DNA of 52,500 nucleotides from Dictyostelium firmibasis (Eukaryota > Evosea > Eumycetozoa > Dictyosteliales > Dictyosteliaceae): the NCBI GenBank assembly GCA_036169595.1, contig CM069765.1, positions 7,980,001 to 8,032,500 of the forward strand. Direction: 5' to 3'. The notes beneath the pieces were generated by a model. It did not search any database. It saw only the letters and a program-made list of their open reading frames with translations, and had not been told where the DNA came from. Made by a program: the position numbers and the translations under genes. Shown here in pieces: positions 1 through 52,500 of the stretch. Position 1 is the first letter of the stretch. Every line of letters starts with the position of its first letter.

Positions 1-805
1 TTTTAAAAAAATAAATAAAAAAAAAGATGGTGAATGGAGTTTTGCATTAAATGATTATACAGGTCAAGGTGTTATGGATTATTTATATGGACCACAAATG
101 GAAGCATTAGCAGCAATTGTTGATCCATTTAGTTATCGTGATAGATATACAATGCCAATCTATACAATTGCATCAAGTGATGATGAGTTTTTCCTTCCAG
201 ATTCTGCACAATTCTTTTGGAATAATTTAACAGCAACACCAGAGAAACATCTTAGAATCGTACCAAATGCTGAACATTCATTAATGGGTCATCAAATTGA
301 TATCATTTTATCGATTGTCACATTCGTTAGATTATTAGTTACTGGACAACCACGTCCAACTTTTACATGGGATATTACATACTCTGATGATTTGAATACT
401 GGTACAATCGTTTTAACTGTTCCAGAGGGTGGTATTGTACCATACAAAGTTAAAGTTTGGACAGCAATCACTGAAAGTACAACTAGAAGAGATTTCCGTA
501 TCATTACATGTATGGATATCGCTAAATGTATTCAATTCATCATTTGGGAACCATCTGATGTTTCTCAAACTTCAGCTGGTGTCTATTCAATGACTTTATC
601 CAAACCAGATGCTGGTTGGAGAGCATTCTTCCTTGAAGCTGAATATTTATACGCCAAGAATTCAATCAACGATGAATATACTCTTAAATTCACCACTGAA
701 GTTGCTATAGTACCAAATACTTTACCATTCGGTTCATGCTCTGAATATGGTGCATGTGGTGATGGTAGTAAAGGTGATAGTGCTAGTTCAACTGCAACTT
801 TATAA
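1..805 (+). CDS. aprA: C-terminal part of PhoPQ-related secreted protein (AprA-like), 5' truncated by window
   Basis: The window opens in an intron. An acceptor AG lies at 25-26, so the visible last exon runs from 27 to the TAA at 803-805, starting inside a split codon. The protein begins with residues GEWSFALNDYTGQG. It matches the C-terminal half of the PhoPQ-activated pathogenicity-related family, an alpha/beta-hydrolase fold. The segment SSDDEFFLPDS carries the likely acid residue, and PNAEHSLMGH the likely catalytic His. The region after that is a beta-rich C-terminal domain ending in a Gly/Ser tail. In Dictyostelium the best-known member is AprA, a secreted factor that slows cell proliferation. 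I assign the symbol from family plus remembered neighbourhood, so a paralogue is possible. The nucleophile and the signal peptide lie left of the window. Family call is firm, symbol less so. Confidence 0.75.
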   Translation, partial: FKKINKKKDGEWSFALNDYTGQGVMDYLYGPQMEALAAIVDPFSYRDRYTMPIYTIASSDDEFFLPDSAQFFWNNLTATPEKHLRIVPNAEHSLMGHQIDIILSIVTFVRLLVTGQPRPTFTWDITYSDDLNTGTIVLTVPEGGIVPYKVKVWTAITESTTRRDFRIITCMDIAKCIQFIIWEPSDVSQTSAGVYSMTLSKPDAGWRAFFLEAEYLYAKNSINDEYTLKFTTEVAIVPNTLPFGSCSEYGACGDGSKGDSASSTATL

Positions 806-2514
806 AAAAGAAAATAATAAAAAAAAAAAAATTTTAGAAAAAAAAAAAAGTTTTATATATTTATATATTTGTTTATTTATTTTTATATTTATTTATTTTC
901 CATCAATACAAGAAAATATTAAATTTTTTAAAAAAATATTTTTATTGTAATTTTTAAATGATTTAATAATATCAAGATTTTTGTCAGGAAAAAAGGAAAT
1001 CATTGTAATTGTTTGATTTGAAACCAAAAATTTTTCAATCCTTTTTAAATTTGTTTCTCTACAATAATTTTCATAATAGATTTTTAAAAGTATTTATATT
1101 TTCATTTCTATTTATATGTAATGAAATTTTGTCTAGATGATGAAACTTCACCATTCTTGTAAAATATTATTAATTCTTAATAGATCATAACCATCATCAT
1201 TTGATTTAATTTAAATTTTTGTTGGTTTATAATGATTTAAAAAATCAAAAGAATATTCATAGATTTGGTATTGGTCAGAAGTAAATTCAGTAAACTCTTT
1301 ACTATTTGATATCGGAGGACCATTTTCCCACATTATCCATAACCTTTCAAAACTATATTGAATTGGGTGTTGTTCATATAAATGAGTTGGAATATATTTT
1401 CCCCTGTGAAATAAATTGGATACATATTATTCATAAAATGAATTCTTTTTAAATTTAATCCTTTCTTTTTTAATTTCTTGTGATAAAATTGGAAAATAAT
1501 AATCTTTGACTTTTTTTCACAAAATATATTCAATCTCTTTATATTTTATTAATTTATTATTATACTTTGATGTTTTCATCAATGTTTTTCTGACAATCAT
1601 TGTCTTTCAAAATATATGATATAAAAGTGTCATAAAAAAAAGATTAAATTTATTTTTTTTACTATAACAATTTATAATATTTTGAATAGTTTTAAATGTG
1701 TGTTTATTGAATAATTAAGAATTTCATTAAATTTTAAATCTTTTAAAAGTAATATTAATAAAGCTGAAAATATAAAATGATTTAATTTATTCATATTAAA
1801 AAAAAAAAAAAAAAGGTATATGATTTTGTGTATTTTTTAAAATTTTATATTTTATATTTAAAAAAAAAAAAAAAAAGTTGTATTAATTAAAATTTGAATT
1901 TCAGAATTTGAACCAGTTTCAAATAATACATCCAACCAGCTGGTCAAAATAAATCATTTTTTTTTTTTCAAAATTTTTTTTTTTTTTTAAATATAAAATA
2001 TAAAATTTAATCGATTTCTTTTTGTAAGGTAACGTCTTTTTATTTTTTTTTTTTTTTTTTCAAACGCATATTAAATCACCATAACCACCAGTAGTTTTTG
2101 ATTTTTTTTTAATTTTTTTTTCATTTTTTTTAAATTTTTTTTTTTTTTTTTTCATATTTTTTTTTTTCACCATTTTTTTTATAATATTACATAGAATCAC
2201 AAGAATAACACAATAATAATATTAATAATTAAAAGTGCTTTAGTTATTATAATTATCACACACACAATAGTGTTATAGTGTTCATTATTTGTTTTTTTAT
2301 TTTTTAATATTTTCAAAATTTTTTTAATTTTTTTTTATTTTTTCAAAATCTCACACTACAACTAATTTTATTTATTTACTTATTTATTTATTTATAGAAA
2401 TTTTTTTAGTTTTTTTTTTTTATATTAAAAAAAAAAAAATCGATATTTTTAATAATACAAAAAAAGAGGATATTAATATCTTCATTTTTTATATAAAGGA
2501 AAAGAAAAAAAAAA
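806..2514. other. Gene-free stretch, 1.7 kb, with one decayed coding patch
   Basis: Mostly AT-rich spacer. It holds the 3' end of the AprA-like gene and the promoter of the LMBR1 family gene, with dense T and A runs from about 1790 to 2510. Between about 1200 and 1650 the base composition is richer and the minus strand reads as broken coding sequence, listed separately. A perfect 10-base palindrome ACCAGCTGGT lies at 1935-1944. No RNA gene was recognised. Confidence 0.7.
1200..1650 (-). pseudogene. Decayed coding patch, family not recognised
   Basis: On the minus strand this stretch has codon-like composition unlike the surrounding homopolymer spacer. One readable segment, about 1218-1410, gives peptides such as YIPTHLYEQHPIQYSFERLW and FTEFTSDQYQIYEYSFDFLN, then a stop. 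Further upstream, near 1600, an ATG opens a segment beginning MIVRKTLMKTSKYNNKL. The segments are interrupted a few times, so no intact gene is present. I do not recognise the family. It could also be a short intron-containing gene, because a CAG precedes the last segment, but the interruptions make a relic more likely. Confidence 0.4.
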
Positions 2515-4974
2515 ATGTCAAGTAATACTACAACACCATCACCACCAACCACACAAACTCCAAGTATAGGACCAGTACCAATACCATATGAATCAGCAGG
2601 TTTTGGAAATTTGTTATTTTTCGCTATTTCAATAATACTTTGTGGACTTGTTGTTTTGGTTGGTATGAAACAATATATTTCATTAAAGAGAACACCAATA
2701 TATGCAACCTTTTTTTCTTTTATTGGTTGGTTTATGTGTTTTTCAATTGCATATTTAGTACCATTAGATATTATTGTTGTAAGTTATTTACCTATTTAAT
2801 AATCAAAAAAAAAAAAAAAATTTATATATATATATTAATATTATTTTATTATTCTCTAAAAAAAAAAAAAAAAAAAGACTGATCATTTACAATGTGTTGT
2901 TGAAAATAATGAAACTTTAACAGGAGAATGTGAAACACCAGTTACCTATTTACCATATGGTATGATAACTGAACAATGGAGATTTTTATATTTTGGATCA
3001 TTGGTATTGTGTTGGGTAATATTCCCAGTACTTCAATCATTTTCGACAGCAGGTGATTTTAGATTTTGGGAGAGAGTAAAGAGAGCAATTAAAGAGAATG
3101 TCATTTTATATACATTTATGGGAATTGGTGGATTAATTGGTGTTATTGTAATTCTTAGTGTCAAAGAGATGGATCCAAGTAGTTTTTTAAGTTTTGTAAT
3201 GTTATTGGCTAATGTTTATGGTGTAATATTGATCACTATAACTATGGGATATGGTTTAATTGATGTACCACGTAATTTACTTAGAAAGGGTAGTCATTAT
3301 GCAATCCTTCGTAATTATCGTGTCGAAGCTGTAGTATTGAAAACAGAATTAGAGGATGTAAAGAAACAATTGATTGAACATTTGAAATTAATTAAAACCA
3401 TCTCTGATAGAGCTGGTCAATATGATCCATTTAGAATCTATTTAGATGTTATCATCTCAAAATGTCCAACAGAATATGATCAATTAATTCAAGAATATCA
3501 TGCTGAACCATTACCACCAGGTATGGAAGCTGAAATGTTAAGTTATAAATATTTAGTTGGCGTTCATTCTACTTTATTGAATTTAGTTGATCGTAATCAT
3601 TCTGCTGAAGTGTTATATGAACGTTTATTGGGTAAAGCATTTGCAATTGAGGATATCATAGAAACTCGTGAACGTAGAAAGCAATCCAATATCGATCAAC
3701 AATCAATGGAGAAATCTATTCAATGGTCGTTCAAACCATCCTCAACTAAATCTAATGCTAAATTAGAATATCTATGGCACATGTATATTCATCCATGGTA
3801 TTTTATTATTGTCGGTTTGATATGTGTATGTTTGTCTGGTATTATTCTTTGGAGTGAAATTGTTTTAGCCGTTGTTAGTAGTCCAGAGTTTTCACCATTC
3901 TATCGTGCCATCATTAGAATGGAACCAGGAATAGGTTTACAAATATTTTGTTTCATACCAATGATCTATATGTGTGTTTGTTCTTACTCTACTCTATTCA
4001 AATTACGTATTTCAAATTACTATCGTCTTGTACCACAACAATCAAATACATTTTCTATCATGTTTAGTGCAAACTATCTCTGTCGTTTGGCAGCTCCTTT
4101 AGCATACAATTTCATTCAAATTTGTCACGTAAATCAAGGTAATAAAATCGTGTCTCCTTTCGATAAGATTATGGGTGATATGAATGCTTTCGGCGATAAT
4201 GCTTTAGGTAAAAGATTCACCTTATTTTTCCCAATCTTTATGATTGTGGTTTGTATTATCTCATTCTTTAATCTTCATAAAAGACTAGCTGGTTCTTGTT
4301 GTATAAGAAGTTTAAGAATAGTAACTGATACATCAGAAGGTGCTGTCGATCATGGTTTGAGAATTTTAAAACAAGAACGTGAGGAAAGATCTCTCAATGG
4401 TGGTGTTGCACCTATTAAAACAAGAATGAGCATCGTCAAAGAAATGTTCACCAAAAAGAAAGGTGCAGGTATATTAGTTACAGATATGGATGGTGCTAGC
4501 TCTTCAAAACCAATAGATCCTTCAAATAGATACAAAGCTACACCAACCAAAGCTTCAATCAATATTCCAAAATTATCAAGAACTTATACATCTGCTTCTG
4601 GTAACGTTTATTCATCAAATCAAGATGCTGAAAATAATGGTGATACTTCAATTAAACCAATCAATAGTTTCTTTTCAAGTATTTTGGGTGATAAAGGAAA
4701 TAATAATAATAGTAATAATACATCAAATAATAATAATAATAATAATAATGATAATAATAATAATAATAATAATAACAATAGTAAAAGTAATAATAGTTCA
4801 ATTTTAACTTCAAATTATAGTTCTAGTAATACAACTATTTCAAAAGGTAAAGATAAACAAGGTTTACTTTCTTATTTAGATAAAATGGATTTCTCTTTCA
4901 AAGATGAAGATGATCATACTTTTGATGATATAGAAATGGGTGCATATGGTACTGGTCGTAAAAATAAAAAGTAA
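2515..4974 (+). CDS. LMBR1 domain-containing protein 2-like multi-pass membrane protein
   Basis: Two exons: 2515-2778 and 2878-4974. The intron has a GTAAGT donor and an AAAAAG acceptor and keeps the frame, giving 786 residues. The ATG follows an A-rich leader and the next upstream codons hold no ATG. The product shows about nine hydrophobic segments: two near the N-terminus (about residues 30-52 and 62-88), three just after the intron, a charged cytosolic loop with coiled-coil character, then four more. This is the layout of LMBR1/LMBD2 proteins, which in animals are linked to GPCR/beta-arrestin signalling. The tail of about 200 residues carries Asn tracts, is Ser/Asn-rich, and ends in acidic and basic patches. 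It lies tail to tail with the lipase-STAND gene, 66 bases apart. From memory this is the Dictyostelium LMBD2 homolog B. Confidence 0.88.
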
Positions 4975-5040
4975 TAAATTAATAAATAAATTCAATAATT
5001 TTTTTTTAAGATGTTTTATTTAAGTCGTTTTAAATTAAAT

Positions 5041-8000
5041 TTATTTTGTATTATTACTATTTTGATTATTATAATAGGAAATTAATATTAATAAAATTGA
5101 AGAAATAATTATTATTTTGTCGATTGTAAAGAAACTATTTGATTTCGAATTTTTATATTCAATAAACCAATTTGAATTATCTAAAAACTTAGATTTTTCT
5201 GGAGATAATGATTGGAATGATTTTAAAATTTCAAAATAATTTTGTAATTTGATTTTGTAATTTTTGTTTTTTGAATCTTCTAATTGATTTAAATTATAAT
5301 AAATTGAACCAATTAATTCAATTATTTGAAAAATTGAAATCAAAGAATCATTGTTGTTTGTGATTTCATTTTTTAATTGTTTGATATTATTAATGTTAAA
5401 TTTTGTTTGATTTAATTCAGTATGATTCTCTAAAATTTCTAATGATTTTTGAAAATTTGAAATACTTTCTTGTTTTAAATTTAATAATCTATAATTTTCA
5501 CCAATGTTTTTAAATGCTATTGCAACTTTCATAATGCTGTTTGAATTTGCGATTTTATCATTTTCTTCTTCTAATATTTTAATTAATTTGTTTGAATAAT
5601 TAATTGAAGTTTGATAATCCTTTAAAAGATAGGAAGAGGTTGATAATGATTCAAGAATTGGTACTAAATTTTCACAATTTGATTTTTGAATATTATATGA
5701 TTTCAAGAAACAATTGAATGACTCTTTATATTCTAACCTTTTTTTATAACAAACACCAAGATTGTTATAACTTTCACCAATATCTTTATGAGTTAAGTTG
5801 GTTCTATGAATTTTTAATCTAATATTTAATGATTCTTGAAGATTCTTTAAAGAATTTAATAAAACTGTTGGGTCAATTAAAATATTGGCATCCTTTAAGT
5901 AGGATAAACCGATTTTTTCAAAAGATGTTGCAATATCGGCATGATGAGAAGATTTGAATAATTCTTTGTAAAGTTGTATAGTTTTTTCAAATTTTTCAAT
6001 TGAAACTTTAAAATTAAATTCTAAAAATTCAATCAATGATAATTTGAAGTTACTCTTTACCAAAATTGGACAAATTTCATTTGAGTTACTTTCAATTAAA
6101 TTTAAAGCCATTAAAAATTCATTTTTTGCATTTTTAATATCATTTTTGGATAAATAATAATCACCTAAATTTAAATGAACAGATGATAAACCTTCTTTTG
6201 ATTTTTCAATCGATAATGATTTTTCATACCATTCTAATGATTCCTCTTTTAACCCCAATTTGAAATTACATAAACCAATTTGGTTATAAGTTTTTGAAAT
6301 CATTTCTAGTTTATCAGAGTTTTTTAATATCAAGTTAAAACTTGATAATGCATTTGAAAAATCTTCATTCTTTTGAAAAGAAAATCCAATTTGAAAAAAT
6401 GATTCTGATATATCATTTTTATATTCTTGATCTAAACAATTGAGCTGAGAAGATTCTTTTTTCATTTCTAAAGATTCATTTAAAAAATTTATAGATTCTT
6501 GATATGATGAAGTTAATCTATAACAAATACCTAAATTTTCAATCATTTTAATTGTACATAAATCTTTAAAGTTATCATATAAATAACGAAGGTGATTGAA
6601 ATAAATTCTCCAACCCTTTGGATGATGGCTTGATTTTAAATCTAAATTTGAAAATACTGTTTGGATACGATGAATAACTTTCTCTTTATCAGCCTCGGTA
6701 ATGATTTCATTTCTTATCAATTGTTGAATGTATTTATAGGTATTAACTTTTTCAGCAGTTTCAAAATCATTTATAACCGAAACATCTGACCAATATTTAA
6801 TGTATTGTTTAATATTCTCCATTGGTTTAATTGTTTCAGCTAGTGTATCTTGTTGTATTTTAGCTAAAACTTGATATGATATCGACTCTGGATCCAAGAA
6901 TGCCAAAGTAGACAATAATTGATTTGAATCTGGGTTGATTTTAATAAACTCTCTAATTAAATTAGATAATGTTTTACTAAAATCAATGGTTTCGGTTTCT
7001 GTTTCTTCTTTATTAAAATGGTTAACCAATATATTTAGTAAATGAATTGAAATTGGAGAATCAAAATTACAATTTGAATGAATTCCTCTACTCTTCAAAT
7101 ATCTATTTGCTTGTTCATTTGTTAATAGATTAATATTTAAAACAATTTCTTTGGTTGATTGTTTGGTTAAAGATAAAGTTCTTTCAATGAAAAAACTTTT
7201 TCTCTTTTCTACTTGACATGTTACGATTGCTCTTGTATTTAGTTTTGGCATATAGAATAAAAATGGTTCTACAACAGATAAATCTTGAACATTATCAAAA
7301 ATAAACATATAACAAGTATCCTGTGAATCCATAATTACCTTATAAAAATCAATTAAATTATTTGAAGATAATTGGAAATCATATGTAGTTCCACATTCTT
7401 TTGGTCCACTTTGTTCATTTTGATAGTTTTTTAATAGATGATTTGCAAAATCTTCATAAATCATCTCCTTTGAATTACCATGTATATAAAGTAATTTATG
7501 ATTTTTAAATGGCTGGTTATTTATTGGATTATTATAATTCTTTGAAATTGGGAATTGTTTTAATGCATATTCTAAAGCAATGGTTGATTTACCACTACCT
7601 TCTTCACCAGTTAAAATAACAATATTATTATTTTCTAAAATTTTTTCAATTTTTTCTAAATAATTATCAGGGTCAAAAAATCCTTCATTATTGGTGTGAT
7701 TAACACGAATTTTATATTCTTTTGGTTTATAATCTTGATCATTGGATGTTAATACCTTTATAATTTCTTTTGGATTTAAATTTACCACTCTTGAAACTCT
7801 TTGCTTTAATTGTTCATATGTAATAGTTTGATTTTTTATTGTAATTTGACAAAGTGATTTTTGATTAGAAAAGTCTTGAATTTCAAATAGAGATTTTAAT
7901 TCTTTTAATTGTGTTGAGATGAAATAATCACTAAATTCATAAAAATAATTTTTAATTGATAGTTGATGAATAATTTCATCAATTCTGAATCTATCAAGTG

Positions 8001-9228
8001 CAAGAATTCCACCGTATGGATTAACAACTTCAACATCATAATGAACCTCATCTTCATATGGATTGTTTGGTTTTTCTAATGCACCATTATCATTTTTTTC
8101 AAAGTAAGAAAAATAGATTGACAAATTTGAGATTTTAATTAATGGCCATTTCTTTACAATTTTGTACTCCCTTGGTTTACCAGTTTCAAAATCAAAAGTA
8201 TCCAAAATGCTACCTAATACATGGAACTTTGCACTAATGATGAAATCTAATTTCATAGTATCTATTTGTTCAACACCAGCTGGATAAATTCTATATGTTG
8301 TATCATTATCAAATATATGATTGTTCATAGAGTTTACAATGTTTGGTTCGGATAGGTAACTAACAATATTCATACAATTGTATGGGATAACTGGTTCTTT
8401 GTAATTATCTATTACTTTGAATTGGTCTAAAGCACCTGGTGAATCAAATGTTACAGTTTTTACATGTTTAAAATTATGATTGTAAAAACAATCATAGTGT
8501 GCCAACTCTGATAACCATGCACCCAAACTATGACCAACAATGGTGAGATTGTAATGTTTAGATTTACATATTTCTACTGCTTCCTTTACTACTTTAAATA
8601 CCATCCTTTGTTGAAATGAATTTCTATCCTTTAAGGTGATACCAACAACATCCTCAAACATAGTATAGGCAGCTTCTCTAAGATTGGTTGGAACAGTACC
8701 ACGGAAAGCCATGATTAAATGGTGCATCTCTTTGTTTTCATAAATAGCGAATTGAAAACCATCTTCATTTAAAAATCGAATGATTTCCAACTTTGATAAA
8801 TATTCATTGATTGACTCTAATTGTGAAGCTGTTGCTCGAGGAATATTAATTGATGGTATGTCTCTAAAATCTACAGATTTTTTATTTTGGAATACACTTG
8901 ATGCACAATAAATGTGACCAGCAATTACACCACACATATAATCTGAAGGATGGTAATTAAAAATTTGATTATTCTTTCTTAATCTTTTTATTACTTTACA
9001 AAAAGTATAGTCAAATCTATCTTGTTCCTCATTGAATAAAATACTACCAATTTTTATATTTCTTTTTAAGTGTATTAATAATCTTTCAAGTTCTTCTTTA
9101 CTTAATACAGACTTTGTTAGATCAACATAACCTTCTGGCCATACAATTTGAAATGATAGTGATGATATTGATTCAGATAATTTAATTGGTGTTAAATAAA
9201 TTGGTGTTGTATCAGATGAATCAACCAT
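5041..9228 (-). CDS. Lipase (class 3) - STAND/NB-ARC ATPase - TPR protein with C-terminal membrane anchor
   Basis: A single uninterrupted frame of 1395 residues; the ATG follows an 18-base A run on the coding strand. Residues 100-340 look like a class 3 lipase: AFRGT at about 174, and the nucleophile elbow VGHSLGAWLS with Ser234. The Asp of the triad is not obvious, since the segment YLSEPNIVNS sits where it is expected. Residues 520-870 form an NB-ARC/STAND ATPase: a P-loop GEEGSGKST at 541-549, a Walker B-like MFIFDNVQDL near 641, a sensor-like RAIVTCQ near 666, and a winged-helix-like stretch near 820-840. About nine TPR-like helical repeats fill residues 895-1270. Residues 1366-1387 are a hydrophobic helix followed by a short polar tail, as in tail-anchored proteins. 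Function is inferred: a signal-gated lipase of NLR type, with TPRs as sensor. Lipid substrate and trigger are unknown. Confidence 0.85.
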   Translation of the reverse strand: MVDSSDTTPIYLTPIKLSESISSLSFQIVWPEGYVDLTKSVLSKEELERLLIHLKRNIKIGSILFNEEQDRFDYTFCKVIKRLRKNNQIFNYHPSDYMCGVIAGHIYCASSVFQNKKSVDFRDIPSINIPRATASQLESINEYLSKLEIIRFLNEDGFQFAIYENKEMHHLIMAFRGTVPTNLREAAYTMFEDVVGITLKDRNSFQQRMVFKVVKEAVEICKSKHYNLTIVGHSLGAWLSELAHYDCFYNHNFKHVKTVTFDSPGALDQFKVIDNYKEPVIPYNCMNIVSYLSEPNIVNSMNNHIFDNDTTYRIYPAGVEQIDTMKLDFIISAKFHVLGSILDTFDFETGKPREYKIVKKWPLIKISNLSIYFSYFEKNDNGALEKPNNPYEDEVHYDVEVVNPYGGILALDRFRIDEIIHQLSIKNYFYEFSDYFISTQLKELKSLFEIQDFSNQKSLCQITIKNQTITYEQLKQRVSRVVNLNPKEIIKVLTSNDQDYKPKEYKIRVNHTNNEGFFDPDNYLEKIEKILENNNIVILTGEEGSGKSTIALEYALKQFPISKNYNNPINNQPFKNHKLLYIHGNSKEMIYEDFANHLLKNYQNEQSGPKECGTTYDFQLSSNNLIDFYKVIMDSQDTCYMFIFDNVQDLSVVEPFLFYMPKLNTRAIVTCQVEKRKSFFIERTLSLTKQSTKEIVLNINLLTNEQANRYLKSRGIHSNCNFDSPISIHLLNILVNHFNKEETETETIDFSKTLSNLIREFIKINPDSNQLLSTLAFLDPESISYQVLAKIQQDTLAETIKPMENIKQYIKYWSDVSVINDFETAEKVNTYKYIQQLIRNEIITEADKEKVIHRIQTVFSNLDLKSSHHPKGWRIYFNHLRYLYDNFKDLCTIKMIENLGICYRLTSSYQESINFLNESLEMKKESSQLNCLDQEYKNDISESFFQIGFSFQKNEDFSNALSSFNLILKNSDKLEMISKTYNQIGLCNFKLGLKEESLEWYEKSLSIEKSKEGLSSVHLNLGDYYLSKNDIKNAKNEFLMALNLIESNSNEICPILVKSNFKLSLIEFLEFNFKVSIEKFEKTIQLYKELFKSSHHADIATSFEKIGLSYLKDANILIDPTVLLNSLKNLQESLNIRLKIHRTNLTHKDIGESYNNLGVCYKKRLEYKESFNCFLKSYNIQKSNCENLVPILESLSTSSYLLKDYQTSINYSNKLIKILEEENDKIANSNSIMKVAIAFKNIGENYRLLNLKQESISNFQKSLEILENHTELNQTKFNINNIKQLKNEITNNNDSLISIFQIIELIGSIYYNLNQLEDSKNKNYKIKLQNYFEILKSFQSLSPEKSKFLDNSNWFIEYKNSKSNSFFTIDKIIIISSILLILISYYNNQNSNNTK

Positions 9229-10306
9229 TTTTTTTTTTTTTTTTTTTTTTATTATTATTATTATAATGTTTTTTTTTAAAAATTTTATATGACAGATTTA
9301 CAAATAATAAATTTTTTTAAAATATATCTTTTATTTTATTTTTACTTTTTAAAATAAAAAAATTTTAGATTTTACAATTTGCAAAAAAAAAAAAAAAAAA
9401 AAAAAGTTGAAAAAAAAGTTGAAAAAAAAAAATTTTAAAAAAAAATTAAAAAAATAAATCTTTAAATATCTTGATATATGATTGGATATCAAGGGGGGGG
9501 TATGAATAAATTTACACCCATCATAATTTTTTTAAAGGTTTTTAAATTAATTATTTTAAATAAACTATAAAAAAAAAAATTTAAATCACAAAAATTATTA
9601 TTACAACAAATATTTTGGTGGTACATGTGTTTGTTTTATTTTTTTTTTATTTTTATTTTATTTTTTATTATTTAATTTTTTTTTATTTTATTTTTAGAGT
9701 ATATTAGTATTAGAGGGGTTTAAAATCGTAACTTGAAATATAGTAATTAATTTATATCTTATAAAAAATATATATATAAAATATATTAAAAAAAAAACAA
9801 TTAAATTAATTATTTTTAAAAAGTACCAAAATAATATTATTGTTTACTTTAATTTTTTTTATTTTTTTTTTTTTTTATTTTTTACCACATTTACTTAATA
9901 CTATACTAAAAATATGAAACTTTTCAATTACAAAACGGTTTGTATTTTACAACCCCATAAAAAAAATTTTAAATTAAATATTAAAACAATAATATATGAA
10001 TTATATATAAATATATATAAATATATATATATATATTCATTTATAAATACAAAATAAAAATTAATAAAAAAAATAATATAATGAAAAAAAAAAAAAAAAA
10101 AAAATTAAAATAGAAACAAAAAAAATAATCTTAAATTTTAATAATTTAATTTTATTATCTTTTAATTGTTTTTTTCAAATTTTAATTTTTTTTTTAAAAA
10201 AAAAAAAAAAAATTAGAAAAAAAAAAATCATTTATCAAGTAGAACCCAAAAAATAACATTTAATCAAAATTTCAAATAAAAGAGAAATACAGAGTAAAAC
10301 CTATCA
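9229..10306. other. Gene-free stretch between two divergent genes
   Basis: AT-rich promoter region shared by the lipase-STAND gene (leftward) and the first dehydrogenase (rightward). It holds a perfect 8-base inverted repeat followed by a G run at 9470-9500 (listed separately). A loose inverted similarity lies between GGGGTTTAAAAT near 9715 and the complement of ATTTTACAACCCC near 9945-9957. No coding sequence or RNA gene was recognised. Confidence 0.7.
9470..9500. repeat. Perfect 8-bp hairpin followed by an eight-G run
   Basis: CTTGATAT at 9470-9477 and ATATCAAG at 9486-9493 are exact inverted copies around an 8-base spacer. The last G of the right arm starts a run of eight G (9493-9500). 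Such a G run is very rare in this roughly 80% AT genome. It lies about 240 bases upstream of the lipase-STAND ATG. Possible readings are a promoter element, a small RNA gene end or a chance structure. Confidence 0.6.
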
Positions 10307-10380
10307 ATGGATTCTAATTTTTTTAATTTTAAAAAAATTTGGTATATAACTGGTGAGTATATTTTTTTTTTTTTAGATTA

Positions 10381-10415
<35 letters not shown>

Positions 10416-11409
10416 TAATTATTAATAATAAAAAAATTAATAAAGGAGTAAGTACTGGTGTTGGACTATGTTTATGTCAAGAACTATTAAAAAATGGAGA
10501 TAAAGTTGTTGGAACATCTAGAGGGACTATTTTCTCTCCGACAATATCGAACCATCCAAACTTTTTAGGAATACAAGTTGATATTACAAATTCCCAATCT
10601 GTTCAAAATTCAATATATAAAACAATAGAACATTTTGGTGGTTTAACTCATGTAATAAATAATGCCGGTTATGGGAAAATTGGTACAATAGAAGAAGTTT
10701 CTGATGAAGAATCTAGAAAACTTATGGATGTATGTTATTAATAAATATTAATATATATATATAAATTATTAACTCTGAAATTTTTTTTTTAAAACACTTT
10801 TAGGTACTATATTTCGGACCATTAAATATTTTAAGATCTGTTTTACCAATTTTTAGAAATCAAAAAAATGGTTATATTTTTAATGTATGTTCAATTGCTG
10901 GTTTTAAACCACCTTCAAGGTTAGGGAATTATTCTTCATGTAAAGCTGCTCTTTCTGCTGTAACTGAAGGTTTGTTGATTTTTATGACTTTACTTTTTTA
11001 AAAAATTTTATTTTCAAAATTCTAATATTTTTTTATTTTTTATTAAAAAATCATAGCACTTGCAATCGATGTAAAACCATTTAATATTAAAGTATCTTCA
11101 ATTGTTTTAGGGTTTATTGTAACTGATTTTCATGTAAATAATAGTTTTAGTCAAAATCAATTACCAGAATATGAATCATCAAAATATTGGACAGATTTAT
11201 GTGCAGAGGTATCCAATAATTTATTGCCTGGTGACCCAAGAAAGGTAGCCCTAAAAATAATTGAAAATGGTGATAAAGTAACATTACCATTCAATATTTT
11301 CATTGGTCCAATTGATACATTTACAATGGCTGACTCAAAAATTTCAGAGTTAAACCAACAAATCGAATCTCAAAGAAATGTATATTCAAATGTGGTATTA
11401 GAAAAATAA
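10307..11409 (+). CDS. Short-chain dehydrogenase/reductase, four exons
   Basis: Exons placed at 10307-10352, 10446-10729, 10804-10969 and 11057-11409, giving 282 residues. The donors are GTGAGT, GTATGT and GTTTGT, and each acceptor is AG. Joining exon 1 to exon 2 at 10446 restores the Rossmann motif TGVSTGVG exactly in register with the neighbouring paralogue. NNAG lies in exon 2. VCS and the YSSCK version of the YxxxK active site lie in exon 3. The product is a classical-type SDR using NAD(P)H; the substrate is unknown. It is a tandem duplicate of the next gene, about 570 bases downstream on the same strand, but has introns that the neighbour lacks. The active-site Ser region reads NVCS, where the paralogue has NVSS. 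The first intron happens to contain no stop in frame, so a naive translation would read through it into a Phe-rich stretch. Confidence 0.88.
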
Positions 11410-11448
11410 ATAAAAAATAAAAAAAAATTAAAATTAAAATTAAAATTA

Positions 11449-11480
<32 letters not shown>

Positions 11481-11978
11481 ATTTTTATTTTCTTTTGGGT
11501 ATATATTTTCCTTAATGAAAAAATAAGTTGACAACAAATGATTATACAAACAAAATAATTCAAAAAATATTTGAAAAAAAAAAAATAATAAAAAAATAAC
11601 GATAAGGAAAAAAAAAAAACGATTAAAAAAAAAAGTCTGAATTTAAGTTATCTTGTGACATAATAATTATTTTCAAAAAATATATTTTAATTTTTTTTTT
11701 TTTTAGACGCCAATAAACGCAATCACAAATCATTTTTCTTAACAGTTTTTCTCATACAGATAAATAATATGTGTGTAAATTTGAAAAAGAAATGTTTGAA
11801 GTTATAGTTTATAGTTTTTTAGTTTTTAGTCATAGTTTTTATTGGATTTTTAAGAAAAGTATAAATTAAAACTTTTTTATTTTTTTTTTTCAATCATTCA
11901 AACAAATAAAAAACAAATTAAAAAAAAAACAAATAAAAAAAAAAAACAAATAAAAAAAATAAAAAAACTTTTATAAAA
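11410..11978. other. Spacer between the two dehydrogenase genes
   Basis: AT-rich, with long A and T runs at both ends, the usual Dictyostelium 3' and 5' flanks. A less biased patch at about 11705-11850 (containing GACGCCAATAAACGCAATC) is probably the core promoter region of the downstream gene. Nothing else was recognised. Confidence 0.65.
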
Positions 11979-12833
11979 ATGGAACCAATTTTAAATTCAA
12001 CACAAATTTGGTATATTACTGGATGTACTTCAGGTACTGGTTTAGCATTAACTGAAAAATTATTATCTCTTGGTCATAAAGTTGCAGGAACAACAAGAGA
12101 TTTAAGTAAATTACAAAAATTACCAATTTACAGTAATGATTCATTCTTAGGTTTACAAGTTGATATTGTCAATAGTAAATCAGTTAAAGAATCAATTGAA
12201 AAGACTATTCAACATTTTGGTGATCTCACTCATGTAATTAATAATGCTGGATATGGTATTGTAGGTGCAGTTGAAGAAGTTAGTGAAGAAGAAGATAGAA
12301 AATTAATGGATGCTCTCTATTTTGGTCCATTAAATGTAATTCGTTCAGTTTTACCACATTTCCGTTCAAAAAAGGATGGTTATATTTTTAATGTAAGCTC
12401 AGTTGCTGGTATTAAAGGTTATCCAAGATTTGGTAACTATACAGGTGCTAAATTTGCATTAGTTGGTTTAACAGAATCATTGGCTCAAGATGTTGCACCA
12501 TTTAATATTAAAGTATCATGTATTGTACTCGGTTACATTTCAACAGGTTTCCAAAGTGCTAATGATTATTGTAAAGATTTAATTCCAGATTATCAAAGTC
12601 GTGAAGTGTTTGGTGCAATTATGAAATATATCGAAACTACAGTCACTCCTGGTGATGCCTATTTAGTTGCTGATATTATCATTGAAAACTCTCTTAAATC
12701 TGAAATACCTCATAACCTTTTCATTGGTCCAGCTGATACTTTTACTATGGCTGAAAATAAAGTTAAAGATATTACTCAACAAATTGATTCTCAAAAAGAA
12801 AGAAATTCAAAGGTTTGTTTAGAAAAGAAATAA
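11979..12833 (+). CDS. Short-chain dehydrogenase/reductase, intronless paralogue
   Basis: One exon, 284 residues. Classical SDR features are all present: the cofactor motif TGCTSGTG at residues 14-21, NNAG at 88-91, Ser140/141, and Tyr154 with Lys158 in YTGAK. The length is a little above the classical 250 and fits the extended C-terminal substrate cap seen in retinol- or ketosteroid-type SDRs; no substrate can be named. It aligns end to end with the preceding gene, including the C-terminal IGPADTFTMAE segment, so the two arose by tandem duplication. The absence of all three introns of its neighbour is notable. No signal peptide or membrane segment is seen, so a cytosolic enzyme is likely. 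Confidence 0.92.
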   Translation: MEPILNSTQIWYITGCTSGTGLALTEKLLSLGHKVAGTTRDLSKLQKLPIYSNDSFLGLQVDIVNSKSVKESIEKTIQHFGDLTHVINNAGYGIVGAVEEVSEEEDRKLMDALYFGPLNVIRSVLPHFRSKKDGYIFNVSSVAGIKGYPRFGNYTGAKFALVGLTESLAQDVAPFNIKVSCIVLGYISTGFQSANDYCKDLIPDYQSREVFGAIMKYIETTVTPGDAYLVADIIIENSLKSEIPHNLFIGPADTFTMAENKVKDITQQIDSQKERNSKVCLEKK

Positions 12834-12949
12834 AGAGCGAAATTTCAATAAAACTTATTATAAAATATTATTGTGTTTTTTTTTTTTTTTATTTTATTTA
12901 TTTAATTTCTATTGATATTTTTTGGAAATTTCTTTTTATAAATTATTAT

Positions 12950-13374
12950 TTATAATGTAAAATTAATATTAAAACAACCAATTTGATCTGGATTTTGATC
13001 TGTAAACCAAACTGTGCTATATAATGTTTGACCTTTTGGAGTTTTTTTTGACATTGATATATTAAAATTATACTGAATTTCTCCTGATTCAATTGGACAA
13101 TATATTGATTGATCACTTGAACAAATTGGTTTTTTTTCTTTTACAAATGTTATAGCTCCACTATTTATAATAGTAAATATATTTCCTTCATAAATATTTT
13201 CTTTTAAAAATCCTTTGATTGTAAATGAAATTATATTATTCTCATTGTTTTCTATTGGAATTACTGAAACTGTATCAATTTCAAATTTTTTATTTCCTCC
13301 ACAATCTGAAAAATTTGCTCTTGATAAATTAATTATTATTGAAAATAAAACTAATAATTTAAATATTATTTTTT

Positions 13375-13378
<4 letters not shown>
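12950..13378 (-). CDS. Secreted ML-domain (MD-2/NPC2-like) lipid-binding protein
   Basis: Single exon, 142 residues. The first 21 residues are a clear signal peptide (MKKIIFKLLVLFSIIINLSRA). The mature part has the ML-domain pattern: an early Cys in FSDCGG, a central pair within PICSSDQSIYCPI, and a late Cys in IGCFNINF, with beta-strand alternation between them. ML proteins bind single lipids; Dictyostelium has many, often annotated as phosphatidylglycerol/phosphatidylinositol transfer proteins. The protein is expected in the secretory or endolysosomal lumen. An (AAT)n microsatellite at about 13379-13424 lies immediately upstream of the ATG. The gene lies downstream of eS26 on the same strand, 543 bases away, and converges on the intronless dehydrogenase. 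Confidence 0.85.
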
Positions 13379-13426
<48 letters not shown>

Positions 13427-13921
13427 ATTGTATATTAAAATTATTAAAGAAAAAAAAAATAAATAAATAAAAATAAATAAGAGAAAATATTTTTTTATAA
13501 AAAAAAAACAATAAAAAATAAAATTAAATTAAAAAAACAACTTTCATTTTTTTATATTCTATTATTAGTTTTTAAAGTGGTTAATGTTGGTGGAGGTATT
13601 TTTGTGATTATTGTGTGTGTGTATTCAAGTTTTTAAAAAACATTCTTTTTTTTTTTTCAATTTTTTTTTTCACAATAATCTCGCAAACCAACTTGTAAAT
13701 CACAATGTTTTTTGTTTTGTTTGAATAACTTTGTGATTGAAATAAAAAAAAAAAAATGATGAAAACAACTTTGAAAAAAAAAAAAAAGATGGATATATGT
13801 ATATAAAGTTTGAAATGAAATAACACAAAAAGAGCTTAAAAAAAATTATAATTTTCAAATATATTTCTTTTTTTTATATTTTTTTTAAAGAGATAATAAA
13901 AGAAATTTATTGTTAATCATT
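13379..13921. other. Spacer with short inverted repeats
   Basis: Promoter side of the ML gene and 3' flank of eS26. Two short inverted pairs are visible: GATTATTGTG at 13606-13615 with CACAATAATC at 13671-13680, and AATCACAA at 13698-13705 with TTGTGATT at 13731-13738. The same TTGTGATT-like word occurs four times in 140 bases. No coding sequence was recognised. Confidence 0.6.
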
Positions 13922-14419
13922 TTATTTGGCAGCAGTTGGTTTCTTGACACCTGGACGGGATGGTCTGGTTCTGATTTTTCTGTCGGCAACTGAACGAACA
14001 CGGACGATGTGACTGTGGATAGCACATGAAATACAGTATTGGGATTTAACGTAGGTTCTTGGGAATTTGTAACCTTTGACGTTGAAAACACCTTGATCGG
14101 AAATATCCTTAACAGCAGCGTTTTCTACGATTGGTCTAATGTAGAATCTCTTGACAGCTTTGTCCTAATTTTTTTTTTTAAAAAAAAAAGAAATTTGACA
14201 ATTAGCTAAAAGTTCCTTTTTTTTTTTATAAAAAAAATAAAACACTATAATTTTTCCTCTAATATTTCCAATCTTCCGCCTCTTATTTTTTTTTTTTCTT
14301 AAAAATAAAATTATATTACATACTTTTGGGACACATCTAGCACAGTTGGTGCATCTGATGTATGGAACACTACCACGACCGTGTTTGGATCTACCGTGAT
14401 TACGTCTCTTTTGTGTCAT
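13922..14419 (-). CDS. rps26: 40S ribosomal protein eS26
   Basis: Two exons on the minus strand: 14324-14419 (32 codons) and 13922-14164. The donor is GTATGT and the acceptor TTAG, joined between codons, for 112 residues. The N-terminus [16 protein letters not shown] and the [11 protein letters not shown] and [13 protein letters not shown] segments are the eS26 hallmarks, including the two CxxC pairs that bind zinc. eS26 sits at the mRNA exit channel of the small subunit. The second exon uses the C-rich preferred codons of highly expressed Dictyostelium genes (AAG, GTC, ATC), unlike its neighbours. Length is close to the animal protein (115). Confidence 0.96.
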
Positions 14420-15180
14420 TTTGAATAATTCTAATTTTTTTTTTTTTATATAATAAGAAATAATTTTAAAATTAATATTTAATTCCAATATATTTTTTTA
14501 CTTCTGAATGTAGAGAGTCTATGTTGTACCAATAAAAAGAAATGATGATAATGAAAATAAAAAAAAAAAAAAAAATTTTGACTTTGGCAAAAAAAAAAAA
14601 AAAAAAAAAAAAAAATGAAAAAAATGAAAAATTGTAGCTCGGTTTTTTTTTTTTTTTTTTTTTTCACTCCTCAAAAGTGATGTTGAATTTCTATTCTACT
14701 AAAATCTATCACCTATAATGCTTCCTCTTTAAATACATTTTTACTAAACTATTTTATTATTCATTATTATTTTATTATTATTATTATTTTTTTTTTTTAA
14801 AAATAAAAAAATAAAATAAAAACATCCAATATTTGTTAATTGTTTTATTGTTTTATTGTTTTTATTTGTGGTTGTCTTCTTTATTTTTATTTATATTATT
14901 TTTTTTTTTTTGTATTTATTTATTTATTTTATTTTTTTTTAAAAAAAAAAAAATTGAAGTCATTTGGTACTACAACATAGTCTCTCTAAACATACATAAA
15001 AATTCTCCTCACCTTTGTCGTACGAAATAAAAAGAGAGAAAAAGGAAAAAAAAAATAAAAAAATATTTTTTCAGTAGTCTCCCCTGCGTCTCATAAAAAA
15101 ATTTAAAAAAAATTGGTTTAGGATGCCAAAATATTGAGGCAACTATTTACATAATTTTTACATAATTACGTAATTTTTTA

Positions 15181-15212
<32 letters not shown>

Positions 15213-15279
15213 CATTTGTTTTTTCTTAAAGATACACAAACCAAATTAGCATTGATCAAGATTTTATTTATTTATTCAA

Positions 15280-15310
<31 letters not shown>

Positions 15311-15606
15311 TTTAATATTTTTTTTATTTTTTTCTTTCTTTTCTTTTATTTTTTTTTTGTTATTTATTTTTTCATGTCTTTTTTTTTTATTTTTTGAGAA
15401 CAAATTTCATCAATTTTTTATTTATTTATTTTTTATTTTTTTTTTTGTGTAATTTAAAATCTTCCTCCTGGTTGTTTTGGTTGACCAAAAATATTTTGTT
15501 TGGAATACTTTTTGAGGGGAAAAAAAAATAATAAAAGATAAAAAAAAAAAAAAAAAAAAAAAAAAATAAAAAGATTAAATAATAAGATTCACATTATTCA
15601 TTTTTC

Positions 15607-15641
<35 letters not shown>

Positions 15642-16236
15642 AATAAAGATTGCATTTAAAATTAAAAATAGGTTATTTTATTATTTTTTTTTATTTTTTT
15701 TTTTTTGTATTAAATTTTCACAATTAATCATTTCATGGTGGTCCAAGAATCAAATTTTTAAGAAAAAAATAATAATCAACATTTTTCCCAAATTGCACAT
15801 TAAAATTAAAAAATTTAAAAATTTTTTTCTGAAAAAAATAATAAAAAACCTCTTTCCATCAATTTTCTCACAATGTGTGTGTTTTTTTTTCTTAATTCCA
15901 TTTTTTTTTTTTTTATATATTATTTTTTAATTTTTTTTTTTTTTTAAATTTAATTAAATTTAAAGTTCAATAATTAATAACAATGTAAATAATTTTTTTT
16001 CTTTTTCTTTTTTTTTTTTTTTTTTTTTTTTTCCATAAAAATAATTTTTTTTTTCTTTTAAATCTTTAAATTTTTCCTATTTAATATTTATTCATTTATT
16101 AATATATATATATTTATTTTTATTTTTTTAAATTAGTTTTCAAAAAGAAGAAAAAAAAAAAAAAAAAAAAAACTAAAACTTATTAAAATAAAAAATCAAA
16201 ATTTGTGGCACTAAAAAAATAAGAAATAATTAAAAA
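14420..16236. other. Gene-free stretch, 1.8 kb, with a few non-AT islands
   Basis: Left part is the eS26 promoter; right part is the promoter of the RING gene, mostly T and A runs. Three less biased islands stand out. Positions 14503-14540 and 14966-14998 are imperfect inverted copies of each other. Positions 15060-15160 carry TCTCCCCTGCGTCTC. The island at 15465-15515 reads on the minus strand as an exon-like end. None could be tied to a known gene or RNA. Confidence 0.6.
15468..15515 (-). other. Exon-like island of unknown origin
   Basis: The minus strand reads QNIFGQPKQPGGRF then a stop, preceded by an AG-ending AT-rich stretch that would serve as an intron acceptor. The island is about 40% G+C within spacer of roughly 10%. 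It could be the last exon of a very small gene whose earlier exons I cannot find, or a relic. No family recognised. Confidence 0.25.
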
Positions 16237-16463
16237 ATGGGCAAAGGTGGCCATACATGTTTAAATAATTATTGCAAAAATGAATTGAAATTTCAAATTC
16301 CAATCGAAAAAGATGATATTAAAAAACTAAAATTACCATCAATAAATAAACAAACTTTAAAACAAATTAAAAATAACAGTAAAAAACAAAAAAAGATGGA
16401 AAAAAAATTAAATCAATTTTTATTTTTAAATATTTTTGAAACTGACAAAAATAATATTTCATT

Positions 16464-16539
<76 letters not shown>

Positions 16540-16573
16540 ATTGATGATGATATAGATACAAATGGCCAAGATG

Positions 16574-16650
<77 letters not shown>

Positions 16651-17526
16651 AAAATTAAAAAATTAGAATCTTCGATAAATAATAATAATTATAAAGAAAA
16701 CAATAGTAATATAATAATTGAAAAAACTACAGATTTAATTGAAAATAATGAATTAATAATAGAAAATGAAAAAGAAAAACAATTAAAAGAAGAGGAAGAG
16801 GAAGAAAGAATATTTTTAGAATTGGAAAAAGAAAAGGAGATTTTAGAAGATGAGGAGTTTAATAAAATATTTGAATCAATTGGTGATTTAAATGAAATCG
16901 GAGATGAATATGAATTTCAATTAATTAGTAAAAAGAATTGTTTATATAAAAGAGTTAAAAAGGATAACAAGAAACCAAAACCATCCAACAGACCTGAAAA
17001 AGCATATCAAGTAGCTAAAGAAGATAGAAAGAGATACTGGATATCATTCCACCAACAAAGACAAGGTGATAAAAGACCAAAAGATGTGAAAATGCGTCAA
17101 TACAGTTTCAATGGTAAGGTAGACTCTTACGAAGCAGAATTACGTAAAGCTTTATCAATGAGTAAATCCGAATATGATAGACAAGTTAAAAAGGATGTCA
17201 CTCCATTGACACAACAACAAATTAATGATATCCTCAATAGAGAGTTAACACCAGAAGATTATGAACTTTTGCTTTTATTGGATGAATCTGTCAAACCAAA
17301 AACTGTTGATGAAGATGATATCAATCGATTGGCAACTGTAAAATTCGATACTGCTCTCTCAAAACAATTCTCCACTTGTATGATTTGTTTATCAGATTTT
17401 GATCTTGGTGAATCAATTACTAAATTACCTTGTTCTCATATTTTCCATATTAATTGTATTTCAAATTGGTTATCAAATGCTTCTACAAAATGCCCAATTG
17501 ATAATATTCCTATTGTAAAGAATTAA
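16237..17526 (+). CDS. RING-H2-type finger protein, probable E3 ubiquitin ligase
   Basis: Single exon, 429 residues. The C-terminal 45 residues form a RING: CMIC, then a PCSHIFHINC segment supplying Cys-His-His-Cys, a Trp in SNWL, and CPID at the end. The last zinc ligand is therefore Asp rather than Cys, as in Rbx1. The middle (about residues 245-370) is a conserved-looking charged helical block with YWISFHQQRQGDKRP. The first third has a Cys-containing start (MGKGGHTCLNNYCKNEL), a Ser tract encoded by about 25 TCA repeats, an Asn tract and a Glu/Lys-rich coiled coil. A role as E3 ligase follows from the RING family; the target is unknown. A 47-base A run begins 15 bases after the stop codon. 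Confidence 0.85.
16464..16648 (+). repeat. In-frame TCA and AAT trinucleotide tracts
   Basis: About 25 TCA codons (Ser) at 16464-16538, then about 24 AAT codons (Asn) around 16574-16647, both in frame inside the RING gene. Such tracts are a trademark of Dictyostelium coding sequence and are probably length-variable between strains. Confidence 0.9.
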
Positions 17527-17540
17527 TTCTCAAATTGCAC

Positions 17541-17590
<50 letters not shown>

Positions 17591-18170
17591 AGGAAGGGGA
17601 TAAGACTTGGAGTTTTTTTCTTTTTTTTTAAATTTAAGAAAAAAAAAAAAAAAAAAAAAAATTTAATAAATTTTAAATAATATTGTCATAAATAAAATAT
17701 ATATAATTAAATCATATTTTTAAATTTTTTTCTATTCAATGGTTTCCTGACAAATTTTGTTTTTTTTTTAATGGTGATATAATATATAATAGCATTTGCC
17801 ATCTATAATAAACTCATCCATTTTCAAACAAATAAAATATTCATATGAAAATATTCCAAAAGTAAGGGAGAGTTTCATTAACTTTGTCATTTCTCATTTT
17901 GGAGATTATTCAAGAAAAAAAAAAGAAAATAATTGAAATAATTTAAAGGGTTTTTTAAAGTTTTAATTTAAACTCAATTTTTTTGAAATTTTTTTTTTGT
18001 TGACATTCCAGCACACATTTTTTTTTTTTTTACTGCCAATTCAGCAATGCACTCATAAAATTTGGCGGTATTTTTTTTTTTTTACCCTAAATTTTTTTAT
18101 TTTTTTTATTTTTTTTATATTTTCACCTTTTATCAAACTATATATAAAGGCTAATATTCAAAATAATAAG
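17527..18170. other. Spacer between the RING gene and msh3
   Basis: Begins with a 47-A run (17542-17588), then AT-rich DNA. From about 17740 to 17900 the composition is less biased (GGGAGAGTTTCATTAACTTT), without a convincing reading frame. The last 170 bases hold the msh3 promoter with an E2F-like word at 18061. Confidence 0.65.
18059..18070 (+). promoter_or_regulatory. E2F-like site upstream of msh3
   Basis: TTTGGCGG at 18061-18068 matches the E2F core TTTSSCGS and lies about 110 bases before the msh3 ATG. MutS genes are known E2F targets in animals and plants, and Dictyostelium has an Rb/E2F pathway. Binding is inferred, not shown. Confidence 0.45.
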
Positions 18171-21100
18171 ATGCCAAGACTAAAACTACCAAAATCATTC
18201 AAAGATGATTTGGAATCTGAGAAAACTGCAACCTCAACCACAACAACAACAACAAGAAAAAAAGCACCAGCCATAGATCCAAAACAAACTTTAATGAGTA
18301 GTTTTTTTACACAAATTTCAAAGTCATCTGAAAATGATAAGGAAATAGAAAATAAATATATAGAAAATGATAATAAAAAAAAAGAAAAGAATAAAGACAC
18401 CAGCGAAAATGTGGTCGATGATGATAATAAACAACAAAATGAAAAGGAAAAATCGACTTCAACTTCACCTCCAAAACCAAAATCTCCACCAACTTCAAAA
18501 TCACCTTTAGCAACAAGAAGAAGTAGCAGTGCCTCCAATACAACTACTGCCACTACAATAAATAATAATGATTCTATAAAGATTAAGGATAGTAAAGAAA
18601 AAGAAAAAGAAAAAGAAAAAGAAAAAGAAAAAGAAAAAGAAAAAGAAAAAAAAATTACTCCAACTAAATCGGCAACAAAAAAACCTATACCATCTAGATC
18701 ATCAAAAAAAGTAATATCCGATGATAATGATATTTATGATGATGAAAAAGATCAGGAAGATGAAGAAGAGGAGGAAAAGATTACCTTAAAGAAAAATAAT
18801 AAATCACCATCAAAGGCCTCCAAATCAACTGCAGTAAATCCAGCAATAACAACAGGTAGAGCAAGAGTAAATAGAATGAATTTAGACATTTCATTTTCAT
18901 CTGAAAGTGAAGAAGATGAGAAACCAAGAAAAAAGATAATTGGTAAAAAAAGAAAGAAGGATGATAGTGATTTCGAATCTGGATCTGATTCTGACACAAT
19001 TTCAGAGCAATCAGAAGTTGAAATAGAGGAGGAGGAGGATTTAGATTCATTTAAATTTAATTCTTCAAAGAAAAATAATAATAAAAAGAACAATAGAAAG
19101 AAAAATGAGGATTACGAGGAAGAGGAAGATAATGATGAGCTATTTAAAGATATCGAAATGAAAGATAAATCAAATACAGATGATGAGGAACAAGAAGAAG
19201 GTGAACCAATTGTTATTGGATCAGGTCGTGTTGTATTACCAAAGGGTACACCAGATTTCCAACCAGATCCAAAAGCAGGTAAAAAATTATTAAAAGCTCA
19301 TTTAGAAATTCAATCAAAGGAGGAGGTAAGAAGATTACAACAACAAACACAAGCTAATGGTGGAGGTGAAGGTCAAACAAAAGGTAGTGATGATGAAGAT
19401 GAAGAAGTAAAGAAACCAACAAAAGCTGGAGCAAAAAGTTCAGCAAAAAAGAAAGGACCAGCATACACACCATTGGAACAACAATATATTGCAATTAAAA
19501 AAGAGAATCCTGATACAGTGTTAATGGTTGAATGTGGTTATAAATATAAATTCTTTGGAGAGGATGCAGAGGTTGCAAATAAAGTTTTAAATATCTATTC
19601 CTATGTTGCAAAGAATTTCTTGAATTGTAGTATTCCTACACAACGTCTTTTCTTTCATCTTAGAAGATTGGTTATGGCAGGTTATAAAGTTGGCATAGTT
19701 GAACAAACTGAAACAGCAGCTTTAAAAGCAGCAAGTTCATCGAAATCTCAACCATTTGAAAGAAAATTAACCAGAGTCTATACATCATCTACATTCATTG
19801 ATGATGATATTGATGATCAACTCACAAGTTCATCACCACAATATTTAGTATCATTCTATGAAACTACACCAAAGAATAAGAACGATGATGTAGTGAAAAA
19901 TATTAAAAAGCAAAAAGATGGTGAGGAACTTGATTCTACAGATGATTCAATAGCAACAGCAACATCAACTATATCATTCGTTGCAGTTAGTATTAAAACT
20001 GGTGAGATTGTTTATGATACATTCAAGGATAATGTTATGAGAAGTCAATTGGAAACCATTTTAACTCATATAAAGCCAAGTGAAATTTTAATACCACCAA
20101 CAAACACAACAAATAAACAAAAGGTTAATAGTGGAGTTGGTTCCAATCACTATTGTTTTTCCAATTTAACAAGTAAATGTTTGAAAACTTACACAAAGTC
20201 AACCAATGTTAGGACTCAAGGAATGGATAGTCAACTCTATGATTATGAGTATGCATTGGGTAAGCTAATTGATTTCTATGAGGAGTCTGATTCAGAGGAT
20301 GTATTGGATTTTATAAAATCAACATTAAATAAGGAGCAAATCATTTGTTTGGGTATACTATTGAGCTATTTAAATGAATTCATTCATTTCGGTAGTATTT
20401 TAAAGGTGAAATCTAATTTCAAGCCATTTAGAGTTTCAAACCATTTGGTACTACCACATTCTACAATTGTAAATTTAGAACTATTGGTAAATGAATCCGA
20501 CAATAAAGAGAAAGGTTCATTAATTTGGTTAATGAATCGTACAAGTACTTTCTCTGGTAGTAGAATGTTTATAAATTGGATTTGTAAGCCATTAAATCAA
20601 TTGGATTTAATTAAAGATAGACAGGATGCTGTCGAAGAGTTGGTAAATGGTATAAAATTAAACTCGCCACCAATTGTTTCAATCATCTCTTTATTCAAAT
20701 CACATATTCCTGATTTACAACGTAATCTATCACGTATCTACTATAAGGTTCAATGCACACCAAAAGAATTTTTAAACACAATGACTTCACTACAACGTAT
20801 CGTTGAATTATTCAAAGAAATCAATAATAATAGTAAATATAAATTTAATTCAACCCTATTAAATTCAATCTTTAAATTACAAAATGATAATAATGACGAT
20901 AATAATAATGGTGATAAATTATCAGAAAGAATTAAATACTTTTTATCAAATATAAATAAAGAAACAGCAAAAGAATATGGAACTGTTGGCTGTGATAAAT
21001 CAGATCTTTGGGTTGATTTAGAAAAACATGAAAAAATTAGAGGAACAAAAGAAAAAATAGAAGAAGTTGAAAAAGAATTTAAAAAAGTTTTAAAGAATAT

Positions 21101-22349
21101 TAGAAAAGAATTATCTAAACCATCGTTAGAGTATCATCATATGCCAGGCCTTGGATTGGAGTATTTATTGGAGCTACCACCTTCATTTAAAGCTGTACCA
21201 AAATCATGGATCAAAGTAAACTCAACTCAGAAAATGGCACGTTATCATGCACCAGAGGTATTGGAACAACTTAAAATCCTTTCACAATGCAGAGAAACCT
21301 TAAAGATTCAATCACAAGAGTCATGGATTTCATTTTTGGGTGAATTCTCTACTGATTATAGTTTGTTTTCAAGTTTTGTAAATAAAATTTCAAATTTAGA
21401 TTGCTTATTTTCATTGGCAAAAGTATCAAGTTTAGAAGGTTATATTAGACCACAATTTGTCAATGAAAAGAAAGATGGTGGCATTCTAATTGAAAATGGT
21501 AGACATCCAGTTGTTGAAACAATTTTAAGTGGCAGTGATGGTTCTTATGTACCAAATACAATTGAGCTAAAAGAGACTGGTTGTAAATCAATGATTATCA
21601 CAGGTCCAAACATGGGTGGTAAATCATCTCTATTACGTCAGACAGCATTGATCGTAATTATGGCCCAAGTTGGTTGTTTTGTACCTGCCACATCTTGTAG
21701 TCTAAGTATTTTTGATGCAATTTATACACGTATGGGTGCAAGGGATTCAATTGGTACTGGCAAGAGTACATTCTTTATCGAGTTAGAGGAAACTTCCGAT
21801 ATCCTAAAGAACAGTACTCAAAATACATTGGTTATTTTAGATGAGCTTGGTAGAGGTACATCAACAAATGATGGTGTTGCAATAGCCTATTCAACACTTA
21901 AATACATTGTAGAAGTCATGAAATGCTATTGTCTCTTTGTAACTCATTATCCATTATTGGCACAATTGGAATTACAATATCCAACTCAGGTTGGTAATTT
22001 CCATATGGGCTATCTTGAAGAGAAACAAGATCAACAAAAATCTGTAATTCCAAAAGTGATCTTTTTATATAAACTGGCAAAAGGTGCCGCTCAAAATTCT
22101 TACGGTCTAAATATTGCACGTTTAGCTGGTTTACCAATGGAAGTTATCGCTAGTGCATTAAATAAATCAAATGAAATGAAAGACTCAATAACAAGAAGAG
22201 CAAATTTAGCTGATGGAAAAGATCAACAATTAATTGAAAATGAAATTAAATCTATCATTAAAAATTGGAATTCAAATAGAACCGATTTAAATTCAAATGA
22301 TTTATCACAATTTATTGAAAATTTTAAATCAATCCAATTAAAATTATAA
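18171..22349 (+). CDS. msh3: DNA mismatch repair protein Msh3 (MutS homologue)
   Basis: Single exon, 1392 residues from the ATG at 18171 (MPRLKLPKSF). The open frame continues upstream only through non-ATG, T-rich sequence, so this start is preferred. A PCNA-binding PIP box QTLMSSFF lies at residues 39-46. Residues 50-430 are low-complexity and charged, with a KE repeat. The mismatch-binding domain at about 440-530 reads VECGYKYKFFGEDAEVANKV and KVGIVEQTETAALKA, which is the Msh3 form, not the Msh6 form with its FYE motif. The ATPase has Walker A TGPNMGGKSS (Lys1151), Walker B VILDELGRGTST near 1221-1232, and the C-terminal helix-turn-helix. With Msh2 it should form MutS-beta, which repairs insertion/deletion loops. 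That is a notable task in a genome this rich in short tandem repeats. It converges on the Nop2 gene with only 68 bases between stops. Confidence 0.95.
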   Translation: MPRLKLPKSFKDDLESEKTATSTTTTTTRKKAPAIDPKQTLMSSFFTQISKSSENDKEIENKYIENDNKKKEKNKDTSENVVDDDNKQQNEKEKSTSTSPPKPKSPPTSKSPLATRRSSSASNTTTATTINNNDSIKIKDSKEKEKEKEKEKEKEKEKEKKITPTKSATKKPIPSRSSKKVISDDNDIYDDEKDQEDEEEEEKITLKKNNKSPSKASKSTAVNPAITTGRARVNRMNLDISFSSESEEDEKPRKKIIGKKRKKDDSDFESGSDSDTISEQSEVEIEEEEDLDSFKFNSSKKNNNKKNNRKKNEDYEEEEDNDELFKDIEMKDKSNTDDEEQEEGEPIVIGSGRVVLPKGTPDFQPDPKAGKKLLKAHLEIQSKEEVRRLQQQTQANGGGEGQTKGSDDEDEEVKKPTKAGAKSSAKKKGPAYTPLEQQYIAIKKENPDTVLMVECGYKYKFFGEDAEVANKVLNIYSYVAKNFLNCSIPTQRLFFHLRRLVMAGYKVGIVEQTETAALKAASSSKSQPFERKLTRVYTSSTFIDDDIDDQLTSSSPQYLVSFYETTPKNKNDDVVKNIKKQKDGEELDSTDDSIATATSTISFVAVSIKTGEIVYDTFKDNVMRSQLETILTHIKPSEILIPPTNTTNKQKVNSGVGSNHYCFSNLTSKCLKTYTKSTNVRTQGMDSQLYDYEYALGKLIDFYEESDSEDVLDFIKSTLNKEQIICLGILLSYLNEFIHFGSILKVKSNFKPFRVSNHLVLPHSTIVNLELLVNESDNKEKGSLIWLMNRTSTFSGSRMFINWICKPLNQLDLIKDRQDAVEELVNGIKLNSPPIVSIISLFKSHIPDLQRNLSRIYYKVQCTPKEFLNTMTSLQRIVELFKEINNNSKYKFNSTLLNSIFKLQNDNNDDNNNGDKLSERIKYFLSNINKETAKEYGTVGCDKSDLWVDLEKHEKIRGTKEKIEEVEKEFKKVLKNIRKELSKPSLEYHHMPGLGLEYLLELPPSFKAVPKSWIKVNSTQKMARYHAPEVLEQLKILSQCRETLKIQSQESWISFLGEFSTDYSLFSSFVNKISNLDCLFSLAKVSSLEGYIRPQFVNEKKDGGILIENGRHPVVETILSGSDGSYVPNTIELKETGCKSMIITGPNMGGKSSLLRQTALIVIMAQVGCFVPATSCSLSIFDAIYTRMGARDSIGTGKSTFFIELEETSDILKNSTQNTLVILDELGRGTSTNDGVAIAYSTLKYIVEVMKCYCLFVTHYPLLAQLELQYPTQVGNFHMGYLEEKQDQQKSVIPKVIFLYKLAKGAAQNSYGLNIARLAGLPMEVIASALNKSNEMKDSITRRANLADGKDQQLIENEIKSIIKNWNSNRTDLNSNDLSQFIENFKSIQLKL
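18595..18650 (+). repeat. AAAGAA hexanucleotide tract coding Lys-Glu
   Basis: About nine tandem copies of AAAGAA inside msh3, encoding alternating Lys and Glu in the disordered N-terminal region. Confidence 0.85.
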
Positions 22350-22417
22350 AATAATAAAATTTATAATAAAATAAATATGTATATGTTTTAATTTTTTTAT
22401 TTATATATATTGCTTGT

Positions 22418-24418
22418 TTATTTTTTTTTTTGTGGTTGTTGTTTTTTTACATATCTATTCTTTTTAGTTTCTTTTTTCTTATTACTAATTTTTGGTGTGT
22501 TATTATTTTTATTATTATCATTATTATTTAATTTATTTACTTGTTGTTTTTTATTTGGTTTTGATTCAGAATCTGAAGAAGAGGTATCAGAATTTTTTCT
22601 TTTATTTGAAATTTGTTTTTGTTGTTTTTCTTCATCTTTTGGAATAGTATTTGATCTTTTCTTTAATTTTGCAATATAGAAACCATCCATATTATGGGTG
22701 TGTGGGTAATAACGTTTGGTGAGAGATAAAGATGGATGGAAACGACTTTCTCTGTAAGAGGTGAAACCATCGACACCAAATTCGATTGTGGTATCGACTA
22801 CAATGACATCACGATTACGAAGTGCATAATCGACGACTGCTTCATTTTCTTCGACAGTGAGAGAACAAGTTGAATAAACGATGATACCACCGGTTGGAGA
22901 TGCAGCATCAACTGAATCGATGGCTTTAAGTAATAATTCCTTTTGAGTGTGAGTACAAGTGATAACATCTTGTTCACTCTTTGAGATTTTAATTTGTGGA
23001 TCCTTTGAAATGACACCCAAACCAACACATGGGGCATCAACTAAAACACGATCGAAACCACTAAGAACTGATGGATATTGACGACCGTCTAAATTTGAAA
23101 CCATACAATTCTTTACACCTAAACGATGAATATTTGCAACCAATGATTTGATTCTATCTTTGTTTACATCATTTGCTACCAAAGTACCAGTGTTTTTCAT
23201 CATGGCTGCAATGTAAGTTGTTTTACCACCTGGAGAAGCGCACAAATCTAAAACACGTTCATTTGGTTGTGGTGCTAATGCTAAAACTGGCAAGAATGAA
23301 CTTGCACTTTGTTGAATATATTGACCTGCCAAGTACTCTGGTGTGGCACCGATAGCTACTTGAGTGTCGTAAATGGTTAAACCGACTTGTGACCATTTAA
23401 TTGGTTCTAAATGGACACCACGTGCAATTAATGCCTCTGCCAAATCCTTTCTACGAACTTTGAGTGTATTGGCTCTAATGGTCAATGGACGATGGGTTTC
23501 ATTGGCTTCAAAGAATTCTAATGCTTCTGAGGCATTGAAAATCTTTAAAAATACATCGGCTAACCATTGAGAATATCCAAAGTAGGTACAAATATCCTCT
23601 CTTAAACGATCCATATAAGTTTGTCTTGAAATTCCTTGTTTTCTTTGTTGACCAAAGTTCTCCAATGTTTGAATGACATCTTTAATTCTTTGATATACCA
23701 TCGGTAAATCAATATTCAATAAATCATCTTTCTTTTCTTTCTCTTCTTCATCTTCATCTTCATCATCTTCTCCCTCTGATCCATCTTGAGAATCTTCTGC
23801 TTCTGATTCATCACCTTGAGTTGGATCGAATTTATCTGCCTCTGGAATCTCTTTATTAAAATCACTTTGAATTTCTTTAATATTTTCCAACTCTTCTTTT
23901 CTTTTCTTTGCTATTAATTTTTTACTTTGAATTTCAAAATTTGTTTGTTCTTCCTCTTCTTCATCGGAATCTTCATCTTCATCTTCTTCTTCATCTTCAT
24001 CTTCTTCTTCATCATCTTCTTTATTTTTCATTTTTAACCATTTTTGATTCTCATCAGAAAAACCTTTAGTATTTTTTTTATTGAAATCATCATCAGATTC
24101 TTCTTCATCATCTGAATCTATTAGTCTAAAAAAAAATTAAAAAAATTAAAAATTAGTTTAAATAAAAAAAAATTATAAAAAAAAAAAGTTTAAAATTTAC
24201 TTTGATTTCTTTGGTGTTTCCTCTGAAACCTCTTCAAATTCAGAGTCATCTTCTTCTGATTCTTGTTGAATAACTGGTTTTTTAGATGGAGCAACAGATT
24301 TTTTGGTAACAGTAGCTACTTTTTTAATTGGAACTGGAGCTGGTGTGGTTTTCTTGGCACCAACTAATCTTTTGCCGGTTGGTGCTTTAACTGGTGCAAC
24401 TGCTGATTTTCTATTCAT
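22418..24418 (-). CDS. nop2: Nop2/NSUN1 rRNA cytosine-5 methyltransferase
   Basis: Two exons: 24201-24418 and 22418-24125, with a GTAAAT donor and a TTTAG acceptor, joined within a Lys codon, giving 641 residues. The N-terminus is Lys- and acid-rich, typical of nucleolar proteins. The core (about residues 250-590) has the NOL1/NOP2/Sun fold. The SAM motif is DLCASPGGKTTY. DAPCVGLG and YSTCSL supply the two cysteines used in m5C catalysis and product release. The C-terminus is a Lys/Asn-rich tail. In yeast Nop2 methylates 25S rRNA and is needed for 60S subunit assembly. The FERVLVDAPC region and PHTHNMDGFYIAKLKK end are conserved. Length is close to yeast Nop2 (618). Confidence 0.93.
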
Positions 24419-24590
24419 TTATTTATATATATATTATGTATGTGAATTATTTTTATATTATGTATTTTTATTTATCTATTTATAATAATAAAAATATTCT
24501 CACTCGTGTATGGGTAAATTGAATGAGATTTGTTCGAATTATTATAATCAACAAAAAAACGAATGAAAAAACGACAAAAAAAAAAAATTC

Positions 24591-24626
<36 letters not shown>

Positions 24627-24948
24627 CAAAATTTTTTAAAAAATAAATAAATAAAAATAAATAAAAATTATTGATTCCGATTTTACTAATTTTGTTGTCA
24701 TTATTTTATTTGTTTTCATTACTATTATTAATATTATTTTTTATTTCTTTCTATCCTTAGAATTTTAAAAAAAAGAGTTAAAACTATAATTTTTTTTATT
24801 TTTTTTAATTTTATTTTTATTTTTTATTTTTTTTTCTTTTTTTCTTTTTTTTTTTATTTTTTTTTTTGCTAATTACATGTTATTTGAATAGTGGAGTTTT
24901 TTTTTTTTTTTTTCTTATATATATATTTGGAATATAATATTACTCTTG

Positions 24949-24989
<41 letters not shown>

Positions 24990-25124
24990 GAACATAATTT
25001 TTCAAATTTGTTTTTTTTTTTTTTTTTCTCCATTTAGTTTATTATAGGTCTACCAGATTTTTTTATCCAAAAAAAAAAAAAAAGAAAAAAAACAAAAAAA
25101 CATTTACACATTTCTTTTTTTATT

Positions 25125-25167
<43 letters not shown>

Positions 25168-25241
25168 CATTTTAAAAATTATTTAAATTAAAAACATCCA
25201 AAATAAATATACATACATTTATTAAAAATATTTATAAAAAA
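24419..25241. other. Divergent promoter region, Nop2 / splicing factor
   Basis: Head-to-head spacer made mostly of T and A runs, including A runs at 24598-24624 and 24949-24984 and a T run near 25132-25167. The word GTTCGAATT near 24530 recalls a tRNA T-arm but no tRNA can be folded around it. No other feature recognised. Confidence 0.65.
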
Positions 25242-26694
25242 ATGTCGATGAATAGAATTAAAGAGAATATAAACAATAAATCTAAATTTGAAGAAGAAGA
25301 TGATATAGATGGTATACCTATCAATAGAGTGGCGAAACCAACAACATTACCATTTGGTATGAGCGAGAAAAAGTTAGCACCTAGTACAATGAGTAAAGTA
25401 ACAAATGAAAAGATAAAAGATTTGACGAGTAATACATCATCACAATTAAAGTCTCAAATTCAATCTCAAAAAAGAAAGGATGAATCAGATTCAAAATTAA
25501 AAAAAGAGAATTCAGACATTAATAAAGTTTACAATGATTTCCTTAGTGAACATGAAAACAAACCAACAGACAGTACTCCAAAATTTGTAAAAGGTGGTAC
25601 TTTCATATTATCTGATGATATAAATAATGATGATGACAATAGCAACGACAATAACAACATCAATAATAACAACAACATAGAAGCTTCAAATCAATTATCA
25701 TCAAAAGATACTCGTGACAGAGATCATGATAGTAGAGATCGAGATAATAGAGATAGTCAAAAAGATAGAGACCGTGACAGTAGAGACTACCGTGGTAGTG
25801 ATAGAGACCGCGACCGTGACAGAGATAGAGATCGTGATAGTAGAGATTATCGTAGTAATAGTGATAGAGACAGAGATCGTGATAGAGATAGAGAACGAGA
25901 TAGAGAAAGAGAGCGTGATAGAGAACGTGATAGAGATAGAGATAGAGAAAGGGAGAGAGAAAGAGAAAGAGAAAGAGATAGGGACAGAGAAAGAGATCGT
26001 GATAGAGATAGAGACTACAGAGACAGAGACAGAGATAGAGATCGTGATAGAGATAGAGACAGAGTTCGTGACAGTAGAGACTATAGAGACAGAGATCGTG
26101 ATAGAGATAGAGATAGAGACAGATATTCAACAACAACATCATCATCAACGGCATCAAATACAACTACTGAACCACAACCACCTTCCTCATCATCGTCATC
26201 ATCATCTAAAAAGAAAGCACCAAGAACAATTGATATGTTAAAGGATGAATTTAAACAAATTCAAGAGGAAAGAGAAAAAGATAAAAAATCATCGACATCG
26301 ACAACAACAACAACATCATCATTATCATCGAATCAATCAGTTGAAGAAGAAACAGATGAGGAATATTTTACAACATTATTTTTAGGTACATTATCAGTTG
26401 AATCCAATGAACAGGTTATTGCTGAATTATTTTCAACTTATGGTAATATTAGTTCAATTAAAATCATTACACCAAAGAATGAGGATGATCGTAAACGTGG
26501 TATAAACTATTGTGCAATTGTAACATATCAATATCCAAGAGATGCTCACAATGCAATGAAAGATTTAACTGGCAAAAAATTATTAGGGCGTGAGTTAAGA
26601 ATAGGTTGGGCTAAAATTCAAATTAAACAACCAAGAAATAATGAAAATAATAGTAATAGTTTTAATAATAATAATAATAATAGTAATAGTAATA

Positions 26695-26751
<57 letters not shown>

Positions 26752-28290
26752 GTAATAATAACAATAATATTAATAATAGCTTTTATAATATGCCATATGG
26801 CATGAATAATAATAATAATGGACCTATTAAAATTCAAGTTCAAATACCTCAAAATTTATTTGTAAAGAGTATTATTGATAATTTAGCCTATTATGTATCA
26901 AAAGAAGGCTATCCATTTGAAAAATTAATACAAGAACGTGAATATTCAAATATGAACTTTCAATTCTTATTTGATAATCAATCAGATGATTATTATTATT
27001 ATAGTTGGAAGGTTTATTCACTAATAAATGGTGACACACAAACTCATTGGAAATCAAAACCAATTGAAATGATTAGGGATAATTTAATATTTATACCTCC
27101 AACAATTGATCGTAGTAATAATCAACATTCATCCACCACAACATCTTCATCGATGACCATCACCCCTGCCACAATATCTTCTTCATTATCATCCATTGGT
27201 AATAATATTATTCAACAACAACAACAACAGCAACAACCACTTCCAATTTCTTTACGTGTGAAATTTGAAGAGTATGTAAAGAGTTTAACTGCACAACGTG
27301 AAAAGGTTTGTGAGTTAATGGTAATGTCTATAGATAATTCAGATTATAGTGCTGATATTGTAGATATTATAGTTGGTTCATTCTTTGATTCAATTAGTAA
27401 TTTAAATGGAAAGGAAAGTATAAATTCAAAAATTTCAAAATTATATTTAATGTCGGATATATTACATAACTGTACAGTAAATGTTAAAAATGTTTCATCT
27501 TATCGTGGTTTGTAGGTTTTTCATAAATAAGTTTGGAGAAAAAAAAACCAATTAATATTGACATACTCTCATTTTTTTTTTTTTTTTTTTTTTTTGTTGT
27601 TTTAGATTTGAAAATAAATTGGCATTAGTATTCCAAAATTTAAGTTTTACATATAAATCAATTGGTGGTAGGGTTTCAGCACAAAATTTCAAAGAAAAGA
27701 TAACAAAGGTATTAAATAGTTGGGACAAGTCATCACTGTATTCAAAATCATTTTTATTGGGGTTAAGATTCACTTTTTCAGTTTATATTAAACCAACAAC
27801 ATCTTCATCATCTTCGATTGATAACCAAAATCAAAATATAGAAGGAGATGATGATATTGATGGTATTCCAATTAATAATAGTAATAGTGATAGAAATAGT
27901 AATAGTAATAGTGATAAATTATCAATGTCAACACAACAAATCGATTTATATTGTAAAAATAATGGGTTGGTTAAATGTGATACAATTGAGGATACTATGG
28001 ATAAGATTGATCAATTTAAAAAGTATTTGGCTCAAGAATCAGAAAAAGAGGACCAATTGGTACATCAATTATCAAAGGATACTTTGGATTCAATAGAAGA
28101 AGAGATTGAAACTTATAAAAAGAAATTATCTATCAGTTCAAATGAATCTTCTCAAGAAAAAGAAACTTTAATTAATGAATACAGAACAACTTTAATAAAA
28201 GCTGCTGCCTCTCAAAAAATTTCATCACTTAAAAGAGATTTCGAAATTAGTAATTCCAATCGACAAAATAAGCAACAAAGATATCAATAG
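25242..28290 (+). CDS. U2SURP/SR140-like splicing factor (RRM - SURP - CID)
   Basis: Two exons: 25242-27511 and 27606-28290, donor GTAGGT, acceptor TTTAG, joined in a Leu codon so that SYRGLFENKL is restored. This gives 984 residues. An Arg-Asp/Arg-Glu repeat domain covers residues 158-294. An RRM lies at about 376-460 (LFLGTL ... NYCAIVTY). A SURP motif lies at about 540-610 (YYVSKEGYPFEKLIQ, FQFLFDN). A CID-type helical domain spans the intron (LYLMSDILHNC). That order is diagnostic for U2SURP/SR140, a U2 snRNP-associated spliceosome protein in the nucleus. The N-terminal DGIPINRVAKP resembles the end-domain DIDGIPI motif, which is repeated near the C-terminus. The RD-type repeat takes the place of the usual RS domain. 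An Asn tract separates RRM and SURP. Confidence 0.92.
25714..26124 (+). repeat. Degenerate GAT-AGA type repeat coding Arg-Asp/Arg-Glu
   Basis: Roughly 410 bases of variants of GATAGAGATCGT in frame within the splicing factor gene. The protein alternates Arg with Asp or Glu, with a few Ser, over about 137 residues. The opposite strand is open too, which is a by-product of the repeat. Confidence 0.85.
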
Positions 28291-28524
28291 ATGATTAAAT
28301 AAATTTTAAAAAAATAAAATAAAATAATTAAAAAAATAAAATAAAAACAGTAAAAAAAAAAATAAAAAAAACAATTTGACCAAAAAAAAATATTTAAATT
28401 TGTAAAATATTTAATTTTTATTTAATTTAATTCCAAATTATTTGAAGTGGAGTAGGGGTCAAAGAAAAAAAATAAAAAAAAAAAATAATAATTAAATTAA
28501 AAAAAAATAATAAAAAAATATAAT

Positions 28525-28556
<32 letters not shown>

Positions 28557-29094
28557 CAAAATAAAAAAAAAAAAAACAATTTGTAAAGATCTTTACACAC
28601 ACACAGTTAACTGCTCTAATTCTTATTAAATTTATAAAATACACATTATCCATTTATCCTTTTTTTAATTTTTTTTTTTTTTATATACAATTATTTCAAT
28701 ATTTTATTTTATTTTATTTTTTATTTTTTAATTTTATTTTATTTTATTTTATTTTTTTGTATTTTTTAGTTCACTCAAAAAATTCAAAAATAACTTATTT
28801 TTTTCTCCTTTTTTTTAATTTTTTCTGTCATTCTTTTTTATCCTGTATATAGTATTAATAATAATTTATTTATATTTCTTTTTTTTTTTTTTATAGTTTT
28901 TTTTTTTTTTTTTTTTTTTTTTGTAAAATTTTTTTTTTTAAATAATATTTATTTGTAAATAGAAAAATAATACCCGCATTTTGCGCGCGCCAAATAAAAA
29001 TAAAAAAATAGTTCGCCCAGCAAAACTAACAACAGTAATATTAGTGTCACAACAATAATAAAGAAGAGAACAACAATTACAACAACAATACAAT
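28291..29094. other. Spacer upstream of the kinesin gene
   Basis: AT-rich with many homopolymer runs; a CACACACACAG word at about 28595-28606. The last 120 bases contain a G+C-rich E2F-like palindrome, listed separately. Nothing coding recognised. Confidence 0.65.
28978..28995. promoter_or_regulatory. E2F-type GC palindrome upstream of kinesin gene
   Basis: TTTTGCGCGCGCCAAA at 28979-28994 contains, on the minus strand, TTTGGCGCGC, a classical E2F/DP site. It is nearly a palindrome, lies about 100 bases before the ATG, and is by far the most G+C-rich word in this spacer. Cell-cycle control of the kinesin is inferred. Confidence 0.6.
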
Positions 29095-30647
29095 ATGGAA
29101 TCACCTATTGTAGAAGGCAATAGTGGTGAAGTTGCCACACCAACACTCCCACAACAACCACAACCAGTTAGTAGTAATATTAGAGTTGTATGCAGAGTAA
29201 GACCATTAACTGAATTAGAAAAAGGTAAAAATGAACACTCTATTGTACATTTTTTTGACTCAAACTCCATCTCAATTAGAGCTAATGGCCCTCAATTTAC
29301 ATTTGATCGTATTTTTGGTTTTGGTGAAACACAATCCCAAATATTTGAAGATGTAGCAGAACCTATCGTAAATGATTTCTTAGATGGTTATCATGGTACT
29401 ATCATTGCATATGGTCAAACTGCCAGTGGTATGTTTTAATATAAATATAATTCTTATTTTTCATTATGGGCCTAATTTTAATTGTCTCTCTATAATTTAT
29501 CTATTTATCTTTTAAATATTTATTAACAAATATTAATTTCTACAATTAAAGGTAAAACGTTTACAATGGTTGGTGATCCAAGTTCACATGGCATTATTCC
29601 AAGAGTAATTGAGAGTATTTTTTTGGGTATCTCAAAGATGAGGGAAAAGGATACATCATTGTCCCTTGCATTTTGTTTAAAAATATCTGCATTGGAGTTG
29701 TATAATGAGAAACTCTATGATCTCTATGATTCCTCAAAGAGTAATCTTAATATTAGAGAACATAAACAAAATGGTATCTACGTTGAGGGTATTAGTGAAA
29801 TAGTTATCTCTAGTATCGAAGATGCATATCATTTTTTAAATATTTCAAATAATAATAGAGCAATTGCTGCAACAAGTATGTATATTAAATGTTTTTTTTA
29901 ATAAGGTTTAAAAATTAACTTCTTTTTTTTTTTCAAATAAAGAAATGAGTGCTGCAAGTTCAAGAAGTCACTCTGTATTAATGATTGAATTATCACAACA
30001 AAATTTATCAATGGAAAGTTCAAAGATCTCCAAATTATTTTTAGTAGATTTAGCAGGTAGTGAAAGAGCACATAAAACTGGTGCTGAAGGTGATCGTATG
30101 CAAGAAGCAAAGAATATTAATTTATCATTATCAGCATTGGGCAAAGTTATCAATGCATTGACTTGTGGTGCACCATATGTTCCATATCGTGATAGTAAAC
30201 TCACTAGAGTATTACAAGATTCATTAGGTGGTAACTCAAAGACATCATTAATTATCAACTGTTCACCAAGTAACAATAATGAACATGAAACTATTACAAC
30301 ACTTCAGTTTGGTACACGTGCAAAAACCATTAAAAATCAACCAAAAATCAATAAAAAAATTACATATCATGAATTGGAGTTATTCATTATCAAATTGGCA
30401 AAGGATTTAGAGAAAAGTCGTAAAGAGTGTGAAGAGATTACAAGAAGTAAAAATTTAGAGATTAACAATCTTTTAATTCAATTAGAAAACAATCAAAAAA
30501 TTGTTGTAGAAAGAAACCAAATGCTAGAGTCATTAAATAGTCGCCAAACTTCAAATAGTCATTCATTTGACAATACTTTCAAAGAAATTGAAAATACATC
30601 CGAAAATAGTAAAATTATTTTTGATGATTTAAATGATTTAAATGATG

Positions 30648-30679
<32 letters not shown>

Positions 30680-32998
30680 TATAATAATACTATTAAATAT
30701 CAAGAAGAATCTGAATCAGATCAAAAAGAAAATAATGAAAAAGACGATGAGGATCAAAACAATTCTAGCTTTGATTCAATTAAAGTTGATGACTTAAGAG
30801 ATTTACATGATGAACCAGATATTCAAGACATCATTTTAAATAGCACTGTAAATAATGGTTCTGATGATGATGATGATGATGACGAAACCAATGGCTATTT
30901 AAGTCATTCATTAAAAGATATTAAAGCTCCAGAGATTTCTAATTTTGGACCTCCAATTAGTGAAAATGTAAATGAACATAGTAATGATATTAACAATAAT
31001 AATAATGGTAGTAATAGTGGTGGTTTGAGAGTATCAACTTCCTATATTACATCATCACCAAATGTATCACCAAAAATCAATAACAATTCCCCTCCTCTCT
31101 TTAGTTATTTTAAAACTAAAGATTTTCAAACACAACCATTACCATCAGATGAAAACGATAAGTTTTTTAATGACTTGGCCACAAAACAAGAACAAGAACA
31201 CCGTCAACATGACGAAGAGAATGATGATACTAAATCAACCACTTCAACCACCACAACCATAACCACCATCGATATGAACGCATCTCAACCATCAGGTATT
31301 GATGATCCAATAGAGTTTACAATAATTAAATCTGATAAAACCATTACCTCAACACTTGAAAGAGAGGTTGCACAACCATCCTCGTTATCAAATTCAACAT
31401 CACTTTTAGATATTGAAACTGTTGAATCTTCAACGCTGCCAGCTCCTCCACCTGTAACAACAACCACAACATTAACAACGGTTACAACTACAAAACTCAC
31501 AAAAACAACAAATGTACCAGCGAATACAAATGATATTAATAGCATTGATGATTTTGGCTTCTCAAAGATTGAAGAAGAGGGATCAACGAGCAATCGTAAA
31601 CCAAATGATACTGGTATTATTTTATTTGACGATGAAGATAATGAGAGTGAAGAAGTTATTATCGATAGTGATCAAGATACTCATTCTGGTAGAAATAATT
31701 TATTGAACACATTCAAAACCGATCACCATCGTGGTGATTTTGGTGCAACACCTACCAAATCAACCTATAACAATAATGGAAATGTTACAATAAAAGAATT
31801 TGAAACTCCAATATCTTCTCAACAAACTCTTATTCTTCAAACAACCTCTGCAAATCCATCAAACTTTTCAATAAATGAAGAACCATTATCACCAGCTTCA
31901 TCATCATCATCAACAATACCACCACCACCAATGAAAAAAACAAAAAAAAACAAATCAAAATCTCCTTGGATTATTTTAACTATCATTTTAGTTTTCAGCT
32001 CACTTTTGTTTTTATATCTTCCAGAATATAAAGAAAGATTTAGCAAACGTAGAGACTTTTTGAACGCTTTGGAAATCTTCTCTGATTATCCAACCGGTGA
32101 AAAAATTACACTTTATAGAAATAACCAAATTTTATTAGCAAAAAAATTATACGGTGGAAGTAGTAAACAATATGACGAAGAAATGAAAACTTTTATCACT
32201 GCCTACAATGGATTAATTGAGATGAGTTTGTATTACTTTTTTTCAATGAAAATATATATATATAAACTAATTTCTTTTTTTTTTTTTTCTTCTGCAGATT
32301 ATTTCGAAACATTTGTTTCAAATATGTTAGGATCCACAATTGATTTAAGAATATTTAGCGATGATTTAATTTTTAATAAAACAAAAAAATTAAAAGAGTA
32401 TATCCATATTCTTGAATCAAACAAGAATGTTAATGTTAAAGATGATGAACAACATCCAATCAAAAATCAACTTTTAGAGCAATTGGAGGATCAAAAAAAT
32501 CTATTGCAACTAAATGAAGACTTGAAATTGGAAATCAAAAACCAAGCAAATAGTATTAAATTTTTGGATAAAGAGAGTAAAGAAAAGGATAATAAGATTA
32601 AAGAAAAGGATAGTGAAATTAAAGAAAAGGGTGAAAAAATCCAATATTTGGAATCACAAATCCTTGGCCAAGAAAAGGCAAGAAACAATACCTTGGTTGA
32701 AACAGTAATTGAACTTCAAGAAGAGAAAAAAGATTTACTCTCTAAAGTCTCAAATTTAGAAGGTGATAAGAAATCATTGGGTGTTCTTGTCAATAAATTC
32801 AAATCTGAAAAGAGTGAACTGGAAATTGTGGTAACTAAATTGGAAGAGAAAATTGAAGATCTCTCTGCTTACCCCATCATGAAATATCCAACACCAATCA
32901 CCAAAGTTTTGAACTTTATCAGTGCAACCACCGAACAACTCAAACAATACTTTTTTGATGTATGTGAAAAAATTTATGTTCGCATTAATAAAATTTAA
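29095..32998 (+). CDS. kif9: Kinesin with N-terminal motor and single transmembrane helix (Kif9-like)
   Basis: Four exons: 29095-29428, 29552-29875, 29943-32225 and 32298-32998, donors GTATGT, GTATGT and GTTTGT, frames conserved, 1213 residues. The motor (about 25-370) has [11 protein letters not shown], the P-loop YGQTASGKTFTM restored across intron 1, ASSRSHS across intron 2, and [15 protein letters not shown]. Residues 380-880 are low-complexity, with acidic and Asn-rich tracts. A hydrophobic helix [18 protein letters not shown] lies at about 896-913. It is followed by a 300-residue domain with coiled coil. A membrane-anchored kinesin fits the published Dictyostelium Kif9, which ties the centrosome to the nuclear envelope; the symbol rests on that recollection. 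The P-loop has Ala where most kinesins have Gly. Confidence 0.88.
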
Positions 32999-33302
32999 AA
33001 AAAAAAAAAAAAATCCTTAACTATTTAGTAAAACACGCACAAAAAAAAAAACAATAAAAAATAAAAAAATTTATAATAAATTATACACTAATAAATTTTT
33101 AGTTAGTTATTAAAATCCCACCTTTGTTAAAAAAAAAAAAAATTAATTTGGAAAAAAAAATTAAAATAAAAAAATTAAAAAAAAAAAAGTAATCAATTGG
33201 ACAAAAATAGAGTGATCAAATAATTAATTTTAAAAAAAAAAAAAAAAAAACAAAAACAAATATAAACTCGAAAAAAAAATTTATAAATTGGCGCAAAAAA
33301 AA

Positions 33303-33326
33303 TTTTTACATTGGATTATGTAAAAA
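33303..33326. repeat. Perfect 9-bp hairpin
   Basis: TTTTTACAT and ATGTAAAAA flank the 6-base loop TGGATT. It is enclosed by a looser TTGGC (33289-33293) and GCCAA pair near 33345. This may be a small RNA or a promoter element; function unknown. Confidence 0.5.
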
Positions 33327-33722
33327 CTATGTATAAAAACAATGCCAAAATTGACCTCTCCCAACAATTTTTTTTTTTTTTTTTGAGTTTTTATGCGTCT
33401 ATCAAAAAATTTTTGAATTTTTTTTGAATTTTTTTTTTTTTACTTCTAAGTTGTTCGAGTTTTTGGTATGTGTATACACATTATTTGTTTACGATTTTTT
33501 TTTTTTTATGTGGTGAAAAAAAAATAAAATAAAAAAAAATAAAATAAAAATAATAAAAAGGACTTTAAAGACTGTGTAATATTGTATATAATCAATAAAA
33601 AAATAAAAATAAAAAATTAAAGGAATGAAAAATAAATAAAAAAATAAAATAAAAAAATTTAAGAGAATGAAAAAATAAATAAATAAATAATAAAAAAATA
33701 AAATAAATAAATAAAAAAATAG

Positions 33723-33826
33723 ATTTTAAAAGGCAGTAAGATAGTTGGTAATTTTAGTAATTTACAATCTGATGTAGAGGAATTGAAAAAAAATTTAACT
33801 ACAAATATTTTTCAACTTTGTTGAAG
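33723..33826 (+). other. Short coding-like patch after an acceptor-like AG
   Basis: Following ...AAATAG the plus strand reads ILKGSKIVGNFSNLQSDVEE and on to FQLC before a stop, about 34 codons of ordinary composition inside A-rich spacer. It could be the last exon of an unrecognised small gene or a relic. A second coding-like segment, TVDLENRQCDNTDKYTQ, lies at about 33873-33926 in another frame. Confidence 0.25.
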
Positions 33827-34259
33827 GCTTTATTTTTATTTGTTTAATTTATATTTGACTAGGATATTTTAAACAGTAGACTTGGAGAATAGACAATGTG
33901 ATAATACAGATAAATACACTCAATAATTTGGTTACTATACAAAAACTTGTTTTCTAAAAAAAAATAATAAAAAAAATAAGCTCTCAACATCAATTTTTTT
34001 ATTTTTTTTTTTTATTTTCAAAAAAATAATAACAACATCAAATAATTATAATTAACAGATAAAAAAAATAACAATAAACCACAAAAATAAAATCAGTCAT
34101 CATTTTCGTAAATTTTTTCGTTTTTTTTTTTTTTTCAAAATTTCATTTTTTTTTTTTTTGCAGCCAATTTTTTTTTTCAATCAATAAAATTATTTTAGTT
34201 TCTAACATTGACATTATTATTATTATTTAGACAATCCTAATAAAATCTAAAACAACAAA

Positions 34260-34918
34260 ATGGTCTCTCTTAAATTACAAAAGAGATTAGCTGCCTCTAT
34301 TCTCAAATGCGGCAAAGGTAGAGTTTGGATCGATCCAAATGAAATTGCTGACGTTGCCCTCGCCACCTCAAGTAAGTGTTTGTTATATTGTTTTTTTTTT
34401 AAAAAAACCATTTCAGCCAAAACATTAAACTAACTTTAAAAAATTATTATTATCATTGAAATTTTATAGGAGATAACATCCGTAGACTCGTCGCTACTGG
34501 TTTCATCATCCGTAAACCAGTTGTTGTCCACTCTCGTTCACGTGCTAGAGAACACAACGCTGCCAAACGTTTAGGTCGTCACAGAGGTGCTGGTAACAGA
34601 TTAGGTACCCGTGAAGCTCGTCTCCCATCCAAGATTCTTTGGATCCGTAGAATCAGAGTTTTAAGAAGACTCTTAAAGAAATACCGTGAAGCCAAGAAAA
34701 TCGATAAGCACTCATACAGAGAGTTATACCTCAAAGCCAAAGGTAATGTCTTCAAGAACAAACGTACCTTAATTGAATACATCGTCAAATCTAAGACTGA
34801 AAAATTAAGAGAAAAACTCATCCAAGATCAAGCTCAAGCCCGTAGAAACAAGAACAAAAATATCAAAGAAAGACGTGCTGCTAAATCTGCCGCCAAAGAG
34901 ATTGTCTCATCAAACTAA
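34260..34918 (+). CDS. rpl19: 60S ribosomal protein eL19
   Basis: Two exons: 34260-34371 and 34470-34918, donor GTAAGT, acceptor TATAG, joined in an Arg codon, 186 residues. [42 protein letters not shown] and [16 protein letters not shown] are the eL19 signatures. The C-terminal third is a long basic helix that reaches across to the small subunit. Codon choice (CGT, GTC, AAG, ATC) is that of highly expressed genes. The intron lies after codon 37, close to the N-terminus, which is common for ribosomal protein genes here. Confidence 0.97.
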
Positions 34919-35357
34919 AATAAATAATACAATCTTTTTTTTAAAATTTTATTTAGATTTAAATTGGAATTATTACTTATAAATTATTTTTCTTTTAAAA
35001 TTTTTTTTTTTTATTTTTTATTTGTTTCTATATGGTTATTAAAATAACAAAATATTATTCTAAAATTTGGTGTGATACATTAAATAACCAACCACAGAAT
35101 CTTGTAGTCTTTTTTGAAGTGCCACTCGACTGTTTTTTTGAAATAAAAACAACAGTACCCTAATTAAAAGTTTCTTCATGACCAAATTTTCATTTTTACA
35201 TGTCTCTCAAATGCATTTGCAGTTTTACAAACTTACAGAAAATTTTATTTTTTTGTTTTCTTTTTTTTTTTTAAAAGTATATTAAAAATTTTTTTTTATT
35301 TTTTATTTTTTTTTCTTTGATTATTTATATTTTTTATTCTTTTTGGTTTTTTTTTTT
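34919..35357. other. Tail-to-tail spacer, eL19 / RasGEF
   Basis: Contains 3' flanks of both genes. Around 35060-35160 the minus strand shows a coding-like run ending in VVGYLMYHTKF and a stop, again of normal composition within AT spacer. Too short to assign. Confidence 0.5.
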
Positions 35358-37282
35358 TTAATTAACAGATTCCCTTGGTTCACAAACTAAAGATAAATTG
35401 AAACACTCGGATTCAGGGACAACTTTATGAGTTATGAAAGGAATCATTTCTTCAACTTCTTTGAGATTGTAAGGTTGTTGTTGGAATTCCTGAATAGCCT
35501 TAATTTGTTCAGCGATGAGACGACATTTTGAAAAGTTTGTATAACCATTTTCCAATTTATCTTGATTACCTTCCTCCACAAAGGTTAGATCAGAGAGATG
35601 AACGCCCAAATAAGGGATACAAGCACCAGTTGATTGTCTAAGTTCTAAACGATAGGAAGCGAAACTACTTTGAGGAGATGTGAGAGCTACAAACTCTTCA
35701 AATTGTTTTTGTTGTTGTTTTGAAATTTCACCCCAAGTATTTTTTAATCTATTTACAGAAGCAGAATGAAGACCCGATACAATGACAAAAACGCCATTGA
35801 AATTATTAAGCTTACGAAGTTCTTCAGCCAATTTAATGAATTTTTTAAGGTAGAAGGCACGTTTCTTAATGTTTGTAGTTTCCTTTACGATGGTACTAGT
35901 GACCCAATTACTAACTTCATTGAATCTATAGATCATCTTTAAAAGATTAGGAGATCTCTTCTCTTTGTCTTGTTTTTGCCATGAAAGTGAGAGGAATTCC
36001 TTGTTGGCGATATTTTTAAAGAGACTAAACTCAATCAAAGTCAATTGACGAGCAATCTCTGCTGGATCCATATCTTCGAAACAGGTGATCGGAATTTTTG
36101 GTAAGATTGGAGCAGGTGTTGGAGTATTGAAAATTGGAGCAGACTTGGTGGTAGCACCACTAAGTTTCTTACTTAATGTCTTTTGAAGGAACTCTTGATG
36201 ATCACGACAATTTGCAATGAACGTATTGAACTCTTGTAAAAGATCTTGATCGAAATCGTAGAAATGTTTCTCAGCCCAACGTTTTAAAAAGTTACAGATT
36301 TTCAAGTGAGTATCTTTTTTTTGTTTATTGAATTGATCGAGTTCTAAACGTTTTTCAACGTCATCGGTACTGTCTCCTTCAACACTGTAGTTTTCATTGT
36401 AGGTCTTTGTTAAGATATCCATAATTCTCTTTGGTGAAGCAAATGAACGATAGGTTAAAAGGAAAGTTTCAAAATAATCGGAACCAATGAATTCTGAATT
36501 GTAGAGTAACTCTATCAACTTTTCAGTTGTACCACCTTTAATTTCATATTTACCATGATTGTAATTGTAGACTATACCATCATCAACCATCTTACGTTGC
36601 GAAATTGTGTCATAACCAGTTGATGATGTAAGCTGCTGTTTCGTCTTTGCCAATATTGCAGCCAACGTGTTCTTTTCATTGACCAACTCTCTCTTCTCCT
36701 TCATTAGAGAATCTATCATTTTTTGCATCTCTTCAGTACGTGTGGTCAAATTTTTATTCTCTTCAACTACATTTAAAACGTTTTGAAGTGTAACAATTTC
36801 ACTCAAAAATCTACGTTCCTCTTGGCGACACATCTCCAATTGTTGACTTGGTTTCTTTGATAGTAATGACTCTGTTAAAAAGGTTGAACTATTATCGATT
36901 TGAATCAATTCATCCATATGTATAAAAAATTTTAAATATTTCTCTGGATACGTGAAATTAATTCTTTCTTTTAATACTTTACGATCTTTAAATAGAAATT
37001 CAACTTTTGATAATGCTTTCATTAATTCACTATCCACTGATTCTTCACTCACATTATTTATATTGTTATTTTGATTTACATGATTATTTAAACTACTGCT
37101 ACTATGACTACTACTATGACTAATATGATGATTGCCACTAATATTATTATTACCATTTGTGATATCATCTTCAAAATGATTACCACTTGATTTTAATGAA
37201 TTAGCTGATTGATTTGACATTGTCAATGTATTTTCTTCTTCTTCTCCTATATTATTAATATTGTTATTATTATTATTGTTGC

Positions 37283-37325
<43 letters not shown>

Positions 37326-37848
37326 GTTATTATTATTATTGTTGTTATTACTATTATTATTATTATTGTTGTTTATATCAGGTGATATATTATCTTTTTT
37401 CTTTTTACTTGATTTGCTACTTGTTGATAAATTTAGTGACGATTGTGATGTTGATGGTGGGCTATTTGATACAGATTGTTTTGGTGAAGATACTGAATTG
37501 GTTGGGGGTTGATTTATACTACTACCAATTCCAAAGAAACTAATATTACTCTGTGATTGTATTTTAGATTTACCACCACCAAAAAAATTCCTTAATTTTG
37601 TACCTGATCTTTGTTTCTTTCCTGGTGCGCCATTTGGTGAACCATTCGCATTATATGCTGGTAATGATTGTGGTGGTGATGATATGAAACTTTCATTATT
37701 ATTTTTATTGTTTTCGTTGTTGCTGCTATTTGATGGTATAGGTATTGAGTTACCATTTGGTAATTCTGATATTGCTGGTGATGATGTTGTAATAGTATTA
37801 GACTCACCATTATCAGTTTTATTCTTTATAGAAATTGATAATTGACTG

Positions 37849-37925
<77 letters not shown>

Positions 37926-39771
37926 ATTGTTATTATTGTTATTGCTATTGTTAATTTGTTCCCCATTACTACTTGCACTATTGCTTCTTGAGGATGACTC
38001 TGTTGGTAAATGGTTGATTGATTCATTTGCACTATTATAATGATTTGTAAGTGAGTTGGCATCAGTGATCATTGCATCATCTTCACTCATTGACATTACA
38101 GGCGATGGAGCCTCTGAAACACTTGCATTTTCTATATCAAATTGAATCTCTTCTGAAGATGATCTTAATAGTTGACCTCTACCAACTCTTGATGGTAGTG
38201 GTGGTCTAACTTTTTGTGGTGAATGTACAGGTTTAACTTCATTTTCACTTTCTTCGTCAAGAATATTAGTATTATTAATATTATCGTAGTTGCTGATGAT
38301 ATTGTTATTATTTTCTATCTCCTTCTCTTCAATGATTGGTTCGACATTTGCCGTTTGTGTTGGTTTTTGAAAACCATTTAGTTTTGTTGAGCTATTTGAT
38401 TTTGATGGTGATGATATTGGTGTATTTACTGATGGTGAGGTGGTTGGTGGTGGAGGTAAATGATTTAATAATGAATTTGACGATGTGCTTGCTGGGGAAG
38501 GTTTTTTTAATGGTAAAGCAGCTGCTTTCTTTCTTGGTGATACAACTGGTTGTGGTGGAGGTGGTGATGATGATATATTTGAAATTGGTATGACTGGTAT
38601 ATTTGGTGTTTGATCCTCTGTCGTTGTAGTTGATGGTGATGTGGTTGTTTGTGATTGTTGTTGACCAAATAATTTTGATTTACTATGACCTATAAATTTA
38701 TATGGCACTGTATTTGTTGATGATGGAGTTGGTGCTGCTGAAAATAATGTCGAAGAGGATGATGACAATGCTGATAAAATTGGTTTAGCAATTAGTTCAC
38801 TTGATGATGTTGGTGAAGAAGTAGATGTTGATGACGATGAAGAAGAAGATGATGATGGTAGTGGTGGTGGAGGAATTGCTGCTGCTTTTTTTAATATAAG
38901 TGGTGATCTACCAATATTTAGTGAATTGGATGGTGGAGATGTTGATAGAGTATTTGGTAATGTTTTCTCACTAAATTTCATAAGAGAATATAGGAGTTGA
39001 AATACTAAAGTCTCTTTATCTTCAAATATTAGCTCTTGAAATCTAGACATATCTTCTGTCATTCCAATTGCCTCACATCCTTTTGTAAAATTTGTTAAAT
39101 TCTCTCTAAATGAAAATATTGATGAATTTAAATTTATCTTTTTAATTGTATTTGGTTTAATTAAATTTATTATTCTTTAAAAAAAAAAAAAAAGAAAACA
39201 ATAGTTGGTTTTATAATTTAAAGAAATAAATAAAAGAAGAAAAAAAATATTAGTATTTGTATTGTAATTATCTGTTTTTTTGTTTTGTTTTGTTTTGTTT
39301 TGTTTTGTTTTGTTTTGTTTTGTTTTGTTTTGTTTTGTTTTGTTTTGTTTTGTTTTGTTTTGTTTTGTTTTGTTTTGTTTTGTTTTGTTTTGTTTTGTAT
39401 TGTTTATTTTATTTTAACAATATTTACTTGCAAAGGGTAACACCATTTTTTAAAGACTCACACACTGGCTTTGATATTTTTGTTTTCGTTTGATTGAAAA
39501 TCCAATCTAAAACTTGGTTATCTGTTAAAGAATTTAATTGGTTTTTGTTGTTAGCATTAAAATATAAATAAGTTTTTCTAAAAATTCTTTTATTTTCCTC
39601 TCTATTATTTTTATCATCACCAGTACCACTACCATCACCATCAATACCATCTATTATCTCAACACTACTTATACTACAAGCTGAAGTACTTCTACTTCTA
39701 CTTTTATTTTCAAAAGAATTTAAAAACGAAAAATCCCCACTTTCGTCCAAAAATTCTGTTGGCTCACTCAT
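35358..39771 (-). CDS. Ras guanine nucleotide exchange factor with N-terminal CH domain
   Basis: Two exons on the minus strand: 39428-39771 and 35358-39174, donor GTAAAT, acceptor TTAAAG, joined in a Lys codon, 1386 residues. The intron cuts a calponin-homology domain at about residues 75-185 (VLDWIF, GVTLCK joined to IINLIKPNTI and FRENLTNFTKGCEAIG). Residues 190-870 are low-complexity: Ser/Pro, long Asn tracts. A coiled coil precedes a RasGEF-N module (KLIELLYNSEFIG, FLLTYRSF). The catalytic CDC25 domain at about 1130-1380 has IEFSLFKNI, NWVTSTIV and PYLGVHLSDLTF. It should activate a Ras-family GTPase; the CH domain suggests a cytoskeletal tie. From memory this may be GefP, but I leave the symbol blank. 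It diverges from the TRAPPC6 gene. Confidence 0.92.
37261..37945 (-). repeat. Two AAT/AAC tracts coding poly-Asn
   Basis: On the coding strand, 37261-37380 and 37846-37945 are interrupted AAT and AAC runs giving Asn tracts of about 35 residues each in the RasGEF. The second mixes about a dozen AAC codons with AAT. Confidence 0.85.
39276..39398 (+). repeat. (TTTTG)n pentanucleotide array inside a RasGEF intron
   Basis: About 24 perfect copies of TTTTG, reading CAAAA on the transcribed strand, fill half of the 253-base intron of the CH-RasGEF. The array is almost flawless, which points to recent expansion. Confidence 0.95.
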
Positions 39772-40090
39772 TATTTATTTGTTTTTTTTATTTATTTATT
39801 TTAAATTATTTATTTATATATTTATTTGTTAAAAAATTTATTCAATTAAGTTTTTTTTTTTTTTTTTTTGTTCCCTGATGCTATTTTTTTTTTTTTCCTT
39901 TCTCACTTTATAAATTTTTTTTTATTTTAGATGTGTGTAATTGAAATTATTCAATAATAAAAATCTATAATTCGCTGGTGTGGGTAATAATAGTAATGGT
40001 GCAAATCTTGAAGATTTTTTTTTTTTTTTTTTTTTATTTAATTTGTTTTGTTTATTTAATTTGTTTTTAAAAACATACCTTGATCAACCA

Positions 40091-40121
<31 letters not shown>

Positions 40122-40477
40122 GATTTATATATTTAATATATGTATCAAATAGTCTTAATTATTATGGTATTATATTGGTCTATTTATATATTTAATGTGA
40201 ATTATTTTAAATTTAAAAATAAATATGTTTTTGATTGGCTTTATTACACTAATTTAGGTTTTTTTTTTTTTTGTGATTATTATTTGATGTATATTATACA
40301 ACTTTTAATATTAAATTATTTTACTATTGTTACAAGAAGTTGTGTTTAATTAATTTACTATTTTATTTTTTTTTATATCTATTATTAATATTAATATTGC
40401 AAAAAAAAAAAAAAAAAAAAAAATAATAAGGTTTTTTTTCAATTGTTTTGATTTGTGTTGTGGATATTTTTGCGAGG

Positions 40478-40539
<62 letters not shown>

Positions 40540-41506
40540 CTGCAATAAATTGGATTCGTTTATAAAATTTTATAATTTTAAATTTTGAAAAAAAAGGAAA
40601 AAAAAAAAAAAAATAGAAAAAAAAAATAGAAAAAAAAGAAAAAATAAGAAATAATAATAAAAAAATATATATATTTTATTATATGATATGGGGAAAACTT
40701 TTTTTTTTTTTTTCTAAATATTAATAATAATAATATTTATTTTTATATTTCTATTTTTTTAAAATTTTATACAAAACAATGAAAATATCTATAACCACAA
40801 CTTTTTTTTTTTAATTTTTTTTTTTTATTTTTTTTTTTTTTTTTTGTGATTTTTTATTTTTTTCAAAGAGTTGGGACAAACTTGATTCTTTGATTGGTGG
40901 AAAAATTTAAAGAAAAATAAAAAAAATAAAAATAAAAATAATTAAATATATCAAATACAAATTTATAAATATATTTTTTTCATCATAATTTTTTTTTTTT
41001 CGGAAAGTATTATTATTTAAAAAAAATAGTCATAAAATGTTTCTTTTTTTTTTTTTAGTTAACTGTAGATCTATTTTTTTTTTTTTTTTTTTTTTCTGAT
41101 GTGAAATATTTTTTTTTCACAGTGCAATTGAAATATAAAATATATTTTTTTTTTTAAAAAAGATAGATACTTGATTTTGTTGTGTATTAATTATACTTTC
41201 CAAAATTTTATGAAAAAACTATAAATGAAAATTATTTTAATTAAATAAATAAAATAAAATTTTTTATTTTTTTTTTTTATATTCCATCTTAAATAAATTT
41301 GGTTTAATTTTATTATTATAATTTTTGGAATAATTTGTTTGATCTCATTTCCAAATAATATAATTTATTTTTTATTTAATTTGAAACAACTATAGATAGA
41401 AAATTGTTTTTCAAACTTTTTTTTTAATTTTTATTTTTTTTTTAATTTTTTTTTTTTAATTTTTTTTTTTTAATTTTTTGTTTCCCAAACTTTTAATAAG
41501 AAAAAC
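39772..41506. other. Divergent spacer, RasGEF / TRAPPC6, 1.7 kb
   Basis: Composed mainly of homopolymer runs; a 53-A run at 40480-40532 is the longest in the window. The patch 40120-40350 is AT-rich but low in homopolymers, without a usable reading frame. T-rich blocks at 41410-41480 precede the TRAPPC6 ATG. No RNA gene recognised. Confidence 0.65.
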
Positions 41507-42237
41507 ATGTCAGATCCACTATCAAACCCAACAATAAATACAACAAATGTGGGAGGCCAAACAACAACACAGAATATCATAGGAGGAATTGGAAGTGGAA
41601 AATCAAATTCAGTGGGTACTCCTTATACAACACCATTACAAACATCAGCACATACAGCAGCAAACTCATTATCAGCTACAAATTCACCAATTCCAACCCA
41701 TCATATGATAAATAGTAACAGTTCAAACAATCTTAGTGGTATGGCCACTCCTGGTGGTCCAGGTTTACAACAACAACAACAACAACAACAACAATCCACA
41801 ATATCAAGTAATAATTTAGGTTTATTAGGACAACAATCACAACAACAACAACAAACAATACTATCACCAATTACAACTCAACCTAAATCAATTAGTGCAA
41901 GTTGTTTCGAATTTTTTTATATAGAAATGATAGATTGTATTATGAAATCATCATCAGATAAACAACATGCTCATAAGAAATTAGATAAATTAGGTTTTAA
42001 AGTTGGTCATAGATTAGTAGAAAGATTATCATTAGACACAGCATTATTCCCTGAACTATTAGATTCTGTTAAATTCATTTGTAAAGTTTTTTGGGCAATG
42101 GTTTTTAAGAAAACTATTGATGGTTTGAAAACTAATCATAAGGTTCATATCCAACAAATTGAAAAAAAAAAAAGGTTTTCTTGTCAATTTATTATTAACA
42201 TCTTTTTATTTATTGTTTATTTTATGTAATAATACTA

Positions 42238-42271
<34 letters not shown>

Positions 42272-42607
42272 TTAAAAAAAATAATAATAATAAAATTTAT
42301 AGGGTGTATTTGTATTAACAGATTCTAAATTTCAATGGTTACAACATTTATCATTCGATTCATCAGCAAGTAATAAAGATTGTTCAGAATATGTTCAATT
42401 TACAGCAGGTTTAATTAAAGGTGCAATGTCAAATTTTGGTTTTAAATGTATTGTTACTTTTGATATTCAACAAGTTAGCACATGTAAGTTTTTATAACTG
42501 AACCTCAATCTTTTAGATAATATCCATAATTTCACAAAAACACATATTAATAAATATTCATTTAAAATAAATTATTAGGTGTATTTACAATTAAAATAGA
42601 ATCATAA
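41507..42607 (+). CDS. TRAPP complex subunit 6 (TRAPPC6/Trs33, Bet3 family)
   Basis: Three exons: 41507-42142, 42303-42483 and 42579-42607, 281 residues. Residues 1-125 are a Ser/Thr/Gln-rich extension with Gln tracts, absent from animal TRAPPC6. The rest is the full family domain: FEFFYIEMIDCIM, KLGFKVGHRLVERL, FICKVFWAMVFKK, LKTNHK joined to GVFVLTDSKFQWL, and CVFTIKIES. TRAPPC6 is a core subunit of the complex that activates Rab1/Rab11-type GTPases at the Golgi. The last exon codes only nine full residues. Intron 1 is set by homology. Its donor is GTTCAT, not the usual GTAAGT/GTATGT, and its acceptor is TATAG. Intron 2 has a normal GTAAGT. Confidence 0.88.
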
Positions 42608-42919
42608 TTAAATTAATAAAAAAAATAAAAATAACAATAATAGTATAAAATAATAGTTTTTTTTTTTTCCTTCTTTTTTTGTTGTTATTGTTAATTTCAA
42701 CAACAACAAATTCATAATCTTATTTTGTCATTTTGGTTTATAGATAACAAAAAAACCATAAATTCAATAAAGCTAAATTGCTTGAACCAATTGAAATAAA
42801 AGTATTTAGGTTTTTCTTAGTTATATCTCATTTTGAAAATCAATAACCATAGATTATTTTAAAATATTTTATTGTTTTTATTTAATACAAATAATATTAT
42901 AACCATTTATTTTATCCTT

Positions 42920-44085
42920 TTTTTGAATAAAATAACGATGGTTCTGAAGATGGTGATGATAATGATTGTGAAGTAGCTGTTATTGGTATTAGTTGAAGTT
43001 GAAGTTTTTGATTCTGTTACTATGGTGGTGGTTACTGTTGTTCCATCAGTTCTTGTTTTTTGGTAAACAACTAAAAAAATGGTTAGACAAAGTTAAAATT
43101 ATTCTCGGTATACCGATTATAGTATTGAACATAACTTATCAGGCATTGATATAGAGTATAGACAAATAGCTGAATACATCAGTTCTAAAACTCAAATATA
43201 CTGATGGTAATGTTGAGTCTGTTTGTTTTGAGGTGGTAGGATTTAATAAACTTGAAGAAGAGATTTTAACTAAACGAATTAGTGGTTTATGAAATGAATT
43301 TGCCTCTTTATAAAGTGCTTGTTCCAATTGAATGGTTAAAATGATAGTTGGATCTAATATTTTAGTAGTAATTGAAGATATCAATTATTGATTAACAGAA
43401 TTTAACATTCCCAAAGTCTCTGTACTGAGAAATATTTGAGGACTGAGAATTTAAAAATTACCATTTTTTTAATTTCAAAGACCAATAATTATAATAACCG
43501 AACCTGTGGACATTGATTGAATATAATTTATCATTGGTCCATTATTGATCTCTTTTGAAATTTCTCTAAATATTACTAATTTACTTGTATTTATAATTGG
43601 TGAATTCTCTACTAATATTACTATTACTATTACTATTACTATTACTATTACTATTACTATTACTATTACTATTACTATTACTATTACTATTACTATTACT
43701 ATTACTATTACTATTACTATTACTATTACTATTACTATTACTATTACTATTACTATTACTATTACTATTACTATTACTATTACTATTACTATTACTATTA
43801 CTATTACTATTACTATTACTATTACTATTACTATTACTATTACTATTACTATTACTATTACTAATACTATCTTCTGAGATATTTGTAAACTCTAAATCAC
43901 CATCTTTATTTGTAATCCTATAATAACATTTCTTTAACATTAGTCTAAAGAGATTTGATCGACTAGGATGCACCAAACAGCCATTTTTTAAATGGATCAC
44001 TACCAATGTTTTGAATCTTGCAATTAATTGGTATGGTGGTTGGATAAGGTAAGAAAAGCTCTTTTTCCAGTTTAAAAATCATTGC
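42920..44085 (-). pseudogene. Decayed protein gene with Ser-Asn repeat, family not recognised
   Basis: The minus strand carries a chain of coding-like segments in changing frames. It starts near 44085 with MIFKLEKELFLPYPTTIPIN and goes on to a segment with CYYRITNKDGDLEFTNISED. The Ser-Asn repeat follows, then segments such as VIFREISKEINNGPM and IILTIQLEQALYKEANSFHK. The end, near 42930, is a Ser/Thr-rich stretch. Order and composition suggest one ancestral gene of roughly 350-400 codons with several interruptions. I do not recognise the family. The pieces keep host-like codon use, so the loss may be fairly recent. An alternative is a live gene with unusual introns, which I think less likely. 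Confidence 0.45.
43616..43867. repeat. Perfect hexanucleotide array (TTACTA)n
   Basis: About 42 uninterrupted copies of a six-base unit, near 250 bases in all. On the minus strand it codes alternating Ser and Asn; on the plus strand, Thr-Ile or Leu-Leu. It sits inside the decayed gene. Perfect repeat identity means it is young or kept homogeneous. Confidence 0.95.
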
Positions 44086-44463
44086 ATTAATAATTTATTT
44101 ATAAAAAAAATATTAAAATAAAGATATCTTTATTATTATTATTATGTTGGAAAGTGATAAATAAAATAAAAATTGAATCCAATATCTTTTGCCAAATCCA
44201 TTAAAAAAAAAAAACAAAAACTCCAATTTCATTTTATTTTATTTTTTTTTTTTTTAGTTTTTTTAAATTTTTTTTTTTTTTTAACGAACGAATTTTTTTT
44301 TTTTTTTTGAAAAACGACCGAGTTTTTTCCCAAAGAATAATTTTTGTACATAGATTTAAAATAAACAAATAAAATAAATAACAAAACCAAAACCAAAACA
44401 AATATTATAAAAACCAAAAAATAATAAATAAATACATATATATTAATAAATAAATAAATAAAA

Positions 44464-45426
44464 ATGTTAAGAAGAAATGCACGTTTAAGACAAGAATATT
44501 TATATAGAAAGAATTTGGAGGGAGCAGATAAAGAAGATTATGAAAAAAAGAGAAGAATTAAGAAGGCATTGGACGAAGGTAAACCAATCCCAACAGAATT
44601 GGTTGATTTTGAATTTAAACATAGAGATGAGATGAAATTAGATCAATTGGATGGTAAAAACCCAAAATCATCAATTGATGATGAATATGCGCGTGCAGGT
44701 ATTCAAGACCCAAAGGTATTAGTAACAACAAGTAGAGAACCAAGTTCACGTTTAATTCAATTTACAAAGGAATTAAGAATGTTATTCCCAAACTCTCAAA
44801 AAATGAATAGAGGTGCACATGTCGTCAAAGAATTAGTTGACGCATGTCGTGCCAATGATGTAACTGATTTAGTGATTGCACATGAACATCGTGGCGAACC
44901 TGTTGGTTTAGTAATTTCACATTTACCATATGGTCCAACTGCTTATTTTGAAATTAAAAATTGTGTTATGATTCATGATATCGAAGAAGCAACACCACCA
45001 TCTTTAGCTTTTCCACATTTAATTTTCAATAATTTTACAACTCCATTAGGTGAAAGAGTAATATCAATTTTTAAAAATAATCGAAAATTAATTTAATATT
45101 AATATTAATTTTAATAATCATTCAACCCTTTTTTTTTTTTTTTTTTTTAATTCTAGACTGAAAATATATTAAAATATTTATTCCCAGTACCAAAAGATGA
45201 TAGTAGAAGAGTTGTCACATTTTCAAATGATAATGATTTCATTTCATTTAGACATCATATTTATGAAAAAGATGGTTATAAAAATGTAATTTTAAAGGAA
45301 ATTGGTCCAAGATTTGAATTAAAACTTTATAAAATTCAGTTGGGTACAGTTGATCAAGATGAAGCTGATCTTGAATGGGTATATAAACCATACATGAATA
45401 GTACAAAGAATAGATTGTTCCTTTAA
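44464..45426 (+). CDS. imp4: U3 snoRNP protein Imp4 (Brix domain)
   Basis: Two exons: 44464-45057 and 45157-45426, donor GTAATA, acceptor CTAG, joined between codons, 287 residues. The N-terminal MLRRNARLRQEYLYRKNLEG is the Imp4 signature helix. The Brix domain covers about residues 80-265, with VLVTTSREPSSRL, LPYGPTAYFEIKN, NNFTTPLGER and, in exon 2, KYLFPVPKDDSRRVVTF and GPRFELKLYKIQLGT. Imp4 works with Mpp10 and Imp3 to join U3 snoRNA to the 18S pre-rRNA in the nucleolus. The match is collinear with the human protein to the last residues. Without splicing the first exon would run on into a short junk tail. Confidence 0.95.
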
Positions 45427-45700
45427 AAAAAAATAAAAAAAAAATAGCAAAAAACAAAAATTATAAAAAACCTTTTTGAAACGATGTTTATTGATGTTTA
45501 TATAATTCCAATTTTATTTTCCCCAACAAGAATTCAATTATAAAATTGTAAAATATTTTAAAATTGTTTTTTTTTTAAAGAAATTTATCTCCATTCTCTA
45601 ATTAGAGTTAATTGTTTTTAAATAAAATACAATGTTATTTTTATTTTTTTATTTTAAAAAATTTATTATATAGGAATTTTTTATTTCAAATATAATTGGT

Positions 45701-48700
45701 TTATTTATTAGATGAATCTTCGGATTGAGTTAAATTTGGACGTCTTGATAAGAAATTACTTGTTCTCCCAGATGGAGTAGTTGGTTGAGTTGGACCACCT
45801 TTACTACTTGCCCAACTACCTCCACTACCTGTAAGATGTGGAGATGGTTGTGGAGAGATAGTTGGAGATACAGGAGGTGGAGGTAATGTAAAGGTACCAA
45901 TTAGTGCAGACTGAGTTCTGTCCTTTCTGAAAAGATTAACTGATGAATTTTTAACGAATTTAAAGTTATTTGCCATTGGTAAATTTTCGGTATTTTGATA
46001 GAGGTGTGTTTGATTCAATGGCTCGAAATGGAACTCATAGAATTTTTGGATGGTCATATCATGTTTAAAACTTTCTGTGATATCGGAGATAAGTTTCTTA
46101 CGATTAGTGTATTGATGCTGAGCTTTACTATCACCAGTACTAAGATTCAATAGAGATTGATTTGAATTAACAACTGATAATCTAATGACATTAGAGAGAA
46201 TATGTTTACTGATGATGATTTCATCATTAACAGGACCAGTTTTCATACGATTACTGTGTGCCGCTTTTCTTAGAGTTTTCAAACGGAATAAATTATTCTC
46301 AAGTGGTGTAATAACGATTTGAATTGCATGTGGGAATGATTCCAACAAAGTCTTTTCGTAGACTTCAATTGGACCATCATACCAAATCACAGAGACATTA
46401 GTCTTACTAATGAGTTTTTTCTTATGTTCTTGAGAGACATTATTGGCACCATCACAATTTGGCATCATTGTTGAGACAAAGAAAACAATTTCACGTGAAT
46501 GAGTTGCATAGTATGGTGTGAATTGACCATGAGTTAAATTCTTTTTATCTAAATCACTCAAGAAGCCAGTATGTGTAGAAATTGGTACCAACCAACCTAA
46601 TGACGCTATAAAATCTTGATAGTCTTGAGTGGTATCACTGGTGACATTGTTGTAAATATCATCCTCTGTGACATCACCTTTCTTTACATAAATTATTGGA
46701 ATCTTAATTTGAACTCTCTCAGATACACTATCCAACATATTCAAAGATTGGAAGAATTGAACACTATTCTCCAATGGTGTTAATTTATTCTTATTCTCTT
46801 GATTTAAGAAACCTAAATGTGTCAATAAGATACGAGCTTGTTGTAATTTACAATCACCATTGAATGAACTTTTCAAAATTGGTGGATGTGAGGTGATCGA
46901 TGGACCAAGTGAATATTTATTTGCAGAGAGTTTTTGTTGTTCAACTTGCATTTGGCTATCGATTAATTTTGTGAAATTCTCGTCCATATGTTTTTCAATG
47001 TAGCTTGATAAATCTCCAAACTCTTCAACATTTTCAACGTAGGATGATATGAATGGTTCTTCATTACAATTATATGATCTTTTTATAGCGATAGAGGCTG
47101 TTGTAGAGGATGCTGTAGAAGCATTATCAGTTGAAGAAGTAGCTGGAACTGGATCATCACCTTCATCCATTTGTGGTTCTTTTTCATTTGTGATTGGTTG
47201 TTGAGTTTCGCTAATCTCTCTTTGTTTAAATGGTAAGAAAGCCAATTGTGAATTTACAATAGATTTACCAGACATATCACGAATGATCAAAGTAACATAA
47301 CTATCAGATGGATTTGCACTTGTTGCAGTGAATGGTTGATCAATAACAGTTATAATGATTGAATCACCAATTGCATAAAAACGTAAACTTTGTTCTGATG
47401 GGTAATTCTTTATTCCCAAGTGTTTCTCTGCTTTTGCTTTAATTTGTGCAATGATATCAGACTCAGTTACTTTTGAAGAAGTATTGGTTGGAGTGGCATG
47501 ATATGGATTTGGGAAATAACTGATTTTACTCATAATTGCTTTGAGTGCACATTGTGCGACCTCTTTAACCTTTGGCGAAATATAATTATTAATGTATGGT
47601 TTTGATCTTTTGAACGAACCTGAATTACTACTACTACTAGATGAAGGTGCATTACCACCACTACCACCACTACCACTAGCGCTACCAGTTGATGATGGTT
47701 GTGATGATTGGTTACCACCACTACCAGTTCCACTACCACCACTACCCATTGAAGTGATACCGGCAATAGATGATGAAATTGAAGCATTAGATGATATGAT
47801 ATCATTTGGACTCTTTGCACCCATTGCAACTGATAAAGCATTGAAAACCATATAGAATGTACTTGTATCGGTTAGATAATTACCTTCGAATATCCATGGA
47901 CTTACAACTACCCAATCGGCGATAGTAGAGCAACCCAATGCTATTAAATCTTCAGTTTCTGGTGACATATTTGTCTCTTTACATTTGAAAGTTATGAATT
48001 TACATAGTTTTCTAACGACAGTACTTGCATTCTCTAAAAAGTTTGGAATTCTTTGATGTTGGGCAGCTAAATCCGATAGCAATTGGAAAGAACTCAAGAT
48101 TACATCATGAGACCATTGATTTGTAAATGATGAGCATTTCTTTAAAATTGTATTAATACTTTGATGAATGAAGGCCGATGTGATAGATTTACCGTCTGGA
48201 TAAGGCTTAACATGTTGATGTTGATACTCCAATTGGAAGAACATGATATACCAAATCAATGTCAATAGATTAGATGATGACATTTCAGTATTTAATGCTG
48301 ATAGAATTAAATAAGCTAAATGAGGTTTCAAATCATCATAGGTTGAAATTTCATTTGGTGGTTGAGTTAACTCATTATGTTTACCATCGATAATATCATT
48401 TGGTAATGGTGGATATGGATCAATGGTACGACCTGGGAAGAAGTTATGAAATTTAATAGTCTCATAACGATTTGGTAAACATAAAATCGAACCAAGTATT
48501 TTAATTGCACATCTACGTAACTCTGGATCATTTGTACCTTGAGCTGTTAAAATATGATTTAATGCACGAGTATATGATGGAATAAGTATTCTTGAACCTG
48601 GTAAACCAGAGCTAAAAATATTCTGAGAATGAATGATAGTATCTCTTAGAATTTTGCCATCACACCAAAGTGCTTCACTTATACAAGTGTAAAAACAACT

Positions 48701-50329
48701 TAGATAGATTGGAAGGAATTGAATCTTTCTAGAACATGACAAGAAAATATGTAAGAGTATTTCACTACCCAACGAAATACCCTCATCAAAGCCTGGTTTA
48801 ATGGTTTTAACAGCTTCGAAAATCCAAGAGCCAAAAATGTGTAGAATTGCATTACCATCATTTGTAACCGATAAGAATATTGAAACCAAATGAAATATAC
48901 CAGTTATTGCCTCTGAGAAAATTGAAGGACTTTTAATTTGATTTGGATTACCAATTAAATTTAAAATTCTATTCCATGCATAGTATAGGTACTCTCTATC
49001 AAACTCTATTATTGTTTCATCCAGTCTAATGGTAATAGTTGATTTAGATTGATGATCATTTGTATAGATTGATTGAACTAAAGGAGTTGTCAAAGCTAGA
49101 CATGTTAAATTCCATTGATTAACCGTTGGCATATGATGAAACCAACCTTGAGCATATTTTGATAGTGAATTCCAAAGTGATGGATTCAAAGTTTTAGATT
49201 GTAACCAAACTTCAAATAATGTTTTCAAAAGTAATGGACATAGATTACGTGCTAACATCTCATCACTATTAGAATGAACACCAAGTATACAATCGGTAAT
49301 AGATAACATCAATCTATTCCAATGCTCTAATGTATCAGTTGAGAATGAACGAGAATAATTACCACGTGACATCTCCAAATATATTTGTAATACTTTTTGA
49401 CATAATACTGAATGATTATCGATTAATTCTTTCACTGAAATAGTTGGTAACTGTACATTACCACTATAACTATTGGTACTATATAATGCTGTAGTTGAGG
49501 ATGGTACTGTCATTGATGAATTTGGCATAACTGATTCTCTGTAATGATTTTTTGATCCTTTAACTGTACCACTTGTTTGTTGTGGCTGTTGTTCATTGAA
49601 TCCTCCAACTTCTTGTTGTAAAAATTGTTGTTGTGATGAATCTTTGACTGGTGTGGTTGGGGAAGATGTTATTGTTTGTTGGGGTGGTGAAGATTGTTGA
49701 TAGTTTATACTTAATGAACTACCACTATTACTGCCACCACTATTCTCTTTATCTTTACTATTTAAATTTAAACTACTACCTGATCCTGTATTTGTACCTG
49801 ATAATACTGGTGAATTATTACTACTATTATTTAATTCTCTATTTACGCTAGTATTATTATTGGGGCTGCTACTATTATTGCTATTATTATTATTATTATT
49901 ACCATTATTATTATTATTATTATTATTAATATTATTATTTGATATGCTTAAATAATGTGGATATGATCTTGGTTGAAAAATTAATGTTAAATGTTCAATG
50001 ATTTTCTTATGGAAATATTCATCTTTATCCTCAGTTAATGGCAATGGTTTATGTTTTGGATCGAACAACCATTTTTTATATAGTTCAATACATTGTAGGA
50101 TAATTTGATTATCTTCAATTGGTAATAGGAAACCTTGTTCGGTAATTTCCATAATCCATTGTAAATGTTCTTTACTTGTCACTATAAATTGTGTATTTCC
50201 ATTTGGTGGTTCTAATAAAAAATTCACTGTTTGAAACACTAATATTCTTTTAACTGATAATGGAAAATCTTTTAAAATACCTGTATCTATAATGTTTTGA
50301 AAATTATTAGAAAATGAAGTTGTAATCAT
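45701..50329 (-). CDS. RalGAP beta-subunit-like protein (Rap/Ran-GAP fold)
   Basis: Single exon, 1542 residues. The N-terminal two thirds are helical HEAT-like sequence (KRILVFQTVNFLLEPPNG onward), broken by Asn/Ser tracts at about 115-260 and a Gly/Ser insert near 855-910. The Rap/Ran-GAP region lies at about 1220-1400: FIASLGWLVPISTHTGFLSD, TPYYATHSREIVFFVSTMMP, VSVIWYDGPIEVYE and IVITPLENNLFRLK. This order and length match the beta subunit of the Ral GTPase-activating complex, which pairs with a catalytic alpha subunit. The asparagine-thumb motif of active RapGAPs (HIGND type) is not seen; KLISKTNVSVIW is in its place, as expected for a non-catalytic subunit. The C-terminal tail is Pro/Ser-rich. 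Confidence 0.85.
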   Translation of the reverse strand: MITTSFSNNFQNIIDTGILKDFPLSVKRILVFQTVNFLLEPPNGNTQFIVTSKEHLQWIMEITEQGFLLPIEDNQIILQCIELYKKWLFDPKHKPLPLTEDKDEYFHKKIIEHLTLIFQPRSYPHYLSISNNNINNNNNNNNGNNNNNNSNNSSSPNNNTSVNRELNNSSNNSPVLSGTNTGSGSSLNLNSKDKENSGGSNSGSSLSINYQQSSPPQQTITSSPTTPVKDSSQQQFLQQEVGGFNEQQPQQTSGTVKGSKNHYRESVMPNSSMTVPSSTTALYSTNSYSGNVQLPTISVKELIDNHSVLCQKVLQIYLEMSRGNYSRSFSTDTLEHWNRLMLSITDCILGVHSNSDEMLARNLCPLLLKTLFEVWLQSKTLNPSLWNSLSKYAQGWFHHMPTVNQWNLTCLALTTPLVQSIYTNDHQSKSTITIRLDETIIEFDREYLYYAWNRILNLIGNPNQIKSPSIFSEAITGIFHLVSIFLSVTNDGNAILHIFGSWIFEAVKTIKPGFDEGISLGSEILLHIFLSCSRKIQFLPIYLSCFYTCISEALWCDGKILRDTIIHSQNIFSSGLPGSRILIPSYTRALNHILTAQGTNDPELRRCAIKILGSILCLPNRYETIKFHNFFPGRTIDPYPPLPNDIIDGKHNELTQPPNEISTYDDLKPHLAYLILSALNTEMSSSNLLTLIWYIMFFQLEYQHQHVKPYPDGKSITSAFIHQSINTILKKCSSFTNQWSHDVILSSFQLLSDLAAQHQRIPNFLENASTVVRKLCKFITFKCKETNMSPETEDLIALGCSTIADWVVVSPWIFEGNYLTDTSTFYMVFNALSVAMGAKSPNDIISSNASISSSIAGITSMGSGGSGTGSGGNQSSQPSSTGSASGSGGSGGNAPSSSSSSNSGSFKRSKPYINNYISPKVKEVAQCALKAIMSKISYFPNPYHATPTNTSSKVTESDIIAQIKAKAEKHLGIKNYPSEQSLRFYAIGDSIIITVIDQPFTATSANPSDSYVTLIIRDMSGKSIVNSQLAFLPFKQREISETQQPITNEKEPQMDEGDDPVPATSSTDNASTASSTTASIAIKRSYNCNEEPFISSYVENVEEFGDLSSYIEKHMDENFTKLIDSQMQVEQQKLSANKYSLGPSITSHPPILKSSFNGDCKLQQARILLTHLGFLNQENKNKLTPLENSVQFFQSLNMLDSVSERVQIKIPIIYVKKGDVTEDDIYNNVTSDTTQDYQDFIASLGWLVPISTHTGFLSDLDKKNLTHGQFTPYYATHSREIVFFVSTMMPNCDGANNVSQEHKKKLISKTNVSVIWYDGPIEVYEKTLLESFPHAIQIVITPLENNLFRLKTLRKAAHSNRMKTGPVNDEIIISKHILSNVIRLSVVNSNQSLLNLSTGDSKAQHQYTNRKKLISDITESFKHDMTIQKFYEFHFEPLNQTHLYQNTENLPMANNFKFVKNSSVNLFRKDRTQSALIGTFTLPPPPVSPTISPQPSPHLTGSGGSWASSKGGPTQPTTPSGRTSNFLSRRPNLTQSEDSSNK

Positions 50330-50365
50330 TATTTTTAATTTTTATAATGACTTTTTTTTTTTATT

Positions 50366-50416
<51 letters not shown>

Positions 50417-51079
50417 TAAAAAAAAAATCCAACAAAAGAAAATAAAAAATAAAAATAAAAATAAAAACTTTATTGATATTTGCAATGATAAAATGGTTTT
50501 CACTTACTCTTATCAGATCCCAACAAATGGATAGATGATGCCCAATCTAAAAACATTTTAGGTGTATTTTTTTATTTTTTTTTTTTTTTATTTTTTAATA
50601 ATATTACACATATGAACACACGACCAAATTTTAAAAAAAACTAAAAAAAAAAAAATACCCTCTATTTGAGATCTGTTTCCAAAAACTTATGTAAAAGTTG
50701 GGGTAAAAAAAAAAAAAAAAAGAAAAAAATTTTATTATTATTATAAAATTACAACAAAATCAAAGAATTGAATAAAAAAATATCTGAGAGAAAAAAAAAA
50801 AAAGTTTTTTGCAAAAAAAAAAGAATAAAAAAAAAAAAAAAAAAAAAAAAGAATAAATTAAAAAAAAAAAAATTAAAAAAAAAAAAAAAAAAAAAAAAAC
50901 ATTATTTCTGAAAAAATCTGTGATGCACGAAAAAAAAAAAATTAATTTTTTTTTTTTTTTTTTTTTTTGCAATTTTGTTATTTTTTTTTTTTTTCCCACT
51001 TTATTTATCTTAAAATTAATTTACAAATATTAAACACCACCAGGCAGTGAAAAAAAATGATTTATAAATTTTGAGATGA

Positions 51080-51115
<36 letters not shown>

Positions 51116-51610
51116 ATTTACTTGTTGGTGAGATTTGTTAATTTTTTTTACAAACAACAATTGGAAATATTGTTCCAACGTGATTATCAGTAAAATTACC
51201 AAAAAAAAAAAACAAAACATATCCGTCAACCAGAATTTCAATAAAAACGAAATAAATTTATTTTAAAAATAAGATGAATAATACCAAAAATGGAATTTTT
51301 TATTTTTTTATTTTTTTTGGACAAGTACTCCTTTGCACTCAAAACAAAATGGTCCTGTCCATAGATAAAATTAAAAAAAACCATTATTTCAAATACCATT
51401 AGCAAAGTTTTGAATTATAATGGAATAAATCGACACCAGTATAAACCAATGATTTGAATAATCTCAATGAAAGTAATAAATATGAATATTTTTTTATATT
51501 TTTTTTTTATATTTTTTTTTTTATATTTTATTTATCTTCAAAAGGGGTTGAACACTTTTTTGTTTTTTTTCTATTTTTTTTTCTTTTCTTTTTTTTTTTT
51601 TTTTAAAAAA
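50330..51610. other. Gene-free stretch, 1.28 kb, with a decayed coding patch
   Basis: From 50330 to 51000 it is dominated by A and T runs, including a T run of about 41 at 50370-50410 and a (TA)n block at 51086-51110. From about 51120 to 51480 composition becomes ordinary and the minus strand looks like broken coding sequence, listed separately. Confidence 0.65.
51118..51480 (-). pseudogene. Decayed coding patch, faint aspartic-protease likeness
   Basis: Minus-strand segments include a piece with YTGVDLFHYNSKLC, then YGQDHFVLSAKEYLSKKN, then EILVDGYVL and GNFTDNHVGTIFPIVVCKKN before a stop. The order F-x-L-x-x-x-x-Y-L, then I-L-x-D, then N-H-x-G recalls the C-terminal lobe of pepsin-type proteases, but the likeness is weak. 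The frames are interrupted several times. It is best taken as a relic of unknown family. Confidence 0.3.
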
Positions 51611-52500
51611 TTAAAGGGTATGCTTTCCAACCTTGAAAGCAACACATGTTACGTGATCCATTTTACCTTTATATTCTTTGAGATTATCTGGTAAAGGTTT
51701 ATTAGGGAAATTAACCATGAATTCTCTTGAGGATTTTGTAGTTTCAACACAATGCTCAACCAATTTTTCAGTGATAAATTTAGCGGTGATTGGATCTTGA
51801 TCTTGATCATGGGTTCTAAGTTTTTTCTTGAGGAACTCCTGAGTGTATTTAGTTTTAGCTTCCAAAGCCTTATCAGGTTCCATATCGGACCAATTCTCAT
51901 AGTTCAATTGGAGATCTCTTGGGGTCCAACCAACTGTTTGTGGATCTAAATTATCGTGAACACCATCAGAGATCAACACAATGATATCATTTTCATTACA
52001 TGGTAAAAAGTGAAGACAAAGATTTCTAAGATCAGGTTGACCATTGGCAACGTATGGTCCAAGACGGCCACCTGGATCTTTTGGGTCATCGACATTACCA
52101 CGATTATTCTTTGTGATATCGGTGAATTTCTTTGAGCTTGCAGAGTAATGGAAAGCTTTACAATCACCAACCGATGCACAAATGAAACCCCATTTCGATG
52201 GTGGAGCGTTAATATCCTTTACAACACCACCACTGTTTATAGATGCTGATAAACCATTTGAAGCAATACCACTACCTGTGAGATTACCAAAGTTTGCACC
52301 AATCAATGGTTTATTTACACCGGAACGACCCAATTGTGATGATGGCTCTGGTTTTGAAGCTTCACTTTGTTGAAGTTCAACTAATACACCACCCAACAAC
52401 GTAGTGGTACCAGCCTCCCAAATATCGGATTTACCCTCAACGATACGATTATGTGCATAATTGAAAGCTGATAGGATATGATTGCCAGCATCTTGAACGG
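51611..52500 (-). CDS. PP2C (PPM)-like phosphatase, C-terminal part, cut by window end
   Basis: Open to the right edge; 296 codons are visible, starting in VQDAGNHILSAFNYAHNRIV. PPM family motifs follow in order: WEAGTTTLLGGVLVEL, a Ser/Gly-rich insert of about 55 residues, FICASVGDCKAFHY, DIIVLISDGVHDNLDP and, near the end, KMDHVTCVAF. The Asp residues of GDCKA, SDGVHDN and DHVTC correspond to PPM core positions, including metal ligands. The usual DGHGG box would be left of the visible protein, beyond the window, so catalytic status cannot be judged. The C-terminal insert NYENWSDMEPDKALEAKTKY is not typical of short PP2Cs and suggests a larger PP2C-like subfamily. No intron signals are seen in this part. 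Confidence 0.85.
   Translation of the reverse strand, partial: VQDAGNHILSAFNYAHNRIVEGKSDIWEAGTTTLLGGVLVELQQSEASKPEPSSQLGRSGVNKPLIGANFGNLTGSGIASNGLSASINSGGVVKDINAPPSKWGFICASVGDCKAFHYSASSKKFTDITKNNRGNVDDPKDPGGRLGPYVANGQPDLRNLCLHFLPCNENDIIVLISDGVHDNLDPQTVGWTPRDLQLNYENWSDMEPDKALEAKTKYTQEFLKKKLRTHDQDQDPITAKFITEKLVEHCVETTKSSREFMVNFPNKPLPDNLKEYKGKMDHVTCVAFKVGKHTL

What the first reader, a model, noticed from the sequence alone, without database searches (positions are those of the whole stretch)
5041..9228. Lipase - STAND ATPase - TPR - membrane anchor: an NLR-like protein in an amoeba
One 1395-residue frame joins a class 3 lipase with an intact GHSLG elbow, an NB-ARC-like ATPase with an intact P-loop, about nine TPR repeats and a C-terminal hydrophobic helix. 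Known STAND proteins of fungi, plants and bacteria use this effector - switch - sensor order in defence and self/nonself recognition. Some fungal ones use lipase-like effectors. The inference is a membrane-bound, ligand-gated lipase, perhaps acting against engulfed bacteria or in kin recognition. The tail anchor would place the enzyme on a chosen organelle.
Basis: partly seen in the sequence, partly recalled or inferred. Interest (0 to 1): 0.8.

Follow-up and report, generated by a model that had tools for sequence, protein, structure and literature searches.

The report
Amoeba lipase-NLR shared with bacterial symbionts
A social amoeba carries one membrane-anchored, immune-receptor-like enzyme that belongs to the same family as proteins of bacteria living inside other cells, which suggests that a receptor and its weapon were passed between symbionts and hosts as one unit.

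Summary
Confirmed: window 5041-9228 (minus) encodes an intact 1395-aa protein of Dictyostelium firmibasis with a class 3 lipase fold (94-348), an Apaf-1-like NB-ARC STAND switch (about 508-870), about ten TPR-like helix pairs and a C-terminal hydrophobic helix. It is the ortholog of D. discoideum DDB_G0281671 (79%); D. dimigraforme and D. purpureum have orthologs.

A profile without dictyostelids finds the amoeba lipase at E 2e-60 and its STAND part at 9e-13; one from four named bacterial loci finds the lipase (2e-49) but not the STAND part. A bacterial lipase query finds no other gene in the amoeba genome. So a ready-made lipase-NB-ARC-TPR protein was probably transferred between domains. Direction is not proven; bacteria to amoeba is favoured.

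All four amoeba proteins add a C-terminal anchor (1 of 115 other homologs has a like segment) and change two switch residues (sensor-1 Arg to Gln, MHD-type His to Tyr), keeping Walker A/B and the Ser-Asp-His set.

Best guess: a tail-anchored, TPR-sensed membrane lipase domesticated from a symbiont. Activity, ligand and organelle are untested. Kin recognition is disfavoured.

The parts
5041..9228 (-). whole gene, 1395 aa, single open frame; ortholog of D. discoideum DDB_G0281671
8185..8949 (-). class 3 lipase (alpha/beta hydrolase), residues 94-348; proposed triad S234, D262, H336
8950..9228 (-). N-terminal module, residues 1-93; residues 31-93 carry a D-L-x-x-x-x-L...N-x-x-I-G-x-I motif shared with other homologs (extra copies in P0009)
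7708..8184 (-). linker region, residues 349-507
   Evidence: 80-82% identical to two congeners; not found by linker profiles without dictyostelids
6619..7707 (-). NB-ARC STAND module with winged helix (DUF7779 at 761-842), residues 508-870; Walker A 541-549, Walker B 642-646, Q672 at the sensor-1 place, Y831 at the MHD-type His place
5206..6552 (-). TPR superhelix, 21 helices, residues 893-1341
5044..5169 (-). C-terminal hydrophobic helix / proposed tail anchor, residues 1354-1395 (hydrophobic windows start at 1365-1372)

Best explanation
A tail-anchored STAND lipase. The protein faces the cytosol, held to an organelle by its last helix. The TPR superhelix binds a ligand or partner; the NB-ARC module, an Apaf-1-like nucleotide-binding hub, changes shape or oligomerises; this frees or clusters the N-terminal class 3 lipase, which then hydrolyses lipids of the membrane it sits on. 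The gene is most likely a captured and domesticated copy of a lipase-NB-ARC-TPR protein of an intracellular bacterium, taken in before D. discoideum, D. firmibasis, D. dimigraforme and D. purpureum separated, and altered since by a new tail anchor and changed switch residues. Shown: architecture, predicted folds, orthology, homology of the lipase with the bacterial family (and of the STAND part by the wider profile), residue and anchor differences. Inferred: direction of transfer, membrane placement, enzymatic activity, gating, biological role.
Against: No activity, localisation or expression data. The STAND profile built from the four named bacterial loci alone did not find P0001, and neither linker profile did, so outside the lipase the homology is fainter. 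Sensor-1 Arg (49 of 56 homologs) is Gln and the MHD-type His (52 of 56) is Tyr in 4 of 4 dictyostelids, so gating may be lost or different. The outgroup tree leaves the dictyostelids on an unresolved base, and a tree with them basal is not rejected (p-AU 0.374), so direction is open.
Confidence: 0.48

Rival explanations
1. A host-made NLR: an amoeba (or other eukaryote) fused lipase, NB-ARC and TPR, and intracellular bacteria acquired the gene from hosts.
For: The tree does not fix the direction (p-AU 0.374 for dictyostelids basal); symbionts do take up host genes (recalled); a partial Reticulomyxa filosa protein groups weakly with the dictyostelids, support 77/72.
Against: The sequence diversity seen lies in bacteria; the named ones span at least two phyla (phyla recalled). 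The sister lipases used as outgroup, five of ten with the same TFDSP/IFDSP motif, come from prokaryote genomes too. The amoeba's other Lipase_3 genes are far away: the four of fourteen that I tested score 8-29 bits with the non-dictyostelid profile against 210 bits for this gene.
Confidence: 0.25
2. A constitutive housekeeping lipase: the STAND part is now a scaffold, not a switch, and the protein does ordinary lipid turnover on an organelle such as the ER or lipid droplets.
For: Loss of the sensor-1 Arg and the MHD-type His in 4 of 4 dictyostelids; single copy and no expansion; the lipase is the most conserved part, 86-88%; C-terminal hydrophobic helix.
Against: Walker A and B are intact in 4 of 4 and the NBD is 79-81% conserved between congeners, as if nucleotide binding still matters; a TPR superhelix of about 450 residues is retained.
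Confidence: 0.3
3. A self/nonself (kin) recognition or cell-death receptor of the fungal PLP-1 type.
For: Same order of parts as N. crassa PLP-1, patatin - NB-ARC - TPR, which triggers cell death on meeting an incompatible SEC-9 variant (passages of PMC12881547).
Against: Single copy and 75-76% identity of the TPR part between species, so no paralog expansion or hypervariable sensor in the data seen; polymorphism within a species was not examined. Polymorphic TgrB1/TgrC1 already serve recognition in D. discoideum (start of abstract in a listing, PMC12324515).
Confidence: 0.08
4. Contamination: the gene is a bacterial sequence mis-assembled into the amoeba genome.
For: Similarity to bacterial proteins.
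Against: It lies inside a 9.4-Mb contig beside an LMBR1 gene, has a low GC3 like other frames of the window, and orthologs exist in three other dictyostelids; the assembly paper discarded contigs of bacterial origin (passage of PMC11193728).
Confidence: 0.01

Closest known systems
Lipase - NB-ARC - TPR proteins of intracellular bacteria (Rickettsia, Ca. Megaira, Ca. Amoebophilus, Holosporaceae), named in the sources seen as TPR repeat, NB-ARC, lipase family or hypothetical proteins
   Same: same lipase subtype (FDSPG, YLSxPNxVN...H, FDxxTGKP), same order of parts, homologous lipase, and STAND by the wider profile
   Different: no C-terminal hydrophobic segment in 114 of 115, while 29 of 115 have an N-terminal one; mostly Arg at sensor 1 and His at the MHD place
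DDB_G0281671 of D. discoideum (hypothetical protein at NCBI, 'Fungal lipase-type' in UniRef)
   Same: ortholog, 79% identical over 98%
   Different: nothing essential; its STAND part is not named in the annotation seen
PLP-1 of Neurospora crassa (patatin - NB-ARC - TPR NLR; passage of PMC12881547)
   Same: lipid-cleaving effector, NB-ARC, TPR in the same order
   Different: patatin, not class 3 lipase; no tail anchor mentioned in the passage; sequence relation not tested
Apaf-1 (3sfz, 1z6t) and plant NRC/ZAR1 NB-ARC modules
   Different: CARD or CC effector, WD40 or LRR sensor; canonical switch residues (recalled)
STAND protein with TPR sensor, PDB 6mfv
   Same: STAND plus TPR, best Foldseek hit of residues 440-1395
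   Different: no lipase, archaeal origin (both recalled)
Thermomyces / Rhizomucor lipases
   Different: secreted stand-alone enzymes whose catalytic Asp follows strand 7 (recalled); there this family has Asn (N296), and its conserved Asp follows strand 6
NB-ARC-TPR proteins discussed as pattern receptors in Acanthamoeba and Ectocarpus (passage of PMC4053784)
   Same: NB-ARC plus TPR in an amoebozoan
   Different: no lipase mentioned; relation not tested

Membership tests
STAND / NB-ARC (AP-ATPase) | Walker A and Walker B | tested here: met
   GEEGSGKS and F-I/V-F-D-N in 4 of 4 dictyostelids
STAND / NB-ARC (AP-ATPase) | NB-ARC fold with winged helix | tested here: met
STAND / NB-ARC (AP-ATPase) | PF00931 profile hit | tested here: not met
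   0 matches in the genome at E <= 1e-3; homologs P0016, P0034, P0038, P0069, P0025 and P0007 pass its cut-off, so this lowers the sequence claim, not the fold claim
STAND / NB-ARC (AP-ATPase) | sensor-1 Arg and MHD-type His (recalled as switch residues) | tested here: not met
   Gln and Tyr in 4 of 4 dictyostelids; Arg in 49 of 56 and His in 52 of 56 other homologs
NLR (immune receptor) | effector - NOD - repeat sensor order | tested here: met
NLR (immune receptor) | ligand-triggered oligomerisation and immune output | not testable with these tools
   needs biochemistry and genetics
Class 3 lipase (PF01764) | profile over cut-off and lipase fold | tested here: met
Class 3 lipase (PF01764) | GxSxG serine, Asp, His | tested here: inconclusive
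   S234, D262, H336 conserved; geometry not measured, and the acid follows strand 6 instead of strand 7
Lipase - NB-ARC - TPR family of intracellular bacteria | lipase homology by a profile without dictyostelids | tested here: met
   E 2.4e-60 with ten rows, 2.2e-49 with the four named bacterial loci, database size set to 1e6
Lipase - NB-ARC - TPR family of intracellular bacteria | STAND and linker homology by a profile without dictyostelids | tested here: inconclusive
   STAND found at 8.9e-13 by the ten-row profile but not by the four-locus profile; the linker by neither
Tail-anchored membrane protein | single C-terminal hydrophobic helix with short tail, no N-terminal hydrophobic segment | tested here: met
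   hydropathy in 4 of 4, helix 1353-1390; membrane insertion itself untested

The most novel reading that the evidence does not exclude
Dictyostelids captured a complete receptor-plus-effector gene, a lipase NLR, from an intracellular bacterium, fixed it to one of their own membranes with a new tail anchor, retuned its nucleotide switch, and now use it as cell-intrinsic immunity, for example to sense or lyse compartments occupied by bacteria of the very kinds that carry the gene. Amoebophilus symbionts do associate with D. discoideum, though without obvious fitness effects (passage of PMC9601139).
Probability: 0.18. Interest if true: 0.87.

Novelty: new variant of a known kind. Interest (0 to 1): 0.62.

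Why it matters
NLR-like receptors are usually explained by domain shuffling inside a lineage. Here the complete receptor-effector unit is shared between obligate intracellular bacteria and an amoeba, so an NLR may itself have been the transferred item. D. discoideum has an ortholog, is genetically tractable and is found with Amoebophilus symbionts (passage of PMC9601139), so the questions can be tested directly. The bacterial family, 248 proteins at E <= 1e-10 in one search, is named in the sources seen mostly by its TPR, NB-ARC or lipase part or not at all, so describing it as one family would improve the annotation of many symbiont genomes.

Tried and rejected
Kin recognition: disfavoured (see rivals). 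Contamination: rejected. Viral vector: a scan of viral contigs with A3 gave 73 pattern matches and no confirmed relative; plasmids, tblastn with the L010 lipase: no match at 1e-10. PADLOC: one weak hit, mad8 at 0.011. Rooted tree to settle direction: unresolved; in the first tree the dictyostelids met a long branch, P0109, a place that I do not trust. Paralogs in the genome: none at E <= 1e-3. Selection by dN/dS: not done, since coding DNA of the orthologs was not at hand. Other dictyostelids (Polysphondylium, Cavenderia and others): not tested; the protein search samples words, and P0001-P0003 are missing from the 120 listed rows although they stood in the query alignment, so absence from lists means nothing. 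Profiles of the linker did not find P0001, nor did the STAND profile from four named loci. The GLPL-type Pro could not be placed surely: the aligned column has Ile in the dictyostelids, but a Pro stands three residues earlier.

Rows left out: of 248 proteins found only 120 were listed and looked at. The first tree used 125 of 129 rows (P0012, P0090, P0108 and P0127 dropped). The outgroup tree used 55 of 129 plus 10 of 17 candidate outgroup loci. The residue counts used 56 of the 123 non-dictyostelid proteins then held. The hydropathy count used the 115 non-dictyostelid rows of 900 aa or more, L010 among them; many may be cut by contig ends, so missing C-termini are possible.

Papers: ten searches. 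DDB_G0281671: 0 papers. Amoebophilus + Rickettsia + lipase + NB-ARC: 0 papers. In the other listings no title or abstract start named this protein or the bacterial family; the full texts were not read. Of five papers I saw passages found by term: PMC12881547, PMC4053784, PMC11193728, PMC9601139, PMC10732058. Subscription papers are mostly not held.

Full report
WHAT IS THERE. The window lies in a 9.41-Mb contig of a 31.46-Mb, 12-contig genome. This fits Dictyostelium firmibasis TNS-C-14, whose assembly is 31.5 Mb in 12 contigs with a largest contig of 9.4 Mb (passages of PMC11193728). The frame 5041..9228 (minus) is open over 1395 codons. Orthologs: P0002, D. discoideum DDB_G0281671, 79%; P0003, D. 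dimigraforme, 78%; P0004, D. purpureum, 47%, fused in its gene model to other domains. A search of the genome with the whole protein finds this gene alone at E <= 1e-3.

CATALYTIC RESIDUES. In the alignment A7 (60 rows, 4 dictyostelid and 56 other) S234 is Ser in 56 of 56 others, D262 Asp in 54 of 56, H336 His in 51 of 56, and each in 4 of 4 dictyostelids. D262 directly follows strand 6 (256-261), while after strand 7 (288-292) the family has Asn, N296, in 54 of 56. From recall, classical class 3 lipases have the acid after strand 7. So I propose an acid moved to strand 6; the distances were not measured. A pattern count over all 129 sequences held (4 dictyostelid, 123 others, 2 loci), 117 of which matched the pattern, gave Asp 110, Glu 5, Asn 1, Gln 1 at this place.

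THE BACTERIAL FAMILY. A profile of the four dictyostelid proteins hit P0005-P0012; by Pfam and alignment P0005, P0006, P0007 and P0010 have lipase, STAND and TPR in the same order. A scan of prokaryote genomes returned 7 loci: L010 (a Proteobacteria MAG), L011 (Rickettsia endosymbiont of Omalisus fontisbellaquei), L012 and L013 (Rickettsia endosymbiont of Pseudomimeciton antennatum), and three others: two cyanobacterial matches in the TPR part only (L014, L015) and a match in the lipase part only of Aneurinibacillus (L016). A search with a mixed profile gave 248 proteins at E <= 1e-10, 120 listed. 17 of the 120 bear an organism's name: six Rickettsia endosymbionts, R. tillamookensis, two R. 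bellii, two Ca. Megaira, three Ca. Amoebophilus (A. asiaticus Aasi_0340 among them), one Holosporaceae, one Verrucomicrobia MAG and one partial protein of the foraminifer Reticulomyxa filosa. That the first fifteen live inside cells is partly in their titles and otherwise recalled.

INDEPENDENCE OF THE HOMOLOGY. Profiles from the ten non-dictyostelid rows of A4 (four named bacterial loci, six proteins of unnamed source) find P0001 with the lipase part at 2.4e-60 and with the STAND part at 8.9e-13 (database size set to 1e6); the linker part gave no hit to P0001. Profiles from the four named bacterial loci alone find the P0001 lipase at 2.2e-49, but neither its STAND part nor its linker. Reverse test: the L010 lipase finds one place in the D. 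firmibasis genome, this gene (4.6e-35; the tool's first look passed one candidate), although 15 places, this gene among them, match Lipase_3. Four of the other fourteen Lipase_3 places score 8-29 bits with the ten-row lipase profile against 210 for this gene.

HOW WIDE. In the order of G002 (the Omalisus Rickettsia), 60 of 343 genomes match the lipase alignment A5 at E <= 1e-10. By my count from that table 15 are at E <= 1e-60, and three of these (G001-G003) supplied rows of the alignment; some matches hold stop codons. Many weaker matches lie in frames of roughly 270-580 aa, a sister family or families. A5 models the lipase only, so these counts say nothing on the STAND and TPR parts. In a sample of the class of G001 only G001 itself matched, 1 of 385. 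Two rickettsial copies lie near mobile-element genes: L011 has three TraD-like pieces upstream, L012 a phage-type integrase nearby. In Orientia, conjugative RAGE elements carry TPR proteins regarded as putative secreted effectors (passages of PMC10732058).

DIRECTION. In a careful tree of 65 lipase rows rooted on ten sister lipases, the dictyostelids form one clade (100/100) on a long branch (1.57) at an unresolved base. Holding all other ingroup rows together is not rejected (p-AU 0.374), and a dictyostelid + Reticulomyxa group is weak (77/72). So the tree does not give the direction. I favour bacteria to amoeba because the diversity and the sister lipases seen are bacterial; this is inference. 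Opportunity exists: D. discoideum associates with Amoebophilus symbionts, with no obvious fitness effects (Haselkorn et al. 2021 as cited in a passage of PMC9601139; the paper itself was not held).

WHAT THE AMOEBA CHANGED. First, a C-terminal hydrophobic segment is present in 4 of 4 dictyostelids and in 1 of 115 other homologs of 900 aa or more; 29 of 115 have an N-terminal hydrophobic segment, the dictyostelids none. Truncated metagenome proteins may hide some C-termini. Second, the residue at the sensor-1 place (TTR motif) is Arg in 49 of 56 others and Gln in 4 of 4 dictyostelids, and the MHD-type His is His in 52 of 56 and Tyr in 4 of 4; Walker A and B are kept. From recall, these two residues sense the nucleotide and hold the resting state in Apaf-1 and plant NLRs. 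So the switch is either retuned or partly disabled, and this change was probably fixed in the common ancestor of the four. Third, the gene has become host-like: GC3 15%, against 16-22% in six other frames of the window.

HOW IT MAY WORK. Best reading: a cytosol-facing, tail-anchored lipase whose access to its membrane is governed by an Apaf-1-like hub and a TPR sensor. Steps shown: the parts, their predicted folds, the conserved residues. Steps inferred: anchoring, sensing, gating, lipolysis, role. The lipase is the best conserved part between D. firmibasis and two congeners (86-88%) and the TPR part is at 75-76%, so the output is kept and the sensor is not hypervariable. That speaks against kin recognition and for a conserved ligand or a housekeeping task.

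AGAINST WHAT IS KNOWN. Fungal PLP-1 (patatin - NB-ARC - TPR) is the nearest functional analogue and triggers cell death on meeting an incompatible SEC-9 (passage of PMC12881547). NB-ARC-TPR proteins were proposed as pattern receptors in Ectocarpus, and Acanthamoeba has one (passage of PMC4053784). The searches named under Tried and rejected showed no paper, by title or abstract start, on this dictyostelid protein or on the bacterial lipase-NB-ARC-TPR family. It works like an NLR in architecture; as a member, it meets the fold and Walker motifs of NB-ARC, fails the PF00931 profile and lacks two canonical switch residues.

VERDICT. A real, conserved gene.

Noticed in passing
G000 C1:1096642-1097034 (L007), C1:1172469-1172798 (L008): Two other NLR-like frames in the same genome: DUF4062 - NACHT/NPHP3_N - APAF1_C - WD40.
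   Followed up: partly
G000 C3:249357-249626 (L009): A third one: DUF4062 - NACHT/AAA - nephrocystin-3-like TPR.
   Followed up: partly
L023, L027, L028, L034, L036: Lipases in frames of 295-397 aa from genomes of the same order as the Omalisus Rickettsia share the TFDSP/IFDSP motif; a sister family that may be the root of the effector.
   Followed up: partly
P0091: A partial Reticulomyxa filosa protein (contig 4317 bases) of the same family: contamination by a symbiont, or a second transfer to a eukaryote.
   Followed up: partly
P0009 residues 271-560: Four extra copies of the N-terminal module (D-L...L-x-x-x-Q-L...I-x-W) stand before the lipase, so it is a repeat unit of its own.
   Followed up: no
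L011 86-1576: TraD coupling protein in three pieces upstream of a Rickettsia lipase-NB-ARC-TPR gene, which suggests a mobile-element setting.
   Followed up: partly
P0004: The D. purpureum gene model joins this protein to 2OG-Fe(II) oxygenase, F-box and actin-like domains, probably a gene-model fusion.
   Followed up: no
window 2962-4974 (+): Neighbour, tail to tail: an LMBR1-domain membrane protein with an asparagine-rich tail.
   Followed up: no
window 10307-10741 (+): Short frame whose sequence looks like the start of a short-chain dehydrogenase, probably the first exon of an interrupted gene; judged by eye only.
   Followed up: no
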